Source: an uncultured bacterium (GTDB taxonomy: Bacteria > Cyanobacteriota > Vampirovibrionia > Gastranaerophilales > Gastranaerophilaceae). Taken from it: 64,000 bases of DNA. How positions within the stretch are numbered: position 1 is the stretch's first letter; every line of letters begins with the position of its first letter. The notes beneath the pieces are model-generated. The model saw nothing but the letters and a program-made list of their open reading frames with translations, had not been told where the DNA came from and did no database searches. Positions 1 through 64,000 of this stretch are shown one piece after another. Position numbers and translations under genes: made by a program. The stretch covers positions 1 through 64,000 of the forward strand of contig CAIPUE010000015.1 in the NCBI GenBank assembly GCA_903868125.1, given 5' to 3'.

Positions 1-233
1 ACGGGCGCATATTATTGTATTAAATTGTCATTTGCCCCTCAGCTGTATAGAGCTTATCTAACTTTTGCTGAACTTTTTCTCCGAAAAAGCTCCAACAGGC
101 CAGCTGAGCCACGGGCGCATATTATTGTATTAAATTGTCATTTGCCCCTCAGCTGTATAGAGCTTATCTAACTTTTGCTGAACTTTTTCTCCGAAAAAGC
201 TCCAACAGGCCAGCTGAGCCACGGGCGCATATT
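1..233. repeat. 110-bp structured tandem repeat
   Basis: Two identical 110-bp units (1-110, 111-220) are followed by the first 13 bases of a third. Each unit has an imperfect inverted repeat with outer arms CTCAGCTG and CAGCTGAG (38-45 and 101-108) and an inner CTTTTT/AAAAAG pair (about 73-89), so it can fold into one long hairpin. No gene was recognised here. A weak open frame at 175-420 starts inside the repeat and runs antisense to nnrD; I regard it as spurious. The array may extend left of the window. Confidence 0.9.
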
Positions 234-308
234 GTATTATTTTTTGTTATTGGATGAGAAAACCCAACCCACTAAACCAGTTTATCAAATAAACTTTTTA
301 AATCAAGC

Positions 309-1151
309 TTACAAAATTGTTTTTATAGATTTGGGAATATATTTCAATAAATCAGACGCTAAAACTGAATATTCGCTGAGCTTTTCAGCTGCGATTTCAG
401 CGGTTTTTCCGTGCAGGTAAACCCCCAAAACACCAGCCTTAAAACAACCAACCCCCTGTGCTAAAAATCCGCTTATCATTCCGGTCAAGACATCTCCACT
501 TCCGCCATGTGACAATGACGAATTCCCTGTGTTGTTTACATAAAAATTTTTACCATTATCCGCAACAAGCGTCCTATGGAGTTTTAAAATAGTTGTGCAA
601 TTATACTTTTCACAGCATTTCTTTACCCAAAATTCAGGCTGAGATAAAATATCCTCTACACATACGCTCATTAACCTTGAAAGTTCTTTCGGATGAGGTG
701 TCAAGATAGTATTAATAGGCAATTTAGATATTTTTAACAAACTCAAAATATTCAACCCATCAGCATCTATTAATACAGGCATATTTAATTTATTCAAAAC
801 TTTAATTAATTCATCAAAAAATTTAATCGTATTTCTATTCACAGAAAGTCCACAACCAATCGAAACAACATCATAATGATTCAATTTTATACTTGCTTTT
901 ACCATCTTTAAAGAGCTTAAAATCACATCAGGGGTTAAGGCTGAAACGGTTTTAAGTACAAAATCAGGAGCCGCCAATGTGCTTAACCCACAGCCGACTT
1001 TTAACGGTGCGACACTCGAAAAATAAGCAGCTCCTGTATAAAACTCCGAACCCGCAATATTTAACACATGCCCAAAAGTTCCCTTATGAGAATTTTCTAG
1101 GCGTTTGGGCAAAAGAGTTTTAACATATTTTTCGTCAAAATGTTTATCCAT
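309..1151 (-). CDS. nnrD: ADP-dependent NAD(P)H-hydrate dehydratase
   Basis: This 280-residue protein is the carbohydrate-kinase-fold dehydratase that repairs hydrated NAD(P)HX with ADP. The diagnostic motif is GSGDVLTGMISGFLAQG near residues 216-232, with the catalytic Asp of the GSGD loop; TPHPKEL (around 152) is also typical of the family. The NAD(P)HX epimerase domain often fused at the N-terminus is absent, so the protein is a stand-alone dehydratase. Its ATG directly follows the stop codon of a trmL remnant, whose terminal GGGGGG run acts as the ribosome binding site, so translation may be coupled to it. The gene lies downstream of clpX on the same strand. Confidence 0.88.
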   Translation of the reverse strand: MDKHFDEKYVKTLLPKRLENSHKGTFGHVLNIAGSEFYTGAAYFSSVAPLKVGCGLSTLAAPDFVLKTVSALTPDVILSSLKMVKASIKLNHYDVVSIGCGLSVNRNTIKFFDELIKVLNKLNMPVLIDADGLNILSLLKISKLPINTILTPHPKELSRLMSVCVEDILSQPEFWVKKCCEKYNCTTILKLHRTLVADNGKNFYVNNTGNSSLSHGGSGDVLTGMISGFLAQGVGCFKAGVLGVYLHGKTAEIAAEKLSEYSVLASDLLKYIPKSIKTIL

Positions 1152-1316
1152 TTACCCCCCATTTTGTCTTATCGCCTCATAAACTACTATTGCAACAGAA
1201 TTTGACAAGTTCAAACTTCTTTGACCTTCCAACATTGGAATCGTAATCGCCGTTTCTTTATTGGCATCTAAAATTATTTCAGGAATTCCTCTCGTTTCGT
1301 CAATCAAATCGCTAGC
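1152..1316 (-). pseudogene. C-terminal remnant of tRNA 2'-O-methyltransferase TrmL
   Basis: An open stretch of 54 codons between clpX and nnrD has no start codon and encodes the C-terminal SPOUT signature of TrmL/TrmH-type methyltransferases: ETRGIPEI, then [22 protein letters not shown] and a stop. TrmL is normally about 155 residues, so roughly the first two thirds is missing. The remnant is in the same frame as clpX and begins right after its TAG, so readthrough would fuse it to ClpX. It probably survives because its end supplies the ribosome binding site of nnrD. The motif match is strong; decay is inferred from the missing N-terminus. Confidence 0.8.
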
Positions 1317-2627
1317 CTAAGCTATTTCTTCGTTAGATAACTCTTTTTTTGTAGGTAACTGAATTAATTCCGCGTTATTTCTGTTCTTTACTATATCTGC
1401 AGTAACCGTATAATGGGTCAAATTTTCCTTAGACGGAACGTCATACATTATATCAAGCATAATTTCTTCAACGATTGAACGCAAAGCTCTCGCACCGGTT
1501 TTTCGCTTAATTGCATCCGCTGCAATTAAATCCACTGCCTCCGGTTCGAATTCCAAATCAACCCCATCCATGCCCAAAAGACATTTGTATTGCTTTAGAA
1601 CGGCATTTTTTGGTTCTGTTAAAATCATTTTCAAAGTTTTTTCATCCAATGCCTCAAGCACAGCGTAAATAGGCACACGACCTATAAATTCCGGGATTAA
1701 ACCAAATTTTAATAAATCCTCAGGTTGAAGTTTTTTCAACATTTTTGAAGAAATAGCTTCCTTTTCTGCTTGAGTTGAAGGAGCTTTTGAGCCAAATCCA
1801 ATAGAAGAACTGTCACCTGCGCGTCTTTCAACGATTTTTTCAAGCCCGACAAACGCACCACCAACAATAAACAAAATATTGCTTGTATCAATTTGGATAA
1901 ATTCTTGATGAGGATGTTTTCTTCCACCTTGGGGCGGGACATTTGCAACTGTTCCTTCAATCATTTTTAAGAGTGCCTGTTGAACGCCTTCACCTGAAAC
2001 GTCTCTTGTAATTGACGTATTTTCAGATTTACGGGCAATTTTATCGATTTCATCAATATAAATTATCCCACGCTCAGCTTTAGAAGCATCATAATCGGAA
2101 CTTTGAAGTAATCTAAGTAAAATATTTTCAACATCGTCCCCAACGTAACCTGCTTCGGTTAAAGTCGTTGCATCTGCGACCGCAAAAGGAACATCCAACA
2201 TTTTAGCAAGCGTTTGAGCCAGTAAAGTCTTCCCGCTTCCTGTAGGCCCTACAAGCAAAATATTTGATTTTTGAATTTCAATATCAATTTTTTTATTTTC
2301 CGATTTGTTATGCTTCAATCGTTTATAATGATTATACACAGCAACAGAGAGAACCTTTTTAGCATCATCCTGACCCACTATATGTTCGTCAAGGTGCGCT
2401 TTGATTTCAGAAGGTTTTGGGATAGGTTTTTCAGCAGGAGCATCAGGTTTTGCTGATTTAGGGTCTTTTTCCTTACCCTCGAAAAACTCCTCGTCCAAAA
2501 TTTCGTTACAAAGTTCCACGCACTCATCACAAATATAAACCTCGGGACCCGCAATCAATTTTTTTACTTGGTCCTGTGTTTTTCCGCAAAAAGAACATTT
2601 CAATCTACTGTCATCATGTTTTGACAT
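1317..2627 (-). CDS. clpX: ClpX ATPase subunit of Clp protease
   Basis: ClpX is the AAA+ unfoldase that recognises tagged substrates and feeds them into ClpP. The 436-residue protein has the N-terminal C4 zinc finger (CSFCGK...CDECVELC, residues 11-40), a Walker A motif GPTGSGKT near 127-134 and a Walker B motif IIYIDEIDK near 188-196. Length is normal. It lies 18 bp downstream of clpP and behind tig, the common tig-clpP-clpX order. Its stop codon is followed in frame by a trmL remnant. Confidence 0.97.
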
Positions 2628-2645
2628 GGTTTTCTCCTAATTAAA

Positions 2646-3254
2646 TTATTTCTGGCTGGATTCTCTTAAGGTTTCTTCTCTTGAAACAACTTTATCAATC
2701 ATACCATATTCAAGTGCTTCTATCGGAGTCATTATATAATCTCTGTCGGTATCTTTTTCAATTTTCTTAAGTGATTGACCTGTGTTCGTAGCCAAAATTT
2801 CGTTTAAAGATTTTTTAATTCTAACAATTTCAGCTGCCTGAATTTCGATATCGGTAGCTTGACCTTGCGCCCCGCCCAAAGGTTGGTGGATTAAAACACG
2901 GGAATGAGGTAATGCCATTCTTTTGCCCTTTGCTCCTGCCGCAAGTAAAAATGCACCCATGCTCGCCGCTTGACCTAAGCAAATTGTGCTTACATCAGCT
3001 CTTATGTGCTGCATAGTATCATAAATAGCGAACCCAGCCGTAACGCTGCCTCCAGGGCTATTTATATATAACATAATATCTTTTTCAGGGTTTTCACTAT
3101 CTAATAACAACATTTGTGCAACAATTAAATTTGCTACCATATCATCAACAGGAGTGCCTAAAAAAATAATTCTTTCTCGCAATAATCTTGAAAAAATATC
3201 AAAAGAACGTTCGCCTCTACTTGATTGCTCTATTACTACAGGTACAAAACTCAT
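2646..3254 (-). CDS. clpP: ClpP protease proteolytic subunit
   Basis: ClpP forms the tetradecameric serine-protease chamber used by ClpX. The 202-residue sequence shows the catalytic Ser in [11 protein letters not shown], the His in HQPLGGAQG, and the expected handle region and C-terminus with [20 protein letters not shown]. Length is normal and no propeptide is obvious. It is the middle gene of tig-clpP-clpX and is probably co-transcribed with clpX. Confidence 0.97.
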
Positions 3255-3345
3255 TTTTATTCCCTTTCTTTATCTGATTACATTATAACATATTTTAGAC
3301 TAAGTTGAATAGTTGAAAAGTCGAAAAGTTTTGTATCTCTCATTC

Positions 3346-3419
3346 ACCATTCACCGTTTACCGTTTACCGTTTACCGTTTACCGTTTACCGTTTACCGTT
3401 TACCGTTTACCGTTTACCA
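3346..3419. repeat. (CCGTTTA)9 heptamer array at the 3' end of tig
   Basis: Nine exact copies of a 7-bp unit run from 3354 to 3416 with degenerate flanking copies. On the minus strand the unit reads CGGTAAA. The array overlaps the last codons of tig: the final Asn-Gly-Lys-Arg and the TAA stop are written in array sequence. Similar arrays lie behind groES, rpoD and hisB. Confidence 0.95.
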
Positions 3420-4704
3420 TTCTTACTTTGTTATTTTCAGCCAAGAACTTAACTACCTTTTCGTTCAAAGCCTGTTGAGACAAAGCATTAAACATTTCCT
3501 GATTTTGGTTTAATTGCTTAATTATTTCCATTCTGTCCATATGATAAGTGGTTTCAAGCTCTTTTAACTTGCTTTCCAAATCAGCAGGCTCAATTTTAAG
3601 ATTTTCTTCTTGAGCGATTTTATCAATGACAAGTGAATTTTTAATTCTTATCGCGGCTTCACCTTTCAACTCAGTTAAAATATTGTCCTGACCTTGGTTT
3701 TTGATGACATCTTCCCACTTATAACCCTGCATCGCGAGTCTTTGCTTATATTCCTCAAGCAAAGATTGAGATTCTCTTTCAATCATTGAGTCTTGAATAT
3801 CAATTTTTACACCGCTAAGGACTTTTTCAAAAATCATATTATCCGAATTTTTTCTATCTTCTTTTTCCTTTGTCGCGTCAAGAAATTTTTGTATATCGGC
3901 TTTTAAATCTTCAACAGTCTTAAAATTGCCGGCTTTTTGAGCAAGTTCATCATTAAGCTCAGGCAAAACTTTTTCTTTAATTTCTTTGAGTTTTATTTTA
4001 AAAATTGCCGGTTGTCCTGCAAGCTTTTCGTCCTGATAATTTTTAGGAAACTCGACTTTGATGTCAAATTCTTCCTCCAATTTTTTACCGACTAATTGCT
4101 CTGCAAAGCCCGGAATAAAATTGGAATTTGCCAAATCAAGCGAATAATTTTGAGCAGCTCCACCTTGTATTTTTTCACCTTTTACAGACCCATCGAAATC
4201 AATTACAACAACGTCATTTTCTTTTGTCGGTCTGTCAACAACCAAGCTAAAAGTCGCATTACGTTGCAATAAACCATCTAAAGCCTTATCAAAAGCGTCT
4301 TTAGGCGTTACATATTCTTCTACTTCCACGGTTAAGTTTTTGTATTCTCCAAGTTTTACTTCTGGGCGAAGTTCTACCTTTGCAACTATTTTTATATTTT
4401 GACCTATTTCAAAATCATACGATTCAACATATGGTTGCGCAATTACATCTAATTTATTTTCTATAATAGTTTCTTTAAAAATATTAGGCAATAATCTTTC
4501 CAAGGTTTCTTGCTTAATTCTTTCTATCCCAACATGCTGTTCTACCATATTTCTTGGAGCCTTCCCTTTTCTAAATCCGGGAATATTTACATATTCGGAC
4601 ACCTTCTTAACCGCTTTGTTATACTCGGTTAGTGCATCCTTTGCAGATACTTCAATTTCTAATTTAACAACATTGTTAGGTTCTTTTTCTAAATTAACTT
4701 TCAT
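3400..4704 (-). CDS. tig: Trigger factor, ribosome-associated chaperone
   Basis: Trigger factor binds at the ribosome exit tunnel and chaperones nascent chains. The N-terminal domain carries the ribosome-docking signature GFRKGKAPRNM (about residues 44-54 from this start). A FKBP-type PPIase domain follows (NDVVVIDFDGSVKGEKIQGG, about 160-240), then a long helical C-terminal arm. I chose the ATG at 4704 (MKVNLEKEPNN) because AGGGTG lies about 8 nt upstream; a GTG three codons earlier is possible. The C-terminal VNGKR is encoded by the heptamer array, so array length changes would alter or extend the tail. It heads tig-clpP-clpX. Confidence 0.95.
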   Translation of the reverse strand: MKVNLEKEPNNVVKLEIEVSAKDALTEYNKAVKKVSEYVNIPGFRKGKAPRNMVEQHVGIERIKQETLERLLPNIFKETIIENKLDVIAQPYVESYDFEIGQNIKIVAKVELRPEVKLGEYKNLTVEVEEYVTPKDAFDKALDGLLQRNATFSLVVDRPTKENDVVVIDFDGSVKGEKIQGGAAQNYSLDLANSNFIPGFAEQLVGKKLEEEFDIKVEFPKNYQDEKLAGQPAIFKIKLKEIKEKVLPELNDELAQKAGNFKTVEDLKADIQKFLDATKEKEDRKNSDNMIFEKVLSGVKIDIQDSMIERESQSLLEEYKQRLAMQGYKWEDVIKNQGQDNILTELKGEAAIRIKNSLVIDKIAQEENLKIEPADLESKLKELETTYHMDRMEIIKQLNQNQEMFNALSQQALNEKVVKFLAENNKVRMVNGKR

Positions 4705-4771
4705 ATTTTTCACCCTTCATTCTTATATCTTACAAGATTATACCTCAAAAACAATAAAAAAAGCAAGTTCG

Positions 4772-4799
4772 ATTAAATCATAAAAACGTATGATTTAAT
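4772..4799. promoter_or_regulatory. 10-bp perfect inverted repeat upstream of tig
   Basis: ATTAAATCAT and ATGATTTAAT are separated by 8 bp, about 70 bp upstream of the tig start. It could be an operator for tig or part of a transcript end. No matching regulator was identified. Confidence 0.4.
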
Positions 4800-4867
4800 T
4801 TAAAAAAGATGTTGCTAATATAGCACTATACTCCTTAGAGACAATGATACACATATCCCTAATCAAC

Positions 4868-4905
4868 AGCTATGAACCACCCTTAAAAGGACATAGCTTT
4901 TTTTT
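4868..4905 (+). terminator. Terminator-like hairpin with T tract
   Basis: AGCTATG (4868-4874) pairs perfectly with CATAGCT (4892-4898), with an inner CCTT/AAGG pair, and is followed by a run of T. It reads as a plus-strand intrinsic terminator, but no plus-strand gene precedes it. It may end a short transcript starting near 4840. An open frame of about 49 codons (4842-4991) crosses the hairpin; I cannot support it as a gene. Confidence 0.5.
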
Positions 4906-4976
4906 ATTTAAAAAAGTTGATACAAAAGTCTTAAACCAGTCAGTGAAAAGAAATTTAAGTTTTTTATCGTTAAAAA

Positions 4977-5249
4977 TTATTCTTCCAAAATAGTCCAATT
5001 TTCTGGCAGTTTTTCTTCGATTTTCTTAATAAGTTCTGAAGGTTTAATCCCTAAAGCTTCTGCCACTCTCCACATTGACAAAAATGCAGGCTCATTCTTC
5101 CCGTTTTCTAGGCGACTAATTAAAGATTTTTGCAAGTCATTTTCATAAGCAAAAATATTTAGCGATAAGCCTTTTTCCTGTCTTAATTGTTTAATTACAG
5201 TTGCTATTGCTCTTAGTAATTCTTCATTTTTGCTTTTAAAGTGTTGCAT
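4977..5249 (-). CDS. Xre-family HTH transcriptional regulator
   Basis: This 90-residue protein is essentially one Cro/C1-type helix-turn-helix: IKQLRQEKGLSLNIFAYENDLQKSLISRLENGKNEP (about residues 18-53), followed by a short helical tail. It is a probable DNA-binding repressor. It is divergent from the small secreted protein at 5309, and the 59-bp gap holds a palindrome (5285-5298) that could be its operator. The target genes are inferred only from this arrangement. Confidence 0.85.
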   Translation of the reverse strand: MQHFKSKNEELLRAIATVIKQLRQEKGLSLNIFAYENDLQKSLISRLENGKNEPAFLSMWRVAEALGIKPSELIKKIEEKLPENWTILEE

Positions 5250-5284
5250 ATATAGAATATTAATGCTAATTTATTGTAAATGTG

Positions 5285-5298
5285 TTCTACATATAGAA
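5285..5298. promoter_or_regulatory. Palindromic operator candidate between divergent genes
   Basis: TTCTA-CATA-TAGAA is a perfect 5-bp inverted repeat 11 bp before the GTG of the gene at 5309 and 36 bp before the divergent Xre gene. A second TAGAA half site lies at 5254-5258. Placement suits autoregulation by the Xre protein. Confidence 0.4.
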
Positions 5299-5308
5299 AA
5301 GAGTTTAA

Positions 5309-5566
5309 GTGAAAAAGATTATTCCGATTTTAATTTTGATAATTTTATCAGGCAAGGTTTTGGCTGTGGATTTTAATAATTATATTTATGCCGACTATAA
5401 CTGGGATAATTCACCGCATAATTACAATAATTCACTTTATAACCCAAAAGCGTTGATTTTTTATTCCACAAAAGACACGCCAAAAGGATACATTGTTAAA
5501 AAAGGAAATAAGTTGATTCTATTTGATTTAAAGGGAAATTGTAAGGGATATACTTACGTAAAATAA
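5309..5566 (+). CDS. Small secreted protein of unknown function
   Basis: This 85-residue protein starts at GTG. It has a clear signal peptide (MKKIIPILILIILSGKVLA, then VDFNN), so the mature part is about 66 residues, rich in Asn and Tyr (NNYIYADYNWDN, HNYNNSLYN). The C-terminal half (STKDTPKGYIVKKGNKLILFDLKGNCKGYTYVK) looks like a short beta hairpin with one Cys. I recognise no family. It is divergent from an Xre regulator with a palindrome between them and is 6 bp from the convergent end of fliI. Confidence 0.6.
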   Translation: MKKIIPILILIILSGKVLAVDFNNYIYADYNWDNSPHNYNNSLYNPKALIFYSTKDTPKGYIVKKGNKLILFDLKGNCKGYTYVK

Positions 5567-5572
5567 ATAATA

Positions 5573-6922
5573 TCAAATATCCACATTCGCCATCATAGAA
5601 ATTAACGTAGCGATTGTAGAATCCATATTTACGCTATCAGCCGTTTTTTGCTGTAAAAAAGCATTAATTTGCGGCATCATTTCTATTGCCGTATCAAGTC
5701 TCGGGTTTGTTCCCTGTTGATACATCCCAACATCAATCAAATCCTTGTTCTCTCGATAAATAGCAAGAATTTTACGCATTTTAGCTGCGGCGTCTTTTTG
5801 TTCATCGGTCGTGATTTCGGTTGCCAATCTCGAAATACTTCCCAAAACATCAATCGCAGGATAATGATTCATCTCCGCAACTTTTCTCGATAAAAAAATA
5901 TGCCCGTCAACAATCCCACGAACAGTATCAACAACAGGGTCATTAATGTCGTCCCCCTCCATTAAAACAGTATAAAGAGCCGTTATAGAGCCTTTTTTAC
6001 TGTTCCCAGTTCTTTCAAGTGCCTTTTGCAACCAAGAAAAAATAGAAGGCGGATAACCTTTCATTGTCGGCGGTTCGCCGATGGACAACCCAACCTCACG
6101 CCCAGCCATCGCACAACGGGTTATCGTATCAGTCATTAAAAAAACTTTTTTACCTTGGTCCCTAAAATACTCACACACAGCAGTCGCCGTAAGCAAACAC
6201 TTTTGCCTGATTAAAGGCGGTTGATCCCCGGTTGAACAAACCAACACAGATTTTTTCATCCCCTCAGTCCCGAGAGAATTCTCAATAAATTCCTTTACTT
6301 CACGACCACGTTCTCCGATTAAAGCCATGACGTTTACATCAGCATCAGAATTTCTTGCAATCATCCCAAGCATAGTACTCTTGCCGACTCCCGAACCTGC
6401 AAAAAGCCCCATACGCTGACCGGCCCCCAAAGTTAAGCACGAATCAATCGCCCTTACCCCTGTTGAAAACATAGTATTAATAATAGGTCGATCAAAAGCA
6501 TCCGGCGGGCTCCCCTCAATCGAAACCCATTTTGCGCCCATTGTATCAAGCGGACGCCCGTCAATCGGTTCGCCCATAGGATTTATAAGCCGTCCGAGCA
6601 GAAAATCCCCCACAGGAATTGTTATCTGCTTGCCCATGCTCTGCACCAAGCTCCCTTGACCTATCCCTGCTCCGTCATACAACAACAATAATTGCGCCGC
6701 ATCACCCTTAAACGCAACAACCTCCGCAGCTTTTTTCTCCCCGTTTTGGGTCTCAATATAACACAAATCACCGATTTTTAACCCCGGTAGCTTAACCTCA
6801 ACAGTCAACCCCAATAATTTCGATACAGAACCCTTGTATTGATATAAATTAGTCGAATTTAACACTTTTTTTGCCTGAGATTTTAAATCCGATATTAAAT
6901 TTTCACCCTTTTCACCAATCAT
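5573..6922 (-). CDS. fliI: Flagellar export ATPase FliI
   Basis: FliI energises the flagellar type III export apparatus together with FliH and FliJ. The 449-residue sequence has the F1-beta-like fold with Walker A in GLFAGSGVGKSTMLGMIARN (about 174-193), ALIGERGREVKEF and SLGEPPTMKGYPPS-type motifs, and DPVVDTVRGIVDGHIFLSRK. The features discriminate FliI/type III ATPases from F1 beta. It stands apart from fliJ-fliK here: rsmE and the CCA enzyme lie between. Its product probably works with the FliJ encoded at 11268-11780. Confidence 0.93.
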   Translation of the reverse strand: MIGEKGENLISDLKSQAKKVLNSTNLYQYKGSVSKLLGLTVEVKLPGLKIGDLCYIETQNGEKKAAEVVAFKGDAAQLLLLYDGAGIGQGSLVQSMGKQITIPVGDFLLGRLINPMGEPIDGRPLDTMGAKWVSIEGSPPDAFDRPIINTMFSTGVRAIDSCLTLGAGQRMGLFAGSGVGKSTMLGMIARNSDADVNVMALIGERGREVKEFIENSLGTEGMKKSVLVCSTGDQPPLIRQKCLLTATAVCEYFRDQGKKVFLMTDTITRCAMAGREVGLSIGEPPTMKGYPPSIFSWLQKALERTGNSKKGSITALYTVLMEGDDINDPVVDTVRGIVDGHIFLSRKVAEMNHYPAIDVLGSISRLATEITTDEQKDAAAKMRKILAIYRENKDLIDVGMYQQGTNPRLDTAIEMMPQINAFLQQKTADSVNMDSTIATLISMMANVDI

Positions 6923-7074
6923 CCAAAACCAACCTTTAACGATATTTTAACATATTTTCGGTGAAGGTACAAAAAGTGTTAAGTTTTGTAATCACGCAAA
7001 CCAGCCAAAAACACTGACATAAACAAACGAACAGCTTCCCCTTATAAAAACTTTTAAAAGCATAAAGAAGGGCT

Positions 7075-7102
7075 TGACAAATCAAAAAGTTGTGTCATAA
7101 TA
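7075..7102 (+). promoter_or_regulatory. Sigma70-type promoter of an orphan transcript
   Basis: TTGACA (7075-7080) and CATAAT (7097-7102) are 16 bp apart. No convincing protein gene follows before the strong terminator at 7215-7248. Confidence 0.6.
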
Positions 7103-7108
7103 AAAAAG

Positions 7109-7250
7109 TAGATTTAAGTGTAGCTGAAACACTAAATAGCAAACAAGAAATCATTAACCCCGAAAATATAAACTCCTAAATATAAACACTAAAAAGAGAC
7201 CATTAGGATGCAGAAAACGACCCACTCTATCAAAAGAGTGGGTCGTTTTA
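7109..7250 (+). ncRNA. Candidate small RNA of about 140 nt
   Basis: The interval runs from the predicted start below a consensus promoter to a perfect 14-bp terminator hairpin. Near the 5' end AGTGT and ACACT flank a short loop (about 7116-7133); the middle is A-rich and probably single stranded. The only open frame is 19 codons (7208-7267) and runs through the terminator, so I favour a noncoding RNA. It lies between the 5' end of fliI (-) and the 3' end of the CCA enzyme (-). I could not assign it to 6S, Yfr1 or another family by eye. Confidence 0.45.
7215..7248. terminator. Strong bidirectional intrinsic terminator
   Basis: AAACGACCCACTCT and AGAGTGGGTCGTTT form a perfect 14-bp stem with a 6-nt loop; T residues follow on the plus strand. 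Confidence 0.85.
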
Positions 7251-7294
7251 TCCTAAATCTTGCATAATTAATAATTAGTGTATTATGTACATTA

Positions 7295-8698
7295 TTAATT
7301 CGAGCCGGAGAGAAAAGCGATAGCTTCCTCTTTTGTCGTAATTTCCCCCGATAATTGCGCATCTTTAAGTGATTTTATTATATTTCCAAGCTCTTTTGAA
7401 GGTTTTATGTTTAATAATTCCATTATTTCTTCACCTGAAATCAATTTAGGAAGCGGTTTTAGAGATTCTTTAACCTCCAAATAATAATTCAAAAGAGATT
7501 TTAAATTATTAATATTTTTTTCAACTATCTTTGGAGTAATCTCAACGCCTTGAGCTGAAAGCCTGTCAGCCATTGCTAAAGTTATTACATCAATGACTTC
7601 GTTTCCCATTTTTCTTATAAATCGCATATAAATTTTGTCGGTTATTTCAGGGGCACCGAGAACATGCGAGGGGTAGATATGAAATTTTATCATTTTGGAA
7701 ATATAATCGTTCTGTTTTTTGGAAAATTTTGCTGTTTTTAAGATTTTTAAGCCCATTTTTGAACCGACATCGTCATGTTTTATAAATCTGTGCTTACCGG
7801 TATCTTCCTCAATAGTCCAAGTGCTTGGCTTTCCTATGTCATGTAAAAATCCCGCAAGCTTGAGATGGGCGAGTCTGGTTGCCCCGCCAAAATCTTTTTT
7901 TTCAAGATGACTGCGAACTTCAGGCGAACTTTTTTCATAAATATCCTGAATTTGTTTTACCGTTTCAACCGAATGTGAAAAAAGGTCAAGATGATGGTGC
8001 AAATTGGGCGGAACTTTTTTTAATTCCTGCGATATCGGCAAAATTTCGCTCAACAAGCCTGTTTCGTCCATATTAATAAGAGTCTTTGCACTAAAGTCTC
8101 CTGCAAAAAGTTTCAAGAGTTCGTAATTAACCCTTTCAACGGCGGGCTCTTTAATTTTTGCGGCATGCCTTGTTATTATTTTTATTAAATCGTTATCCAA
8201 TTCAAATCCGAGAGCGGCTTGAAATCTATAAATTCGAAGCAATCTAAGCGGGTCATCAATAAAATTCTGTTCAGAAATATGGCGAATTTTTTTTGATTTC
8301 AAATCGTTAATGCCACCGGTAATGTCAATAAGTTCAAGCGTTTTAAGGTTCAAGGCAATGGCGTTTATTGTTAAATCTCTGCGTTTCAAATCATCTTCAA
8401 TTGAATCCCCTGAAAGAGCTGCTATGTCTATACAATTAATTTTATCTTTCATTATTAATCTATAAATTTTATTTTCCTCATTAAGCGGGATAAATGTCGC
8501 ATTAATAGCCTTGGCAAGACTTTTAGCGAATTCCTCGGCGTTTACTTTATCCACAATCATATCTTTATCAAAATTTTCTTTACCCAGATAAAAATCTCTT
8601 AAAATACCGCCTACAAGGTAAATTTCAGCATTATTGGCATGCGTTTTGATTAAACTAACAATTGCATCGTTCTTAATTTTTTCAACAATATTACTCAT
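7295..8698 (-). CDS. CCA tRNA nucleotidyltransferase / poly(A) polymerase family
   Basis: This class II nucleotidyltransferase (about 467 residues) either adds CCA to tRNA 3' ends or polyadenylates RNA. The head domain has YLVGGILRDFYLGKENFDKDMIV, the family's GG...DxD-type signature, followed by RRDLTINAIALNL and the RLLRIYRF region. A C-terminal HD domain is present (LAGFLHDIGKPSTW). I chose ATG 8698 (MSNIVEKIKND), which overlaps the rsmE stop by 8 bp; ATGs at 8704 and 8719 are in frame. Both tRNAs in this window encode CCA, so the enzyme may serve mainly in repair. Sequence alone does not separate CCA from poly(A) activity. Confidence 0.88.
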   Translation of the reverse strand: MSNIVEKIKNDAIVSLIKTHANNAEIYLVGGILRDFYLGKENFDKDMIVDKVNAEEFAKSLAKAINATFIPLNEENKIYRLIMKDKINCIDIAALSGDSIEDDLKRRDLTINAIALNLKTLELIDITGGINDLKSKKIRHISEQNFIDDPLRLLRIYRFQAALGFELDNDLIKIITRHAAKIKEPAVERVNYELLKLFAGDFSAKTLINMDETGLLSEILPISQELKKVPPNLHHHLDLFSHSVETVKQIQDIYEKSSPEVRSHLEKKDFGGATRLAHLKLAGFLHDIGKPSTWTIEEDTGKHRFIKHDDVGSKMGLKILKTAKFSKKQNDYISKMIKFHIYPSHVLGAPEITDKIYMRFIRKMGNEVIDVITLAMADRLSAQGVEITPKIVEKNINNLKSLLNYYLEVKESLKPLPKLISGEEIMELLNIKPSKELGNIIKSLKDAQLSGEITTKEEAIAFLSGSN

Positions 8699-9452
8699 AT
8701 TCATACACAATGTTTCCAATCGCTGTAATAACAGCTGTTTCTGCCTTGAGTATCAAATCGCCGAGAGATAGGGTTGTAATGTTATTTTCAACAAAAAAAT
8801 CAAATTCTTTGCTTGAGAACCCACCCTCGGGACCTATTATAACGAGAATTTTTTCGTTTTTAGAAATGGGATTTTCTCTTAAATAAGTTTTCATTTTAAA
8901 ATCTGCACTTCTTTCAGTAAGCGCTAAAATTCTGTCAAATTTTTCGTCAGAAATTAATTCTTTTATTGCATAAAGCTTAAAACAAGTCGGGATAGAGGCT
9001 CTTTCGCATTGTTTTGAGGCTTCAAACATGATTTTTTGCCATTTGGAAATTTTTTGTTCAATAACACTTTTTTTTAAAGCGCAGTTATCGGTAAAAATCG
9101 GATACACACCATCAACACCGAGTTCTGTCGCCTTTTCTATTATCAATGCCTGAGCATCGCTTCTTAAAGGTGATTGCGCTAAGTAAAGCTTAAAATCAAG
9201 ATTGCGAGTGGATTTGTAACTTTTAATAATTTTGACCTCCATCGAATTTGAAGTTATTTTTTCGATTTCACATTCGTATTGGACTTGGTTTTCGTCAATC
9301 AGTAATATATTTTCGCCGATTTTTGCGCGCAGAGATTTTGCGATATGATTATAATTCTCTTTATCTGCAATAGTTACAATATTATTGCTTAAATTATTTG
9401 AACTAATAAAAAAATGTGGCACAGATAATCTTCCTAATCCTTTTAATTTCAT
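8691..9452 (-). CDS. rsmE: 16S rRNA m3U1498 methyltransferase RsmE
   Basis: RsmE is a SPOUT-family enzyme that methylates U1498 of 16S rRNA. The 253-residue sequence has the N-terminal PUA-like region (HIAKSLRAKIGENILLIDE), the SAM-binding GPEGGFSSKEFDF (about 207-219) and the C-terminal knot motif LGDLILKAETAVITAI. Length is normal. It overlaps the start of the CCA enzyme by 8 bp, so the two are probably translationally coupled. Confidence 0.92.
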   Translation of the reverse strand: MKLKGLGRLSVPHFFISSNNLSNNIVTIADKENYNHIAKSLRAKIGENILLIDENQVQYECEIEKITSNSMEVKIIKSYKSTRNLDFKLYLAQSPLRSDAQALIIEKATELGVDGVYPIFTDNCALKKSVIEQKISKWQKIMFEASKQCERASIPTCFKLYAIKELISDEKFDRILALTERSADFKMKTYLRENPISKNEKILVIIGPEGGFSSKEFDFFVENNITTLSLGDLILKAETAVITAIGNIVYEYE

Positions 9453-9494
9453 TTAGAATAATACGCCAAAAAAGTCTATTATTCAATTGAAAAT

Positions 9495-9519
9495 AAAAAA
9501 GGGACGGCAATCGTCCCCC
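9495..9519 (-). terminator. Terminator of the flagellar fliJ-fliK-hook operon
   Basis: GGGACG (9501-9506) pairs with CGTCCC (9512-9517). On the minus strand the hairpin is followed by six T, directly downstream of the hook-protein gene. Confidence 0.75.
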
Positions 9520-9576
9520 TAGTCCTTTAAAAATGGAGTTTGTGAGTGAAAAGTCTCTAATTATTCTCTTTCTATG

Positions 9577-10413
9577 TTATGAACCGACCAATTTTAATGC
9601 TTCTTCTAATAGCTGTTTGTTTGATGAAATAAGCTTGTTTGTTAATTCCATCTGAACCTTTGCCTGTTGAAAATACGCAATATTACCCTTAAAATCAACA
9701 TTGGATAACTCAAGCAATCCTGAACGTATTTCGCCTCTTCCCATTACAGGACTGCCCGAGTCCTCAGTTGCGATAAATTGGCCGTTCTTAATTTCATATA
9801 GCCCTGCGGGGTTGTGGAAATTCATATTTGCTACTTTATATAACGGAACTACTTTTTGCCCTTTATCAGCCTTACCGTAGAGTACGCCGTCACCTTTTAT
9901 TTCGTAATCATCATACTTCCCTAAATATTTTCCGTTATTAGGATCAATCCACATCTTAATATTTGTGGTTGGAATATTCATTGCACCGCCATTTAAAGAT
10001 GTTTGTTGGTAAAGATCAGCGTTAAGCGAGCTTGTACCTTGCATTATTTCGCCTTTGTCGTTCAAAATATATCCCTGAACAGTATTTCCGTCTTTATTTT
10101 TATAAACGCCTTCTTTATCAAATGTAAATTCGCCATGACGAGTGTAAATGTTCTTTCCATCAGGATTTTTTACTACGAAATATCCTTGACCTTCTAAAAA
10201 TAGATTAGAAGTTGAAGTCCCCGGCATTGATTTACCTTGAGCTATTTTTTTGTTTGGATTATCCATTATAGCTCCGCCTAAGAAGGTTTGAAAATTAACT
10301 TGATTTTCCTTGAAGCCCGGTGTATAAATATTACCAAGGTTTTCGGCCAAAACATCCATCCAATTAACAGTTGCCTTTTGAGTATTCAAAGCAGTTATAA
10401 ACGAATCATTCAT
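9577..10413 (-). CDS. Flagellar hook / basal-body rod protein (FlgE/FlgF/FlgG family)
   Basis: About 279 residues. The N-terminus (FITALNTQKATVNWMDVLAENLGNIYTPGFKENQVNF) is the flagellar rod/hook signature, in which the ANN/LGN-x-x-T-x-G-F element drives assembly. The middle has LFLEGQGYFVVKNPDGKNIYTRHGEFTFDKEG, typical of the FlgE/F/G D1 domain, and the C-terminus ends with the helical SGLLELSNVDF...KLISSNKQLLEEALKLV. I chose ATG 10413 because AAGGAG lies 7 nt upstream. It overlaps fliK by 8 bp. The position after fliK favours FlgE, but the length is nearer FlgG/FlgF, so I leave the symbol open. It is exported through the FliI-driven pathway. Confidence 0.85.
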   Translation of the reverse strand: MNDSFITALNTQKATVNWMDVLAENLGNIYTPGFKENQVNFQTFLGGAIMDNPNKKIAQGKSMPGTSTSNLFLEGQGYFVVKNPDGKNIYTRHGEFTFDKEGVYKNKDGNTVQGYILNDKGEIMQGTSSLNADLYQQTSLNGGAMNIPTTNIKMWIDPNNGKYLGKYDDYEIKGDGVLYGKADKGQKVVPLYKVANMNFHNPAGLYEIKNGQFIATEDSGSPVMGRGEIRSGLLELSNVDFKGNIAYFQQAKVQMELTNKLISSNKQLLEEALKLVGS

Positions 10414-11278
10414 TTTCATTCTCCTTATTTTTATTATTTTGTTGTTGTTTTTGTTCTTGTTTTGGCTGATTGCGGTACGATAATTCATTGTACGGTAAGT
10501 TTTGCTCATTAAAACTTTGTCTTAAGCCTGCAATATTATTTTTCAAATACTGCTCAACAGCAGCGCTTCCAGGAATAAAGTTTGCACTTAACGTTCCTTC
10601 TTTGTCTACTTTCATAATAACGGCTATGTCATTATCAAAATCTATTCTGAATGATTTACCTGTTTTGACTGAGTCGTTTAGTGCATTCAATAAGGTCGCG
10701 GAAACCTGTACGGTTGATTGTGTGGCTTCTGATTTAATATCTGTAAAAGTATTGCTCCCGACACCTGAATTAGCCGTCTGATTAGCTTGAGCCGACATTT
10801 GTTGATTTTGCACCAAGTTCAGAAAAAAGACTGTATCATTATTATCCATTTTAATTGCTTGACTGTAATCGTTGTTTGTTTTGGTTTTCGAGTCCGTTTT
10901 AGAGCCGGAATCGATAGCTTGAGGTTTTTGATTAAAACCATTTTTAACCTCGTTTAGAGATGCTATTTTTAAATTCAATTCGCTTAAAGGATCTGAAAAT
11001 TTAGCAATTTGAAGATTTTTGGCTACTTTATCCTGCTCGATTGCTAATTTATCTTCCTCAATTGGTTGGGCATTATTATTTTTCACATTTGTTTCTGCAA
11101 TTTGGGTTTTATTGACGTCATTAGCCTGAGGATTTTGATTTTCTTGGGTCGCAACAGTTGCTAATTCGTCTTTAAAGGTTTTAGTACCGTCTTTTGTGAC
11201 AGTACCGGCAGTCGCAGATGTTGAAGTTTCCGCCGTTGTTTTTGCTGCTGCAGGTATTGTTGTTGATTCAATATTCAT
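10406..11278 (-). CDS. fliK: FliK-like flagellar hook-length control protein
   Basis: The 290-residue protein has a long low-complexity, Ala/Thr/Asn/Gln-rich N-terminal region. A compact C-terminal domain (about 200-270) contains SFRIDFDNDIAVIMKVDKEGTLSANFIPGSAAVEQYLKNNIAGLRQSFNEQNL; its order of a short beta region, then a helix with LRQSFNEQNL, matches the Flg_hook domain of FliK. The tail is Gln/Asn/Lys-rich. It overlaps fliJ by 11 bp upstream and the hook gene by 8 bp downstream. The FliK call rests on the C-terminal pattern and the neighbours, not on overall identity. Confidence 0.75.
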   Translation of the reverse strand: MNIESTTIPAAAKTTAETSTSATAGTVTKDGTKTFKDELATVATQENQNPQANDVNKTQIAETNVKNNNAQPIEEDKLAIEQDKVAKNLQIAKFSDPLSELNLKIASLNEVKNGFNQKPQAIDSGSKTDSKTKTNNDYSQAIKMDNNDTVFFLNLVQNQQMSAQANQTANSGVGSNTFTDIKSEATQSTVQVSATLLNALNDSVKTGKSFRIDFDNDIAVIMKVDKEGTLSANFIPGSAAVEQYLKNNIAGLRQSFNEQNLPYNELSYRNQPKQEQKQQQNNKNKENENE

Positions 11279-11780
11279 CTAAAGTTTCACCTTCCATAAT
11301 TCTAAATTCTATTGGGTCAATCTGTCTTAAGATTTCTTCGTCTGCAATTTTTTCCTGAGTACTTCGAAAATGTCTTTGTACGCCTATTTCGGAAAGGGTT
11401 TTCAGTTCTACCTTTTTTTCTTCGTCCAGATATGCTTCTTTGTTCTTTTCCTTGTGTTTTTCTAGGACTTTTACGGCTTTTTCAAGTTCAACCAGTTTTT
11501 GGATTTCTTCTTGAAGCTTTATAACTTTTTCTTGCTTTATTACTTCAAGCGTTTTTCCTTTTTCCCAAAGATGATGTAAGTATTTGTCGTAAGATTCCAG
11601 CATCAGCCCATCAGCCTGTCTTTGATTATGTTTTGTCAATTCAATTTCGCCGGTATTTTGCCTGATATTTTGTTCAGCGATGGCAAGTTCGTGTTGTGCG
11701 TGTTGCACTGCTAAAAGCTGTTCTTCCTTCTTTCGAATTCTAAAATCAAGTATTTTCTGTAATCGATAGACAAATGGCAT
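11268..11780 (-). CDS. fliJ: FliJ-like flagellar export coiled-coil protein
   Basis: The 170-residue, almost wholly helical and highly charged protein starts with FVYRLQKILDFRIRKKEEQLLAVQHAQHEL, the pattern of FliJ, the central stalk of the export ATPase. Heptad-like coiled coil continues to about residue 140. It is the first gene of fliJ-fliK-hook, with a short overlap. FliJ normally neighbours fliI; here fliI is 4.3 kb downstream. Confidence 0.78.
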   Translation of the reverse strand: MPFVYRLQKILDFRIRKKEEQLLAVQHAQHELAIAEQNIRQNTGEIELTKHNQRQADGLMLESYDKYLHHLWEKGKTLEVIKQEKVIKLQEEIQKLVELEKAVKVLEKHKEKNKEAYLDEEKKVELKTLSEIGVQRHFRSTQEKIADEEILRQIDPIEFRIMEGETLDEY

Positions 11781-11969
11781 GGTTAAACTACACTTTCACA
11801 CAATTATTATGTAACTTTAAACCACTTTTTTACACATCCAAATGTATGATTATCCTACGAATTTATATTAATGATTATTCAGAATAAGTCAAAACAGGTA
11901 AATTTTTTCCGCAGCCTCTACAGAAAAACTTTTTTTGATGATACAATATTAAAATAGGGGTAATTTTGG

Positions 11970-13844
11970 ATGAGTAATGTAACATTTGAAGATGTTGTTT
12001 CCCAAATCAAGGATAAGCTGGATGTTTTAGATGTCGTCTCAAAAGACGTTATCTTAAAGAAAAATGGTGGAAATTATTGGGGATTATGCCCGTTTCATAA
12101 AGAAAAAACACCGTCATTTTCAGTCAATCCTGCGAAAGGGATTTATAAATGTTTTGGTTGTGGCGAGGGCGGAGACGCTTTAACTTACCTGCTTAAAACT
12201 CGCGGGACTACTTTTAAAGAACTTATCAAAGACCTTGCAAGCGAGTTTGGACTGGAATTGCCAAATACATTTTCGGGCGTTAAAAATAAAGACGTAAGAG
12301 AACAAATGATTAAGGCATGTTCAAAAGCCGCTGAATATTATCAACACTTGTTATTCGCCTCCTCAAATGGCGCCAATGCTCTGTCTTATTTGAATAATCG
12401 CGGGATTGATGAAAAAATTATCAAGCGATACCTCCTCGGGTTTGCAGGTAAAGAACCAAACCATCTTTATATCTCACTCAAAGATAAATTCCCTAACGAT
12501 ATTCTGGAAAAAGCAGGCTTAATTCTAAAAACACAAAAAGGCGATTTTATTGATAGATTCAGAAACAGGATTATAATCCCAATCCACGACGAAAACGGCG
12601 ATATCGTGGCGTTCGGAGCTAGAGCTATTGAGGAAGGACAAAACCCGAAATATTTAAATTCATCCGATTCATTAATTTACAACAAAAGTAAGCTTTTATA
12701 CGGGCTTTATTTTGCAAAAGACAGTATTAAGCAATCCGACAGCATAATTATTATGGAAGGTTATTTTGACGTAATTTCAGCCCAAGCACACGGAATCGAA
12801 AACTGCGTTGCTTCTTGCGGAACTTCACTGACTTCTGAACATATAAAATTAATTTCCAGATATTCAAAATCAAGAAAAATATATCTGGGGTTTGACACAG
12901 ATTCAGCAGGGATTAGAGCGACCCAAAGAGGTGCCGAAATTATCAAAGAAGCTTTTACCGGTCTTGGAAACATTAAACAGTTCGATGAAAGCTATACAAG
13001 TTCGAACAACGACAAATACGCATGCGAAATTCGTGTAATAACTCCGCCCGAAGGCAAAGACCCTGACGAATTCATTCGTAATGTCGGTGCCGAGGCTTAT
13101 TTTAAGCACCTTGAACATGCCCCGTTGTTAATAGATTTCCAGATAAACGAAGTACTAAAACATAAGAATGAAGCGAAAACGCCTAATGAAAAACTAAAAT
13201 TGGTTAAAGAAATTATCCCTATATTGGCTGAAATCCAAAATAAAATTATTTTGTCCGAGTACGTTAAAATGGTTGCCGCGGCGCTAAATATAGACGAAAA
13301 TGCTATGATGTCAGAAATTAAACAAATCGATTCGGAATATCAGGTTTCAAGTCATAATATTAACCCAATTGTAACAAAATCTTCAAATATCCTCGAAAAA
13401 ACGCAAAAAAATTTATTGAGCCTTTATTTAGTATATGAAACCCCTTTCTCATTTAAAGAACTAAAAGAAATGATTAAGGATGTCGATTTTAGTAATGAAA
13501 AATTAATAATTGTTAAAACTACAATTGACAAATTAATATGTAGCGTAAATAATGTAAAAGCATTAATTGAGGAATTATACACTAATTTTGCTCAAGACGA
13601 AGAAATAAAGGTAATTATAACGGATTTAATATGCATATCAGAAACATTTAATAAATTATCCCGCAAAGACTTTAAATCAATTATTGATGAAAATATCAAT
13701 AAAATTAATAATTGTTTTTTAGATGTTGAAAAAACCGAAATGAGAAATTTATACAAAAATGTGAATGATGATGAAAATGAAGCACTGAAAATACAAATGC
13801 AGCTTAGAGATAAGATAAATAGTAGACTGACTGGAGATAATTAA
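11970..13844 (+). CDS. dnaG: DNA primase DnaG
   Basis: DnaG makes RNA primers at replication forks. The 624-residue protein has the N-terminal CHC2-type zinc finger ([29 protein letters not shown], about 41-69), the primase catalytic core with [15 protein letters not shown], and the TOPRIM motifs [13 protein letters not shown] (about 258-270) and GFDTDSAG. The C-terminal DnaB-binding region is less conserved. A GGGG ribosome binding site precedes the ATG. The stop codon overlaps the rpoD start by one base (TAATG), so dnaG-rpoD is an operon, as in many bacteria. Confidence 0.96.
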
Positions 13845-14950
13845 TGAACAAAAAAAGACAACCCTGTAATTCTGTCGTAAGTATAATTGAAGAGGACGAA
13901 ACAAATTTATTAGATTCAGAAGACAAAGGCGATGAAGATGATATTGTACAGGATGTACATACTCCTTACATGCATATGGAAATAGGCACCGATAATATAG
14001 AGGATATTGTTTCCTCGGCTAAAATCGGCAGAAATATGGAAGATATATTTATGCTTGATACCCATGAGCATGATTCCCACACTTCTGATTTTGAAATTCC
14101 TAAAGGCATAGCCGTTGATGACCCTGTTAGATTATATTTAAGAGAAATCGGTAGAATTAAACTCCTTTCAGCTAATGAGGAAATCGAATTAGCCAGAAAG
14201 ATTATTCAAGGCGGAACCCCTGGTGCGATTGCAAAAAGAAAACTTGTCCAAGCAAACTTGAGACTCGTTGTAAGTATTGCAAAAAAATACGTAGGGCGCG
14301 GAATGTTATTCTTAGACCTTATCCAAGAGGGAAACTTGGGGCTAATCAGAGCAGCAGAGAAGTTTGACCACGAAAGAGGGTTTAAGTTCTCAACATATGC
14401 AACTTGGTGGATTAGGCAAGCGATTACAAGAGCGATTGCGGATCAGGCTCGTACTATCAGAATTCCGGTTCATATGGTTGAAACAATTAACAAGCTTAAA
14501 AAAATTACAAGAAGACTTGCTCAAGAGCTTTCAAGAAAACCGACAGAAGACGAATTAGCTATCGAAATGAACGTTAGCATACCAAAGCTTAGAGAAATCA
14601 TTAAAATCGCCCAAGAACCTTTGTCTTTAGAAACTCCTATCGGAAAAGAAGAAGACTCAAGACTTGGTGATTTTATTGAAGATAAAGAAGCGGATGCACC
14701 TGTTAAAACAGTAGCTTCAGAACTTTTAAGAGAAGATCTTGCCGAAGTTTTATGTACGCTTTCACCTAGAGAACGTGATGTTTTGAGATTGCGTTTCGGT
14801 ATGGACGACGGTCGTCAACGTACTTTAGAGGAAGTCGGACAATTGTTCGGCGTAACTCGTGAACGTATCAGACAAATCGAGGCAAAAGCTTTGAGAAAAC
14901 TCAGACACCCGAACCGTAGCAAAAGGCTTAGAGAATACGTCGAAGGCTAG
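13844..14950 (+). CDS. rpoD: Primary RNA polymerase sigma factor (sigma70)
   Basis: This 368-residue sigma factor starts with a short acidic region ([18 protein letters not shown]). Region 1.2 is [13 protein letters not shown], region 2 is [38 protein letters not shown] followed by [17 protein letters not shown], region 3 is [13 protein letters not shown], and region 4 is [48 protein letters not shown]. This is the group 1 pattern; the size is typical of cyanobacterial or Gram-positive primary sigma factors. It is coupled to dnaG. The window's promoters (TTGACA/TATAAT type) agree with its recognition helices. Confidence 0.96.
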
Positions 14951-15071
14951 GCGAGAGTAAAAAGGGAAAAGTAAGCGGTAAGCGGTAAGCGGTAAACGGT
15001 GGCAAAACTGTTCGACTTTTCGATTTTTTAACTGGAAACAAGCAACAAGCCCAAGAGCGTTAAAGTAGTAA

Positions 15072-15095
15072 GTAGGGTGCGGATTTAACCGCACC
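15072..15095 (+). repeat. REP-like palindrome with GTAG head
   Basis: GTAG is followed by GGTGCGG (15076-15082) and its complement CCGCACC (15089-15095), a 7-bp stem. It is a member of the dispersed family described in the findings. Confidence 0.75.
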
Positions 15096-15204
15096 GTCAA
15101 TAAGCCCGAAAAGAAGTAAAAAGTGAAAATTAAAAAGTAAGCGCGAACCGCAAAACTGTTCGACTTTTTAACTGGAAACAAGCAACAAGCCCAAGAGCGT
15201 TAAA

Positions 15205-15228
15205 GTAGGTCGGGCATACCTGCCCACC
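15205..15228 (+). repeat. REP-like palindrome with GTAG head
   Basis: GTAG (15205-15208) precedes an imperfect palindrome with GGGCA/TGCCC stem. Confidence 0.7.
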
Positions 15229-15243
15229 AACAAAAAGCCCAAG

Positions 15244-15650
15244 GTGCAATAAAACTAGTAAGCCGATAAAACGAAAAAAATCAGTAGTAATTCAAGAAGA
15301 TTAATAAAGGCGGAATTTAGACAATTAGGTGTTGAGCTGTAAAAAGAGATGCGAGGGGTAAAGCACAATAATTGAAGGCTAATGAAATAATGCCCGAGTG
15401 CAATAAAACCAGTAAGCCGATAAAACGGAAAAATCAGTAGTAATTCGAAAAGATTAATAAATGCGGAATTTAGACAATTAGGTGTTGAGGTGTAAAAAGA
15501 GATGCGAGGGTTAAAGCACAGCAATTGAGGGCTAACGAAACAATGCCCGAGTGCAATAAAACTAGTAAGCCGATAAAACGAAAAAAATCAGTAGTAATTC
15601 GAAAAGATTAATAAAGGCGGCAATAAAACAATTAGGTGTTGAGGTGTAAA
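15244..15650. repeat. 153-154-bp tandem repeat abutting yebC
   Basis: Copies start at 15244, 15398 and 15551; the third is partial and runs into the yebC start. Each copy contains GTGCAATAAAACTAGTAAGC and ends with an AATTAGGTGTTGAGGTGTAAAAA stretch (split here by small changes). In the last copy that end lies immediately before the yebC ATG, so it holds the yebC ribosome binding region. A translated frame at 15255-15524 (-) is itself repetitive and I do not regard it as coding. Confidence 0.9.
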
Positions 15651-15652
15651 AA

Positions 15653-16396
15653 ATGTCGGGGCATTCAAAATGGGCGACGATAAAACGTAAAAAAGCGAAA
15701 ATAGATTCGGCGCGAGCGGTTGTATTTCAAAGATATTCAAGAGAATTAATGGTTTCAGCAAGATTGGGCGGAGCTGATTTGGCGTCAAATTTTAGATTGA
15801 GAACGGCTGTTGATAGGGCAAAATCTGCAGGACTGCCTGCGGACAATATTAAACGTGCCATTGAAAAAGGTGCGGGCATGGGAAGTGGCGACAACTTTGA
15901 GGAGCTTACTTATGAGGGGTATGCCGCCGGCGGTGTTGCTGTTTTTATTGAGGCAATGACCGATAATAGAAACAGAACCGCTGGAGATATAAGAAGTTAT
16001 TTTACCAAATACAACGGCAATTTGGGCGAGAACGGTTGTGTGAGTTGGATGTTTAAACCGGTTGGACTTGTAAGTTTTAACAAATCAGTAGATTTTGAAA
16101 AATTATTTGAAACGGCGGTAGAACTTGGCGCTGATGATATTCAGGAAGATGATGAAGAATACAAGGTTGTGACTTCGGTTGAGAACTTTCAAGCAGTGTT
16201 TGAGGGGCTTGAAACAGAGGGGTTTAAAAATGTAAACGCAGAATTGACAAGATTACCTGAAAACAGCGTTGAGATAACGGATTCAAAAACGGCAAGCCAA
16301 ATTTTAAAACTCTTAGATAAAATCGAAGAACATGATGACGTCCAAAACGTGTATTCAAATTTCGATATTTCAGACGAGATATTAGGCGAAAACTAA
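15653..16396 (+). CDS. yebC: YebC/PmpR-family protein
   Basis: The 247-residue protein begins MSGHSKWATIKRKKAKIDSARAVVFQR, the invariant YebC/TACO1 start. It continues with NIKRAIEKGAG and YEGYAAGGVAVFIEAMTDNRNRTAGDIRSYFTKYNGNLGENGCVSWMF. Family members act as translation factors that help ribosomes through difficult motifs, or as transcription regulators; which applies here is not visible. Length is normal. Its leader consists of the last copy of a 154-bp tandem repeat. Confidence 0.95.
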   Translation: MSGHSKWATIKRKKAKIDSARAVVFQRYSRELMVSARLGGADLASNFRLRTAVDRAKSAGLPADNIKRAIEKGAGMGSGDNFEELTYEGYAAGGVAVFIEAMTDNRNRTAGDIRSYFTKYNGNLGENGCVSWMFKPVGLVSFNKSVDFEKLFETAVELGADDIQEDDEEYKVVTSVENFQAVFEGLETEGFKNVNAELTRLPENSVEITDSKTASQILKLLDKIEEHDDVQNVYSNFDISDEILGEN

Positions 16397-16427
16397 GTTT
16401 AACATTTTGGGTTGGGATTTTTAAAAA

Positions 16428-16462
16428 AGCGAAAGAAATCAAACTGATTTCTTTCGCTTTTT
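16428..16462 (+). terminator. Intrinsic terminator of yebC
   Basis: AGCGAAAGAAATCA and TGATTTCTTTCGCT form a perfect 14-bp stem with a 3-nt loop followed by TTTT. Confidence 0.9.
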
Positions 16463-16480
16463 AGTTTATTTTAAAGCATA

Positions 16481-16505
16481 TTTACTCTTTCAAAAAACTT
16501 TCGTA
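16481..16505. repeat. 25-bp direct repeat, copy of the secY 3' end
   Basis: An exact 25-bp copy of 17148-17172, which spans the last codons and stop of secY. The two copies bracket the orphan gene at 16532-17119. Confidence 0.9.
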
Positions 16506-16509
16506 GATA

Positions 16510-16530
16510 GTAGGGTGGGCTTTAGCCCAC
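16510..16530 (+). repeat. REP-like palindrome with GTAG head
   Basis: GTAG (16510-16513) precedes GTGGGCT/AGCCCAC (16515-16521 and 16524-16530). It sits 2 bp from the stop codon of the orphan gene and can act as a terminator on its strand. Confidence 0.75.
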
Positions 16531-16531
16531 T

Positions 16532-17119
16532 CTACTGGCTAACTTGAAGATATGTGCCGTCCGCTTGCTTTTTGAAAAATTCAGAATAACGATGCCCAGC
16601 AACAACGTCTACAATTTCTACAGAACCATTTGTAGATTTATTAATCATCCCAAACCGTTCCGAAATACCTTTTCTATCAAAATCGACATTATGAATAATC
16701 ATTTCATTATCAATGAATGAAACAAAACGGTTTAATATTACTTTGACTTTTTGTATAATAAGATTATCTATTTGTTGAAGTTTTGCTTCAGCATGTTTCC
16801 AGCCGGCAACATAACCTAATTCTTCCAAAAATATGTTTTCAGAACCTGTCGCTATCATAATATCATTTTCACCTTTTTGTTGCTTTATTCTATTTCCAAC
16901 AAAAACATCTTGATAATATTCTACATCTTTAAATCCTTGATTTTCATCTATATAGGTATATTTTTTATAAGGATATTTCCCGATTCCGTATCCAATTTCT
17001 TCTAGAACAGCATTTCTTATGCCTGATGCTTTTTCTTTAGGTAAATACTTTAAATTAATCAATATCTTACTGCCAAAAGATGGTGAATTCGACTGGGTAT
17101 TAAGAGTATTAACTTTCAT
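16532..17119 (-). CDS. Orphan protein with N-terminal SPSFG motif
   Basis: The 195-residue protein has no recognised family. It starts MKVNTLNTQSNSPSFGSKI; a similar SPSF-T-G element begins another orphan at 41643. The rest is a mixed alpha/beta sequence (LEELGYVAGWKHAEAKL, IVDVVAGHRYSEFFKK) without membrane segments or a classical signal peptide. AAAGGG lies upstream of the ATG. The gene sits between two exact 25-bp copies of the secY terminus, suggesting it was inserted downstream of secY by recombination. Confidence 0.6.
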   Translation of the reverse strand: MKVNTLNTQSNSPSFGSKILINLKYLPKEKASGIRNAVLEEIGYGIGKYPYKKYTYIDENQGFKDVEYYQDVFVGNRIKQQKGENDIMIATGSENIFLEELGYVAGWKHAEAKLQQIDNLIIQKVKVILNRFVSFIDNEMIIHNVDFDRKGISERFGMINKSTNGSVEIVDVVAGHRYSEFFKKQADGTYLQVSQ

Positions 17120-17148
17120 TATTTATCCCTTTTAACTTTACAAATCCT

Positions 17149-18486
17149 TTACTCTTTCAAAAAACTTTCGTAATTTCTTGCAAGTAGGTGAGTTCGGACC
17201 TGATTTATCAAATCAAGCGCAACCCCGACCATGATGATTAAAGATGTTGCCCCAATCCCCTGCAATGTTTTGATGTTTGTTATGTAACTGGTAAAAGATG
17301 GCACAAGTGCAATAATTCCAAGCCCTAACGCTCCGATAAAAGTCGTCTTACTCAAAATCTTATCAAGTGCTTCTGAAGTCGGCTTCCCCGGTTTAATCCC
17401 CGGAATTGAAGAGCCGTGTTTTTTTAAATTAGTCGCAATTTCTTTTGGCTGCATATTAGGCATAATCGATGCGTAAAAGAACGTTAAAGTAACAATCAGC
17501 AAGAAATACAGCACATAATACACTATCCCTGTTGGGCTTAACCATTGATTCAAGTACATAATAAATGTTTTAAGCGCAGGATTATGTATATTCGCCTGCC
17601 CAACTACGCTCAAAACCGTTGTTGGAAACAATAAAATTGCAATCGCAAAGATAATAGGCATAACCCCACCAGGGTTCAATTTGAATGGAATAAACGTACT
17701 TACTCCGCCGTAAACCTTGTTTCCTACCTGTCTTTTCGGGTTAACGATAACAACTTTTCTTGTCGCTTCTTGCATTACGACGATAAAAACCATTGTCGCA
17801 AAGAAAATCGCCAACAAGAACACCAAGCCTAATTGCAGGCTTGAATCTCTCGCAACCATCTGCGCCGTCCTTTGAGCATAGATAGGAATTCCCGAAAGAA
17901 TACCCACAAAGATAATCAAAGACCCGCCGTTTCCGATTCCTTTTTCTGTTATCAGTTCAGAAATCCACATCACAAGCATAGCGCCAGCCGTCAAAACCGC
18001 AACTGAGCTTATGAAAAACAATCCGTGATTGATATTGGGCAAAATGGCACCCGGTAATTTTGTCATAAAAATCATAAAAATTATGGACTGGAACACTGCC
18101 AATAGAACTGTAAACACTCTGGTATACTGAGCAAGCTTTCTTCTGCCGGCTTCACCTTCTTCTTTTTGAAGCTTTTCTAACGATGGAATTACAACCGACA
18201 CCAATTGAACAATAATTGATGAAGTGATGAAAGGTCCAATCCCAAGCGCGAAAATAGAAACTTTTCCTAACGCTCCGCCTGAAAATAAATCCAAAAACCC
18301 TATGATATTATTTTGAGCAGCCATATTGGAAAAAATCTCATTATTAATACCAAATACAGGCATTTGAACTCCAAATCTAAAGGCCGCAATCATTATAAAA
18401 GTAAAGATTATCTTTTCTTTTAACCCTGAAGCATGCCACATTGACATTAAGTCTGATGTGGTTGGCATTTTAACTTTTTGCTGCAT
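17149..18486 (-). CDS. secY: Protein translocase subunit SecY
   Basis: SecY is the channel of the Sec translocon. The 445-residue protein has ten hydrophobic segments, the plug region GGALGKVSIFALGIGPFITSSIIVQLV (about 70-96) and the conserved cytoplasmic loops (KLQKEEGEAGRRKLAQYTR; GGVMPIIFA; GSSIPGIKPGKPTSEAL). Length is normal. The ATG overlaps the rplO stop by one base (TAATG). The gene normally after secY (adk/map/infA) is not there; an orphan gene inside duplicated secY sequence follows instead. Confidence 0.96.
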   Translation of the reverse strand: MQQKVKMPTTSDLMSMWHASGLKEKIIFTFIMIAAFRFGVQMPVFGINNEIFSNMAAQNNIIGFLDLFSGGALGKVSIFALGIGPFITSSIIVQLVSVVIPSLEKLQKEEGEAGRRKLAQYTRVFTVLLAVFQSIIFMIFMTKLPGAILPNINHGLFFISSVAVLTAGAMLVMWISELITEKGIGNGGSLIIFVGILSGIPIYAQRTAQMVARDSSLQLGLVFLLAIFFATMVFIVVMQEATRKVVIVNPKRQVGNKVYGGVSTFIPFKLNPGGVMPIIFAIAILLFPTTVLSVVGQANIHNPALKTFIMYLNQWLSPTGIVYYVLYFLLIVTLTFFYASIMPNMQPKEIATNLKKHGSSIPGIKPGKPTSEALDKILSKTTFIGALGLGIIALVPSFTSYITNIKTLQGIGATSLIIMVGVALDLINQVRTHLLARNYESFLKE

Positions 18487-18929
18487 TATACTATCTCAAC
18501 CTTTCCGCCTGCTTTTTCAATTTTTTCTTTTGCTTGAGGCGTAACATAACTTGCTTTAACCGTAATTGCTTTAGAAATCTCACCGTTTCCAAGAATTCTC
18601 AACCCGTCTGTTGAAGGGTGAGCTTTTCTCATTTCTTTCAAAATTACTAAAGAAATTTCTGTGATATCAAGTCTTTCTAACGCGCTTATATTCATTTCTG
18701 CGTAGTTACGTTGGTTAATAATTTTGAACCCTTTTAACTTCGGCAATCTTCTGTAAGCAGGCATTTGTCCACCTTCGAATCCTACCTTCGCTGAACAGCC
18801 TGAACGTTGTCCTTCACCGTTGTGTCCGTGACAACTTGTTTTACCGTGTCCTGATGCACGACCGCGACCAACACGTTTAATTTTATGTGTCGAACCTTCA
18901 GCGGGTTTTAAATCTTCTAATTTTATCAT
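18486..18929 (-). CDS. rplO: 50S ribosomal protein L15
   Basis: The 147-residue protein begins with LEDLKPAEGSTHKIKRVGRGRASGHGKTSCHGHNGEGQRSG, the Gly/Lys/Arg-rich N-terminal extension of L15. FEGGQMPAYRRLPKLKGF is also diagnostic. It is co-transcribed between rpmD and secY. Confidence 0.96.
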   Translation of the reverse strand: MIKLEDLKPAEGSTHKIKRVGRGRASGHGKTSCHGHNGEGQRSGCSAKVGFEGGQMPAYRRLPKLKGFKIINQRNYAEMNISALERLDITEISLVILKEMRKAHPSTDGLRILGNGEISKAITVKASYVTPQAKEKIEKAGGKVEIV

Positions 18930-18965
18930 TTTTATAAATCCTTTCTAATGTAATTTTATTTTCAC

Positions 18966-19157
18966 TTATTCTATAACTTCCAATAAGTGAGAAATTTTAT
19001 TCACCATACCCAAAATTGTCGGGCTGTTGAAATGTTCCACTACTTGGTTGATTTTGCTCAAACCTAAACCTGTCGCAACTCTGCGTTGAGATTCAGATGA
19101 GCCGATTAAACTTTTTTTAAGCTTAATTTTTATTTTTTTTAATGCTGTTTTAGCCAT
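18966..19157 (-). CDS. rpmD: 50S ribosomal protein L30
   Basis: A 63-residue protein with KIKLKKSLIGSSESQRRVATGLGLSKINQVVEHFNSPTILGMVNKISHLLEV, the complete L30 fold. Size and position between rpsE and rplO are standard. Confidence 0.92.
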   Translation of the reverse strand: MAKTALKKIKIKLKKSLIGSSESQRRVATGLGLSKINQVVEHFNSPTILGMVNKISHLLEVIE

Positions 19158-19205
19158 TGTTTGTTTGCTCCTTGTTTGTTCTAGTTTTATCTTTTGTTCA
19201 CTTCG

Positions 19206-19796
19206 TCAATTTAATATTTCTGCGATTGTTTTGCCGCGTTTTTTAGCAATATCTTTAAACGGCGTCAAACTCTTCAATGCCTCTAAAGCGGCATTAGTTG
19301 CGTTAAGAGGAGACTTTGACCCGAGTGATTTACACAAGATATTTTCAATCCCTGCAAGTTCTAATACTGAACGAACCGCACCACCTGCGATAATCCCAGT
19401 ACCTTGAGATGCAGGTCTTAGCATTACGCTGCCAGCGCCTGAACGCCCAACGATAGGGTGAGGAATTGTTGTTTTGAAAATCGGCACCGTGATAAGGTTT
19501 TTTCTACCGTCAGCAACTGCTTTTTGAATAGCAATAATAACTTCTGCAGCTTTTGCACAACCTACGCCGACTTGACCTTTTTGATTCCCTACGATAACGA
19601 TGGCTCTAAAACTAAGTTTTTTACCACCTTTTACGACCTTTGTAACTCTTCTTATTTGAACAACACGCTCAGTCCATTCTGATTGCGGTTTTTCTTCTTG
19701 AGTTTCAATTCTTTTTTTTCTTGATTTGTTTTTTCTTGAATCAAAAGCGGTTTCACTTATTGCTTCAACTTTTTCTTCTACGATTTTTTTTTCCAC
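19206..19796 (-). CDS. rpsE: 30S ribosomal protein S5
   Basis: S5 helps decoding accuracy on the 30S subunit. The 196-residue protein has a charged N-terminal extension (about 45 residues) and then [43 protein letters not shown], the double-stranded-RNA-binding domain, and the C-terminal [38 protein letters not shown]. It starts at GTG with AAAGG upstream. It is the first gene of its cluster; rplR and other spc genes that usually precede it are not in the flanking 300 bp, which is a structured leader and then the divergent mnmE. Confidence 0.95.
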
Positions 19797-19852
19797 TGTA
19801 ATTTACCTTTCTTATGAGTAATACTAATTTGATTTTGATTTTTATTCTGACC

Positions 19853-19953
19853 CTAAATATTCCAATACAAAAGCCGCATGATTTTTTTTCACACAACCCG
19901 CTATTATGGAACGTTCAGGCTTGCCCTATCGCCCCTTTTGGAAATATATTTAG
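19853..19953 (-). promoter_or_regulatory. Structured leader candidate upstream of rpsE
   Basis: On the minus strand CTAAATATATTTCC (19953-19940) can pair with GGAATATTTAG (19863-19853), and the adjoining CAAAAG with CUUUUG extends the stem. About 70 nt are enclosed, with GGGGCGAUAGGGCAAGCC and a GAACGUUC self-complement. This could be an autoregulatory ribosomal-protein leader or another cis-acting RNA. I could not match it to a known riboswitch class by eye. Confidence 0.35.
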
Positions 19954-20091
19954 TTCCTTCTGACAAAACTATATATTAATATTATAATAAAAAGATTTAA
20001 TTGCAATAGATTTCAAAAGAAATGTTAAGAGTTCATTGACGCACAACAATAAACGCCTGTTTTAAAATTATGCAACTGCCTCTTTTTGTAA

Positions 20092-20097
20092 TATAAT
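20092..20097 (+). promoter_or_regulatory. -10 box of mnmE
   Basis: A consensus TATAAT lies 16 nt upstream of the mnmE ATG; GAGAGG then serves as the ribosome binding site on a very short leader. Confidence 0.5.
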
Positions 20098-20113
20098 GCT
20101 ATGAGAGGTTAAA

Positions 20114-21490
20114 ATGAACATAATTCAAGAATTTGATACAATCAGCGCAATTGCAACCCCAATAGGAACCGGTGGAGTCGGGGTTATAAGAATTTCGGGC
20201 GAAAAAAGTTTTGACATTGTTCAAAAAATTTTCGTTCAAAAACTAATCGCAGGAAAAATACACCACGGATGGATAAAAGATAATGGCAACAACATTGATG
20301 AAGTAATCGTCTTACCTTTTAAAACACCAAATAGCTACACCGGTGAAGATGTTATTGAAATTCAATGCCACGGTGGAATAAATGTTGTCAGAAATATTCT
20401 TGATTTGGTGTTGAAAAACGGCGCGAGGCTTGCCGAGCGCGGAGAATTCACCAAGCGAGCGTTTTTAAACCACAAACTCGACCTTTCTCAAGCTGAGGCA
20501 GTATGTGATTTAATTCATGCCAAAACGCAGAATTTTGCAATTCAATCCACAAAAAATCTGTCAGGAGTTTTAGCCAAAAAAGTTAGCGAAATTAAAAAAG
20601 ATATTTTTGAAGTTTTATCCAGAATTATTGCAGGAATTGACTTCCCTGATGATGTAAAAGAACCCGACTATGATTATTTACAAAACGAATTCAAAAACTC
20701 AATCAAAAAAATTGACGAGATTTTACTCTGTGCAAAATCCTCAAATGTCCTAAGACAGGGAATAAAAATTGCTATTTTAGGTAAGCCGAATGTTGGAAAA
20801 TCTTCACTTTTTAATGCGCTTTTAAGTCTAAATCGCGCGATAGTAACCGATGTTGCAGGAACAACAAGGGATATTTTGACGGAAACTCTTGATTTTGAGG
20901 GAATTCCGATTACTTTAATAGATACTGCGGGGATTAGGGAGAGTTCTCAAGTTGGAAAAGTCGAAGAAATTGGGATTGAGTTTTCCAAACAGTCTGCGCA
21001 AGAAGCTGACTTAATACTGTTTTTACACGATGCATCCACAGGTATGAACGAGGATGATGAAATTATTTTGGACTTAATCAGGGGGAAAAATCACATAAAA
21101 ATCGCAAATAAAGCTGATTTGCAAAAGAATGTAAGGGACATATATACCCACTCATCACTCGTGGAAGATGGGTTGAGTGAGGGGTGCATATATTTGTCTA
21201 CCCTCACAAAACTAGGATTTGGTGACTTAAAACAATCAATTAAAAAATTCGTAGGTGAAAAATCAATTGAAGATACGGAATTTATTACGAATAACCGTCA
21301 ACAAGATTGCCTTATTAAGTCACGTGAAAGCTTACAACAAGCTCTTTTAGCTGCACAAATCAAAGAATTACAAGACTTAATTTCAATTGATGTTAAATCT
21401 GCACTTTTATATTTAGATGAAATTACCGGCGAAGTAATTACTGACGATATTTTAAACAATATTTTTGATAATTTTTGCATAGGAAAGTGA
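20114..21490 (+). CDS. mnmE: tRNA uridine-5-carboxymethylaminomethyl modification GTPase MnmE
   Basis: MnmE (TrmE) with MnmG modifies the wobble uridine of several tRNAs. The 458-residue protein has the N-terminal folate-binding domain (ISAIATPIGTGGVGVIRISG), the helical domain, an inserted G domain with G1 GKPNVGKSSLFNALL, switch motif TTRD, DTAGIR and NKAD, and the invariant C-terminal FCIGK. Residues around 342-358 (RDIYTHSSLVEDGLSEG) are encoded by an imperfect palindrome, which may be an in-frame repeat insertion. It overlaps or abuts the downstream MATE gene. Confidence 0.95.
   Translation: MNIIQEFDTISAIATPIGTGGVGVIRISGEKSFDIVQKIFVQKLIAGKIHHGWIKDNGNNIDEVIVLPFKTPNSYTGEDVIEIQCHGGINVVRNILDLVLKNGARLAERGEFTKRAFLNHKLDLSQAEAVCDLIHAKTQNFAIQSTKNLSGVLAKKVSEIKKDIFEVLSRIIAGIDFPDDVKEPDYDYLQNEFKNSIKKIDEILLCAKSSNVLRQGIKIAILGKPNVGKSSLFNALLSLNRAIVTDVAGTTRDILTETLDFEGIPITLIDTAGIRESSQVGKVEEIGIEFSKQSAQEADLILFLHDASTGMNEDDEIILDLIRGKNHIKIANKADLQKNVRDIYTHSSLVEDGLSEGCIYLSTLTKLGFGDLKQSIKKFVGEKSIEDTEFITNNRQQDCLIKSRESLQQALLAAQIKELQDLISIDVKSALLYLDEITGEVITDDILNNIFDNFCIGK
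21138..21193. repeat. Palindromic element inside the mnmE G domain
   Basis: The left arm (21138-21160, with ATATATACCCACTC) and the right arm (21175-21193, with GAGTGAGGGGTGCATATAT) are imperfect reverse complements around a 14-bp loop. The element stays in frame. Confidence 0.6.
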
Positions 21491-21492
21491 TT

Positions 21493-22812
21493 ATGACTAA
21501 TGTAAAGGCTTATCCTAAATACATGAAAGAATTATTCAAGCTTGCCTCACCAATGATTATGGGAAGTTTGGGAATAATATTGATTGGAGCAGGGGATGTT
21601 TTTGTCGCCGCAAGACATTCTAGCAACACTCTTGCTTCAATTAGTATAGCGAATTCTATTTTAACCTGCATTTTTCTGTTTGGAATAGGTTTGTTGGCAA
21701 GTATTTCGCCGCTTTTGTCTAATTTTAGAGGTTCCAGAAACAATATAAAAAAATATTTTTTGCCGACGATAAGTTTTGCTATTGTTTTGGCGTTTTTGTC
21801 GTCAATTTTAATCCTGTTATTTATCCCTTTACTTTGCAATCTCGGATTTGACCCGATTTTAATTCCCGCAATTAAAAAATATATGTTTATTTGTGCTTTT
21901 TCGACTTTCGGTGCGTACTTACAGATGGCTTTAAAAGAGTACTTGCAGGCATTTGAAATTGTTCTTTTCCCGAATTTTTTAAATATTATCGGTGTATTTG
22001 TTCATTTATTTTTGGATTTTGTATTTGTTTTCGGTTGGTTTGGATTGCCTGCAATGGGGGCTGTAGGATTAGCGATTGCAACCCTTTTATCCAGAACATT
22101 ATTTGGATTAATACTTCTTTTTTACTGTTTAAAATTAATTCGGATTAGAAAATATAAGGATTTAGAATATTTTGTAAAGCTTTTAAAGCTGGGGTTCCCA
22201 ATTGCGACTGCTATTTTGTTGGAGGTTTTGGCTTTTAATCTAATTACCATCTTTATCGGCAGAGTTTCGGGTGTATATGCAGCGAGCCAAAATATTTTAA
22301 TAACACTATCAACAGCAACATTCATGATTCCGATGGCTATTTCTAACGCGATTGCGGTAAAAGTCGGTTTCGCAAACGGTGCGTGTAATTATAAGGATGT
22401 AAAAAGATATTCTATTGCAGGGGTCGGGGTTTCTGTAGGATTTATGGCAATATGTGCGGGGGGATTTATATTTTTCCCAAGATTTTTTGTAAATATTTTC
22501 ACACAAGATCCTACTCTGGTAAAAATTTGTGTCCCAATTCTACTACTGATGGGGTTATTTCAAATTTTTGACGGGCTTCAGGTGTCTCTGGGCGGCGTTT
22601 TCAAAGGGCTTAAGGCAACAAACATAGTAATGTTTGGTAATTTAGTCGCTTACTGGTTAGTCGGTCTTCCATTGGGATTTATCCTTGCGTTTAAATATAA
22701 TATGTATTTGTACGGGTTTTGGATAGGGCTGACAGTTTCTATTTTTTCTTTGAGTATAATGTTATTATTGATTTTGTTAAAAAAACTCAGGAAAATAAAA
22801 AGAGCCGATTAG
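21493..22812 (+). CDS. MATE-family multidrug efflux transporter
   Basis: A 439-residue membrane protein with about twelve hydrophobic segments. The start (YMKELFKLASPMIMGSLGIILIGAGDVFVAARHSSNTLASISIANSI) is the typical MATE N-terminal half, and the second half repeats the pattern (LKLGFPIATAILLEVLAFNLITIFIG). These transporters expel cationic drugs in exchange for Na+ or H+. I chose ATG 21493 (MTNVKAYPK), 2 bp after the mnmE stop, with GGAAAG upstream, rather than the earlier frame start overlapping mnmE. Confidence 0.88.
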   Translation: MTNVKAYPKYMKELFKLASPMIMGSLGIILIGAGDVFVAARHSSNTLASISIANSILTCIFLFGIGLLASISPLLSNFRGSRNNIKKYFLPTISFAIVLAFLSSILILLFIPLLCNLGFDPILIPAIKKYMFICAFSTFGAYLQMALKEYLQAFEIVLFPNFLNIIGVFVHLFLDFVFVFGWFGLPAMGAVGLAIATLLSRTLFGLILLFYCLKLIRIRKYKDLEYFVKLLKLGFPIATAILLEVLAFNLITIFIGRVSGVYAASQNILITLSTATFMIPMAISNAIAVKVGFANGACNYKDVKRYSIAGVGVSVGFMAICAGGFIFFPRFFVNIFTQDPTLVKICVPILLLMGLFQIFDGLQVSLGGVFKGLKATNIVMFGNLVAYWLVGLPLGFILAFKYNMYLYGFWIGLTVSIFSLSIMLLLILLKKLRKIKRAD

Positions 22813-22827
22813 AATAATCGACTCTTT
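22799..22827. terminator. Bidirectional terminator between MATE and SLH genes
   Basis: AAAGAG-C-CGATTA-GAA-TAATCG-A-CTCTTT forms a long stem overlapping the MATE stop. A T-rich tail follows on the minus strand, suiting the SLH gene. Confidence 0.7.
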
Positions 22828-22851
22828 CATAAGGATAAATGTATATTTTTT

Positions 22852-25011
22852 TTATTCGTGGCATCCAAAAGCAATTGTAACTTCTTCTTTCGGATTAATT
22901 GCTGAGATTTTGCTGCCGCTAGGGTCAACAAGATAAGCAACTTCGTCGCCTGTTGTTTGGAATAAGCCTGTAGCACCGCTTAAAGCAGTTCTAGCAAAGT
23001 CAACAGGAGCTATGATGGCTGATTTGGTAGCATCTTGTAAGCTTCTTCCCGCAGCACGGAATTGACCTTGGAATACTTCGCTTGAAGCAATACCAACACC
23101 ACCGGAGACATCTTCAAATGCGTTACCCGCGTTTGAAATCATACCGCCGACAGTTCTGCTTGTTGTACCAACCAATCCACCAAGTAAAGTGAACGGCATT
23201 GCAACCAATCTGGCAACGATATTTTGTTTTTTATCGCAGTTAATTTTAGCTGATAAGATTTGTCTTGGTAAGTCCATTTTGCAGTTGTCACAGTCTTGGA
23301 TATTTGTGAACGCTACTTTCAAGGCACCTTTGTCGCATCCTGAAGGTCTTATAACTTCAACAATTTTACCGTTAACTCTTGAACCACAAGGGTAACATTT
23401 TCCGTTGATAGTTAATTCTTCGGTAGTTGTTGCAGCAAATTGTTGTCCGACATGGGAAGATTTAGCGTTGATTTCGTCTAAGAATTTTACTTTCAAAGTC
23501 GGAATATTTACTATTTCTTCATTTTCCATGAAGGCTGCTTTTGGACAGCATGGGTCTGCCGGTTTAGGACAATCACATGCAGTCGCAGGGTTTGTATCAT
23601 AACCCATTGCTACGCGTGTATTTTGAAGCATATCGGCAATCTCTGCTCTTGAAGCTTCCTCGCAAGGTTTTATTGTGTTACAATTCGGACTGGTTTTTAA
23701 AGCACCTGATTGAAGTGCCTTTGCAACAGGGATTTCTGCCCAAGTAGGAACTGCATTACCATCACAGTACTGACTTAGGATTTCTTTTGCCTTACAAGAA
23801 TCTATGTCACAGTTGATGCCATGAGACATTGCGGTTAGAGCTTCTACACGAGATACCGGCTGTTTAGGTTTAAATTTATTCCCCGGATATCCGCACATAA
23901 TACCCTCTTCAACCGCTTTTGCGATTAAAGGATTAGCCCAATGGCTTCTAGGCACATCTTTAAATATGCTCTTAGAAGATAATCCTGAACAATTTAAATT
24001 GTAACCTTTAACCATCATTGTTGCAAACTCCGCACGTGATATATCCCTGCTCGGTCTAAAGAATCTATCAGGATAACCTACAACAATATCATTAATTGCA
24101 AGTTTGTCTATCGGACAAGCAGCCCAATAACTGTCAGGAACATCAGGGAAAGCCTGAGCTAGGGGCGTAGCCGCACCTGTTGCACATGACGGACAAGATA
24201 CAGTCGCAGGAGCATTAAAAGGGATGAATGATCTTTCTATCGCTCTTAATGAATTTGGAGTTTGGATTGTGGTAGCACAACCCGCATCACATCCGCATGG
24301 TGCAGCCGCACCAGTCATAGATCCGCAAGGTGCATTAATCACCGGAAGACAGCAAGGGTCGCAAGGTGCCGCAAATCCCGTATTGCTTCCGCATCCGCTT
24401 CCGCAAGAATTGCATTTTGGAGCACAGCCTCTTGCAACAGGAACGCCGCCGATTGCACATCCGCAAGGTGTTGGATTACATCCGCAACCAAGGCCCAACG
24501 GTGCCGCTGCACCTGTGTTGTAGCCATAACCGCCATAACCCATTGCTACAGGCATACCAACTCGGGATGCAGCCAAGCTATCACAACAATCAAGCATCCA
24601 AGCAGTTTCTGTTGAGTAAATCGCATTCGTCTGTTCCCCAACGTAATTATTGTCACCATAAACAGCGTTTGGATAAGCATAAACTTGCTTCATATCCAAA
24701 TCTGCGCAACTGGTATCAGGACAAGTTGCACATGCCGGAACTTGCGGTGCGCAAGGAACCGGACAACCACATGCCGGTGCAGATGCACAATTGCATGCCG
24801 GTTGAGCATTACATCCGCTTGGGGTCTTCGCTTGACATCCGCAAGTCGAACTGTTTTGCCCGCAAATCGGGCAGGCTGTAACTGCAGGTGTACTCACCAT
24901 TTGTCCACTGTTACAACCGGAAATCGGGCAGGCTGCCATTGCGTTATTGAATGAACACGTTGCTATTCCAACGGCAATTGCAGCTGCCACAGTAAGTTTT
25001 TTAATCGTCAT
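22852..25011 (-). CDS. Cys-rich SLH-domain envelope protein
   Basis: About 719 residues with a signal peptide (MTIKKLTVAAAIAVGIATCSFNNAMA, then ACP). The first 220 mature residues are extraordinarily Cys/Pro/Gly-rich with CPIC, CGC, CNC and CAPQVPACATC patterns. Two or three SLH repeats follow (FPDVPDSYWAACPIDKLAINDIVVGYP; FKDVPRSHWANPLIAKAVEEGIMCGYP), which usually bind secondary cell-wall polymers or peptidoglycan. The C-terminal third has a beta-rich domain (LKVKFLDEINAKSSHVGQQF) and a Gly/Ala-rich helical tail. ATG 25011 has AAGGAGG 5 nt upstream; a TTG at 25047 with AGGAGG 6 nt upstream would add 12 residues. Probably an abundant surface protein. Confidence 0.85.
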   Translation of the reverse strand: MTIKKLTVAAAIAVGIATCSFNNAMAACPISGCNSGQMVSTPAVTACPICGQNSSTCGCQAKTPSGCNAQPACNCASAPACGCPVPCAPQVPACATCPDTSCADLDMKQVYAYPNAVYGDNNYVGEQTNAIYSTETAWMLDCCDSLAASRVGMPVAMGYGGYGYNTGAAAPLGLGCGCNPTPCGCAIGGVPVARGCAPKCNSCGSGCGSNTGFAAPCDPCCLPVINAPCGSMTGAAAPCGCDAGCATTIQTPNSLRAIERSFIPFNAPATVSCPSCATGAATPLAQAFPDVPDSYWAACPIDKLAINDIVVGYPDRFFRPSRDISRAEFATMMVKGYNLNCSGLSSKSIFKDVPRSHWANPLIAKAVEEGIMCGYPGNKFKPKQPVSRVEALTAMSHGINCDIDSCKAKEILSQYCDGNAVPTWAEIPVAKALQSGALKTSPNCNTIKPCEEASRAEIADMLQNTRVAMGYDTNPATACDCPKPADPCCPKAAFMENEEIVNIPTLKVKFLDEINAKSSHVGQQFAATTTEELTINGKCYPCGSRVNGKIVEVIRPSGCDKGALKVAFTNIQDCDNCKMDLPRQILSAKINCDKKQNIVARLVAMPFTLLGGLVGTTSRTVGGMISNAGNAFEDVSGGVGIASSEVFQGQFRAAGRSLQDATKSAIIAPVDFARTALSGATGLFQTTGDEVAYLVDPSGSKISAINPKEEVTIAFGCHE

Positions 25012-25275
25012 TTTTACCTCCTTGTGTTTACTCGAGGCCCATACCAAAACAAACCTCCTAAAGTTTTAAAAAACCAAACTTGTACAGTAATTATGCTATC
25101 TAATAACAATAGGAAACATTGCCAAAAAAGGTTATCTTCTTGGGCTATTTGTTTAGACCTTAAGTAGAATTAAAAAAGAGTAAAAAGTAGCATAAGAGCA
25201 TGATGACAATGCGATTATGCTTGAGGCTGCTGGGAAATTACCCCCTTCCCAGCACAGTAAAAGCCAACCCTCTTT
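25012..25275 (-). other. Leader of the SLH gene with two strong ribosome binding sites
   Basis: AGGAGG (25054-25059, minus strand) and AAGGAGG just before 25011 are 36 nt apart. Between them lies a five-codon frame ATG GGC CTC GAG TAA (25042-25028). A hairpin GCTGGGAA/TTCCCAGC (25229-25253) near rseP may end the rseP message. No other gene is seen. Confidence 0.5.
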
Positions 25276-26643
25276 TTAAAATTTCTTTGTAATTAATCCA
25301 AACACATCGTTAAAAATGACAAAGAACATAAGTAAAATTAAAAATAGAAATCCTGCATTACCTATTTTTTCAATAATAGCTTCATTAATAGGCTTGCCGC
25401 GAAGCTTTTCAATAAGTAAAAACATAATATGACCGCCATCAAGTGCAGGAATCGGCAAGAAATTGACAATAGCCAAATCCATTGAAATAATTGCAATTAG
25501 CAGTAATCCCAAAAAGATTCCGTTATTATCAATAATGTCGCCACCAACTTTAGTTATGGCAATAATTCCGTGTAAATCCTTGAGCGGAATTTGTCCCGTA
25601 AAAATTTGATATAGACCGTATACCATCATATAAGTATTATCATAAAGATATTTTGTGCCGGTAGTTAAAATAGATTTAGGAGTTTTGGTTGGAATTAACA
25701 TTTCTTTTGCCTCAAGCTTAATTCCTATTAGCCCTTTTTTATTAGTTAGAATAGGTAATAAATTGATAATTTCACCATTTCTTTCTACTTGGATATTGAC
25801 AGGTCTGGAATTGTCAGAGAGAGCATAAGCGATATCATTTAATGTGTATTTACCATCAGAAACATAAACAGATTTACCCTTTAACTCGTCACGAAGTTTT
25901 TCTTGAGATTTTGTCAAAGATGCCCATGAGTTTTTATATTTTTTCATCCCCTTTAAAACTTTGTCTTCAATTTTGACAGGTTCTTCCAATTTCTGTTGTG
26001 GCAATTGCACAGCAACGTCTTTTGGTACAACTTCATCTTTTAAAAGTGCAGGATTAAAATTTTTCAATTCAATAAAATTATTAAGCGCGGCACTTTCATC
26101 AATTTTTCCGTCATCTGTTTTACTCAATTGAATAAAATTTAATAAAGAATATGTATTATCAATCTTTGAACCGTTTATTTTAACGATTTTATCTTTTTCC
26201 TGAATTCCGCTTTGCCAAATGTTTTCAGTTTTAGGCGCAATAATATCATTTACATAAATATCATACTTGCCGGAGGGCATACTTCCCCATAAAAATGCAG
26301 TTAAGAAAACAAAAACAAATGCACAAACAATATTCGCAAATACACCCGCCGATACAACAATAGCCCTTTGATAAACGGGTCTGTTTGAAAATCTTTCGGG
26401 AGAATCTTTGTCCAACTCACAATCTTTTTCGTCATCAGGGAAAGCAACATAGCCACCTAATAAAAATGCGTGGATTAAAATTTTCGTATCACCCCATTGA
26501 GTTTCGTACAAAGTAGGTCCGATAGGTAGTCCAAATCCGAATTTTTCGACTTTTATTTTAAAAAACCTTGCCGCCAAAAAATGCCCTGCCTCGTGGACCA
26601 AAACTAAAACACTTAATAGTAATAACATTATAATAATTGACAT
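25276..26643 (-). CDS. rseP: RIP metalloprotease RseP (site-2 protease)
   Basis: An intramembrane zinc protease (M50) that cleaves anti-sigma factors or signal-peptide remnants. The 455-residue protein has the zinc motif HEAGH in the first membrane segment (VLVHEAGHFLAARFFKI), LGGYVAFPDD, a central PDZ-like region (residues about 120-300, with a longer insert than usual) and the third zinc ligand region FLPIPALDGGHIMF. The substrate is not visible here. It lies upstream of the SLH gene on the same strand and divergent from comF. Confidence 0.92.
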   Translation of the reverse strand: MSIIIMLLLLSVLVLVHEAGHFLAARFFKIKVEKFGFGLPIGPTLYETQWGDTKILIHAFLLGGYVAFPDDEKDCELDKDSPERFSNRPVYQRAIVVSAGVFANIVCAFVFVFLTAFLWGSMPSGKYDIYVNDIIAPKTENIWQSGIQEKDKIVKINGSKIDNTYSLLNFIQLSKTDDGKIDESAALNNFIELKNFNPALLKDEVVPKDVAVQLPQQKLEEPVKIEDKVLKGMKKYKNSWASLTKSQEKLRDELKGKSVYVSDGKYTLNDIAYALSDNSRPVNIQVERNGEIINLLPILTNKKGLIGIKLEAKEMLIPTKTPKSILTTGTKYLYDNTYMMVYGLYQIFTGQIPLKDLHGIIAITKVGGDIIDNNGIFLGLLLIAIISMDLAIVNFLPIPALDGGHIMFLLIEKLRGKPINEAIIEKIGNAGFLFLILLMFFVIFNDVFGLITKKF

Positions 26644-26694
26644 TTTTTCTCCTTTATTCCTCGTAATAGTATTTTACCATACAAATATCCATTG

Positions 26695-26700
26695 TATAAT
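26695..26700 (+). promoter_or_regulatory. -10 box 7 nt before the comF start
   Basis: TATAAT ends 7 nt before the ATG at 26708 with no ribosome binding site between, implying a leaderless message. Confidence 0.5.
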
Positions 26701-26707
26701 AAATCGT

Positions 26708-27373
26708 ATGAAAAAGTTTTTAACCAACCTTTTAGACTGGATATACAAAAAGAAGTGTTATTTTTGCGGCAGTTCAAAAGAATGTGTAAAAATGTGCTCA
26801 AACTGTTATGACGAAATGGATTATCTGCAAATTGGTAAAGATAGAGAAATTTTAGGTGCGAATGTCTATTGCGCAGGAGTTTACAGCCAAAATCTGCAAA
26901 AACTTATCAGAGGACTAAAATACCACAACCAAAAAGATTTAGCCTATTTTCAGGCAAAATTCATGTATGAATACTGGCAAAAAATCTTAAATAAAAAAGA
27001 TTTTTATCAGGTTGTGCCTATCCCGCTTTTTAAAGCAAGAGAAAAAAGCCGAAAATACAATCACATGACACTAGTTTGCGAAGAATTTTGTAAATTAACA
27101 GGCTATGAGATGAATTTAGAATTGGTAGAGAGAATAAAAGACACAAAGCCTCAATATAAATTAAATAAATCCCAAAGAATGGACAATCTAGCAAACGCTT
27201 TTAAAATAAATAAACATAAGCTTTTGAACGGCAAAATTCTTCTGCTTGATGATATTTGTACCACCGGTGCAACTTTTGAAAATATAATTATAGAACTCAC
27301 AAAAAACGGGTTAAGTGAAATTACTTGTTTCGCAACAACAACGCCTTTTTCTGGTGGGGAGGCACTTTTATGA
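26708..27373 (+). CDS. ComF-family phosphoribosyltransferase
   Basis: 221 residues. An N-terminal zinc-ribbon (KCYFCGSSKECVKMCSNCYDEM, residues 15-36) is followed by a type I phosphoribosyltransferase domain with PRPP loop ILLLDDICTTGATFENI (about 179-195). ComF/GntX proteins assist DNA uptake in competent bacteria, but many members have unknown roles. No other competence gene is in the window. Its stop overlaps the next gene (ATGA). Confidence 0.85.
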   Translation: MKKFLTNLLDWIYKKKCYFCGSSKECVKMCSNCYDEMDYLQIGKDREILGANVYCAGVYSQNLQKLIRGLKYHNQKDLAYFQAKFMYEYWQKILNKKDFYQVVPIPLFKAREKSRKYNHMTLVCEEFCKLTGYEMNLELVERIKDTKPQYKLNKSQRMDNLANAFKINKHKLLNGKILLLDDICTTGATFENIIIELTKNGLSEITCFATTTPFSGGEALL

Positions 27374-27675
27374 TATTAGCGGAATTTGCAAAATTCTTGC
27401 AAAATAACGAACAAGAAATAATCAAAAAAAAATCCTGCACGAGCCTGCTTGGAGCATGGATTAAATCAGTGCTTGAGAAAAAGCCGAAATCTAATATCGA
27501 AAAGATTATTCATAAAGAAATAACCCTTGCTAAAAATAAGGTGGGAGATTACTTACTCGTGGCAAAATCTGAAAGCGGAAGAACTTTGACGAACGCTCTT
27601 TATAATTTTGCTTTAAGTTATGAACAACACGTTCTCAAAAAATGGCTTCAAGACAAGAAACCGAGCGATTTTTAA
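27370..27675 (+). CDS. Small cytosolic protein coupled to comF, unknown function
   Basis: 101 residues from ATG 27370, which overlaps the comF stop and has GGGGAGG about 7 nt upstream, so coupling is likely. The sequence is helical and Lys-rich (NNEQEIIKKKSCTSLLGAWIKSVLEKKPKSNIEKIIHKEI) with no membrane segment. No family was recognised. A strong terminator follows. Confidence 0.65.
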   Translation: MILAEFAKFLQNNEQEIIKKKSCTSLLGAWIKSVLEKKPKSNIEKIIHKEITLAKNKVGDYLLVAKSESGRTLTNALYNFALSYEQHVLKKWLQDKKPSDF

Positions 27676-27678
27676 ATT

Positions 27679-27714
27679 GAGGATGCGGAAAAATCCTAAT
27701 TTTTCCGCATCCTC
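27679..27714. terminator. Perfect 16-bp hairpin between convergent genes
   Basis: GAGGATGCGGAAAAAT pairs completely with ATTTTTCCGCATCCTC around CCTA. It likely ends transcripts from both sides. Confidence 0.85.
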
Positions 27715-27724
27715 AGCGAGTAAC

Positions 27725-28594
27725 TTAGCCCAAACCGGCACTCATTGCCATAATATCTCTGTCCATGTAATTCTGGGAGGCAAAAGGATTAGAAGAGTTA
27801 TTATAAGCTAAATTATTGTTACTTGCGGGCGCAATTGCATTTTGAGTTGTTGCTGTTTGTGCTTGAGCCGCAGGGTTCAAATCCTGTTGAGGAGTTGCTT
27901 GAGTCAGTTTTTCCTTTTCGGCTTCCTGCTTTTCAGTGAAAGATTCGCCAACCACTTTAGTGATAGCTCCTTCAGCAGCCATACCAAAACCTGCAGAAGC
28001 AACAAAGCCGATAATACCACCGACTAATGTTCCTACTCCTGGGAATAATAATGTTCCAATTGTTGCACCAAGTGCGGCACCGCCTGCGTATGCACCAAGT
28101 TTGAGCCCTGTTTTGCCCGTTTCTAACAGACCTGTGCCGATACCACCTTTAGGACTGGTAAAAGCATTCCATATATTAGGGATTGCCATTCCTAACATAA
28201 AAAGGGTACCTATTAATGGCATTCTTTTGGCTGCTCCTTTAAAAAATCCTTTTGCGCCGCCAAATATTGAGGTTTTGCCTGCAGTTTTAGCTATCTTTGC
28301 ACTTTCTGCTATTTCTGCGCCCCAACTTTTCATCATACCTGTTGCGTATTTTCCCCATGAGTCAGTTGCGTTAATACCGTTGTTCATCATGGATGTTTCT
28401 TGAGAAAGGCTGTATGCAGTTTTGCATTCACCCCAAGCATACTTTGACTTATCAAAAAGATTACTGCCTTTAAGGGTTCTTAACGCACCGTCCTCTTTAT
28501 TTGCCATAAGACGAGCAAAATCAGTAGTCCAGTCACCGAAAGTGAACATCATATAATTGTGAGCGTATGCACCTATTGTTGGATTAATCGCCAT
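27725..28594 (-). CDS. Protein with glycine-zipper membrane region, unknown function
   Basis: 289 residues. An N-terminal soluble part (MAINPTIGAYAHNYMMFTFGDWTTDFARLM) precedes a Gly/Ala-rich hydrophobic stretch (about 155-225: GAYAGGAALGATIGTLLFPGVGTLVGGIIGFVASAGFGM), a glycine zipper that could insert in membranes. The tail is Gln/Ala/Asn-rich (QQDLNPAAQAQTATTQ) and probably disordered. No classical signal peptide. The build, with a terminal disordered tail and amphipathic core, resembles some exported pore-forming or type III-secreted proteins, but that is only a similarity of style. Confidence 0.6.
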   Translation of the reverse strand: MAINPTIGAYAHNYMMFTFGDWTTDFARLMANKEDGALRTLKGSNLFDKSKYAWGECKTAYSLSQETSMMNNGINATDSWGKYATGMMKSWGAEIAESAKIAKTAGKTSIFGGAKGFFKGAAKRMPLIGTLFMLGMAIPNIWNAFTSPKGGIGTGLLETGKTGLKLGAYAGGAALGATIGTLLFPGVGTLVGGIIGFVASAGFGMAAEGAITKVVGESFTEKQEAEKEKLTQATPQQDLNPAAQAQTATTQNAIAPASNNNLAYNNSSNPFASQNYMDRDIMAMSAGLG

Positions 28595-28667
28595 TTTTCT
28601 ACCCCAAAATTTAAATAACCATAACCTTACTCTTATATAAAGAAATATTGGGAAGAAAAATTGATAC

Positions 28668-28709
28668 TAAAAGCCGAATTATTAACTTTTGTTAATAATT
28701 CGGCTTTTA
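28668..28709. terminator. Perfect 19-bp terminator hairpin
   Basis: TAAAAGCCGAATTATTAAC (28668-28686) pairs completely with 28691-28709 around TTTT. It lies just downstream of the minus-strand gene at 28754. Confidence 0.85.
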
Positions 28710-28753
28710 AAGGTAACTACTCGGTAGGGGTAAATACTCTGCTCTAAAGAGTT

Positions 28754-30298
28754 TTAAGCATCAAATATTTTAAATGACATCTCAATATTTTTCTTCAGCA
28801 TGCTTTTAACAGATTCTATTTCTGTAGTTATCGCGGTACGTTCACTGTCTAAATTCTCGGTTACTAAGTCCAAACCAACTTCTTTTGTAGTCAACATATC
28901 CTTTGCTGCGCTATAATCGGCTTCAGCCTTCGAAATTGCCTCTTGGTCCCGTTCGCTACGTAGTGGGCTGCCGGAATCATTTGTTGAAAGATTCTGCCAA
29001 GTACCATCGGTAGCTCTTTGTTTGATAGCTATGTTGCCGTATAATATTTCATTTTGAAGATATTTCTTATCATCGGCATTTTCCTTTGCCTGCCAACCGT
29101 AAGAATATAAGGCATTATATAAATTAATGTAGAAACTTGCCTCATAGGCATCATTAACTTTATTTCTATTTATATCAGAATCGCCGGCTTGTAGTTCACT
29201 ATGATAACTCATGTTATCGGTTTGTTGACCGGTCCCGCCTTGAGGACCTCTTATTGTTGTAGATGGGCCGACAGTACTGCTGTTGACCCCACCATAATGC
29301 TGAGCACAATACTGATCAAAGTAGCTCATAAAAGTATCTGCCAGTTGGCTGTTGTCAACTGTTACCGTAGTTGTACTACTTGTATCTATAAGTCCTATTC
29401 CAAACCAGCCACCGTCAGTTACAGTTTTGGATGCTATTCTGTTTGTGTTATCAGCATCTCCATTTGCAAAGCTTATAGCTGTACCTAATTGTACTCCATC
29501 TTTACTATCCGCATCATTTACATTATAAACAAACTTATTAAATGTTGCTTGATACGCATAATCTAAAGCTTTTTTCACTTCATCTGAGTAATCAGCTCCA
29601 AGATAACTTAAAAGATAATTGTTTAATGAGGAACCTATGGCAGCTGCATAATTGTCTTTAAGCAAGAGGTCAAAGTTGTGGAGAACAACATTAGGATCTA
29701 CCGAGCTGCTAGAACCTCCAAACAAATGACTGCTAGAATCTTCACCTAATTTTGTAATGCCCGGATAATCACCTAAGCCAATAGAATTAGCAATGATATC
29801 AGTGTCCGAGTAATTGGTTTCAAAAATTGAAATGCCTTTGGTAGAATTACTTTGTTGAATATAATAATCGGCGTTGTCTGAATTACAACCCACTAATTGC
29901 ATGACAAAAGCTTTTTCTCCTGTATAGGTTACACCACCGGAAATATAACTTATATTGGCAATATCCCCCGGATTACCTGCTTTAGCTAGGCCTAACTCCC
30001 CAATATAATTAGCATCCAAGATAACTTTACCCGTAGATGCATTAGTCAATATATATTGCCCCGCATCAGCCGTGGTATTTGGTCTCATTAATAAGTCATA
30101 AGTTAAGGCTACATTTCCTTGGTCAGTAGACCAAGTTAAACTTGTCGCATTTAAAGCCTTTCTGTAGTCCGCAGAAAGTGCTGCGGTTTTACGAGATAGA
30201 GAAAGCTTTTGATTTGCAACACTCATTAACTGGCTTTCAACATCATCTTGACGTGCAGTTAACAACAAAAGTCTAGCTTGTGACGCAGCCATTCCCAT
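28754..30298 (-). CDS. Helical-ended surface or filament-like protein, unknown function
   Basis: 514 residues beginning MGMAASQARLLLLTARQDDVESQLMSVANQKLSLSRKTAALSADY, an amphipathic helix, and ending in another coiled-coil stretch (EADYSAAKDMLTTKEVGLDLVTENLDSERTAITTEIESVKSMLKKNIEMSFKIFDA). Between lies a Ser/Thr/Asp/Asn-rich, Cys-poor region. No signal peptide. Paired N- and C-terminal helices around a variable core is the plan of flagellin-like and type III-exported filament proteins, so export through the flagellar apparatus is possible, but no flagellin signature is visible. AAGGGAAC precedes the ATG. Confidence 0.6.
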   Translation of the reverse strand: MGMAASQARLLLLTARQDDVESQLMSVANQKLSLSRKTAALSADYRKALNATSLTWSTDQGNVALTYDLLMRPNTTADAGQYILTNASTGKVILDANYIGELGLAKAGNPGDIANISYISGGVTYTGEKAFVMQLVGCNSDNADYYIQQSNSTKGISIFETNYSDTDIIANSIGLGDYPGITKLGEDSSSHLFGGSSSSVDPNVVLHNFDLLLKDNYAAAIGSSLNNYLLSYLGADYSDEVKKALDYAYQATFNKFVYNVNDADSKDGVQLGTAISFANGDADNTNRIASKTVTDGGWFGIGLIDTSSTTTVTVDNSQLADTFMSYFDQYCAQHYGGVNSSTVGPSTTIRGPQGGTGQQTDNMSYHSELQAGDSDINRNKVNDAYEASFYINLYNALYSYGWQAKENADDKKYLQNEILYGNIAIKQRATDGTWQNLSTNDSGSPLRSERDQEAISKAEADYSAAKDMLTTKEVGLDLVTENLDSERTAITTEIESVKSMLKKNIEMSFKIFDA

Positions 30299-30517
30299 TT
30301 TTTAGTTCCCTTTCCTTAAGTTTTAAAAATTTTCTCGACCTTTTAATCCCAATTTTATTTCCCTTATTATTGTTATCGTCAGATTTAGGCGAAAACTTTA
30401 AATTTTAACAATAAATATGTTACAAAATTTAATATCTAATTTTACAATATGAGAAATTTAAAACTTTTTAAAGTAATATATTAAGTGTGGACTTGTTACT
30501 AGAATATTGGAAATAAA

Positions 30518-31351
30518 ATGTTGCAAAATAGTTTTGAACTGAGTAATTATGACTTTTACTCAAAAAGACATGAAATGGAATTAATAACTACTATTGTTGA
30601 ATCTTTAAAGCAAATCAGGGAAGAAGATAAACAGGAGAAACAGCCTTTATTTATAAAGGCAAGCGATAGTTTTATTATGAACATTGCAAGAAAAGTCGTA
30701 CAAGAGAAGAAAAAAAGTCTGCTCATAGGGATTGCGGGAGAATCCGCTTCAGGAAAAACTACTTTTGTTGACAATACTGTTAAGGCTTGCGTCAAAGAAC
30801 ATATTGAGGGTATTTACACCGTAATTCGTTGTGATGATTATTTTAAAGATACTTCAAAAGAGTTGCAAGAAGCAGGGAATTACGAACAACTATTCAAAAC
30901 AGGATTCAGTTTTGATACCCCTAATGTTGTTAATTTAGAATTGATGAAAGAACATCTTCTTGACTTAAAACATGGGAAAACAATTGTTTCGCCTCAATAT
31001 GATTTTGTAACTTGTGTTTCTTCGACTGAAGGTGAGATAAAAAAACCTGCCAGAGTGATTTTAAACGAAGGATTGTATGTGCTTAACAATGATTTAAGAG
31101 ATATCATGGATGTTAAAGTTTATGTATTTACCCCTTTAGATATATTAAAAGACAGATGGTACAAGCGCGCTTCTTCTCGCGGAAAAGTCGGTTTAGCTGC
31201 TGATTTGCAGTTTATGGATGTGAACAATACTGCGCAGGAACACATTCGTCCCGCTATGAAGATATCTGATATTATCATCAACGGACTTGTAGAGATTGAT
31301 TATATAGAAGTTATTACAAATAAAATTTTTAGCGCAATCGAAACTCTTTAA
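30518..31351 (+). CDS. Uridine kinase / phosphoribulokinase-family protein
   Basis: 277 residues with Walker A IGIAGESASGKTTF (about 73-86), CDDYFKD after it, and VSPQYDF then ILNEGLYVL, the order seen in uridine kinases and related P-loop nucleoside kinases. About 65 residues precede the kinase core. It probably phosphorylates a nucleoside or sugar-like substrate; identity is uncertain. The gene's last 17 bases recur at 31514-31530. Confidence 0.75.
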   Translation: MLQNSFELSNYDFYSKRHEMELITTIVESLKQIREEDKQEKQPLFIKASDSFIMNIARKVVQEKKKSLLIGIAGESASGKTTFVDNTVKACVKEHIEGIYTVIRCDDYFKDTSKELQEAGNYEQLFKTGFSFDTPNVVNLELMKEHLLDLKHGKTIVSPQYDFVTCVSSTEGEIKKPARVILNEGLYVLNNDLRDIMDVKVYVFTPLDILKDRWYKRASSRGKVGLAADLQFMDVNNTAQEHIRPAMKISDIIINGLVEIDYIEVITNKIFSAIETL

Positions 31352-31360
31352 TTTTTTCAG
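31344..31360. repeat. 17-bp direct repeat, left copy
   Basis: CTCTTTAATTTTTTCAG occurs at 31344-31360, over the stop of the kinase gene, and again at 31514-31530, within the gshB 3' end. Confidence 0.85.
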
Positions 31361-31363
31361 GCA

Positions 31364-31387
31364 GTAGGTCGGGCATTCCTGCCCGAC
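31364..31387 (+). repeat. REP-like palindrome with GTAG head
   Basis: GTAG is followed by GTCGGGCA and its exact complement TGCCCGAC around four bases (stem 31368-31375/31380-31387). This is the cleanest family member. Confidence 0.8.
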
Positions 31388-31501
31388 AACAAAAAACAAA
31401 AAATCTAACCTCGCGTTATCCTGAATTGACTGCTTTTCAAGGCGCAAGATTGGAGCTTTAAGCATCTTGAAAATTAAGTAATGAGTGTATTTCATGGACT
31501 T

Positions 31502-32482
31502 TTAGCAAGAACCCTCTTTAATTTTTTCAGATTTAAGGATATTAAAGATACTATCGGCTATTTTTTCTTCCAAATTTATAGAGAAGTAATTATTAATTTC
31601 TCTGATAAAATAACAAGGGCTTGTAACGTTAATTTCAATTATTTTTTCATCAATTACGTCCAATCCGGCCATAAATATCCCCATTGAATTGAGTTTTTTG
31701 GCAACTTTTTTAAATTTAATTCTTTCACTGTCAGTCAATAGGGCTTTTTTAATAAATTCATCGCTATGATTATTAAACTTAAAATCATCTTTGCTCGGAA
31801 GTTTTGTGACACATTCTTCCAAAACCTCATCACCTACAATAAGAATTCTTTTGTCCCCAAATTGAGCGTTTGAAATGTATTTTTGCACCATAATCAAGGT
31901 TGATTGATTATTTGTCATTGAATTTATTATGCTACGAATATTTTTATCGCCGATTTTTAAATACATAACACCTGAACCAAAACACAAATTAAGCGGTTTT
32001 AGGACAATTTCTTCATTTTTTTCCAAAAACTTTTCTATTTCTACTTGATTGGAAGTGACAATATTTTCAGGCATGAGCTTACTAAATAAATTTGCATGTA
32101 ATTTTTCGTTAAAATCTCTTATGGACTTTGTATCGTTTAGAATAAGGGTTTTGTCTCTGTCTACAAAATCAAATACATAAGTCGCATTTATATAATCCAA
32201 ATCAACAGGCGGGTCAGGTCTGAAGATAACCAATCTGAAATCTTCGATTTCTATGGTTTCAAAATGATTTTGCAGATAAATATTTTCATCCTTAAGGTAG
32301 GCTTTGAAGCATCTGCAATATGCTTTTGCCCCGCTGATACCTAATTTATCGATTGTGGTTACACAAATATCGCAATCGCGTTGTAGAAATTCTTTAATTA
32401 ACCAAAAATTAGTTACAAGTTTATTAAATTCAAAATATTTGAGTTCGAGTTTGTCAATAACAAACAAAATTTTATAATTCAT
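31502..32482 (-). CDS. gshB: Glutathione synthetase-like ATP-grasp ligase
   Basis: 326 residues from ATG 32482, which has AGAGG upstream; a longer frame exists but lacks homology. The order matches prokaryotic GshB: FRPDPPVDLDYINATYVFDF, a NDTKSIRDFNEKLHANLFSKLMPENIVT segment, ATP-grasp IVLKPL, GDKRILIVGDEV, and the metal-binding EINVTSPCYFIREIN. The glycine-rich loop is NLCFGSGV instead of the DGMGGxSI usually seen, so substrate handling may differ. GshB joins gamma-glutamylcysteine and glycine; no gshA is in the window. Confidence 0.82.
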   Translation of the reverse strand: MNYKILFVIDKLELKYFEFNKLVTNFWLIKEFLQRDCDICVTTIDKLGISGAKAYCRCFKAYLKDENIYLQNHFETIEIEDFRLVIFRPDPPVDLDYINATYVFDFVDRDKTLILNDTKSIRDFNEKLHANLFSKLMPENIVTSNQVEIEKFLEKNEEIVLKPLNLCFGSGVMYLKIGDKNIRSIINSMTNNQSTLIMVQKYISNAQFGDKRILIVGDEVLEECVTKLPSKDDFKFNNHSDEFIKKALLTDSERIKFKKVAKKLNSMGIFMAGLDVIDEKIIEINVTSPCYFIREINNYFSINLEEKIADSIFNILKSEKIKEGSC

Positions 32483-32589
32483 AAGACCTCTTTTACAAGC
32501 CCTATTATAATACCAATATTTTTTATTAACAATGTACTTTGGGATTATTTTTGATATAATACTTGAGTAAGAAAGCGGAGTTAGAATTA

Positions 32590-33864
32590 ATGAAAAAAAA
32601 CATAAACGCAATAATCTTGGCTGCAGGAAAAGGTACAAGAATGAAATCAGAATCGCCAAAAGTTTTGCACAAAATTTTTGACAAAACTCTTTTAGGATAT
32701 GTGCTTGACGCAGTGAATAAAACTAATTTGATAGCAAAATCCTACGTAATTGTCGGTCATCAGGCAGAAAACGTTGAAAGCTTCGTTAAAAAAAACTATG
32801 ATAACGCTTCAACTGCCTTACAAATGCCACAACTTGGAACAGGGCATGCCGTAAGCATGGTTTGTTCTCAACTTGAAGATTTTGTCGGCGAAGTCATTAT
32901 TCTGTGCGGCGATACACCTTTAGTTCAAGAAGAAACTTTAACGAAATTTATTGAATACCATAGAGCTCAAAACTCTGATTTAACTGTTATGAGCGCGATT
33001 TTTGAAGATCCGACGAATTATGGACGAATTGTAAAAAACGGGGACAAGTTGAATTCAATTGTTGAAGAAAAAGATGCAAACGCAGAGCAAAAGAAAATAA
33101 AAGAAGTTAATGCGGGGATTTATTGCCTGAATTGGCAGAAAATTAAACCTGCGTTTTCACAATTAACAAGCAATAACGCCCAAGGAGAATACTATTTAAC
33201 CGATATAATTTCTTGGGGAGGCAAGCAGGGGCTAAACATTAACGCTTATACCCTTGAAAATAATGAGGAAATTTTTGGAATAAACTCAAAAGTACATTTG
33301 GCGCAGGCGACAAAAATGTTAAATCAAAGAATAATTAACAGACATTTAGAAAACGGGGTTACAATTGTTGACCCTGATTCGACATGGATTAGTATTGATA
33401 CTGAAATCGGCGCAGATACGGTGATTTATCCGAGCGTTTACATAACAGGCAAAAATACAATCGGCAAAAATTGTAAAATCGGACCTTTTGCACACATTCG
33501 AGGCGGGGTTGAGCTTGGAGATAACGTTAAAATAGGAAATTTTGTAGAAGTTAAACAATCAAAAATCGCCTCAGATACAAACGCATGCCATTTAACATAT
33601 ATCGGAGACAGTGAAATAGGAAGCGGTGTAAATGTCGGAGCAGGAACTATTACGGCTAATTACAACCACTTTACAAAGGTTAAAAGTAAAACAGTGATTA
33701 AGAACGGAGCGAGTATCGGCTCAAATTCGGTTCTTGTGGCTCCCGTTGAAATCGGTGAGCGCGCGAATGTAGGCGCAGGAACGGTTATAACAAAAGATAT
33801 AGTTAATAAAGCGCTCGCTGTCGCTCGCGCTCCTATGAAAATTGTGGAAAATTATACAAAATAA
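32590..33864 (+). CDS. glmU: Bifunctional UDP-GlcNAc pyrophosphorylase / GlcN-1-P acetyltransferase
   Basis: GlmU makes UDP-GlcNAc for peptidoglycan and lipopolysaccharide. 424 residues. The uridylyltransferase domain has IILAAGKGTRMKSESPKVLHKI (residues 8-29), CGDTPLV and NAGIYC; the left-handed beta-helix acetyltransferase domain has GPFAHIRGG, CHLTYIGDSEIGSGVNVGAGTITANYNH and GSNSVLVAPVEIGERANVGAGTVI. ATG 32590 is preceded by CGGAG. The C-terminus is shorter than E. coli GlmU (456) but complete in motifs. Confidence 0.93.
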   Translation: MKKNINAIILAAGKGTRMKSESPKVLHKIFDKTLLGYVLDAVNKTNLIAKSYVIVGHQAENVESFVKKNYDNASTALQMPQLGTGHAVSMVCSQLEDFVGEVIILCGDTPLVQEETLTKFIEYHRAQNSDLTVMSAIFEDPTNYGRIVKNGDKLNSIVEEKDANAEQKKIKEVNAGIYCLNWQKIKPAFSQLTSNNAQGEYYLTDIISWGGKQGLNINAYTLENNEEIFGINSKVHLAQATKMLNQRIINRHLENGVTIVDPDSTWISIDTEIGADTVIYPSVYITGKNTIGKNCKIGPFAHIRGGVELGDNVKIGNFVEVKQSKIASDTNACHLTYIGDSEIGSGVNVGAGTITANYNHFTKVKSKTVIKNGASIGSNSVLVAPVEIGERANVGAGTVITKDIVNKALAVARAPMKIVENYTK

Positions 33865-33888
33865 GTTTTAAATTAATAAAAAAAATAG

Positions 33889-33917
33889 TTGACGAAAAAG
33901 CATGTTCTTGATACGCT
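33889..33917 (+). promoter_or_regulatory. Promoter upstream of tRNA-Lys
   Basis: TTGACG (33889-33894) and TACGCT (33912-33917) are 17 bp apart, about 70 bp before the tRNA-like remnant. Confidence 0.45.
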
Positions 33918-33948
33918 AGTTCTACAGGCTGAAATTTTTTATGAAATA

Positions 33949-33972
33949 GTAGGTTGGGTTTTCCAGTCCAAC
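33949..33972 (+). repeat. REP-like palindrome with GTAG head
   Basis: GTAG is followed by GTTGG...CCAAC, an imperfect member of the family, lying between the putative promoter and the tRNA remnant. Confidence 0.65.
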
Positions 33973-33994
33973 AATAAAATTTAAAAAACAACCT

Positions 33995-34062
33995 GCGCTT
34001 GTAGCTCAGTTGCCCAGTAAGCCCATGCTTACGTCAGTTAGATTAAAGCTCTGCCAACTGAG
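33995..34062. pseudogene. Scrambled tRNA-Lys remnant
   Basis: The first 18 bases (GCGCTTGTAGCTCAGTTG) equal the 5' end of the intact tRNA-Lys at 34098. They are followed by a TAAG/CTTA hairpin and then an inverted D-arm fragment (34047-34062, reverse complement CTCAGTTGGCAGAGCT). It cannot fold as a tRNA; the two D arms face each other as a palindrome. Confidence 0.75.
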
Positions 34063-34097
34063 GATTAAAGCAAAAAGATGAAAATTGAATAATATTT

Positions 34098-34173
34098 GCG
34101 CTTGTAGCTCAGTTGGTAGAGCACTCCCCTTTTAAGGGATAGGTCTTGGGTCCGAATCCCAACAAGCGCACCA
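34098..34173 (+). tRNA. tRNA-Lys (anticodon UUU)
   Basis: A 73-nt cloverleaf plus encoded CCA. Acceptor GCGCTTG/CAAGCGC, D arm GCTC...GAGC, anticodon loop CUUUUAA with UUU, T stem TTGGG/CCCAA. The T loop reads TCCGAAT, so position 55 is C instead of the near-universal U. Position 27-43 is a C-U mismatch. Confidence 0.93.
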
Positions 34174-34182
34174 TTTTAAAAA

Positions 34183-34213
34183 AGAAGAACCTTTAACGGG
34201 TTCTTTTTTTTAT
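34183..34213 (+). terminator. Terminator of tRNA-Lys
   Basis: AAGAACC and GGTTCTT pair around TTTAAC/G and are followed by a long T run. Confidence 0.75.
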
Positions 34214-34271
34214 ACAATATTTAAAATACAGAGCAATAGTAAAATACAAACATTCAACATTTTAACAAAAA

Positions 34272-34298
34272 ACCCAAAGCCCCGAAAAATATTTCGAG
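34272..34298 (-). terminator. Terminator of hsp20
   Basis: AAGCCCCGAAA and TTTCGAGGCTT form an 11-bp stem with one mismatch; on the minus strand the hairpin is followed by T-rich sequence downstream of hsp20. Confidence 0.7.
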
Positions 34299-34336
34299 GC
34301 TTCAAGCTCATTTACATATGTGTATAAAATAAAAAA

Positions 34337-34804
34337 CTATTTTATATCTAAACGTTTTGTTTTGGTCGTTTCTATTTTTTGTTTTGGCATAACAATATTC
34401 AGAACACCGTTTTGGTATTCAGCCTTACTTTCTTCAGTTTTTATAGGGTTTTCAAACGAAATCGTACGAACATACTTTCCGTAACGGAACTCGCTTGTGT
34501 GAACTTTTTCATCTTCGCTTTTTTCGGCTTTTTCTTCCTTAACTTCAGCCGAAATAGTCATGTAATCGTTATTCAAATCGATGTGAATATCTTCTTTGTT
34601 TACACCCGGCAATTGTACTTTTACTTTGTATTCTTTCTCATTTTGTTTAAGTTCTATGGCGGGACGCCATGTCGATATCTTTTTAAGATTTAGCGGATGA
34701 GAAAAAACACTTTCCATAAATGTATCTCTTAAAAAATTATTGAGTTCTTGATGAATACTATCAAAACTTAATTCAGGTTCTCTTAGCATTAAGTCGCTTC
34801 TCAT
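34337..34804 (-). CDS. Hsp20 / alpha-crystallin small heat-shock protein
   Basis: 155 residues with a variable N-terminal arm and the alpha-crystallin domain (WRPAIELKQNEKEYKVKVQLPGVNKEDIHIDLNNDYMTISAEVKEE, then FRYGKYVRTISFENPIKTEESKAEYQNGVLNIVMPK). The A-x-x-x-n-G-V-L signature (YQNGVLNIVMPK) is intact, and the short C-terminal tail is Lys/Thr-rich. ATP-independent holdase for unfolding proteins. No HAIR or ROSE-like thermosensor was evident in the leader. Confidence 0.93.
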   Translation of the reverse strand: MRSDLMLREPELSFDSIHQELNNFLRDTFMESVFSHPLNLKKISTWRPAIELKQNEKEYKVKVQLPGVNKEDIHIDLNNDYMTISAEVKEEKAEKSEDEKVHTSEFRYGKYVRTISFENPIKTEESKAEYQNGVLNIVMPKQKIETTKTKRLDIK

Positions 34805-35004
34805 AATACGCCTCCTTCTTTGTGGCTCAAATTTTATTCAAATTCTGCCATTGCATACACGTTACAATGTTTTTTTATAAAAAGCATTATACTTAACGAC
34901 TAAAAGCAGTCGGATTATTTTATACTTTAGGGTGATAGAGTAAACGGTAAAAAGGGAGGGGAGGCAAGAGTATTAAAATCCACAATAATAAAAAAGATTT
35001 CGCA

Positions 35005-35170
35005 GTCATTGCGAGAAATAAAATATCGAATGTAACAAAAAGTGTCCACCGAAGTAATCTTGAGTACATTTTAACCATAAAACAATGTTGAATATTATTG
35101 CAAAATTTAAACAAGATTGCTTCGTTCCGTCAAAAAAAATCAATTTAAGAAACCTTCGTCTCGCAATGAC
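35005..35170. mobile_element. 166-bp MITE-like inverted-repeat element
   Basis: Terminal arms GTCATTGCGAG (35005-35015) and CTCGCAATGAC (35160-35170) are perfect reverse complements. A second inner pair, GAAGTAATCTT (35051-35061) and AAGATTGCTTC (35113-35123), matches 10 of 11. The TCATTGCGAG/GATTGCTTCG motif is widespread in bacterial intergenic repeats. No transposase gene is inside. The rest of the 420-bp gap between hsp20 and ilvN holds no gene I can support. Confidence 0.7.
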
Positions 35171-35224
35171 GACAAGGATAAAATGATTTTAATGCTCTTG
35201 CAATAGTGGGGGAGCTTACTTTTT

Positions 35225-35704
35225 TTATTCGCTTTTTACATTTATAGAAACTGCACCCGAACGCACAATATCCTTAATTCCAATCGGACGAAGAAGTTCA
35301 ACAAGTGATTTCAGCTGTTTTTCGTTGCAAACTGCTTGTAAAGTATAAGTTTTAGGCGAAACATCTATGACTTTAACACCAAAAGCCTCCGCTATTTTCA
35401 GTAATTCGCCTACTTCGTTTTTTGAATCCACTTTTATAAACACAAGTTCAAGTGTGGTAGAATTTTCAGGGGTCAAATCACAAACTTTTATTACAGGAAT
35501 AAGTTTATGCAACTGTTTTAGAATTTGTTCAATCACCGAATCATCACAATGAGTTACAACAATAGTTGCTCTGGCATATTTTGTATCCAAAGTGGTGGAT
35601 ACCGTCAAACTTTCGATATTGTAGCCTCTGGCTGAAAAAAGATTTGTCATACGAGACAAAGCTCCAGCTTCGTTTTTAACTAAAACAGAAATTGTGTGTT
35701 GCAT
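35225..35704 (-). CDS. ilvN: Acetolactate synthase small (regulatory) subunit
   Basis: 159 residues. N-terminal ACT domain (HTISVLVKNEAGALSRMTNLFSARGYNIESLTVSTT, about 2-37), then a second ACT-like region. It binds valine and activates the IlvB catalytic subunit. It follows ilvB by 18 bp. Confidence 0.95.
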   Translation of the reverse strand: MQHTISVLVKNEAGALSRMTNLFSARGYNIESLTVSTTLDTKYARATIVVTHCDDSVIEQILKQLHKLIPVIKVCDLTPENSTTLELVFIKVDSKNEVGELLKIAEAFGVKVIDVSPKTYTLQAVCNEKQLKSLVELLRPIGIKDIVRSGAVSINVKSE

Positions 35705-35722
35705 CTTACCTATCCTTAACTA

Positions 35723-37441
35723 TTATTCTTTTCTTGACAAAATCACTTTATCTATCGGAGTTCCAGCCAAAACCCACGGATATACCATCTCGAAAGGCTC
35801 TACAATAAAATCCAAGAATACCGGACCTTGATATTCAATCGCCTCTTTTAGTGCAGGAATAATTTCTTCTTTTTTCTTGATTCTAATCCCTTTAGCACCA
35901 TAAGCTTCTGCAACTTTTACAAAATCAGGCCCTGAAATTTTTGTTTCCGAATAATGCCGGTCAAAAAGTTTTTCTTGCCACTGGCGAACCATTCCAAGAT
36001 AACCATTATTCATTATCATTACCTTTACAGGCAAATTGTACTCTACGCACGTTGCGAGTTCTTGAATGTTCATTTGGATTGAACCGTCACCTGCGATATT
36101 CAAAACAAGTCTGTTTTTATCTGCCAAGCAAGCCCCCATTGCCGCAGGAAAACCAAACCCCATAGTGCCTAATCCACCTGAAGTTAAAAGTTTTCTGGGT
36201 TTTGTGAAATTGAAAGCCTGAGCCGTCCACATTTGATGTTGACCGACTTCCGTCGCGACTATCGGTTCATATTCTTTTGTATATTCATAAATTTGTTCTA
36301 AAACAGTATGAACATGTAGTTTTTCCGATTGAATTTCAGGAATAACTCTTTGTTTTTTCCATTCTTCAATCTGTTCAAACCATTCTCTTTTATTTTCTTT
36401 ATTGATTTCATAATTCTTAGCCTTAAATTCTTCTAACATAGCCTGCAATACAATTTTCGCATCGCCGACTATCGGAATATTTGCCGTAACATTTTTTGAA
36501 ATAGAACAAGGATCAATGTCAATGTGAATAATCTGCGCGTTTTTAGCGAATTCTTTGGAAGGACCGGTAATTCTGTCATTAAATCTAGTTCCTATTGAAA
36601 ATAAAACATCACAGTTACTTATTGCGTAATTTGCCCAATAATTCCCATGCATACCAAGCATGCCAAGTGCCATCTGGTCGTTCATCGGATAAGTTCCGAT
36701 ACCCATAAGAGTTGTTGCTACAGGAACATTCAACAATTTTGCAAGTTCTGTTAATTCCTCTGAAGCTTCAGAAGAAAGAACTCCGCCACCTGAAATAATA
36801 GCAGGACGTTTAGCGTTGCATAACAATTGAAGTGCTTTTGAGATTTGCTTGGGGTTTCCTTTGTAAGTCGGATTGTAACCTTCAAGGTCAACTTCTTTGG
36901 GATATTCAAATTCAATTTTTGCATCCAAAACATTTTTTGCCAAATCTATTACGACCGGACCTTTTTTACCTGTATTTGCAATATAAAAAGCTTCTTTTAT
37001 CACTCTGGCAAGGTCTTTTATGTCTTTTACAAGATAATTATGTTTTGAGCAAGAGCGAGTAATTCCAACAATGTCAGCTTCTTGAAAAGCATCATTTCCT
37101 ATTAGGCTTGCGCTGACCTGCCCTGTAAATACGACAAGCGGATGTCCGTCCAAGTAGGCATTTGCTATTCCTGTAATCGTATTTGTAGCACCTGGGCCTG
37201 AAGTTACAATTGCAACACCACATTTGCCGGTAACTCTTGCATATCCTTCTGCTGCATGGATTGCGGCTTGTTCATGTCTTACAAGGTAATGTTTGATTTT
37301 TTTTTCGTGGTAAAACGCTTCGTAAATCCCTAAAATAACTCCACCGGGGTAGCCAAATATCGTGTCCACTCCCTCATTCTTCAAACATTCCAAGAAAACT
37401 TGGGAGCCTGTTAGTTCCTTAGTTATAATTTTGTTTGTCAT
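35723..37441 (-). CDS. ilvB: Acetolactate synthase large (catalytic) subunit
   Basis: A ThDP enzyme that condenses two pyruvates, or pyruvate and 2-oxobutyrate, for valine, leucine and isoleucine synthesis. 572 residues with GYPGG, the catalytic glutamate region YLVRHEQAAIHAAEGYAR, VTSGPGATN, and the ThDP motif NIAGDGSIQMNIQELATCVEYNLPVKVMIMNN. ATG 37441 has GGAG 6 nt upstream and is better than the frame start at 37453. It forms an operon with ilvN. Confidence 0.95.
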   Translation of the reverse strand: MTNKIITKELTGSQVFLECLKNEGVDTIFGYPGGVILGIYEAFYHEKKIKHYLVRHEQAAIHAAEGYARVTGKCGVAIVTSGPGATNTITGIANAYLDGHPLVVFTGQVSASLIGNDAFQEADIVGITRSCSKHNYLVKDIKDLARVIKEAFYIANTGKKGPVVIDLAKNVLDAKIEFEYPKEVDLEGYNPTYKGNPKQISKALQLLCNAKRPAIISGGGVLSSEASEELTELAKLLNVPVATTLMGIGTYPMNDQMALGMLGMHGNYWANYAISNCDVLFSIGTRFNDRITGPSKEFAKNAQIIHIDIDPCSISKNVTANIPIVGDAKIVLQAMLEEFKAKNYEINKENKREWFEQIEEWKKQRVIPEIQSEKLHVHTVLEQIYEYTKEYEPIVATEVGQHQMWTAQAFNFTKPRKLLTSGGLGTMGFGFPAAMGACLADKNRLVLNIAGDGSIQMNIQELATCVEYNLPVKVMIMNNGYLGMVRQWQEKLFDRHYSETKISGPDFVKVAEAYGAKGIRIKKKEEIIPALKEAIEYQGPVFLDFIVEPFEMVYPWVLAGTPIDKVILSRKE

Positions 37442-37487
37442 TACGCACTCCAATTACAATTCAATTATATTCACTAATAAAAAAAAA

Positions 37488-38366
37488 TCAAATATTAGGC
37501 TCCAAATGGATTGAAATATCTGTATTTTTTAAATCCGCCTCAATTTCGGCTTCAATTCTATCACATAATTCGTGTGAAGTACTTATAGGCATTGTTTTTT
37601 CTACCACAAGAGTTATTTCTATATTTTTTTTAAGCCCTGCTTTTCTCGTCCTTAATTTTTTCAGAAATATTACATCATTTTCTAGGTAGTTCCCTATTAT
37701 TTTTTTAATTTGCAGATTTTCTTCTTCGCTTAATGATGTATCCAATAAGCTTTTTTTAGAGGCTTCACAAATTTTATATCCTGCTATAAAAATCATTATT
37801 GCAACAATAATCGCAACAATCGGGTCGTATATGGTATCACCTGTTATTTTTACTAAAATAAGCCCTAAAAACACTCCCAATGATGAGTAAATATCGGTTC
37901 TAAGATGTTCTCCATCTGCATATAAAGCAGTGGAACCGGTTTTTTTTGCGGTTCTGAATAAATACGTACTGACAAATAAATTTGCGACTATAGAAATAAA
38001 CATGACCGCAAGTCCGACATTGATGTCCAACTTTAAATCGGAATGAAATAATAATTTTTTTAAGGCTTCATAAATTATATAAAATGCCGCTAAGACTATC
38101 AGGCTTCCTTCAATGAAACTTGCAAAATCCTCATACTTACCATGCCCGAATTGATGGTCATCATCAGCAGGTTTTAAAGATTCCGAAACCGAAAAAAAGG
38201 TTATTATTGACGCCAACAAATCTGAACCTGAATGAATTGCCTCTGATATAATCCCTATACTTCCCGATATAATCCCCGCAATGAATTTCAATATTATCAA
38301 TGATAAATTCGATATTATTGATACCATTGCCGCAATTTTTTTCTCTTTAACTGTTATTTTATCCAA
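37488..38366 (-). CDS. Cation diffusion facilitator (CDF) transporter
   Basis: 292 residues, with six membrane segments and a cytoplasmic C-terminal domain (FLKKLRTRKAGLKKNIEITLVVEKTMPISTSHELCDRIEAEI). The metal-site pattern IISEAIHSGSDLLASIITFF and FGHGKYEDFASFIEG is typical: D/H residues in TM2, and the second D/H pair is in LRTDIY of TM5. It probably exports Zn2+, Mn2+ or Fe2+; the metal is not predictable by eye. Confidence 0.9.
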   Translation of the reverse strand: MDKITVKEKKIAAMVSIISNLSLIILKFIAGIISGSIGIISEAIHSGSDLLASIITFFSVSESLKPADDDHQFGHGKYEDFASFIEGSLIVLAAFYIIYEALKKLLFHSDLKLDINVGLAVMFISIVANLFVSTYLFRTAKKTGSTALYADGEHLRTDIYSSLGVFLGLILVKITGDTIYDPIVAIIVAIMIFIAGYKICEASKKSLLDTSLSEEENLQIKKIIGNYLENDVIFLKKLRTRKAGLKKNIEITLVVEKTMPISTSHELCDRIEAEIEADLKNTDISIHLEPNI

Positions 38367-38378
38367 AATTATTCCTTC

Positions 38379-38747
38379 TTAGTCTGACATATCAACGAAA
38401 ATCCCTTGTTGTTCAGGGACATACTCATCATATGCAGAATTTACTTTGACCTTTTTCTTGGTTCTCTTTATTTCTTCTCCAATTTCATGATGTATTTTTT
38501 TTAATACCTCAATATTTGCATATTTATTTTCTTGCATTTCCTGTTCCATTAACAGTAATGTTTCTCTTTCTTCGGCAGTAAACTTGATTGTTTTTTTTAT
38601 ATTTAAAAGTTGTTGTATAAGCCTGTCTTTATGAACCACTTCTTCTGCGGCAGAATCGTATTCTTCTTTTGCTATTAATGCATTAATCTCTTCTGTCAAG
38701 TTCTTTAATTGATTGTAGACTAACTCAAACTGCTTAAACTGAGTCAT
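38379..38747 (-). CDS. FliT-like flagellar chaperone
   Basis: 122 residues, almost all helical (FKQFELVYNQLKNLTEEINALIAKEEYDSAAEEVVHKDRLIQQLLNIKK). Start overlaps the fliS stop (ATGA). Position after flaG-fliS and size fit FliT, the chaperone of the filament cap, but sequence conservation is weak, so the symbol is left blank. Confidence 0.6.
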   Translation of the reverse strand: MTQFKQFELVYNQLKNLTEEINALIAKEEYDSAAEEVVHKDRLIQQLLNIKKTIKFTAEERETLLLMEQEMQENKYANIEVLKKIHHEIGEEIKRTKKKVKVNSAYDEYVPEQQGIFVDMSD

Positions 38748-39253
38748 TCTTGATCCTCACTGCTGTCATAAGCATCTTCATCTTCACTTTCGTCATCGTC
38801 GTCTTCATAGTCATAAGCATAATTATTTTCTTCTGCTTCTTCGTGTTTGTCGATTAATTCTACATCTTTTTCCGCATTGGCTATTTCTATTGCCTTTTGC
38901 CAAGTTTCTCTTAGTCGCATCAAGTGACCTAACACTTCGTCTATTTTTTCAATTTCTCTGGTAACGGCTGCAGCAACAAGGGTTTTGTTTAAATATTCAT
39001 AAAGCCTATAAAGTGTTTCTGCTAACTTTCCGCCTTGTTCTATTTTAAGTGTATTCATAAATTCAATAATTATTTTTTCACACCCTAGCATATTGCTTTG
39101 AAATTGTTCGTTATCTTGAGCATCAAGTGCAATTTTAGCTTGATTTAAGTATTGAATTGCCCCATCATATAACAGTATCAATATTTGTTCAGGAGTTGCC
39201 GTTTCCATCTGATTTTTTTTATATTGCTTTAAGTAAGGGTTCACCGCTTGCAT
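38744..39253 (-). CDS. fliS: Flagellin chaperone FliS
   Basis: FliS binds the flagellin C-terminus and stops premature polymerisation. The 169-residue protein has the diagnostic start NPYLKQYKKNQMETATPEQILILLYDGAIQYLNQAKIALDA (residues 5-45) and a helical body with LAETLYRLYEYLNKTLV. It is about 35 residues longer than usual: after residue 130 comes a very acidic tail (DYEDDDDESEDEDAYDSSEDQE). The order flaG-fliS-fliT matches flagellar operons; no flagellin is in the window. Confidence 0.9.
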   Translation of the reverse strand: MQAVNPYLKQYKKNQMETATPEQILILLYDGAIQYLNQAKIALDAQDNEQFQSNMLGCEKIIIEFMNTLKIEQGGKLAETLYRLYEYLNKTLVAAAVTREIEKIDEVLGHLMRLRETWQKAIEIANAEKDVELIDKHEEAEENNYAYDYEDDDDESEDEDAYDSSEDQE

Positions 39254-39288
39254 AATTTTATCTTCTTTCTTTAGTTATTTATCTATCT

Positions 39289-39726
39289 CTATATTTTTCT
39301 ATTAACCAAAATCCCGGATGCACTATCCATTTTTGAGACCAGTTCCATCAAATCTTGTGCACTGATTGTTTCAAGGACTTTTTCATCCTTGTTGTTAAAA
39401 AGCTCTATCAACTCTGTTTCAGAATTGATTCTTACTGAAAATTCTTTCGGATTTTTATTTTCAAAACTTTTTTCATTTAATAATCTTTGTTCTTCATTAT
39501 TATTATCATCATTTTTTCTTTCTTTAAAACCATCATTAAATTGATTTTTATTTTGTTTTTGCTCTTCTTTCTCTTTTACCCCATTTTCTTTTAATAATTC
39601 GCTAACATTTTTTATTTTGAATTCAGAACCCTTTTTTGCTAGTTGTTCAGCTTGATTTGCCATCTGTGCAGATGTCATGTCGATATTCAAACCAAGATTA
39701 CCCATTGAAAATCCATCTAAACCCAT
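39289..39726 (-). CDS. FlaG-like flagellar protein
   Basis: 145 residues. A hydrophilic N-terminal half rich in Lys/Glu/Gln/Asn leads to a C-terminal block KEFSVRINSETELIELFNNKDEKVLETISAQDLMELVSKM (about 90-130), which has the FlaG pattern of a beta strand pair followed by the IP/IS-x-x-L helix. Context (before fliS and fliT) supports it; alone the match is only moderate. It may control filament length. Confidence 0.65.
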   Translation of the reverse strand: MGLDGFSMGNLGLNIDMTSAQMANQAEQLAKKGSEFKIKNVSELLKENGVKEKEEQKQNKNQFNDGFKERKNDDNNNEEQRLLNEKSFENKNPKEFSVRINSETELIELFNNKDEKVLETISAQDLMELVSKMDSASGILVNRKI

Positions 39727-39755
39727 GCCACTCCATCTTAAACTTTGTTTATAAA

Positions 39756-39784
39756 TTGACTATATTGGTATTATAATATATAAT
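39756..39784 (+). promoter_or_regulatory. Promoter of the gene at 39794
   Basis: TTGACT (39756-39761) and TATAAT (39779-39784) are 17 bp apart, the best sigma70 spacing in the window. The GTG at 39794 is only 9 nt beyond the -10 box. Confidence 0.65.
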
Positions 39785-39793
39785 TAGTAAAAA

Positions 39794-40561
39794 GTGAATA
39801 GAGAGAGACTTATTTTGGTAAAAAATATTTTAGAATTATTTTTAGATAGATTATTAGAATTTCCTTTGTGGGTTAAACAAATTATATATTTACGCTTATA
39901 TAGAAATTTGTCTCTATCCCTGAGCGAAGATTTTATTCATACGAAAGAAGAAAATCTTTTCCATTTGGATGTACCTGTTTTGTCTTTTGCCGGAAGAACT
40001 GAATTGAATGATAGAAAAAACGGATTGGACATTCACATTTATAATTTTTTAGCTAATGCCTCGGAAGGCTTAAATATGTTGGAAATATCAATGAACAATT
40101 TTTGGACGATGGAAGAAGTTGCAAAATGTTACATTTTCTGCTTAGAACAGAATTATATTAAAGCTCCCGAATCCATATATATTTACTCAATGGCTGGATT
40201 TATGGCAGGAACGCTGCGAACAGGAGAATATTTTAAGCGAATAGGGAAAATTAACGTTGATCAATTAGAGCAAACAATTATAAAACAAAACGAATACGCT
40301 GCAAAAAAAACTCCGCATAAAATGGCTGAAATAATGATTAGCCTAGGTTTTATAACTGAAAAAGATACTTCTTCATTGCTAACAATAAAAGAAGAAGCCA
40401 AAAAAAGATTTATCTTGGATTCTGCAATTATCCCTAAAACAATAACCGGAGAAATTCAACATTTGAAAAATCATCAAGCGGAAATAGACAAATTAACCGA
40501 ACAAAATAACTTGCTAAAGGCTCAATTAAGCAAGATTTTGGCACTTGTTAAGAAAAAATGA
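39794..40561 (+). CDS. Conserved-looking protein with MshEN/T2SS-like segment, unknown function
   Basis: 255 residues from GTG 39794; a TTG at 39815 with GAGAGAG upstream is an alternative. The region about 120-190 (CLEQNYIKAPESIYIYSMAGFMAGTLRTGEYFKRIGKINVDQLEQTIIKQNEY...LGFITEKD) resembles the tandem helical repeat of type II secretion/type IV pilus ATPase N-domains, in which LG-x-L-x-x-x-G-x-I-T-x-x-Q-L repeats occur. The tail is coiled coil (HQAEIDKLTEQNNLLKAQLSKILALVKKK). Its stop overlaps the asparaginase start. Role unknown; perhaps regulatory. Confidence 0.5.
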   Translation: MNRERLILVKNILELFLDRLLEFPLWVKQIIYLRLYRNLSLSLSEDFIHTKEENLFHLDVPVLSFAGRTELNDRKNGLDIHIYNFLANASEGLNMLEISMNNFWTMEEVAKCYIFCLEQNYIKAPESIYIYSMAGFMAGTLRTGEYFKRIGKINVDQLEQTIIKQNEYAAKKTPHKMAEIMISLGFITEKDTSSLLTIKEEAKKRFILDSAIIPKTITGEIQHLKNHQAEIDKLTEQNNLLKAQLSKILALVKKK

Positions 40562-41553
40562 TTAATTATTTCCCTTCCAAATTGGTTGAATACATAAGAG
40601 ACGGACTAGTGGAACAGGAACATTTCGGCATTATTGTTAAAATGGCTAAGGACAAAAAGGTTTTTAAGCTGGGCAGCGATAAAGATTATCCGTTTTACTT
40701 GCGCTCTTGTGCAAAACCTTTGCAAGCGGCTCTTTTGGTTGATTTTCAGTTGGATGAATTTTATCAAATGACAAGCGATGAAATTGCAATTTGTTGCGCT
40801 TCTCACACTGGTGAAGCATGCCATGTTCAAACGATCCGAAAACTTTTGAACAAAGCCCAAATTGATGAAAATTTACTAAAATGTGGATTGCATAAACCAT
40901 TGAGCAAAACTGAACAAAACAAAATGCTCTTATCCGGAGTAAATGAAACTGTTTTACAGAATAATTGTTCGGGTAAGCACGCTATGATGCTTGCAATTTG
41001 TAAAAAAAATGGATGGGAGTTGGAAACTTATGATAAAAAAAACCATCCGCTTCAAGTTGCGATTAAAAATAAAATATATGACCTTTGTGAAGTTTACAAT
41101 AATTATGCTGTTACAAAAGACGGCTGTGGGGTTCCGATTTATGCCATGCCTTTAGAAAATATGTTGCGTGGGTATCTGAATTTGTTTTTTGATAAAAAAT
41201 ACTCAAAAATAAGCAATGCCTTTATCGAAAACCCTTATTTAATAGGAGGCGAAGACAGGCTTGATACGGCGATTATGAGCGCAAATAAAGATTTGATAGC
41301 AAAAGTTGGTGCGGGAGGACTTTGCATTGTCGTTAACCTCAAGGAAAAAGAGGGATTAATCATTAAAATCATGGATTGTGATATGAAAGCTCGTGCTATT
41401 TGCCTTATTGAGGCACTCAAACAAATGAAATGGCTTGATGCGAGCATGCTTAAACACGATTTAATAAAATCACAAAACAAAACAGATATTCTAACTCTCC
41501 ACGGCGAAAAAATCGGCTTTGCAAAATGTGCTTTTAAGCTTTGCAGATACTAA
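40558..41553 (+). CDS. Asparaginase (rhizobial type II-like family)
   Basis: 331 residues of the Asparaginase_II family (not related to E. coli AnsA/AnsB). Diagnostic motifs are LRSCAKPLQAALLV, CCASHTGEACHVQTI, NNCSGKHAMMLAICK and KDGCGVPIYAMPL, with GEDRLDT and GAGGL further on. It should hydrolyse asparagine to aspartate and ammonia. The start overlaps the preceding stop by four bases (ATGA). Confidence 0.82.
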   Translation: MINYFPSKLVEYIRDGLVEQEHFGIIVKMAKDKKVFKLGSDKDYPFYLRSCAKPLQAALLVDFQLDEFYQMTSDEIAICCASHTGEACHVQTIRKLLNKAQIDENLLKCGLHKPLSKTEQNKMLLSGVNETVLQNNCSGKHAMMLAICKKNGWELETYDKKNHPLQVAIKNKIYDLCEVYNNYAVTKDGCGVPIYAMPLENMLRGYLNLFFDKKYSKISNAFIENPYLIGGEDRLDTAIMSANKDLIAKVGAGGLCIVVNLKEKEGLIIKIMDCDMKARAICLIEALKQMKWLDASMLKHDLIKSQNKTDILTLHGEKIGFAKCAFKLCRY

Positions 41554-41642
41554 GAAATGTAACGTTTTTTAACCAAGGCTAGCAACAAAAAAAAATCACA
41601 AGGTTTTAAGCAAGCATAACAGAATATAAGAGGTAAATAAAA

Positions 41643-42152
41643 ATGCAGATTGTAAGAATTCAAAACGCTCCTGTTCAAAGAAAACAGGCTTTACAAAAAT
41701 CCCCAAGTTTTACAGGGGATGTGTATCAAATAATTTATGATGGTGAAAATGTGAGTTATTCGTTCAAGTTGGCAGCTCCGACTAGAACTCAATGGATAGA
41801 TGCGGTAAACAAGTATCAGTCTAAATTCCCAGGAGTAGAAACTTCTAATTTCCGAGATCTTTCAGATAAAATTTCTGTTTTCGGAATACGTTTCCCGAAA
41901 AAACACCATGAAGCAGAAAGCGGATATAGGCTAGGCGTGTCGCTTAAAGAAGGTGAATTTAGGGAAACCCGACAAATTGCTAGGATTGTTCAACAAATAC
42001 CAGAGGCTCAAGCAAAGAATTGGGGTATTGTTAGATTCCCCAAAATAATTACTATTTTAAATGATACCCCTACAACAACACTAGAAAAAGCTGTTGAGCA
42101 GGTGGCAGAACGCTTTGCCAAACGTTTAAAAATTCTTAGCAAGGTTAAATAA
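41643..42152 (+). CDS. Orphan protein with N-terminal SPSFTG motif
   Basis: 169 residues. N-terminus MQIVRIQNAPVQRKQALQKSPSFTGDVYQIIYDGENVSYSFKLA includes SPSF-TG, like the orphan at 16532. The body is alpha/beta with no transmembrane segment (KFPGVETSNFRDLSDKISVFGIRFPKK, GVSLKEGEFRETRQIARIVQQIPEAQ). GAGG precedes the ATG. No family recognised; it may belong to a lineage-specific set of short proteins sharing an N-terminal tag. Confidence 0.55.
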   Translation: MQIVRIQNAPVQRKQALQKSPSFTGDVYQIIYDGENVSYSFKLAAPTRTQWIDAVNKYQSKFPGVETSNFRDLSDKISVFGIRFPKKHHEAESGYRLGVSLKEGEFRETRQIARIVQQIPEAQAKNWGIVRFPKIITILNDTPTTTLEKAVEQVAERFAKRLKILSKVK

Positions 42153-42160
42153 TAAATATT

Positions 42161-45001
42161 TTAACCTACAATCGCCTCGAAGCACTCAGAACAAATAGTT
42201 TCATGCCCTGTGTGTTCACCTAAAGGTCTGTATTTCCAACATCTTTCACATTTTTTACCGTGAGATTTTGTAACCCAAACGCTAAATTCATCTTCCGAAT
42301 ATTCGTTCAAAGCATCCAAAGGTTTATCTTCACACAAAACTGCTTGAGACGTTATAAAAATATTGCATAATTCATCTTCGTTTGCCTGCAAAACGCTCAA
42401 AGTGTCATCTGAAGTCTTTATATAAACAGCCACCTCAAGTGAACTTCCGACCTGTTTTTCGGCTCTTAATGGTTCAATCGCCTTGGTTACGATTTCTCTT
42501 GCCTTCAGAATTTTTGCAAATTCGGCTTCCAAAAGCGTATTCTCCCATCTGGGATTAACCAATGGCCAATTTGAAAGTAAAATACTCTCCAGCCCCTGCT
42601 TTTGGCAGTCAAGAACATTCTGCCAAATATCCTCCGCCTGATGTGGCATAACAGGAGCTAAAATTCTTATCAATGCCTGTGATATTTCAAACAAAACAGT
42701 TTGACATGCACGACGAGAAAGCGATTGCTTACCCGCGGTGTACAGTCTGTCTTTGACAATATCCAGATAAAATGCGCTCAAATCAACCGCTGCAAAGTTT
42801 TGAAGATGTTGAAAATATTTATAAAATTCATAATTTTCAAACGCCTCTGTGACCTGATTTACCAGTTGATTTAATTTATGCAGCGCAAACTTATCCAAGT
42901 TTTTAAGCTCACTGTATTGAACATAATCTTTTTCAGGGTCAAAATCATAAAGGTTGCCGAGTAAAAATCTTACTGTATTTCTTGTTTTTTTGAATATTTC
43001 GACAAGTTGTTTTATTGAATTTTCACCGATTTTAATATCGTTTCGATAATCCACAGAAGCGGCCCAAAGTCTTAATAAATCAGCACCGTAAACTTTGATT
43101 ATTTCTTGCGGAGCAACGACGTTGCCCAACGATTTTGACATTTTTCTGCCGTCTCCGTCAAGCACAAACCCGTGGGTTAAAACCTCCTTGTAAGGAGCAA
43201 TCCCCTCAGTCGCCATCGCGGTCAAAAGTGAAGACTGGAACCAACCTCTATGTTGGTCAGAACCCTCTAAGTACATATCGACAGGAATTTTACCCAACTC
43301 TTCACAACGTTTCTCGACAACAGCGCGCCAGCTTACGCCTGAATCAAACCAAACATCCATAATGTCTTTTTCTTTTTGGAAATTTATACCTTTACATTCC
43401 GGGCATTTAAAATTATTAGGTAAAAGTTCTTCTTCAGAATATTTAACCCAAGCATCGGAACTTTCTTTATCAAAAAGATTAGCTACATGTTTGATTGTTT
43501 CGTCGTTAACAATAACTTCGCCACAATCTTTGCAGTAAAAAACAGGAATGGGAACACCCCAAGCTCTTTGACGAGAAATACACCAGTCAGAACGGCTTTC
43601 AACCATATTAGAAATTCTAGTTTCGCCACTTGCAGGGAACCATTTAACTTTTTTTATTTCTTCCAAAGTTTCTTGTCTGAACTTGTCAACTTTAACAAAC
43701 CACTGAGGCGTAGCACGGTAAATTACGGGTCTTTTACAGCGCCAACAGTGCGGATAACTGTGTTGAATATCATATTTTGCAAGTAACGCACCGACTTTTT
43801 CTAAATTCTCAATGACAACCGCGTTACCTTTATAGTAAGGAATTCCGGTTAAATCAGCAACGGATTCTGTCCAAACACCTTTCGCATCAAGTGGAGAAAA
43901 AATATCAAGCCCATATTTTACCCCGACCTCATAATCTTCAAGTCCGTGTCCGGGTGCTGTGTGAACAGCGCCGGTTCCTGCTTCTGTCGTAACATGTTCA
44001 CCCAAAATCAATACAGATGCTCTGTCGTATAATGGATGTTTTGTTTTCAACAACTCAAGATTTCCACCTTTCGTTGTACCTAAAACTTGTATTTCACTCT
44101 CTTCCCAAGCAACGCCCTGCAAGAAATTACCTAAAAGTTCCTGCGCTACAACATAAATATCGCCGTCTTTTTGAATGAACGTATATTCTAATCTCGGATG
44201 CAAACAAATCGCCATATTAGACGGGATTGTCCAAGGCGTTGTAGTCCAAATCACGGAATAGATGTTTGGAAGTTTAGATGGTTGTAATGTTGAATTATTT
44301 ATTAATTCAATAATTTTTTTACTTGAGTCTTCATCAAATTTAAATCTTACATAAATCGAAGTCGAAGTATGGTCCGCATATTCTACTTCGGCTTCAGCCA
44401 GTGCAGTTTCGCAAGATGCACACCAGTAAACAGGTTTTAGCCCTTTTTCGACATATCCGTTTTTATACATTTGTCCAAAAACTCTCACCTGCTCGGCTTC
44501 ATACGTAGAATCAATTGTCAAATAAGGGTTTTCCCAGTTTCCTAAAACCCCTAAACGTTTAAACTCGCTTTCTTGACCTTTTAAGTTCTTATGAGCAAAT
44601 TCTCTGCATTTTTGACGAAGTTCAACAGGAGTAATCGCCTCACGCCCGCCTTTAATGTTTTTTACAACCGCATTTTCGATAGGCAGTCCATGTCCATCAT
44701 AACCCGGCACATAAGGCGCATAAAATCCCGCTTGAGATTTATATTTAATCAAAATATCTTTTAAGATTTTATTCAAAGCCGTTCCAATGTGGATTTTATC
44801 TGAACTTAGATAGGGCGGACCGTCGTGCAAAATAAAAGAACGATTTTTTTCCCTCTGTTCAATATTTTTTTCGTAAATACAATTGTCTTCCCAAAATTTT
44901 TGGATTTCAATTTCTCTCATTGCCGCATTTGCTCTCATCGCAAGCGTTGTCTGCGGTAAATTTAATGTATCCTTGTATTCGATTGTTTCTTTTTGCATCA
45001 T
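42161..45001 (-). CDS. ileS: Isoleucyl-tRNA synthetase
   Basis: About 946 residues from ATG 45001 (or 44998), with AAAGGG upstream. Class I synthetase: the first signature is HDGPPYLSSDKIHIGTALNKILKDILIKYKSQAGFYAPYVPGYDGHGLPIE; here the HIGH motif reads HIGT. The editing domain contains TTPWTIPSNMAICLHP and GTGAVHTAPGHGLEDYEVG, the second signature is DGRKMSKSLGN, and the C-terminal zinc motif is CERCWKYRP...CSECFEAI. This bacterial-type (zinc-tailed) IleRS charges tRNA-Ile. Confidence 0.96.
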   Translation of the reverse strand: MMQKETIEYKDTLNLPQTTLAMRANAAMREIEIQKFWEDNCIYEKNIEQREKNRSFILHDGPPYLSSDKIHIGTALNKILKDILIKYKSQAGFYAPYVPGYDGHGLPIENAVVKNIKGGREAITPVELRQKCREFAHKNLKGQESEFKRLGVLGNWENPYLTIDSTYEAEQVRVFGQMYKNGYVEKGLKPVYWCASCETALAEAEVEYADHTSTSIYVRFKFDEDSSKKIIELINNSTLQPSKLPNIYSVIWTTTPWTIPSNMAICLHPRLEYTFIQKDGDIYVVAQELLGNFLQGVAWEESEIQVLGTTKGGNLELLKTKHPLYDRASVLILGEHVTTEAGTGAVHTAPGHGLEDYEVGVKYGLDIFSPLDAKGVWTESVADLTGIPYYKGNAVVIENLEKVGALLAKYDIQHSYPHCWRCKRPVIYRATPQWFVKVDKFRQETLEEIKKVKWFPASGETRISNMVESRSDWCISRQRAWGVPIPVFYCKDCGEVIVNDETIKHVANLFDKESSDAWVKYSEEELLPNNFKCPECKGINFQKEKDIMDVWFDSGVSWRAVVEKRCEELGKIPVDMYLEGSDQHRGWFQSSLLTAMATEGIAPYKEVLTHGFVLDGDGRKMSKSLGNVVAPQEIIKVYGADLLRLWAASVDYRNDIKIGENSIKQLVEIFKKTRNTVRFLLGNLYDFDPEKDYVQYSELKNLDKFALHKLNQLVNQVTEAFENYEFYKYFQHLQNFAAVDLSAFYLDIVKDRLYTAGKQSLSRRACQTVLFEISQALIRILAPVMPHQAEDIWQNVLDCQKQGLESILLSNWPLVNPRWENTLLEAEFAKILKAREIVTKAIEPLRAEKQVGSSLEVAVYIKTSDDTLSVLQANEDELCNIFITSQAVLCEDKPLDALNEYSEDEFSVWVTKSHGKKCERCWKYRPLGEHTGHETICSECFEAIVG

Positions 45002-45016
45002 TTTCCCTTTATATTG

Positions 45017-45041
45017 TTGGACAGGCAAGCCCAAGCTACTT
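45017..45041 (-). repeat. Degenerate REP-like element
   Basis: On the minus strand GTAG is followed by CTTGGGC...GTCCAAC, an imperfect family member between ileS and the symporter. Confidence 0.4.
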
Positions 45042-45055
45042 TTTGTTTTTTTTTA

Positions 45056-46363
45056 TTATCTGTTAATAAACTCATTTTCCTGAACAGATTCAAGCACCAT
45101 TGCCCCTTCAAGTTTTTTTAGTTTATGCTCCCTAACAAATTCGTGCATTTTACCATAATCAAATTCGTTTTCCCATCTCGCAATTACAACCGTTGCAACG
45201 CAGTTGCCAATCAAGTTCACCGTAGTTCTTCCCATATCAAGGATTTGGTCGATTCCAAGCAAAATTGCAACCCCGATTAGAGGGATGTTGAAACTTGCCA
45301 AAGTTCCCGCCAAAACTATAAGAGAAACCCTCGGTACTGCCGCAACTCCTTTACTGGTAAGCATTAAGGCAAGCATAATTACAATTTGCTGCTCAAAAGA
45401 TAGATGTATCCCTGCGATTTGAGTCGCAAAAAGCACACCCAAAGCCAAATATAAAGTACTTCCGTCTAAATTAAATGTGTATCCCGTTGGCATAACAAAC
45501 CCGACAATATTTTTAGGAACACCGAATTTTTCCATTACTTCCATTGCCTTAGGCAACGCTGCTTCCGAACTCGCCGTTGAAAAAGCAAGAATAGCAGGTT
45601 CTTTAATTGCCTTCAATAGATTTCTGAAAGAGATTTTAACAATCTTGCACGCAATAAACAAAACGATAGTAACAAATAAAGCAAGAGCAAAATAAAGTGA
45701 AAAAATAACTTTTGCATATCCCGCTAAAATTCCAATCCCATTTTCACCTACAGTAGCAGCTATTGCGCCAAAAATCCCTATCGGTGCAAAGTACATAACG
45801 TATTCGGTAAATTTAAACATTATTTCAGAGAGTGAAGTTAAAATATCCAAAACAGGCTTCGCTTTTTGTCCCACCGCACAAATTGCAAGAGCCATAAATA
45901 TAGAAAAGACAACAATTTGCAGTAAATTCCCTTCTGCCATTGATTGGATTACGCTTGTCGGGAAAATATCAATAAGCATCCCTGAAAGTGAATGATGTGT
46001 TTGAACTGTCGCCATTTGATTAGCAGCTTGTATATTAGCCGGATTTACGACTACACCGAAACCCGCCCCGGGTTGAAATATATTGCCAACAGAAAGACCG
46101 ATAATGAGTGCAAGAGTTGTTACTATTTCAAAATAAATAAGAGTTTTTAAGCCGACTTTACCGATACTTTTTACATCGCCGTGACCTGCTATTCCGATAA
46201 CAAGAGTTGAAAACAACAAAGGCGCGACAATCATTTTTACCATTCTCAAGAAAACAACTGCTAAAGGATGAAGTCTTTGTGCAAAATCAGGTGCAAGCCA
46301 TCCGACAATTAGCCCCAGTATTAAGGCTAAAAATATCATAGTTGTAAGTTTTGAACTTTTCAA
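45056..46363 (-). CDS. Dicarboxylate/amino-acid:cation symporter (DAACS, GltP family)
   Basis: 435 residues with eight membrane segments and two re-entrant loops. FSTASSEAALPKAME (HP1, Ser-rich) and MPTGYTFNLDGSTLYLALG (the NMDGS-type motif, here NLDGS) are diagnostic, followed by TSKGVAAVPRVSLIVLAGTL (HP2). It imports glutamate, aspartate or C4-dicarboxylates with Na+ or H+. The gene runs opposite to the AAA-TPR gene, with a shared promoter region of 164 bp. Confidence 0.92.
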   Translation of the reverse strand: MKSSKLTTMIFLALILGLIVGWLAPDFAQRLHPLAVVFLRMVKMIVAPLLFSTLVIGIAGHGDVKSIGKVGLKTLIYFEIVTTLALIIGLSVGNIFQPGAGFGVVVNPANIQAANQMATVQTHHSLSGMLIDIFPTSVIQSMAEGNLLQIVVFSIFMALAICAVGQKAKPVLDILTSLSEIMFKFTEYVMYFAPIGIFGAIAATVGENGIGILAGYAKVIFSLYFALALFVTIVLFIACKIVKISFRNLLKAIKEPAILAFSTASSEAALPKAMEVMEKFGVPKNIVGFVMPTGYTFNLDGSTLYLALGVLFATQIAGIHLSFEQQIVIMLALMLTSKGVAAVPRVSLIVLAGTLASFNIPLIGVAILLGIDQILDMGRTTVNLIGNCVATVVIARWENEFDYGKMHEFVREHKLKKLEGAMVLESVQENEFINR

Positions 46364-46513
46364 ATAATCCTCACTTTGTATTTTTTTATATGTAATTCAG
46401 CATATAGGGTAAAAAACTGTGACCCAACTATTTTATATTATACAACAAACACACGTTTATGGACAATTTCGCCTCAGCGTATATTTACAAAATTGCAAAA
46501 AAAAACAAAATCG

Positions 46514-46519
46514 TATAAA
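46514..46519 (+). promoter_or_regulatory. -10 box 8 nt before the AAA gene start
   Basis: TATAAA ends 8 nt before the ATG at 46528; there is no ribosome binding site. Confidence 0.45.
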
Positions 46520-46527
46520 ATAAGTGC

Positions 46528-47799
46528 ATGCAATATAAATTTTTAAATATTTTTTTAGACCCAAAAGAATTATTGATGCAGGCAAAAACAGACATAAATC
46601 CTTTTTTGCTTGAAAATAATTCTTCTCAAATTGAAAAAATTTATAATTTCTTTAAAAGTGACATAAATTTGCTTTTTGTTAATGGTTTTTCAGGCACAGG
46701 AAAAGTAAAAATCATTAATTATTCGACCGCGTTTTTATCTTCAGAAGCAATTTTGCTGAAATATAACTGCTTTAATTCTACGGTGCTGGATGATATTTTG
46801 CTTTCGTTTTTTAGTGAATTTAAAAAATTATCATCACAAAATATTATTTCAGAACCACAGGTTAGGACAGAAAATTTTACACAAAAAGTGAATTCCTATT
46901 TTTCTCAAATAGAAAAACCTTTTGTGATAATTTTAGATTCGTTCGAGTCCGTTTTGGAAGAAAATCGCCAAGAAATCCTCGATTTTATTTTTCATCTGAA
47001 TTCTATGCAGAAAATTAAAACTATCGTAATCGGCAGAATTTTTGAAAATAAATATTTTAAAGATATACCATTCGAAAGGGTTACTGTATCGGCTCTTGAG
47101 AGACGGTTTTTTGAAAAATATCTTAAATCAGAGAAAATTAAGGTCTCAAATGTTACTTTAGACGAATTTTATAAGCATACTCGCGGATACTACTTTTTCA
47201 CCGCTCTTTCTCTAATTCTGATGAAAAACCAGAACTTATCACTAATAGAGTTTTTAACCAAATTCACTAACAGTTACCTTCCTTTTCATAAATTTTTAGA
47301 AAAACAAGCTCTAACCTTAATACCGGCAACAGAAAGAAATTTGTTTTGGTTCTTGTCCACAATCAGACATCCGATTAGTATAGATTTGCTTAAAAAACTT
47401 AACTTTTTTGATGAGGAAAAATTTGAACTTTTGATTGATAACCTTCTTATTATCAGGGATGATTCTCAAATTTATATTCGGGATTATCTTAAAGAGGAAA
47501 TTGGGGACGTAATTTCTTCGCATATTTTACAAAGGATTCGACAATACATAATCGATTTATATCTGACACAATTGCCTTTAAAACCTCTGGAACGAAATAT
47601 TTGTATCTCAAGGCAAACCATGCGAAAAGAAATTGAATACCACAAACTTTTCCTGCCTAAAAAACCAAAAACTATTCCAAATACAGCTATTGATATTAAT
47701 TATTTATCCTACGCAACGATTTTTGATGTTGATGTCAAATCAAAAGCGGACGAAGTTCAAGAGGAAAAGCAAAAAAAAAACGGTTTACCCTCAAAGTGA
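46528..47799 (+). CDS. AAA/STAND-type ATPase, N-terminal part of a split AAA-TPR protein
   Basis: 423 residues. P-loop NGFSGTGKVK (about 52-61), Walker B-like FVIILDSFESVLEE near 131-144, and an extended winged-helix-like C-terminal region; the pattern is that of STAND/archaeal-ATPase regulators that sit in front of TPR repeats. The frame ends soon after an A10 tract (47771-47780). With A9 it would continue in frame into the TPR gene below and give one protein of about 815 residues. The start ATG lies 8 nt beyond TATAAA, so the mRNA may be leaderless. Confidence 0.75.
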   Translation: MQYKFLNIFLDPKELLMQAKTDINPFLLENNSSQIEKIYNFFKSDINLLFVNGFSGTGKVKIINYSTAFLSSEAILLKYNCFNSTVLDDILLSFFSEFKKLSSQNIISEPQVRTENFTQKVNSYFSQIEKPFVIILDSFESVLEENRQEILDFIFHLNSMQKIKTIVIGRIFENKYFKDIPFERVTVSALERRFFEKYLKSEKIKVSNVTLDEFYKHTRGYYFFTALSLILMKNQNLSLIEFLTKFTNSYLPFHKFLEKQALTLIPATERNLFWFLSTIRHPISIDLLKKLNFFDEEKFELLIDNLLIIRDDSQIYIRDYLKEEIGDVISSHILQRIRQYIIDLYLTQLPLKPLERNICISRQTMRKEIEYHKLFLPKKPKTIPNTAIDINYLSYATIFDVDVKSKADEVQEEKQKKNGLPSK

Positions 47800-48979
47800 G
47801 TTCCCGCAAAAAAGAAATATAAAAATTAATCCAGAAAATTTACCTTATCAACAAAATGAAAAAAAATCTGACTTAGCCGACTTTAATAATGAAATTCCAC
47901 ATACAATCAAGAATCTTACCCTAAAAGAAATTATTGAAGAGGCAAAGGAAGCTGAACTGGATTATGATTATTTAAACGCCGTTGATTTGTACCAAAAAGC
48001 ACTTTTACTAAAAGATGACAAACATTATCAGTCTTACCTGTCTTTAATTCACACCAAAATAGCTTATGCCTACAAAAAAATGTCAGATTATGAAAATGCC
48101 CTCAAATATTATGAATTAGCACGCCAAATTTATGAAAATACAAATGATTTTGTCAAAGTTAATTATATAAAATTCAATATCGCAAAAATCTTTTATGAAA
48201 CTTACAAAATAGATAATGCAAAGGAAATATTACTCACAATTACCAAATCAGAGGATACGCCGGAAATTTTGGCGCTAAAATGCTTTCTTTTGCTTGCCAA
48301 TATTGAAGAAGGGTTATCTAAGCTCCAAAATGCCTTTGAGTATTACAAATGTGCGATTGCACATTCTAAAGAAGTAACTAACATAGAAGTATTATCTGAA
48401 CTTTATTTTAAATATGCACTCATAATGGATGATAAAAATGACACCAAAACGGCGATAGAGTTTTATACAAAATGTATTAATTTAAGCGATGATTTAAATA
48501 TCAACAAATTTCTTTCGCCGACCTATTCAAATATAGCAACGTTATATTTAGAAAAAAATGATATAGAAAATGCCGTAAAAAATTACATAAAAGCCTATGA
48601 AATCGATAAGCAAGGCAATAATGTAGAGGGACTATACTATTCGTCTTCAAAATTGGCCTCCGTATTGCAAAGAAAACAACCGCAAGAAGCGATTAAATAT
48701 TTTAATACGGCTTTGGATTGCGCGACGTTAATGAATGATGTTTTTTATATTGTATCGGCTTCTCTGGCAATCGGAGATTATTACTATGACCGAAAACAAA
48801 ACGAAATTGCATTAAAATATTATATTCAAGCCCTTGATTTAGCGCAAAATGATTTTAGTGTGGACAATATAAACAAAATTAATATAAGAATTAACGACAT
48901 AAAGTTTAGAATGGGTGTTGAAAACTTTGAGAAAGTAATCGAAATTATAAGACAAGAAACCGAGCAAGAACATGAATGA
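47732..48979 (+). CDS. TPR-repeat protein, C-terminal part of a split AAA-TPR protein
   Basis: About 415 residues from the possible ATG at 47732, though no good ribosome binding site is visible and the first 50 residues overlap the AAA frame. At least eight TPR motifs fill residues about 90-400 (YLNAVDLYQKALLL; YENALKYYELARQIYEN; AIEFYTKCINLSDD; IENAVKNYIKAYEID). TPR domains hold partner proteins or sense ligands in STAND proteins. It probably is translated as a fusion with the AAA part via slippage on the A10 tract. Its stop overlaps the rsmG start (ATGAATGA). Confidence 0.65.
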   Translation: MSNQKRTKFKRKSKKKTVYPQSEFPQKRNIKINPENLPYQQNEKKSDLADFNNEIPHTIKNLTLKEIIEEAKEAELDYDYLNAVDLYQKALLLKDDKHYQSYLSLIHTKIAYAYKKMSDYENALKYYELARQIYENTNDFVKVNYIKFNIAKIFYETYKIDNAKEILLTITKSEDTPEILALKCFLLLANIEEGLSKLQNAFEYYKCAIAHSKEVTNIEVLSELYFKYALIMDDKNDTKTAIEFYTKCINLSDDLNINKFLSPTYSNIATLYLEKNDIENAVKNYIKAYEIDKQGNNVEGLYYSSSKLASVLQRKQPQEAIKYFNTALDCATLMNDVFYIVSASLAIGDYYYDRKQNEIALKYYIQALDLAQNDFSVDNINKINIRINDIKFRMGVENFEKVIEIIRQETEQEHE

Positions 48980-49637
48980 AACCCAAGTCCAAATATTAAA
49001 ACAAAAGCTGGAATTTGATTTGTCCGAGGCTAAAATAAAAATTTACAGTAAATATGAGGATTTTTTTCTTCAAAAAAATGCCCATACTAATCTTATTTCA
49101 AAGAACGATGAAAAATTATTGTTTGAAAAACATATTTTTGATTCGCTCGCGATTAATTTGTTCTTAAAAGACAGACATGGCAAAACACTGGGAAGGTTGC
49201 TGGATATAGGTACAGGAGGCGGATTCCCATCAGTACCGATTGCGATTTTTTATGAAAATATAAATGTTTTTGCAATTGACAGTATCAGAAAAAAAATTAA
49301 TATAATCGAAGAATTTAAATCGGATTTGGAATTAGATAATTTGTTTCCAATATGTGACAGGGTGGAAAATTTACAATTAAAAAACAACAGAAAATCTTAC
49401 GATTATGTTACAACGCGTGCTGTTGCACCGCTTGAAACTATTTTAAAATATGCGATTCCGAATTTAAAAGTCGGCGGACATTTTATTGCCTACAAATCAA
49501 AAAAAGCTTTGACTGAAATAAAAGATGCTGAGAGAACCGCAAAATTACTCAAAGCGAAAATGGTTGATATAATTGAGTATGTTTTACCTTTAGAGGAAAT
49601 TCATGAACGAAATTTAGTGATTTTTAAAAAAATATAA
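48972..49637 (+). CDS. rsmG: 16S rRNA m7G527 methyltransferase RsmG
   Basis: RsmG (GidB) methylates G527 of 16S rRNA. 221 residues: FLQKNAHTNLISKNDEKLLFEKHIFDSLAI, then the SAM motif LLDIGTGGGFPSVPIAIFYENINVFAIDSIRKK (about 77-109), then YDYVTTRAVAPLETILKYAIPNLKVGG and the C-terminal YVLP. Length normal. Overlaps the upstream TPR gene, so coupled. mnmE, which often neighbours it, is 27 kb away. Confidence 0.94.
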   Translation: MNETQVQILKQKLEFDLSEAKIKIYSKYEDFFLQKNAHTNLISKNDEKLLFEKHIFDSLAINLFLKDRHGKTLGRLLDIGTGGGFPSVPIAIFYENINVFAIDSIRKKINIIEEFKSDLELDNLFPICDRVENLQLKNNRKSYDYVTTRAVAPLETILKYAIPNLKVGGHFIAYKSKKALTEIKDAERTAKLLKAKMVDIIEYVLPLEEIHERNLVIFKKI

Positions 49638-49641
49638 AAAA

Positions 49642-49670
49642 GTAGGGTATGGTTAAATCCACGCCCTACT
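49642..49670. repeat. REP-like palindrome between convergent rsmG and groEL
   Basis: GTAGGGTATGG (49642-49652) and CCACGCCCTAC (49660-49670) pair with two mismatches. T residues flank it, so it may act as terminator for both genes. Confidence 0.6.
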
Positions 49671-49718
49671 TTTAAACTGTCTATCGGTGAGATAGTAATA
49701 TCACCGCGAAGATTTAGG

Positions 49719-51595
<1,877 letters not shown>

Positions 51596-51883
51596 TTACT
51601 CGATTACTCCTAAAACATCCTTGATTGAAAGGATTTTTAAAGTTTTATTGTCTTCTTTTACGTCTGTTCCTGAATATTTTGCGAACAAAACTATTTCACC
51701 GACTTTAACATCCATCGGCTCTCTTTCGCCGCTATCAAGTGTTTTTCCTGCACCAATCGCAACGATTTCGCCTTTTTGTGATTTTTCTTTTGCGCTATCC
51801 GGAATAAAAATTCCGCCTGAAGTTTGTTCTGTGTCTTCAATTACCTTAATAACAATTCTGTCTGCCAGTGGTCTGATTGCCAT
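51596..51883 (-). CDS. groS: 10-kDa co-chaperonin GroES
   Basis: 95 residues: IRPLADRIVIKVIEDTEQTSGGIFIPDSAKEKSQKGEIVAIGAG, the mobile loop with GGI, and VGEIVLFAKYSGTDV. It caps the GroEL ring. The stop codon lies against a heptamer array. No CIRCE element (TTAGCACTC-N9-GAGTGCTAA) was found in the leader. Confidence 0.97.
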   Translation of the reverse strand: MAIRPLADRIVIKVIEDTEQTSGGIFIPDSAKEKSQKGEIVAIGAGKTLDSGEREPMDVKVGEIVLFAKYSGTDVKEDNKTLKILSIKDVLGVIE

Positions 51884-51926
51884 GCTTGTTCACTCCTTCT
51901 TTTCTTACTATACTTTTTATTTTGAT

Positions 51927-51950
51927 GTCGGGCAAGAATGCCCGACCTAC
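51927..51950 (-). repeat. REP-like palindrome in the groES leader
   Basis: GTCGGGCA (51927-51934) and TGCCCGAC (51939-51946) form an 8-bp perfect stem; CTAC (51947-51950) is the GTAG head on the minus strand. It lies 43 bp upstream of groES. Confidence 0.75.
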
Positions 51951-52083
51951 TACTTTATTTATACCTCAAAAAATTCTAATAAAATACAAATTTAAGGAAA
52001 AATTAATAATTTTACTTAAACATCAACACAAATAAGCTCCGTATGATGAGACTAATGCACAATTAAGAACCAGCATAGGGACA

Positions 52084-52113
52084 TTTCTCTCGAAATCAAA
52101 GATTTCGGAGAAA
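52084..52113. other. Long hairpin in the groES-hisC intergenic region
   Basis: TTTCTC-T-CGAAATC-AAA-GATTTCG-GAGAAA gives a 13-bp stem with one bulge. No T tract follows. It could be a terminator-less regulatory structure or another dispersed palindrome; nothing else is recognised between 51960 and 52190. Confidence 0.5.
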
Positions 52114-52191
52114 GCAGTCAAAACAAATTTTCTATACTTGTGCAGTGGTCTTATGATTAGACTTGTAAAAATGCCCTAATTATTTTTATTG

Positions 52192-52197
52192 TATAAT
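52192..52197 (+). promoter_or_regulatory. -10 box 6 nt before the hisC start
   Basis: TATAAT ends 6 nt before ATG 52204. The earlier in-frame TTG at 52189 lies upstream of the -10 and cannot be the start. Confidence 0.55.
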
Positions 52198-52203
52198 TAC
52201 ACT

Positions 52204-53922
52204 ATGAAAGCAAAAAAAACAATTCAAGAATTAAGCGCATATCCTGTTTCACTTTTTGATGAAGAAGGTTATTTAAAAATAGACAGCAACGAAAGTGATT
52301 TCGGACCTTCGCCAAAAGTTCTTGATACTCTGCGCCACGTTGAACCGTGTGATGTCCGGTATTACCCGTTTTATGGCGAATTATTAAAAAAATTAGCGAA
52401 TTTTCATGGGGTAAATATTGAAAATATAATTCTTACGGCAGGTGCCGATGAGGCAATAAGCTCAATTCTCGGTACTTTTTTGGAAGCGGGACAAACCGTT
52501 CTAACCGTCACTCCTTCTTTTGTTATGCCCAAAATTTATTCAAAAATTAATGGGCTTAAATATCTGGAAATTCCTTATGAGGATAAATGGCAATTCCCTA
52601 GCAAAAAATTTATACAAAATATTGATAATGCAGATTTTATACACATTACAACCCCAAATTCACCTACAGGAGAGGTGATTTCACAGGATGTTATCGCACA
52701 AATTATTGATAAATCTGGCGATAAAGCCGTATTGATTGATGAAACTTACGCAAATTATTCGGGTATAACCAATCTGGAGTTGACAAAAACAAACGAAAAC
52801 GTTTTTATCGTACGTTCCTTTTCCAAAGATTTTGCGCTTGCGGGGCTAAGGCTCGGCTATATTGTTTCAGCAGAACAAAATATTAAAAACCTAAGAAAAT
52901 ATCTCAGCCCTTACAATGTTTCTAATTTGACTGTTAAAGCAGGAATTGCGGCACTTGATGATATTCAATATTTTGAAGATGTTAAAAGCGAGATGGAAAA
53001 ATCAAAAAAAGTTTTATCAGATGGGTTGGAAAAATTAGGCGCAAAAATTTATCAGTCAAAAACAAATTTTATATGCGTTGATTTTGGTGAAAAAGCAGAT
53101 TTTATTTACAAAAAATTATTAGACAACAAAATCAAAGTTAAATATTATCGAAAAAGAGAAATGCTTGAAAACTGTTTCAGAATTACCGTTCCCAGACTTG
53201 AAAACACCTTAAAAATATTGGAAACGTTAAAAACAAAACCAACTATTATTTTTGATGTGGACGGGGTTTTAATGGATGCTTCAAAATCTTATAGAGTGGC
53301 TGTGCAAAAGACTTTTAACCATTTTTCCAATAAAGATGTTTCATCAGAGGAGCTTTCTGCGGCGAAAAAACACGGTGGACTTAATAATGACTGGGATTTA
53401 ACCGAATTTTTGTTGAAAAAATATGGGTATGAAATAAATAAAGATGAGATTGTCGAGATTTTTCAAGCTTACTACACAAAGCTGGCAGAAATAGAAGAAC
53501 CTCTTGTTGATTGCGAATTTTTTGAAAAGTTGGCAAAAAATTATAATTTATCCGTATTTACAGGGCGTTTAAGACGGGAAGCATTTTTCACTCTTGATAA
53601 ACACAATTTTACGAAATATTTTTATCCGATAATTACCATGGATGAAGTCGGGCTTCATCGCCAAAAACCTGATTGCTTGGGACTCGAAATTATTAAAGCA
53701 AAAATCATTACCGATAAGATTTATTACTTGGGTGATACGGTTGATGATATGACTTGTGCTATAACTGCAAATGTATTAGGAATAGGGATATTACCTCCAC
53801 AGGATAAATCAGACGATTTGAAAAATCTGTTGAAATCTAAAAATGCCATGGTAGTATTAGAACAGGCAACTGATTTAGGAAAATTTTTAGAAGAACTAGA
53901 GGATGGCTATGCGAAAAAGTGA
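52204..53922 (+). CDS. hisC: Histidinol-phosphate aminotransferase fused to HAD phosphatase
   Basis: 572 residues. The first about 345 are HisC (SNESDFGPSPKVL, TTPNSPTGEVIS, IDETYANYSG, PLP-Lys in RSFSKDFALAGLRLGY). Residues about 345-572 are a HAD-family hydrolase with every motif intact: IIFDVDGVLMD, SVFTGRLRRE, RQKPDCLGLE, YYLGDTVDDMTCA. Fused, the two could catalyse consecutive steps 8 and 9 of histidine biosynthesis (transamination, then phosphate removal). HAD domains with this pattern are known in cyanobacteria. The gene overlaps hisB (step 7) by 20 bp. The phosphatase function is inferred from the fusion and context. Confidence 0.88.
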   Translation: MKAKKTIQELSAYPVSLFDEEGYLKIDSNESDFGPSPKVLDTLRHVEPCDVRYYPFYGELLKKLANFHGVNIENIILTAGADEAISSILGTFLEAGQTVLTVTPSFVMPKIYSKINGLKYLEIPYEDKWQFPSKKFIQNIDNADFIHITTPNSPTGEVISQDVIAQIIDKSGDKAVLIDETYANYSGITNLELTKTNENVFIVRSFSKDFALAGLRLGYIVSAEQNIKNLRKYLSPYNVSNLTVKAGIAALDDIQYFEDVKSEMEKSKKVLSDGLEKLGAKIYQSKTNFICVDFGEKADFIYKKLLDNKIKVKYYRKREMLENCFRITVPRLENTLKILETLKTKPTIIFDVDGVLMDASKSYRVAVQKTFNHFSNKDVSSEELSAAKKHGGLNNDWDLTEFLLKKYGYEINKDEIVEIFQAYYTKLAEIEEPLVDCEFFEKLAKNYNLSVFTGRLRREAFFTLDKHNFTKYFYPIITMDEVGLHRQKPDCLGLEIIKAKIITDKIYYLGDTVDDMTCAITANVLGIGILPPQDKSDDLKNLLKSKNAMVVLEQATDLGKFLEELEDGYAKK

Positions 53923-54493
53923 AAAGATTAGAAAGACACTCGAAACTGAAGTTAAGATTGAATTAAATCTTGATGGAACCGGCAAACGAGAGATTGAAAC
54001 CCCAATAAAATTTTTTACGCACATGTTGGAACAATTCGCCGCACACGGCGGATTTGATTTAAAAATCAATGTGCAATCACATGATAAAGACAACCACCAC
54101 GTTGTCGAAGATGTTGCGCTTACACTTGGCGAAGCTTTCAAAGATGCTTTGGGGGATAAAAAAGGGATAAATCGTTACGGAAGTTTTATTTTACCAATGG
54201 ATGAGGCGCTTTCGCTTGCGGTAATTGATTTGAGCGGACGGGTATTTTCCAAGGTGGATATTAACATTAAGGACGAAAAAACATCTGATTTTGAAACGAT
54301 TTTGCTTCCACATTTCTTCAACAGTTTTGCGCAGGCTAGCCAGTCGACAATCCACATAAAAATGCTTGATGGTAGTGACACTCACCACATAATCGAAGCG
54401 GTTTTTAAATCCTTTGCAAGGGCTTTGAACATTTCTTGCGCGATTAATGAGAATAACAAAGACGTAATTCCTTCGACAAAAGGGATTTTGTAA
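53903..54493 (+). CDS. hisB: Imidazoleglycerol-phosphate dehydratase
   Basis: Step 7 of histidine biosynthesis. 196 residues with the two Mn-binding motifs DNHHVVEDVALTLGEA and DTHHIIEAVFKSFARAL and the MDEAL loop. It is the single-domain form; the phosphatase carried by E. coli HisB is absent, and a HAD domain is fused to the upstream HisC instead. The ATG lies within the end of hisC. Confidence 0.95.
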   Translation: MAMRKSEKIRKTLETEVKIELNLDGTGKREIETPIKFFTHMLEQFAAHGGFDLKINVQSHDKDNHHVVEDVALTLGEAFKDALGDKKGINRYGSFILPMDEALSLAVIDLSGRVFSKVDINIKDEKTSDFETILLPHFFNSFAQASQSTIHIKMLDGSDTHHIIEAVFKSFARALNISCAINENNKDVIPSTKGIL

Positions 54494-54541
54494 GGAAAAA
54501 AGGGGAACAGAGGTATGGAAGGATAGAGATAGGGCTTGGGT

Positions 54542-54725
54542 GAACGGTAAACGGTAAACGGCGGCAAGAAGCCCTAGGTCGTTAAAGTAGGGTGGGTTCC
54601 CTAACCCACCGACAATAAACCCCAAAGAAGTAAAAAGGAAAAAGGAAGCAAGAACGACAAAACCGTTTACCGTTTACTGTTTACCGTTTACTTCGTTTAA
54701 ACCCATCAACCATTCAACTAAAAAA
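54542..54725. repeat. Composite repeat between hisB and leuD
   Basis: A (CGGTAAA)n array at 54542-54563, a CGGCGGCAAGAAGCCC link, then AAAGTAG and a GTAG palindrome (54587-54610, GGTGGGTT/AACCCACC), an ACAATAA spacer with GAAGTAAAAAG, and a second reversed (ACCGTTT)n array near 54660. The same order of blocks is found behind rpoD. No gene is seen. Confidence 0.85.
54587..54610 (+). repeat. REP-like palindrome with GTAG head
   Basis: GTAG (54587-54590), then GGTGGGTT/AACCCACC (54591-54598 and 54603-54610) with a 4-nt loop. Confidence 0.75.
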
Positions 54726-54734
54726 GGAGCTACA

Positions 54735-55229
54735 ATGAAAAACGCATCAAACACTTGGATTTATGGTGATAATGTCGATACTGACGTCATAATTCCGGCA
54801 AGATATTTAAATACATCTGAACCGAGTGAATTGGCGAAATTTTGCATGGAAGACATTGACAAAAATTTTGCGAAAGAAGTTAAAGAGGGCGATGTCATTG
54901 TAGCAGGTGAAAATTTTGGCTGCGGTTCTTCCAGAGAGCATGCTCCGATTGCAATTAAGGCATCTGGAGTTAAGGTGGTCATTGCAAAGAGTTTTGCGCG
55001 GATTTTTTTTAGAAACGCAATAAATATAGGGCTTGTGATACTCAAAAACAGTGAATTGCCTGATGAAATAAGAAAGGGTGATGAGATAGAAGTCGATATT
55101 GAAAACGGTACAATCAAAAATTTATCCACAGGAAAAGAATATGAAACAACTGCTTATACAGGTTCGATTAAAGAATTAATCGACATCGGCGGGTTGATTA
55201 ATTATACAAAAGAGAAATTGAAAAGTTAA
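54735..55229 (+). CDS. leuD: 3-isopropylmalate dehydratase small subunit
   Basis: LeuD of leucine biosynthesis, 164 residues, of the short type. Motifs [13 protein letters not shown] and [43 protein letters not shown] are characteristic. AAGGAG lies 8 nt upstream. The LeuC partner is not in the window; the gene stands alone behind hisB and a repeat block. A homoaconitase/other small subunit is possible but less likely. Confidence 0.9.
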
Positions 55230-55244
55230 TTTAGAAAACATTTA

Positions 55245-56876
55245 TCAAGCGAGCATTTTTAAATTATTCAATATTTCTTCGTTTTGAGGGTCAATGCATA
55301 AAATATCTTCATAAAGCTTGATAGCACCTTCTTTATCCCCTGTATGTTCAAGCATAAGAGCTAACTTTCGTTTTGCATCAAGAAAATTAACATCTGCCTT
55401 GACTGCTTTTTCAATATGCAGCATCGCATTATTTTGATCCTTTTGTACTTCGTATAGAACACCTAATTTATAGTGGGCATGTGCATTACTGGGGTTATAT
55501 CTCAAACATTCAACAAGAGCCTTCTGTTGCTCATAAATACTGTCAATTTCCTCGTAACATTCGGATATTGCATAGTAATATTCAGAAGTTTGCGGGTTCA
55601 ATTCAATTGCTTTTTTATATTGCAGTATTGCTTCATTAAAGTTTTTTATTAGTTTATTGACCGTTCCTAAAAGATAATAAATATAAGGATTTTGGTTGTA
55701 ATATTTTAATGCGGTCGTAAAATGTTTAAAACAGGTTTCACTATCATTTTGCGAGAATAAATGCATAGCCCAGTTGGAATATATATTGCTCAGTTCAAAA
55801 TGGATTTGTTTAATATCGTCGGCTTTAGCAATATCAAGAATTTCATTATATAAAAGGATAACAGCTTTAAAATTTTGCTTCATTTCGTAAGCTCTAGCAA
55901 GCATTTTTTTAAACCTAATATTTTTAGAATCCCCTTTAATTAGTTCATTTAATAACTCTATCCCCTCATCAATCCTACCCTCATCAAGCAAAATTTGAGT
56001 GATATTTTCTCCGGCGTAAGTAGAATCAGCTAAGGGATGTGCTTTTATTAAATTGGCATATTCTAAAGCGAACTCATAATTTTTCATGCCAGAATAGATT
56101 TCCATAAGGGTCTTCATAGCCCATAAACCATTTTCATCAGCAAAATGTGTTTCAGCTATTTCATTTGCCAGCTTAATCAAAGAAGCATACTCCGAAATCG
56201 ATTTATATAGCCCAATCAATCGTTTCTTGACACTGATCTCTTCAGGATAAATTTCTAAAGTTTGTTCATATTCTTTTATTGCTAAATCGAATTCTCCGAA
56301 TTCGGAATGTATTTCGGCACGTATAATTTTGTTTTTTACTTTTTCTTGATTACTGTCAAGAAAATCTTCAAGCGTTTCATACATTTTTATTGCTGATCTT
56401 TTTTGGTTGGTTTTAAAATAAATTTGGGCAAGTTCCTTTATTACTATTACATTATTTGCATCTTCGTCCAAAATGTTGTTCAATAAGGTTATGGCTTTCA
56501 TTGGTTTATCGATTTCCATATAACAATTAGCAATAAATACTTGCATTTCAAAATTAGTGGGTTGATGTCCGATTATAATTTTAGCCTGTTCTATTGCATC
56601 ATAAATTTTTCCTGAATTGTAAAGTGATTTTGTCAAAATAATTCTGACCCCATCATCACTGCTTTTCTGTTCTAAATAGTTTTTTGCTAAATTTTCAACT
56701 ATGTTATATTTCTTCTGTTTATGCAAAAGACGTATTTGCTCCACAAGTTCGTCAGAAGTTATTTGAAGTTCACTATCTTTATTGCCTTTTTCTGAAACAA
56801 TCATTAATGTGTACATGAAATAGATTAGTCCGGCTATAACAAAAACGATAAAAAACAGAAAAATAAAATCACTCAT
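55245..56876 (-). CDS. Membrane-anchored TPR-repeat protein
   Basis: 543 residues. One N-terminal membrane segment (FIFLFFIVFVIAGLIYFMYTLMIV) anchors about twelve TPR units (PMKAITLLNNILDED, FDLAIKEYEQTLEIYPEE, EAILQYKKAIELNP, KEGAIKLYEDILCIDPQNE), so the bulk is probably cytoplasmic. It may scaffold a protein complex at the membrane. No partner is evident; leuD ends 15 bp away convergently. Confidence 0.75.
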   Translation of the reverse strand: MSDFIFLFFIVFVIAGLIYFMYTLMIVSEKGNKDSELQITSDELVEQIRLLHKQKKYNIVENLAKNYLEQKSSDDGVRIILTKSLYNSGKIYDAIEQAKIIIGHQPTNFEMQVFIANCYMEIDKPMKAITLLNNILDEDANNVIVIKELAQIYFKTNQKRSAIKMYETLEDFLDSNQEKVKNKIIRAEIHSEFGEFDLAIKEYEQTLEIYPEEISVKKRLIGLYKSISEYASLIKLANEIAETHFADENGLWAMKTLMEIYSGMKNYEFALEYANLIKAHPLADSTYAGENITQILLDEGRIDEGIELLNELIKGDSKNIRFKKMLARAYEMKQNFKAVILLYNEILDIAKADDIKQIHFELSNIYSNWAMHLFSQNDSETCFKHFTTALKYYNQNPYIYYLLGTVNKLIKNFNEAILQYKKAIELNPQTSEYYYAISECYEEIDSIYEQQKALVECLRYNPSNAHAHYKLGVLYEVQKDQNNAMLHIEKAVKADVNFLDAKRKLALMLEHTGDKEGAIKLYEDILCIDPQNEEILNNLKMLA

Positions 56877-57001
56877 GGCGGACCTTTCTTGATAACGATA
56901 TTTCTATATTATATACTATAATCATACAAAAATAAACCCTTTATTATTTTTAATTATAATTCCCTCTTTACATTTCATAAAAATATATTAATATAGATGA
57001 T

Positions 57002-57583
57002 ATGAAGAAGATTTTTATTGTTCTTATATTTTTATTTTTTGTCCCGACTTTGCCGATTTTGGCTGAAGATGTCACAGGCAGTGGTGGGATTGAAGATACC
57101 ATGCAATATACCAATTCGGTTGATAATGCATTTTTAGGACAAAAAAAAATTACGGATGAGGAGTTTCAAAAAGCTTTATCTGAAGTAAGAGGCAAGCAAA
57201 AAAGAGGGGGAAAAGCCAAACCTTTTGCGGGTAAAGATGTAAACGAAGAAAATGACGGCGGGTACTTGGATGAAACAGCACAAAAAAATCTTCTTTTGGG
57301 TGTTCCTGTTTCCTTGATAAATGATGACGGTGCTGAAATTCCTGTCGGACATTACAAAATCGTAGGGGAAAAAATTAACGATAAAGTGTATTTAAATTTT
57401 TATCAGTCTTACACCCTTGTGGCAAAAGCTCCTGCAATAGAGACTAACAGTGATTTTGATGAAACTGCGCTTAATTTTGTAAAAATACTTCCCTATAACG
57501 AACGGAGAATTAAGCTGATTTACGGCTCCATGGATTTTAACGCATATACGTTTATAAAAATGAAGACCGAAATTTCTGATTAA
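57002..57583 (+). CDS. Secreted or periplasmic protein, unknown function
   Basis: 193 residues with a signal peptide (MKKIFIVLIFLFFVPTLPILA, then EDVTG). The mature part has a flexible N-terminal segment with charged residues (KKITDEEFQKALSEVRGKQKRGGK) and a C-terminal beta-rich domain (GVPVSLINDDGAEIPVGHYKIVGEKINDKVYLNFYQSYTLVAKAPA). No known family recognised. The ATG is very close to TATAGA/TAATAT -10 boxes. It is followed by a boundary repeat of the island. Confidence 0.65.
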   Translation: MKKIFIVLIFLFFVPTLPILAEDVTGSGGIEDTMQYTNSVDNAFLGQKKITDEEFQKALSEVRGKQKRGGKAKPFAGKDVNEENDGGYLDETAQKNLLLGVPVSLINDDGAEIPVGHYKIVGEKINDKVYLNFYQSYTLVAKAPAIETNSDFDETALNFVKILPYNERRIKLIYGSMDFNAYTFIKMKTEISD

Positions 57584-57626
57584 ACATTATTTTGGCTAAA
57601 ACTGACAAATCTATAGGATTTTGTCC

Positions 57627-57664
57627 CACCTTGATACATTTATGTCAAACTCCATGACTTACGA
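57627..57664. repeat. Island boundary repeat, degenerate copy
   Basis: CACCTTGATACATTTATGTCAAACTCC in split form, followed by ATGACTTACGAC. It matches the block seen again behind the three downstream island genes. TGTCA-N7-TGACT is the core here. Confidence 0.7.
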
Positions 57665-57674
57665 CAGGAATACC

Positions 57675-57688
57675 TTATATCATGATAA
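57675..57688. promoter_or_regulatory. Operator candidate of the island Xre gene
   Basis: TTATATCATGAT with the perfect palindrome TATCATGATA (57678-57687), 13 bp before the xre ATG. The same 12-mer occurs at 59591-59602. Confidence 0.5.
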
Positions 57689-57700
57689 TGAGGTGTTTTT

Positions 57701-58030
57701 ATGAAATCATTAAAAGAAAAATTTGGGCAAAGATTACAAAAATTGAGAAAAAGTTTAGGCTTAACGCAAGAAGCTATTGCCGAAAAAATAGACATGGATA
57801 TTCCAAATCTTAGTAACATTGAAAACGGCAAGCGCTTTATGACCCCTGAAAATATTGAAAAAATTGCGAAAGCCCTGAACGTAGAGGTAAAAGACCTCTT
57901 TGACTATGAGCATCATCAGCCCAAAGAAAAACTCATTATAACCATTTTAGAATTCTTAAAATCCGCATCCCCGGAAGAAGTTGAATTTATATATAAATCA
58001 GTTAAAAACTTGAAAGAGTATAAAAAGTAA
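57701..58030 (+). CDS. Xre-family HTH regulator of the accessory island
   Basis: 109 residues. HTH at residues 8-62 (GQRLQKLRKSLGLTQEAIAEKIDMDIPNLSNIENGKRFMTPENIEKIAKALNVEVKDLF), then a linker and a C-terminal helix (SPEEVEFIYKSVKNLKEYKK). AATGAGGTG precedes the ATG. Likely a repressor of itself (palindrome at 57678) and of the genes flanking 59591. Confidence 0.85.
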   Translation: MKSLKEKFGQRLQKLRKSLGLTQEAIAEKIDMDIPNLSNIENGKRFMTPENIEKIAKALNVEVKDLFDYEHHQPKEKLIITILEFLKSASPEEVEFIYKSVKNLKEYKK

Positions 58031-58062
58031 CCTAATCATCACTTGGCAAATTTAGCCGTCAA

Positions 58063-59523
58063 TTAATAATTGTACCTGTTATTTCCCCAATCTTCATTTG
58101 AAACCATTCTTCCAAGATTTTTTTTAGCTGTTTTCCAGTATTCTTTAATATAAGTTTCAATCCAAAAAGAATATTTCATTTTTTCTATTTCTTCAATAGT
58201 TTCAAATGCACGAAATTTATACTTAGTTTCACCATTAGGTTTTTTAACGTCTTTATAAAATTTCGGATTGTTATTGTTGAAAAATTCTGTAAAAGTTATG
58301 TAATCAATTATTGCTCCTTCAAAATTAGAATTTGCTAATTTTTCAATTCTTCTAAGGCAAATATTTATCAAGACGGCATCTTTAAAATTAGTTTTATTTA
58401 AAATTGCGTCAAAAAATTCTGCATTTGTCAAGATTGCTCTTTCAAAATTTGCATTTGTTAAATCTGAACTTCTAAGCCTTGCATCTTCTAATAAGCATTT
58501 GCAAAAATTAAGCCCCTGTAAATTTGAAGATATAAAACCTGCCCCTCTTAAATTTATTTCACCTAAATCTTTAGCCTCACTTAAATCTTTATTATGTATT
58601 TGTATGGGGCTTACATAGTAATCATTTATAAAAAACCATTTCCTGTACAAAGGTAAAAAAGCAACTTTAAGTGACATCAAATTCTCTTTATAGTTTGAAG
58701 TTTCTCTAAGTTCATTTTCCTTTTTATTTTCAATTTCTTTATAAACTGTAGATTTATACACTGCATTTGAACGTCGCGTTGTTTTTAGTTTAATCTTATT
58801 ATTAAGATTGTCGTATTCATGGTTTAGTTCTCCTAAAGTTTCTTTGCAAATTCTCTTTACTGTTTTATCAGTATTGTTTATTAATATTGTAAAAATAAGA
58901 TTAATAGAGTTTTTTGCACAGGCATTTTGCTTATAGAACTGGTCAATAAAATCTTTTTCATCTAAATATTTTTTATTTGTATTTATCTCATTATATTTAA
59001 CAAAGGAATTAAGAGCTTTAATAGCACAGCATTTAGCTTCTATATTATTTTCATCTATTTTTTTTGTTAATGCTAAAAAACTTTCCTCAATGTTTTTGTT
59101 TAATTTAAATCTTTGCTCTTCCCAAAATTTAATATATGCCCACACAAGCCCTGCTATAGTTCCTAATGCAATCAAATTATGGCTTATAAATTGTTCAACT
59201 TTTGTTAAGTTTAATAAGAAAATCTCATTCAAAATATAGAAATTAATAAAGAATAATGATTTTTTTATAAAAATCAGAATCCAAGAATATTTTAATAAAA
59301 CTAATCCTATTAAAAAGAAAAGGACTGGCATTTTATACTTAAGCAAAAACCTCTTAAATTTAGCTATCCCAAAATAAATATAATATAAACATTTATAGTA
59401 ACGGTTTATTAAAAAAATTGAAACTTTAGATAGTGGTTTAAAAAAACAAATAAAAGTTATTATTCCAACTAAAATTAATAAAGTGGCAAAAAATGTTAAT
59501 ATAACTAAATTATCATTATTCAT
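58063..59523 (-). CDS. Membrane protein with pentapeptide repeats
   Basis: 486 residues. Three hydrophobic stretches near the N-terminus (about 8-28, 66-90, 108-135) are followed by a charged coiled region and, at about 325-430, pentapeptide repeats (NLRGAGFISSNLQGLNF, ARLRSSDLTNANFERAILTNAEFFDAILNKTNFKDAVL) that form a right-handed beta helix. Such domains mediate protein contacts or mimic DNA; the membrane anchor argues for contacts. A divergent promoter region shared with the nuclease gene carries the Xre operator-like motif. Confidence 0.7.
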   Translation of the reverse strand: MNNDNLVILTFFATLLILVGIITFICFFKPLSKVSIFLINRYYKCLYYIYFGIAKFKRFLLKYKMPVLFFLIGLVLLKYSWILIFIKKSLFFINFYILNEIFLLNLTKVEQFISHNLIALGTIAGLVWAYIKFWEEQRFKLNKNIEESFLALTKKIDENNIEAKCCAIKALNSFVKYNEINTNKKYLDEKDFIDQFYKQNACAKNSINLIFTILINNTDKTVKRICKETLGELNHEYDNLNNKIKLKTTRRSNAVYKSTVYKEIENKKENELRETSNYKENLMSLKVAFLPLYRKWFFINDYYVSPIQIHNKDLSEAKDLGEINLRGAGFISSNLQGLNFCKCLLEDARLRSSDLTNANFERAILTNAEFFDAILNKTNFKDAVLINICLRRIEKLANSNFEGAIIDYITFTEFFNNNNPKFYKDVKKPNGETKYKFRAFETIEEIEKMKYSFWIETYIKEYWKTAKKNLGRMVSNEDWGNNRYNY

Positions 59524-59590
59524 TATTTATTCTCATTATTTTTAACTTAATTCACGGATATGCATACCCGCCCCACGCTGAACAAAATTA

Positions 59591-59602
59591 TTATATCATG
59601 AT
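59591..59602. promoter_or_regulatory. Second copy of the Xre operator-like 12-mer
   Basis: TTATATCATGAT, identical to 57675-57686, lies between the divergent pentapeptide (59523) and nuclease (59692) genes. Confidence 0.45.
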
Positions 59603-59679
59603 CCAATCCAAATAAATTAAAATTCCATGTACCCCTTTTTATAAAAAATTATTTTACAAAGTTTGAAATATGTTTTGAT

Positions 59680-59685
59680 TATAAT
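59680..59685 (+). promoter_or_regulatory. -10 box 6 nt before the nuclease start
   Basis: TATAAT ends 6 nt before ATG 59692. The 10-bp palindrome ATGATATCAT (59684-59693) overlaps both. Confidence 0.45.
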
Positions 59686-59691
59686 GATATC

Positions 59692-60480
59692 ATGAAGTTT
59701 AAATTTTTAATAATTTTATTCTTGAATATTTTTATTGCTCAAAATGTTATGGCACAACAAATTTTGCCTGCGGATATCCAAAGACACACCCAAACGATTT
59801 ATGCCCCAACAACAGGAGAAGTCGGCAAAACTTATTTTTATTGTCAGAATGGTAATAAATGTTCAACTGAACAAGTTGTCAGAGAATATTATAAAAATAA
59901 GGACTATTCTGTTATGCGTGCGGAGTATGCGTTCTGGAAAGGAATGTTTATACTCACTTTTTTAGATGAACTTTACCCTGCAAATCACTATACATCTTAT
60001 GGCAAAACAGGCGTCTTTCATGATATGGCACTTTATAAAACTCAAGAAGAGGATTTGATAAAAAAATGTGCCTATATAAAAAATACTGATTTAAAAGAAT
60101 TTATAAATTCACAAATTAAAAAACATGAAGCTGGTGCATATATAAGAGACCTTGATGAGTGGGAAGTTGAAAGTTACAAGAATCCGACTGAATATTTCAA
60201 ATCACCAATTGTACAGGAACTTTTGATAAGAATTAATAATAAAACTTTTTATAAAGTAGTAAATAAGATTTTGCAGGATAGAAAAAATAATACGGTTGGG
60301 ACTCCTGATTATATTGTTTGGAATAAAAAAGAAATGATTTTTGTAGAAGTAAAACGAAAAAATGAGAAATTAAGCGAAGACCAAATCGGCTGGGGTGAAT
60401 TTTCAATACAAAATAAAATTTCGTATAAAGTTGTTAGAGTTGAAGGTCAAAAACTTCCGACTTTCAATGTCAAACCTTGA
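59692..60480 (+). CDS. FAN1-like VRR-NUC nuclease with signal peptide
   Basis: 262 residues. A signal peptide (FKFLIILFLNIFIAQNVMA, cleavage before QQILP) leads into a sequence like the C-terminal part of FAN1-type nucleases: VVREYYKNKDYSVMRAEYAFWKGMFILTFLDELYP, then VRR-NUC motifs GTPDYIVWNKKEMIFVEVKRKNEKLSEDQIGW, in which PD and E-V-K are the PD-(D/E)XK active site. Known VRR-NUC proteins are intracellular repair or phage enzymes, so export is unusual. Two Cys (YCQNGNKC) may form a disulfide. The end KLPTFNVKP is encoded by the repeated boundary sequence. Export is inferred from the signal peptide. Confidence 0.78.
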   Translation: MKFKFLIILFLNIFIAQNVMAQQILPADIQRHTQTIYAPTTGEVGKTYFYCQNGNKCSTEQVVREYYKNKDYSVMRAEYAFWKGMFILTFLDELYPANHYTSYGKTGVFHDMALYKTQEEDLIKKCAYIKNTDLKEFINSQIKKHEAGAYIRDLDEWEVESYKNPTEYFKSPIVQELLIRINNKTFYKVVNKILQDRKNNTVGTPDYIVWNKKEMIFVEVKRKNEKLSEDQIGWGEFSIQNKISYKVVRVEGQKLPTFNVKP

Positions 60481-60668
60481 TACACTTATGTCAATGGGGT
60501 CTTTTCCGGACATTTGAAGTGAGTTTCGACCGCCTGTGTTTTAGGTTCTCTGTCGCGAGGTTTCGAACCTGCGACCCTTTTATTTGTTTTTACATTAACA
60601 CTATGGCTCTCTATCACTGGATTTGCAAGTTTTTTATCAAATTTATTTCCTTTCGTATCATTTCAACA
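60450..60668. repeat. Island boundary module A
   Basis: It contains the AACTTCCGACTTTC block (60450-60482), a 52-bp left block (60495-60546), a core with a tRNA T-arm-like hairpin (GTCGC...AGGTTTCGAACCT..GCGAC, 60552-60575), and a 77-bp right block (60592-60668). The left and right blocks recur at 61868-61919 and 61964-62040. Confidence 0.85.
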
Positions 60669-60676
60669 TAAATATC

Positions 60677-60729
60677 TTGAATTTATCGTATCAATATGTT
60701 ACGATAATGTGTGAAGAATGATACGATAA
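60677..60729 (+). promoter_or_regulatory. Promoter and triple operator of the Fic gene
   Basis: TTGAAT (60677-60682) and TACGAT (60700-60705) are 17 bp apart. TTATCGTA (60683-60690) and TACGATAA (60700-60707) form an inverted repeat across the promoter, and a third TACGATAA lies at 60722-60729, 22 bp from the second. The Fic protein's own HTH is the obvious ligand. Confidence 0.6.
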
Positions 60730-60742
60730 TCGGGAAGCATTT

Positions 60743-61789
60743 ATGACACTTACCAAAAGACAATATAAAATATTTGATTATATCCAAGAAAACCAATCTG
60801 TTAAAAGACTGGATATTGAAAAATATATTCAATCCTTAGATGAAAATGTTTCGAAAATTACTGTAATAAGAGATTTAGATGCGTTATTAAAAGAAAAACT
60901 TATCAAAAAATCGGGGCAAGCTCGTAGCATAACTTATTTCCCTATTAGCGATAATGAACTTCTCCGAAAATATAACGTAGAAGAATATTTTTCAATTGAA
61001 ACTGACAAAAGAAAAATAAAGTATCAAAGCTTTAATTTCAACATTTTTACAAATTTCAAAGATGTTTTTTCTGAAGCAGAGCTAGAAGAACTTAAACAAA
61101 CAAACAAAATTTTTGTTGAAAAAATTAAGAAATTAACTCCAATAGCCCTAAAAAAAGAGTTTGAGAGGTTAATGATTGAACTTAGCTGGAAATCCTCTCA
61201 AATTGAGGGTAATACCTATTCATTACTTGATACTGAAGTCTTGATTAAAGATAATATTGAGGCTAAAGGTCATAAAAAAGAAGAAGCGATTATGATTTTG
61301 AATCACAAAAATGCTTTGGAATATATTTTTAAAAATAGAGCTTATTTTAAAATTCTTACAAGAGCAAAAATCGAAGAATTACACGCAATTTTGACGAAAG
61401 ATTTAGGCGTTGAAAAAGGTTTAAGAAAAACTCCGGTCGGAATTGTTGGAACGAATTATAAACCGCTTGATAATCAGCATCAAATAAAAGAAGCTGTTGA
61501 AAAATTGGTTAAAATAATTAATCAAATGAAAAATCCTGTTGAACAAGCACTTTTTACGGTAATTATGATTTCATATATTCAGCCGTTTGAAGATGGCAAC
61601 AAACGAACCGGAAGAATTTTAGCAAATGCAATTTTGCTTGCAATCAATTATTGCCCGCTTTCGTATAGAAGTGTTGATGAGGCAGAATATAAAAAGGCGG
61701 TTATAATTTTTTATGAAAATAATAGCGTAACTTATTTTAAAGAATTATTTATAGAACAGTTTAATTTTGCGGTAGATAAATATTTTTAA
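60743..61789 (+). CDS. HTH-Fic protein with degenerate catalytic motif
   Basis: 348 residues. An N-terminal winged HTH (KRQYKIFDYIQENQSVKRLDIEKYI, SKITVIRDLDALLKEKLI) precedes a Fic domain. The inhibitory helix motif is intact (SSQIEGNTYS: S-x-x-x-E-G/N), and the catalytic loop reads IQPFEDGNKRTGRIL where active Fic AMP-transferases have HPFxxGNGR. The catalytic His is therefore Gln. Other Fic proteins with QPF exist, so the change may mark a non-AMPylating subfamily. The upstream triple operator suggests self-repression. Confidence 0.85.
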   Translation: MTLTKRQYKIFDYIQENQSVKRLDIEKYIQSLDENVSKITVIRDLDALLKEKLIKKSGQARSITYFPISDNELLRKYNVEEYFSIETDKRKIKYQSFNFNIFTNFKDVFSEAELEELKQTNKIFVEKIKKLTPIALKKEFERLMIELSWKSSQIEGNTYSLLDTEVLIKDNIEAKGHKKEEAIMILNHKNALEYIFKNRAYFKILTRAKIEELHAILTKDLGVEKGLRKTPVGIVGTNYKPLDNQHQIKEAVEKLVKIINQMKNPVEQALFTVIMISYIQPFEDGNKRTGRILANAILLAINYCPLSYRSVDEAEYKKAVIIFYENNSVTYFKELFIEQFNFAVDKYF

Positions 61790-61800
61790 AAAATTTGCTA

Positions 61801-62040
61801 AAAACTTCCGACTTTTCATGTCAAACCTTGATAGATTTATGTCAAACTCCCTGACACACGCCAACACTGGGGTCTTGTTCGGACATTTGAAGTGAGTTCC
61901 GACCGCCTGTGTTTTGGGTGCACTGTTGAGAGGCTCGGACTCCCGACATAATTTATTTAATTCACATTAACACTATGGCTCTCTATCACTACATTTGCAA
62001 GTTTTTTATTAAATTTATTTCCTTTCGTATCATTCCAACA
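61801..62040. repeat. Island boundary module B with tRNA-Val 3'-end fragment
   Basis: Same block order as module A. The block at 61801-61860 ends in TGTCA-AACTCCC-TGACA. The core (61925-61949) matches the T-arm side of tRNA-Val (62717-62741) in 24 of 25 positions in the same orientation. Confidence 0.88.
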
Positions 62041-62046
62041 CATCTT

Positions 62047-62094
62047 TATGTTAAAATTATTTCATGAAAATATGTTAAAATTATTTCATGAAAA
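62047..62094 (+). repeat. 24-bp tandem duplication of promoter and start codon
   Basis: TATGTTAAAATTATTTCATG plus AAAA occurs twice head to tail (62047-62070 and 62071-62094). Each copy has an extended -10 (TGTTAAAAT) 6 nt before an ATG; the second ATG (62088) is the gene start, the first opens only four codons (M-K-I-C). Confidence 0.9.
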
Positions 62095-62594
62095 AACTTA
62101 TTATAAAAATAGCTATAATAATATTAGCAATTTTTCTTTTATTTTCGTTAGCTAAAAGTATTTTACCTATTTCTTCGCATATTGCAAAAGGGAATGGAAT
62201 GGCACCTTCGATTCAAAAGGGAAATATTTTCAAAGTAAATAAAAGAATAAAAAAAATTGAGAGAGGAGATATTATTCTCTACAAATTACCTTTCGATAAG
62301 GGTGAATATTTTCAACGAATAATAGCTGTTCCTGATGATAAAATAGAAATTAAACGAAATTATCTGGGGATTACAGAAGTCTACTTAAATGATAAATTAT
62401 TAAATGAACCATATAAAATCAAGAAAAAAGAGCTTTCTGCTCATCCTAAGGCAATTCAAATGAAACCAGTAATTATAAAAAAGTACTCTTATTTTGTAAT
62501 GGGTGATGATAGAGATTTATCTTTTGATAGTAGATTTTTTGGACCTTTGCCAAAATGGTTTATAAAAGGCAAAGTTACTGAGATTAAAAAATAA
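62088..62594 (+). CDS. Signal peptidase I-like protein lacking both catalytic residues
   Basis: 168 residues with one N-terminal membrane segment (IIKIAIIILAIFLLFSLAKSIL) and the S26 fold. The Ser motif, usually GxSM[xP], is GNGMAPSI (Ser to Gly), and the Lys motif KR[VI]I[GA] is FQRIIAVPDDKI (Lys to Gln). The structural box E is intact (MGDDRDLSFDSRFFG). It should thus be inactive as a protease and may act as a binding protein or regulator. Its short size matches small bacterial SipS-type enzymes. It is bracketed by a tRNA-Val repeat pair. Confidence 0.85.
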   Translation: MKKLIIKIAIIILAIFLLFSLAKSILPISSHIAKGNGMAPSIQKGNIFKVNKRIKKIERGDIILYKLPFDKGEYFQRIIAVPDDKIEIKRNYLGITEVYLNDKLLNEPYKIKKKELSAHPKAIQMKPVIIKKYSYFVMGDDRDLSFDSRFFGPLPKWFIKGKVTEIKK

Positions 62595-62653
62595 AAACTT
62601 CCGACTTTCGATGTCAAACCTTGATACAAAAATATCAAACTCACTGACACACG
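62592..62653. repeat. Island boundary repeat, last copy
   Basis: AACTTCCGACTTTCGATGTC and then ATCAAACTCACTGACACACG, matching 61801-61860 with few changes, directly after the stop of the SPase-like gene and before the tRNA-Val terminator. Confidence 0.85.
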
Positions 62654-62676
62654 ACACACAGGGTTTAAAATTAAAA

Positions 62677-62704
62677 AAACACTAAGCCCTAAGACTTAGT
62701 GTTT
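62677..62704 (-). terminator. Terminator of tRNA-Val
   Basis: AAACACTAAG and CTTAGTGTTT form a 10-bp stem; on the minus strand a T run follows. Confidence 0.8.
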
Positions 62705-62708
62705 ATAA

Positions 62709-62784
62709 TGGTGGGCGTTGAGAGGCTCGAACTCCCGACATCTTCCTTGTAAGGGAAGCGCTCTACCAACTGAGCTAAACGCCC
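62709..62784 (-). tRNA. tRNA-Val (anticodon UAC)
   Basis: A 73-nt cloverleaf plus encoded CCA. Acceptor GGGCGTT/AACGCCC, D arm GCTC...GAGC, anticodon loop CUUACAA (UAC), T loop TTCGAGC. It is intact and forms the right border of the accessory island; a copy of part of its 3' half lies at 61925-61949. Confidence 0.96.
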
Positions 62785-62985
62785 GCACCAATATTTAATT
62801 TTCAATTCTTTTTTTTGTTTAGCCCAGCTGGATTAATTAAACCCGCCAAACCTACATTCATCTTAGCGTAAGATGCTCATACTTTAAAGCGTACACCTTG
62901 GAGCCAAGTGCTAACAATCTCTTTGCGCAAAATTAATCTTACCTGAAACAAATTTGTTTGTCAATCAGATATTTTATCTCCCAAT
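62785..62985. other. Intergenic region upstream of tRNA-Val
   Basis: It contains a 7-bp perfect hairpin (CATCTTA-GCG-TAAGATG, 62859-62875) and AT-rich sequence. It should hold the tRNA-Val promoter and the end of the gene at 62986, but I cannot point to clear boxes and see no gene. Confidence 0.4.
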
Positions 62986-63975
62986 TCACGCAATCTCTTC
63001 TGTCGATTTCTTTTCCCTGACAATCTCTGTTGTTTCAACACTAGAGCTTTTTGACACTGGTCTTTCTTGCAGCGCAGGCTCGCAACAACTCTCGCAATTG
63101 TTCAATCTTTCATCACAACATTCGGTTGCAAGCTCTTGATACTCATTAAGTAATTGCCTGGTATCTCTTACTTGTTCCAAGACTATTCCTAAATCATTAG
63201 CCAGTTCAAGTTGATTTTGCTTTAAAATATCTCTTTCTACATTTGATTTATTAATCAAATATTTTGCCGCATTAACTTGCTCATTTTTCATTTCATGATA
63301 ATTCGCACTGATTTTTTTGTTTCTGTCATAGACATAATTTATAGACTTGTATAACGAAACCCCCAAGAGTATCCATAAAGAATTTCTAAGTGCAAATCCT
63401 GTTGCCTTTGCAGTTAAAGGGGCCTTGTTTGCAAATTTCTCAAATCCTTTAGTTATTTTGGGTAAATATTTTGTGTTATATTTACTTTGGTTTATATTTT
63501 TTGCCAGTTTTGCGATACTGCTTTCAGCATCTACAAGTGCTTCAGGGTTCTTTTCTGCAAACTTTTGAGCAATCTTAACTAAGCCCAAAGAAGCAAAAAG
63601 TGTTCCACCAACTATCACAGCAACATCACCGAAAGCAGATGCTACAGGATGTTTCTTTCTAGCTTTTTGCCATTCTATAGGGTCAGATTTTTTCAATGCA
63701 CGATAACCCGCAATAACCGACATAATAATTCCCCAAGTGATTGCAGCTCCACCCATGGCGCCAAGCCGCTTGCTTAAAGTAACGCTTTTACTTAAAGGCT
63801 TGCCGGTTTCTGCCAAAATACCATTTGCAACGGTATCTACGACGGGCATTGCTAAAAATAGTCCAAAGAGCGTACGCTTATTTTTTTTCTCTTTATTTTT
63901 ATCAACAGATTTGGCATACGCAAGAGATCTTACTTGAGAATCGTTAAGATTAACAATAACCTCGGCTTGTTCCAT
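62986..63975 (-). CDS. Membrane protein with Cys-rich tail, unknown function
   Basis: 329 residues. Hydrophobic segments at about 37-56, 88-108, 121-140 and 195-215 alternate with Lys-rich loops; the C-terminal part is a coiled coil (KSNVERDILKQNQLELANDLGIVLEQVRDTRQLLNEYQELA) ending in a Cys cluster (CCDERLNNCESCCE) and an acidic tail. No classical signal peptide; it probably sits in the cytoplasmic membrane. No family recognised. Cys clusters also mark the SLH protein at 22852. Confidence 0.6.
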   Translation of the reverse strand: MEQAEVIVNLNDSQVRSLAYAKSVDKNKEKKNKRTLFGLFLAMPVVDTVANGILAETGKPLSKSVTLSKRLGAMGGAAITWGIIMSVIAGYRALKKSDPIEWQKARKKHPVASAFGDVAVIVGGTLFASLGLVKIAQKFAEKNPEALVDAESSIAKLAKNINQSKYNTKYLPKITKGFEKFANKAPLTAKATGFALRNSLWILLGVSLYKSINYVYDRNKKISANYHEMKNEQVNAAKYLINKSNVERDILKQNQLELANDLGIVLEQVRDTRQLLNEYQELATECCDERLNNCESCCEPALQERPVSKSSSVETTEIVREKKSTEEIA

Positions 63976-64000
63976 TTTGTTTCTTGATTTGAAACCGACA

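Follow-up and report, generated by a model that had tools for sequence, protein, structure and literature searches.

A HisC–HAD phosphatase fusion encoded beside hisB in Gastranaerophilales is a probable bifunctional aminotransferase and histidinol-phosphatase

In a window of 64,000 nucleotides (contig CAIPUE010000015.1, positions 1 to 64,000) from an uncultured Gastranaerophilaceae bacterium, a gut-type relative of cyanobacteria, whose genome spans 1.89 Mb and is 99.7% complete, one open frame on the forward strand (52204-53922) encodes a 572-aa protein that joins HisC to a C-terminal HAD phosphatase domain. Judged from sequence evidence, this protein is very probably a bifunctional enzyme, histidinol-phosphate aminotransferase plus histidinol-phosphatase (HolPase). 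The initial annotation had offered the same reading, which is now supported by the co-occurrence of the fusion with hisB, by the his context of its relatives, and by the failure to find a rival among the HolPase classes searched. The region which that annotation had treated as a unit (52204-54493) comprises the fusion gene and hisB together. As had been described, hisB (53903-54493, forward strand) begins before the fusion gene ends, so that the two overlap by 20 bases (53903-53922), and carries no phosphatase domain: its 196-aa product is a single-domain IGP dehydratase, IGPD being the sole Pfam domain (E 1.1e-56). The pathway step numbers given at that time were one too high, since in the 10-step histidine scheme HisB catalyses step 6, HisC step 7, and HolPase step 8 (PMC5516325, PMC8305728).

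The fusion frame could begin at TTG 52189 or ATG 52204, and both starts lead to the same end at 53922. We favor ATG 52204 because relatives use the same start and because TATAAT, a probable -10 box (52192-52197, forward strand), lies 12 bases upstream, a spacing that also suggests a leaderless transcript. Among same-family relatives inspected, TATAAT is likewise found 12 bases from the start in five (L022, L026, L027, L029, and L030) and 13 bases from it in L025; L021 has TATGAT instead, and the motif is absent in L004 and L015. That the fusion is real, as first proposed, follows from the single reading frame and from Pfam and NCBIfam matches to both parts; the Pfam matches are Aminotran_1_2 at residues 29-337 (E 5e-44) and HAD_2 at residues 353-530 (E 1.5e-16). 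It is neither an assembly artefact nor a chance event, given that the fusion recurs in 30 of the 117 genomes surveyed within the order and at 33 of 80 loci of a second collection. Its closest named relative among the best 80 loci belongs to a Candidatus Gastranaerophilales genome (L053; 74% identity in HisC and 69% in HAD). An AlphaFold2 model of the whole protein, built with a 23-sequence alignment, reached a pLDDT of 90.9 and a pTM of 0.86.

The HisC domain occupies residues 1-344 counted from the ATG (52204-53235, forward strand). Its catalytic residues are intact: N152, D179, Y182, R216, R326, and the PLP lysine are invariant or nearly so across 23 aligned fusions, and the lysine itself, K208 (52825-52827), is kept in all of them except L029. 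In Foldseek searches the top matches of this part were HisC crystal structures (3hdo and 8bj4, E ~2e-26). The HAD domain, the putative HolPase, follows at residues 345-572 (53236-53919, forward strand) and contains all four HAD motifs, in agreement with the initial annotation. Motif I, D351-V-D353-G (53254-53262), which supplies the predicted nucleophile D351 and acid/base D353, is invariant in intact members; alignment of the HADs places motif II at T453 in FTGR (53560-53568), motif III at K488-P (53665-53670), and motif IV at GDTVDD, residues 510-515 (53731-53748). A cap signature, GGLNNDW (53374-53394), is common, with small variation, to fused and separate his-operon HADs. In the predicted structure the segment that links motif I to motif II consists of helices only, as in a C1 cap, and the four motifs together with this modelled cap assign the domain to subfamily IA of the HAD superfamily. 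Consistent with that assignment, the domain modelled alone (pLDDT 91.9) had as its top structural matches only HAD-IA phosphatases, including AlnB and phosphoglycolate phosphatase (Z about 20-23); a sequence search of solved structures gave no close match, the best being 3kbb (E 1e-14).

Counting against the HolPase reading, neither part reaches the curated cut-off of the NCBIfam model that fits it best. HisC falls just short of TIGR01141 (259.7 bits; cut-off 276.55), and the HAD domain reaches about 85-89.5 bits with TIGR01548 (HAD-SF-IA-hyp1; cut-off 140.2), yet this is the best family for it and for the separate his-operon relatives. We therefore file it as TIGR01548-like only. Among five HADs tested, only the Aminicenantes relative passed the cut-off: two separate HADs scored 131 and 148.7 bits, a Woesearchaeota fusion 125, and a lone HAD 99. 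TIGR01548 matches over the cut-off occurred in 2 of 14 control genomes. No match to TIGR01656, the HAD-IIIA model of the HisB-N type (cut-off 84.15 bits), was listed for the domain.

In the mechanism that we propose, HisB, the product of the overlapping gene, would make imidazole-acetol phosphate, which the HisC domain would transaminate to L-histidinol phosphate using PLP bound to K208. The HAD domain would then hydrolyze L-histidinol phosphate to L-histidinol and phosphate; D351 would form the aspartyl-phosphate intermediate, D353 would act as acid/base, and motif IV would bind Mg2+. HisD, encoded elsewhere in the genome, would complete the pathway. We infer the substrate, both activities, and any benefit of fusion, of which equal dosage would be one; channelling between the two domains is only a possibility.

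We scored hisB (PF00475) and hisD (PF00815) in the 117 genomes of the order and found them in 27 and 29 genomes, respectively, with the fusion in 30, including a few fusions cut by contig ends and one split between frames. The fusion is present in all 27 hisB-positive genomes but in only three of the 90 without hisB (Fisher's exact p = 1.7e-23, a value inflated by kinship because the counts are not independent). The two genomes with hisD only are incomplete assemblies (66% and 88%). The association also holds within genera: in g14, G076 has the fusion and hisB while the other members have neither, and in g21 both are present in G105 and absent from G109.

The strongest evidence for the HolPase reading is the his context of the HAD relatives. 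For a scan of a second collection, which comprises 84,980 species genomes, the query was the HAD alignment only, so that his context was not built into the search; of the best 80 loci, which were kept, 76 lie in a his context. By ORF analysis, 33 of the 80 are fused to HisC in one frame (30 of the Gastranaerophilales type and three from Woesearchaeota), while at 43 the HAD is a separate gene 3' of hisC and directly 5' of hisB; in one of the latter (L124) hisC was unseen since the contig record ends there. These 43 belong to Acidobacteriota apart from one Aminicenantes and one Chthoniobacterales locus, and in most of them hisD precedes hisC. The remaining four HADs are lone genes. An unrooted tree sets the separate his-operon HADs (with support of 79 only), the fusions from Woesearchaeota, and the HADs of Gastranaerophilales apart from one another, and separate cyanobacterial HADs form a distinct long branch in which SYR and NNDW are kept and motifs II and IV differ. 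A search of plasmids returned a single distant HAD. At one fusion locus (L071, 2954-4705), no hisB match was seen within the next 2 kb.

An alternative is that the HAD acts on another metabolite or serves a housekeeping role, its his link reflecting co-regulation alone, and that an unrecognised enzyme performs the HolPase step. HAD-IA phosphatases are often promiscuous, and lone HADs with intact motifs persist, one of them (L155, in G097) in a genome without hisB and hisD. These lone Gastranaerophilales genes nest inside the fusion clade as one offshoot clade (SH-aLRT 99), and in L062 about 70 additional N-terminal residues look, by eye, like a HisC end; we therefore take them to descend from fusions in which the HisC part was lost, and their placement in a single offshoot makes them look like derived reuse. 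The offshoot does imply that the HAD clade is not exclusively one of HolPases. Against the alternative as a whole, in several phyla fused and separate HADs alike are found directly next to hisC and hisB, and the nucleophile is lost in relatives lacking his genes. We consider it improbable. Lone HADs with intact motifs were also seen adjoining an amidase gene (L062, L065, L073, L079, and L155).

Nucleophile loss bears as well on the idea that the HAD has no phosphatase activity and is an appendage of HisC with a regulatory or structural role. Three genomes (G093, G098, and G111) have neither hisB nor hisD and no strong hisF match, and in their fused HADs the nucleophile D351 is replaced by N and the GDT of motif IV by GSS or GSN; in G111 the PLP lysine is lost too. 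The dN/dS of these HADs is about 0.1-0.3, a rough estimate since dS is near saturation, which suggests that the nucleophile-less HisC-HAD proteins are still under selection for something and that a non-catalytic role is possible there. By contrast, all his-positive members examined retain the full motif set, and we give the appendage idea almost no credence for the fusion described here. As a separate observation, genomes lacking hisB, hisD, and a strong hisF (loci L027, L029, L030, and L171) keep a HisC-HAD protein without the nucleophile and a HisA-IE ORF, apparently under purifying selection.

Having considered the domain itself, we turn to other enzymes that might fill the HolPase step. 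The search of the window's genome covered the IMPase, PHP/HisJ, and HisB-N classes. No match to Inositol_P (PF00459), expected of IMPase-type HisN, was found anywhere in the genome; the best HisJ (TIGR01856) score was 30.7 bits, against a cut-off of 90.2. The only PHP proteins are one of Pol III alpha size and two resembling RNase Rnm/nucleoside-bisphosphatase, and the lone weak TIGR01656 match elsewhere, under the cut-off, is a YqeG protein. Thus the second complete HolPase that the initial annotation had named as grounds for abandoning its reading is absent as far as IMPase, HisJ, and HisB-N types are concerned. Across the order, IMPases occur in 14 of 117 genomes, all hisB-positive, and are conceivable HolPases there; one checked against the HisN model scored 178 bits (cut-off 275). 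Being found in only 14 of the 27 hisB-positive genomes and missing from the window's own, IMPase was rejected as the general HolPase. HisJ was likewise rejected as the order's alternative: all 17 carriers over the cut-off lack hisB and hisD, and their HisJ-family PHP protein therefore probably has another role (loci L036-L045 are of this kind). Neither IMPase nor HisJ is present in 13 of the 27 hisB-positive genomes, the window's included. It is highly improbable that a distinct HolPase, whether HAD-IB or of another class, performs the step and renders the fused HAD redundant, because this would leave unexplained both the his context of 76 of 80 relatives and the co-loss with hisB.

Several known systems come close to the one described here. 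Escherichia coli HisB (HisNB) is likewise a fusion of a HAD-type, aspartate-nucleophile HolPase with another his enzyme, but there a HAD-IIIA domain is joined to IGP dehydratase, whereas here the partner is HisC and the HAD is C-terminal, of subfamily IA, and C1-capped, which bears out the early remark that the fusion partner differs from the familiar HisB one. The bifunctional MtlD of Acinetobacter (7ocn; Z about 20) also fuses a HAD-IA phosphatase to the maker of its substrate, mannitol-1-phosphate dehydrogenase, although in another pathway and with the HAD N-terminal rather than C-terminal. Described HolPase classes comprise HAD-IIIA HisB-N, PHP, IMPase-like HisN, and the T. onnurineus HAD (PMC5516325), as well as HAD-IB NMV_1317 (PMC7606547). 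The NMV_1317/PA0335 enzyme is, like our candidate, a non-HisB HAD filling a HolPase gap, genetically shown in that case, but it is encoded by a separate gene and belongs to subfamily IB, not IA (PMC7606547). In Haloferax volcanii, disruption of the HAD hydrolase gene HVO_0431 causes histidine auxotrophy (PMC4300041), and the protein has been proposed as HolPase (PMC8305020); this separate gene is analogous to the fused HAD and may belong to the same clade.

On balance, we favor the view that TIGR01548-like, C1-capped HAD-IA proteins constitute a further widespread HolPase class, separate in Acidobacteriota, Aminicenantes, and Verrucomicrobiota and, in Gastranaerophilales and Woesearchaeota, joined to HisC, and that the HisC-HolPase fusion stands outside the five surveyed in 2007 (A/F, IE, HF, NB, and IED; PMC1963479). 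Cyanobacterial and haloarchaeal members perhaps also belong to this class. In that survey the his genes known to fuse were hisA, B, D, E, F, H, I, and N (PMC1963479), to which the present fusion adds hisC; none of the five catalogued fusions involves hisC, and later or other literature may name one. Our literature searches returned only an unrelated mention of TIGR01548 and nothing joining Melainabacteria with histidine biosynthesis, and PMC11378808 has nothing on the HolPase step. In GapMind, HolPase was low-confidence in 42 of 148 prototrophs, the commonest such step of amino acid biosynthesis (PMC7311316), and many prokaryotes can therefore look falsely histidine-auxotrophic. The fusion thus indicates which gene family may carry out a step of histidine synthesis that frequently goes unassigned in genomes, and the HAD clade with the cap signature SYR ... 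GGxNNDW ... FTGRxxxEA offers a directly testable candidate HolPase gene in several phyla.

Elsewhere in the window's genome we found hisA-IE, hisD, and hisF. HisA and HisIE form one protein whose gene adjoins hisD; at L168 (3974-5203) HisA is fused to HisI-HisE immediately 5' of hisD, and similar HisA ORFs of about 400 aa recur throughout the order. A second HisH/HisF-like pair (L170, 1932-3312) lies beside an amidotransferase-type gene, resembles glycosyl-amidation loci, and possibly functions in sugar modification. Finally, tandem 7-base repeats (CCGTTTA) occur at positions 3354-3418 of the window, and the same unit recurs inverted at 54546-54680, between hisB and leuD.

Follow-up and report, generated by a model that had tools for sequence, protein, structure and literature searches.

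The nuclease gene lies at positions 59692–60480 on the forward strand of the window, by which we mean the whole 64,000-nucleotide stretch of DNA that was analysed. The CDS starts with ATG and encodes a 262-residue protein that we annotate as a predicted exported FAN1-type nuclease, based on the open reading frame, a VRR_NUC domain, a fold match to FAN1 and a paralogue, 57% identical, on another contig of the same genome (G000:C44). A −10 box, TATAAT, lies six bases 5′ of the ATG (59680–59685, forward strand). Upstream and divergent is a gene for a pentapeptide-repeat protein (58063–59523, reverse strand; Pfam Pentapeptide, E 1.4e-11) with N-terminal hydrophobic segments, in line with the divergent pentapeptide membrane protein of the original prediction; downstream are an att-like boundary element and a Fic-family gene. 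Synteny with a congener (G001, 93% identity) breaks off at 57621; past this point come grpE/dnaJ in the congener, compared to genes for HTH, pentapeptide, nuclease, Fic and signal peptidase proteins in the window. Thus, the nuclease lies in a variable region.

The FAN1-type nuclease domain

The sole Pfam domain above its cut-off in the nuclease is VRR_NUC (PF08774), on residues 163–251 (E = 8.9e-11; score 42.3 bits, cut-off 23.8), and the homologues likewise exceed this curated cut-off. With an AlphaFold2 model of the protein built from 19 homologues (mean pLDDT 81), we find that FAN1 outranks everything else in Foldseek, a comparison that the original prediction had proposed as a check: all 23 chains matched at E<0.001 are FAN1, with the human and Pseudomonas proteins ranked first (E 1.8e-9). 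Similarly, VIA-align gives Z scores of 15.9–19.6 for FAN1 entries, compared to 8.1 for the next family, which consists of isolated VRR_NUC domains; for human FAN1 (4ry3) Z is 18.4, with an rmsd of 3.5 Å over 213 residues. Residues 24–258 (59761–60465, forward strand) correspond to residues 772–1014 of human FAN1, based on VIA-align and on hmmsearch, in which a profile from the nuclease family matches FAN1 at the sequence level with an E value of 3.4e-5.

The metal ligands of FAN1 are E834, D960, E975 and K977 (PMC4348246). In the profile alignment, CSTEQV...RAE78 pairs with CSVEEL...HGE834 of FAN1, and GTPD...EVK pairs with GLPD...EVK; the counterpart of E834 is E78 (59923–59925), that of D960 is D206 (60307–60309) and those of E975 and K977 are E219 and K221 of the EVK motif (60346–60354), all on the forward strand. 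These four residues are unchanged in 19 of the 19 sequences of the family, and the nuclease core with a FAN1-like region that had been noted here is confirmed in an exact ORF. We ruled out E176 as the first metal ligand, as it varies in three homologues (L041, L049 and L050) and the FAN1 ligand has its counterpart in E78.

We found neither a SAP nor a TPR domain in the nuclease; there is no Pfam match to either, and FAN1 is covered in its nuclease domain only. Since the fold match is limited in this way, the protein appears to be a FAN1 nuclease domain placed after a signal peptide, and the DNA-binding contacts known for the SAP and TPR domains of FAN1 are missing. Judged from sequence and model, it is a member of the FAN1 nuclease-domain family and not a FAN1 orthologue, which would have SAP and TPR. 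Two cysteines, C51 and C57 (59842–59862, forward strand), are invariant in the 19 sequences and may form a periplasmic disulfide; the pair is consistent with, and is not proof of, a disulfide in an oxidising compartment. Membrane-anchored relatives (see below) keep C57 and lack C51.

A conserved export signal and its start codon

The nuclease domain is preceded by a predicted signal peptide of residues 1–21 (59692–59754, forward strand), with a putative cleavage site between MKFKFLIILFLNIFIAQNVMA and QQ. In the window protein, two basic residues are followed by a hydrophobic core of 12 residues (Kyte-Doolittle 3.0) and by an AxA-type junction, VMA/QQ. All 19 homologues have a 12-residue core with Kyte-Doolittle values of 2.5–3.6, preceded by one or two basic residues, and in most of them Ala precedes the shared [QKRE]Q junction, the exceptions being L045 (Thr) and L049 and L050 (Cys). 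Lipobox and anchor are both absent from the signal-peptide region. The median dN/dS is 0.37 for the signal region and 0.11 for the mature part; faster change with kept properties is the pattern expected of a signal peptide, with the mature domain under purifying selection. The Sec signal peptide claimed in the original prediction is therefore upheld as a prediction, and one that is conserved across the family.

A TATAAT-like box lies within about ten bases 5′ of the start codon in most homologues, and the window has an exact match. The box of L036 is TACAAT; that of L034 lies further upstream and is accompanied by a ribosome-site-like AGGAG. An exact TATAAT 4–9 nt 5′ of the start is found for only 3 of the 55 window ORFs of at least 100 aa. 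A −10 box so near the ATG suggests that a leaderless mRNA could begin at the ATG of the signal peptide, with leaderless translation as a possible consequence.

Distribution and distant relatives

The nuclease is rare and patchily distributed. There are 19 full-length homologues in 18 Gastranaerophilales genomes, all of which retain the signal peptide and the ligands; matches occur in 23 of the 383 genomes of the family (about 6%) and in 13 of 41 genera, and wider sampling of the order and the phylum added no other family with the nuclease. We obtained no match to the protein among 50,697 phage records or among 72,556 plasmid records.

Distant relatives were not found by a single-sequence scan of genome contigs and were found by an alignment-based search, in Micavibrio, Sneathiella, an alphaproteobacterium and Desulforhopalus (L083–L086). 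They are 30–34% identical over the mature region and about 585 aa long, with an N-terminal membrane segment and an extra helical region (the L085 copy is interrupted), and their C-termini are predicted from flanking charges to be cytoplasmic. Their neighbours include a KAP NTPase that also matches PifA (L083), a Fic-like gene (L084) and a WYL regulator with a helicase (L085); of these four relatives, all from Proteobacteria or Desulfobacterota, two adjoin KAP/PifA-like or WYL genes.

A conserved partner gene related to phage head proteins

The original prediction had raised the divergent pentapeptide protein as a possible partner or immunity protein. We reject this suggestion, as a homologue of the pentapeptide gene is absent at 18 of the 18 other nuclease loci. 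No conserved immunity gene lies beside the nuclease across the loci, and its sole conserved neighbour is a different gene, located directly 5′ of the nuclease and encoding a phage-head-type protein of 110–146 aa. This partner gene is intact in 13 of the 19 loci, and the gap to the nuclease is 16 nt in 10 of these and 14–42 nt in the others. It is absent from the window, a fragment in L035, truncated in L046 and cut by the contig end in L043; L045 and L050 have no intact copy.

The C-terminus of the partner carries the Phage_Mu_F motif CxxC...HPNCRC (E 4.5e-6 to 2.1e-8, with one of three tested sequences above the Pfam cut-off), and the top viral matches to a model of the partner in Foldseek are minor capsid and head-morphogenesis proteins, all of them weak. 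At the N-terminus is a tag, FTREEIGxMSxxEFxKxExxIxxQLxxxGIP, that recurs in capsid-module proteins of Gastranaerophilales-type phages, with 82% identity over 28 residues in L092 and 37% in L091. On viral contigs, this tag lies at the C-terminus of a 220–228 aa protein, the gene of which is flanked by those for the major head protein and a tail protein, and two copies of the tag are found in a 158-aa protein encoded in that region. The tagged protein of ∼220 aa has no family model match and looks scaffold-like by position and composition, a label that follows from gene position and the shared tag. A related phage with the tag and a MuF protein resides in the bacterium's own genome (C59, C14). 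Based on these motifs, the partner can be read as a chimera of a phage Mu-F zinc-type motif and a tag from phage head-region proteins.

The median dN/dS of the partner gene is 0.12, and the pairwise distances of partner and nuclease are correlated (Mantel r 0.96, a value reached in 0 of 5000 permutations). The two genes thus appear to be a co-evolving pair, with both under purifying selection.

A mobile cassette with phage linkage

Comparison of flanks between genera reveals homology over ∼1.3–1.5 kb with sharp ends (roughly 80–90% in the close group), running from some 200–300 bp 5′ of the partner gene to 0–60 bp 3′ of the nuclease gene. Outside this segment the neighbours differ from locus to locus, and many are housekeeping genes. 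At 5 of 18 loci (L037, L040, L045, L046 and L041), the nuclease gene and a tRNA or tmRNA gene meet 3′ end to 3′ end, no more than 250 bp apart, a placement with a chance probability of about 2e-7 if the loci are assumed to be independent; in addition, tRNA T-arm-like fragments are found at several left ends. We read partner and nuclease, from these comparisons, as a mobile cassette of ∼1.4 kb, often placed at tRNA/tmRNA 3′ ends, of which the window copy appears to have lost the partner. No integrase or recombinase lies beside the cassette at most loci, with fragments in L034 and a piece in L049.

In the window, an att-like boundary element lies 3′ of the nuclease (60534–60674, no strand assigned), made up of an orphan tRNA T-arm fragment (60559), which sits outside any intact tRNA, and a 24-bp sequence, TTTCGTATCATTTCAACATAAATA (60651–60674). 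L033 (9760–9780, reverse strand) and L037 (7881–7901, forward strand) have an identical core of this 24-mer at the left end, in both cases just 5′ of the partner gene; the 24-bp sequence has no match in viral contigs. A second match in the bacterium's own genome (C10, 2 mismatches) lies beside housekeeping genes and looks like chance. The gene that follows this att-like end differs, being a Fic gene in the window and, in other genera, the partner gene; the shared end seems to be a common element end with exchangeable cargo. In L037, a second copy of the right-end sequence of the cassette is found upstream of the left end, at about −787 to −718 from the nuclease start, and this cassette seems to be flanked by direct repeats.

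Fic-family genes lie 3′ of the nuclease on the same strand at four loci: the window (60743–61789), L033 (7108–8193), L034 (1837–2961) and L035 (about 1087–1794). The window Fic protein is only about 25% identical to those of L033 and L035, and it also matches the PADLOC candidates PDC-S04 and SoFic.

There are also direct links to phage genes. A 29-kb IMG/VR contig stops inside a nuclease gene, of which the 3′ end is present, and this gene is convergent with an amidase endolysin gene. Positions beside endolysin genes and near attachment tRNAs are typical for lysogenic-conversion genes. The same viral contig holds a reverse-transcriptase-like gene (L065, 2665–3822), possibly part of a diversity-generating retroelement. 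At two loci (L041, 6640–7608; L047, 6913–7878), a phage gene for a MuF–M23 peptidase fusion adjoins the cassette near a tmRNA; the L041 gene has a leader of about 240 bp that resembles the leader of the partner gene. Similar signal-peptide-bearing proteins adjoin MuF genes in L091 (8616–9122, reverse strand) and L047 (6414–6935, forward strand), and phages of this type seem to carry several secreted accessory proteins.

DISCUSSION

The reading that we favour, tentatively and with somewhat less than even confidence, is that the protein serves lysogenic conversion or defence, as a nuclease that attacks DNA in the periplasm, incoming phage DNA for example. Because in related bacteria its gene travels with a virus-head-derived gene, the nuclease probably works on viral DNA at the envelope, to the harm or the benefit of the virus, and not in DNA repair. 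Once exported via Sec, the mature enzyme would be in the periplasm, with host DNA out of reach, and would cut DNA crossing the envelope, chiefly that of phages as they inject it; the lysogen or host would thereby be protected, by lysogenic conversion or superinfection exclusion. Since export would keep the nuclease from its own chromosome, an immunity protein would not be needed; immunity-free export has been argued likewise for Sec-exported alarmone synthetases (PMC12691689). Indeed, a membrane-placed nuclease, SNIPE, is able to cut phage DNA during injection (PMC13190303).

The probable target of the partner is the phage head in the cytoplasm, with the partner taking part in capsid assembly or disturbing it. 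A more elaborate proposal, which we consider doubtful, is that a phage-derived, two-gene Gastranaerophilales system of ∼1.4 kb hits phages twice, with a FAN1 nuclease in the periplasm and a tag–MuF chimera that enters the heads of the ancestral phages and spoils or hijacks them. Neither nuclease nor partner has a good match to a catalogued defence model in PADLOC (2023 library), in which the best matches, to Cas4 (E 0.003) and JetA (E 0.01), are both partial and weak.

Several observations weigh against a periplasmic barrier. Many phages inject through a conduit, inside which the DNA may be beyond the reach of a soluble enzyme of the periplasm. SNIPE is tied to the membrane and is not exported, and FAN1 makes its contacts with flap DNA through SAP and TPR, which the window nuclease lacks. 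Only one viral contig has the nuclease, at the contig end, and the phage records have none. The link to the partner may be historical only, as the nuclease outlives its partner in the window, in L035 and elsewhere. We hold the barrier proposal at this level because three alternatives stand, a nutrient DNase, a phage-serving role and a role in DNA uptake, and because the absence of SAP and TPR unsettles the substrate preference.

The main rival, which we nevertheless regard as unlikely, is a DNase, secreted or periplasmic, that resembles known extracellular nucleases and breaks down free DNA as a source of nutrients or in the turnover of biofilms. Gut anaerobes encounter much DNA. A signal peptide that has neither lipobox nor anchor would suit such an enzyme, and roles in nutrition and in biofilms are well established for extracellular nucleases (PMC3212620, PMC4733049). 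A general scavenging role fits poorly, however, with a rare and patchy gene in a mobile cassette with a phage-head-type partner, or with an enzyme based on a structure-specific repair domain instead of a robust non-specific DNase fold, and release of the enzyme across the outer membrane is hypothetical.

It is also conceivable, if quite unlikely, that the nuclease is a prophage accessory protein that serves the phage at lysis or spread, for instance by removing released host DNA that traps virions, or in head-linked DNA maturation. The head-type partner, the copy next to an endolysin gene and the MuF–M23 genes adjoining two cassettes all point in this direction. Nevertheless, other phage genes are missing from the surroundings of several loci, a promoter-like box of its own precedes the nuclease gene at most loci, and an enzyme released by lysis needs no signal peptide.

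We consider a part in natural transformation, either processing incoming DNA or blocking its entry, improbable. The genome encodes ComEC, and DNA crosses the periplasm in competent Gram-negatives (PMC3879209), but 10 of 14 control genomes have ComEC too, a wide occurrence compared to that of the nuclease (about 6% of the genomes of the family), and no linkage to competence genes was noticed at the loci examined. The original prediction had also proposed an antibacterial toxin, for which the divergent pentapeptide protein would be the immunity protein. TseV2 and TseV3 show that VRR-Nuc domains can poison a cell from within (PMC9635880), but the pentapeptide gene is missing from the 18 other nuclease loci, no conserved immunity gene takes its place, and the protein lacks a delivery domain, without which Sec export offers no route into the cytoplasm of another cell; we view this idea as very improbable. 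Finally, we reject as extremely improbable an ordinary cytoplasmic repair nuclease with a misplaced start codon and no signal peptide, for although FAN1 is normally a repair enzyme and the window protein has an in-frame Met20, most homologues lack this obvious alternative start, the properties of the signal peptide are maintained despite sequence change, and the −10 box that most homologues have no more than about ten bases before the upstream start makes translation from downstream of the signal peptide, which had been named as grounds for refutation, unlikely.

The phage linkage is the main information added to the original prediction. The nuclease family is known; what is new is its setting, with predicted export and an unusual phage-linked two-gene module. 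We found no description of an exported FAN1/VRR-Nuc enzyme in the open-access literature searched, the coverage of which was incomplete. The VRR-NUC protein of a Synechococcus paper in which signal peptides are also mentioned (PMC7464499) is a different one, from a phage operon, and it is other proteins that have the signal peptides. If the nuclease is active in the periplasm, the range of FAN1/VRR-Nuc enzymes would widen from DNA repair and T6SS toxins to include the cell envelope, and theirs would be the second enzyme fold, after the GIY-YIG of SNIPE, to be stationed at the entry point of phage DNA. The phage-head-type partner may provide a way to tell head-protein fragments that are weapons from those that are passengers, in a common and little-studied gut lineage.

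Comparison with known systems places the nuclease among several partial likenesses. It resembles FAN1 (human, and PaFAN1 of Pseudomonas; PDB 4ry3, 4r89 and 5y7g) in domain fold and in the four metal ligands, but differs in having a signal peptide and no SAP or TPR, at about 18% identity. The T6SS effectors TseV1–4 (PMC9635880) are likewise VRR-Nuc proteins outside DNA repair and are related to FAN1/PaFAN1; they are delivered by a PAAR-like domain and encoded next to DUF3396 immunity genes, whereas the window nuclease has a Sec signal, and neither a PAAR-like domain nor an adjacent immunity gene was found for it by Pfam and by comparison of loci. Like SNIPE (PMC13190303), it would be an envelope-targeted nuclease of patchy distribution with a proposed action on entering phage DNA; SNIPE, however, is a membrane-anchored GIY-YIG and DUF4041 protein, neither of which domains was detected in the window nuclease by Pfam scan, and the latter is a PD-(D/E)XK enzyme predicted to be exported. 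The MuF polymorphic toxins of temperate phages (PMC5576092) likewise combine a MuF motif and a nuclease at phage-linked loci, but do so in one fused protein; here the MuF motif and the Sec-signal nuclease are separate, Pfam finds no MuF match in the nuclease itself, and no consistent small immunity ORF follows it. Sec-exported alarmone synthetases (PMC12691689) are likewise toxic-type enzymes at isolated loci without an immunity gene; the enzyme is a different one, and the likeness is one of principle only. The closest outside relatives are the membrane-anchored FAN1-domain proteins of Proteobacteria and Desulfobacterota, in comparison to which the window nuclease has a predicted signal peptide in place of the anchor.
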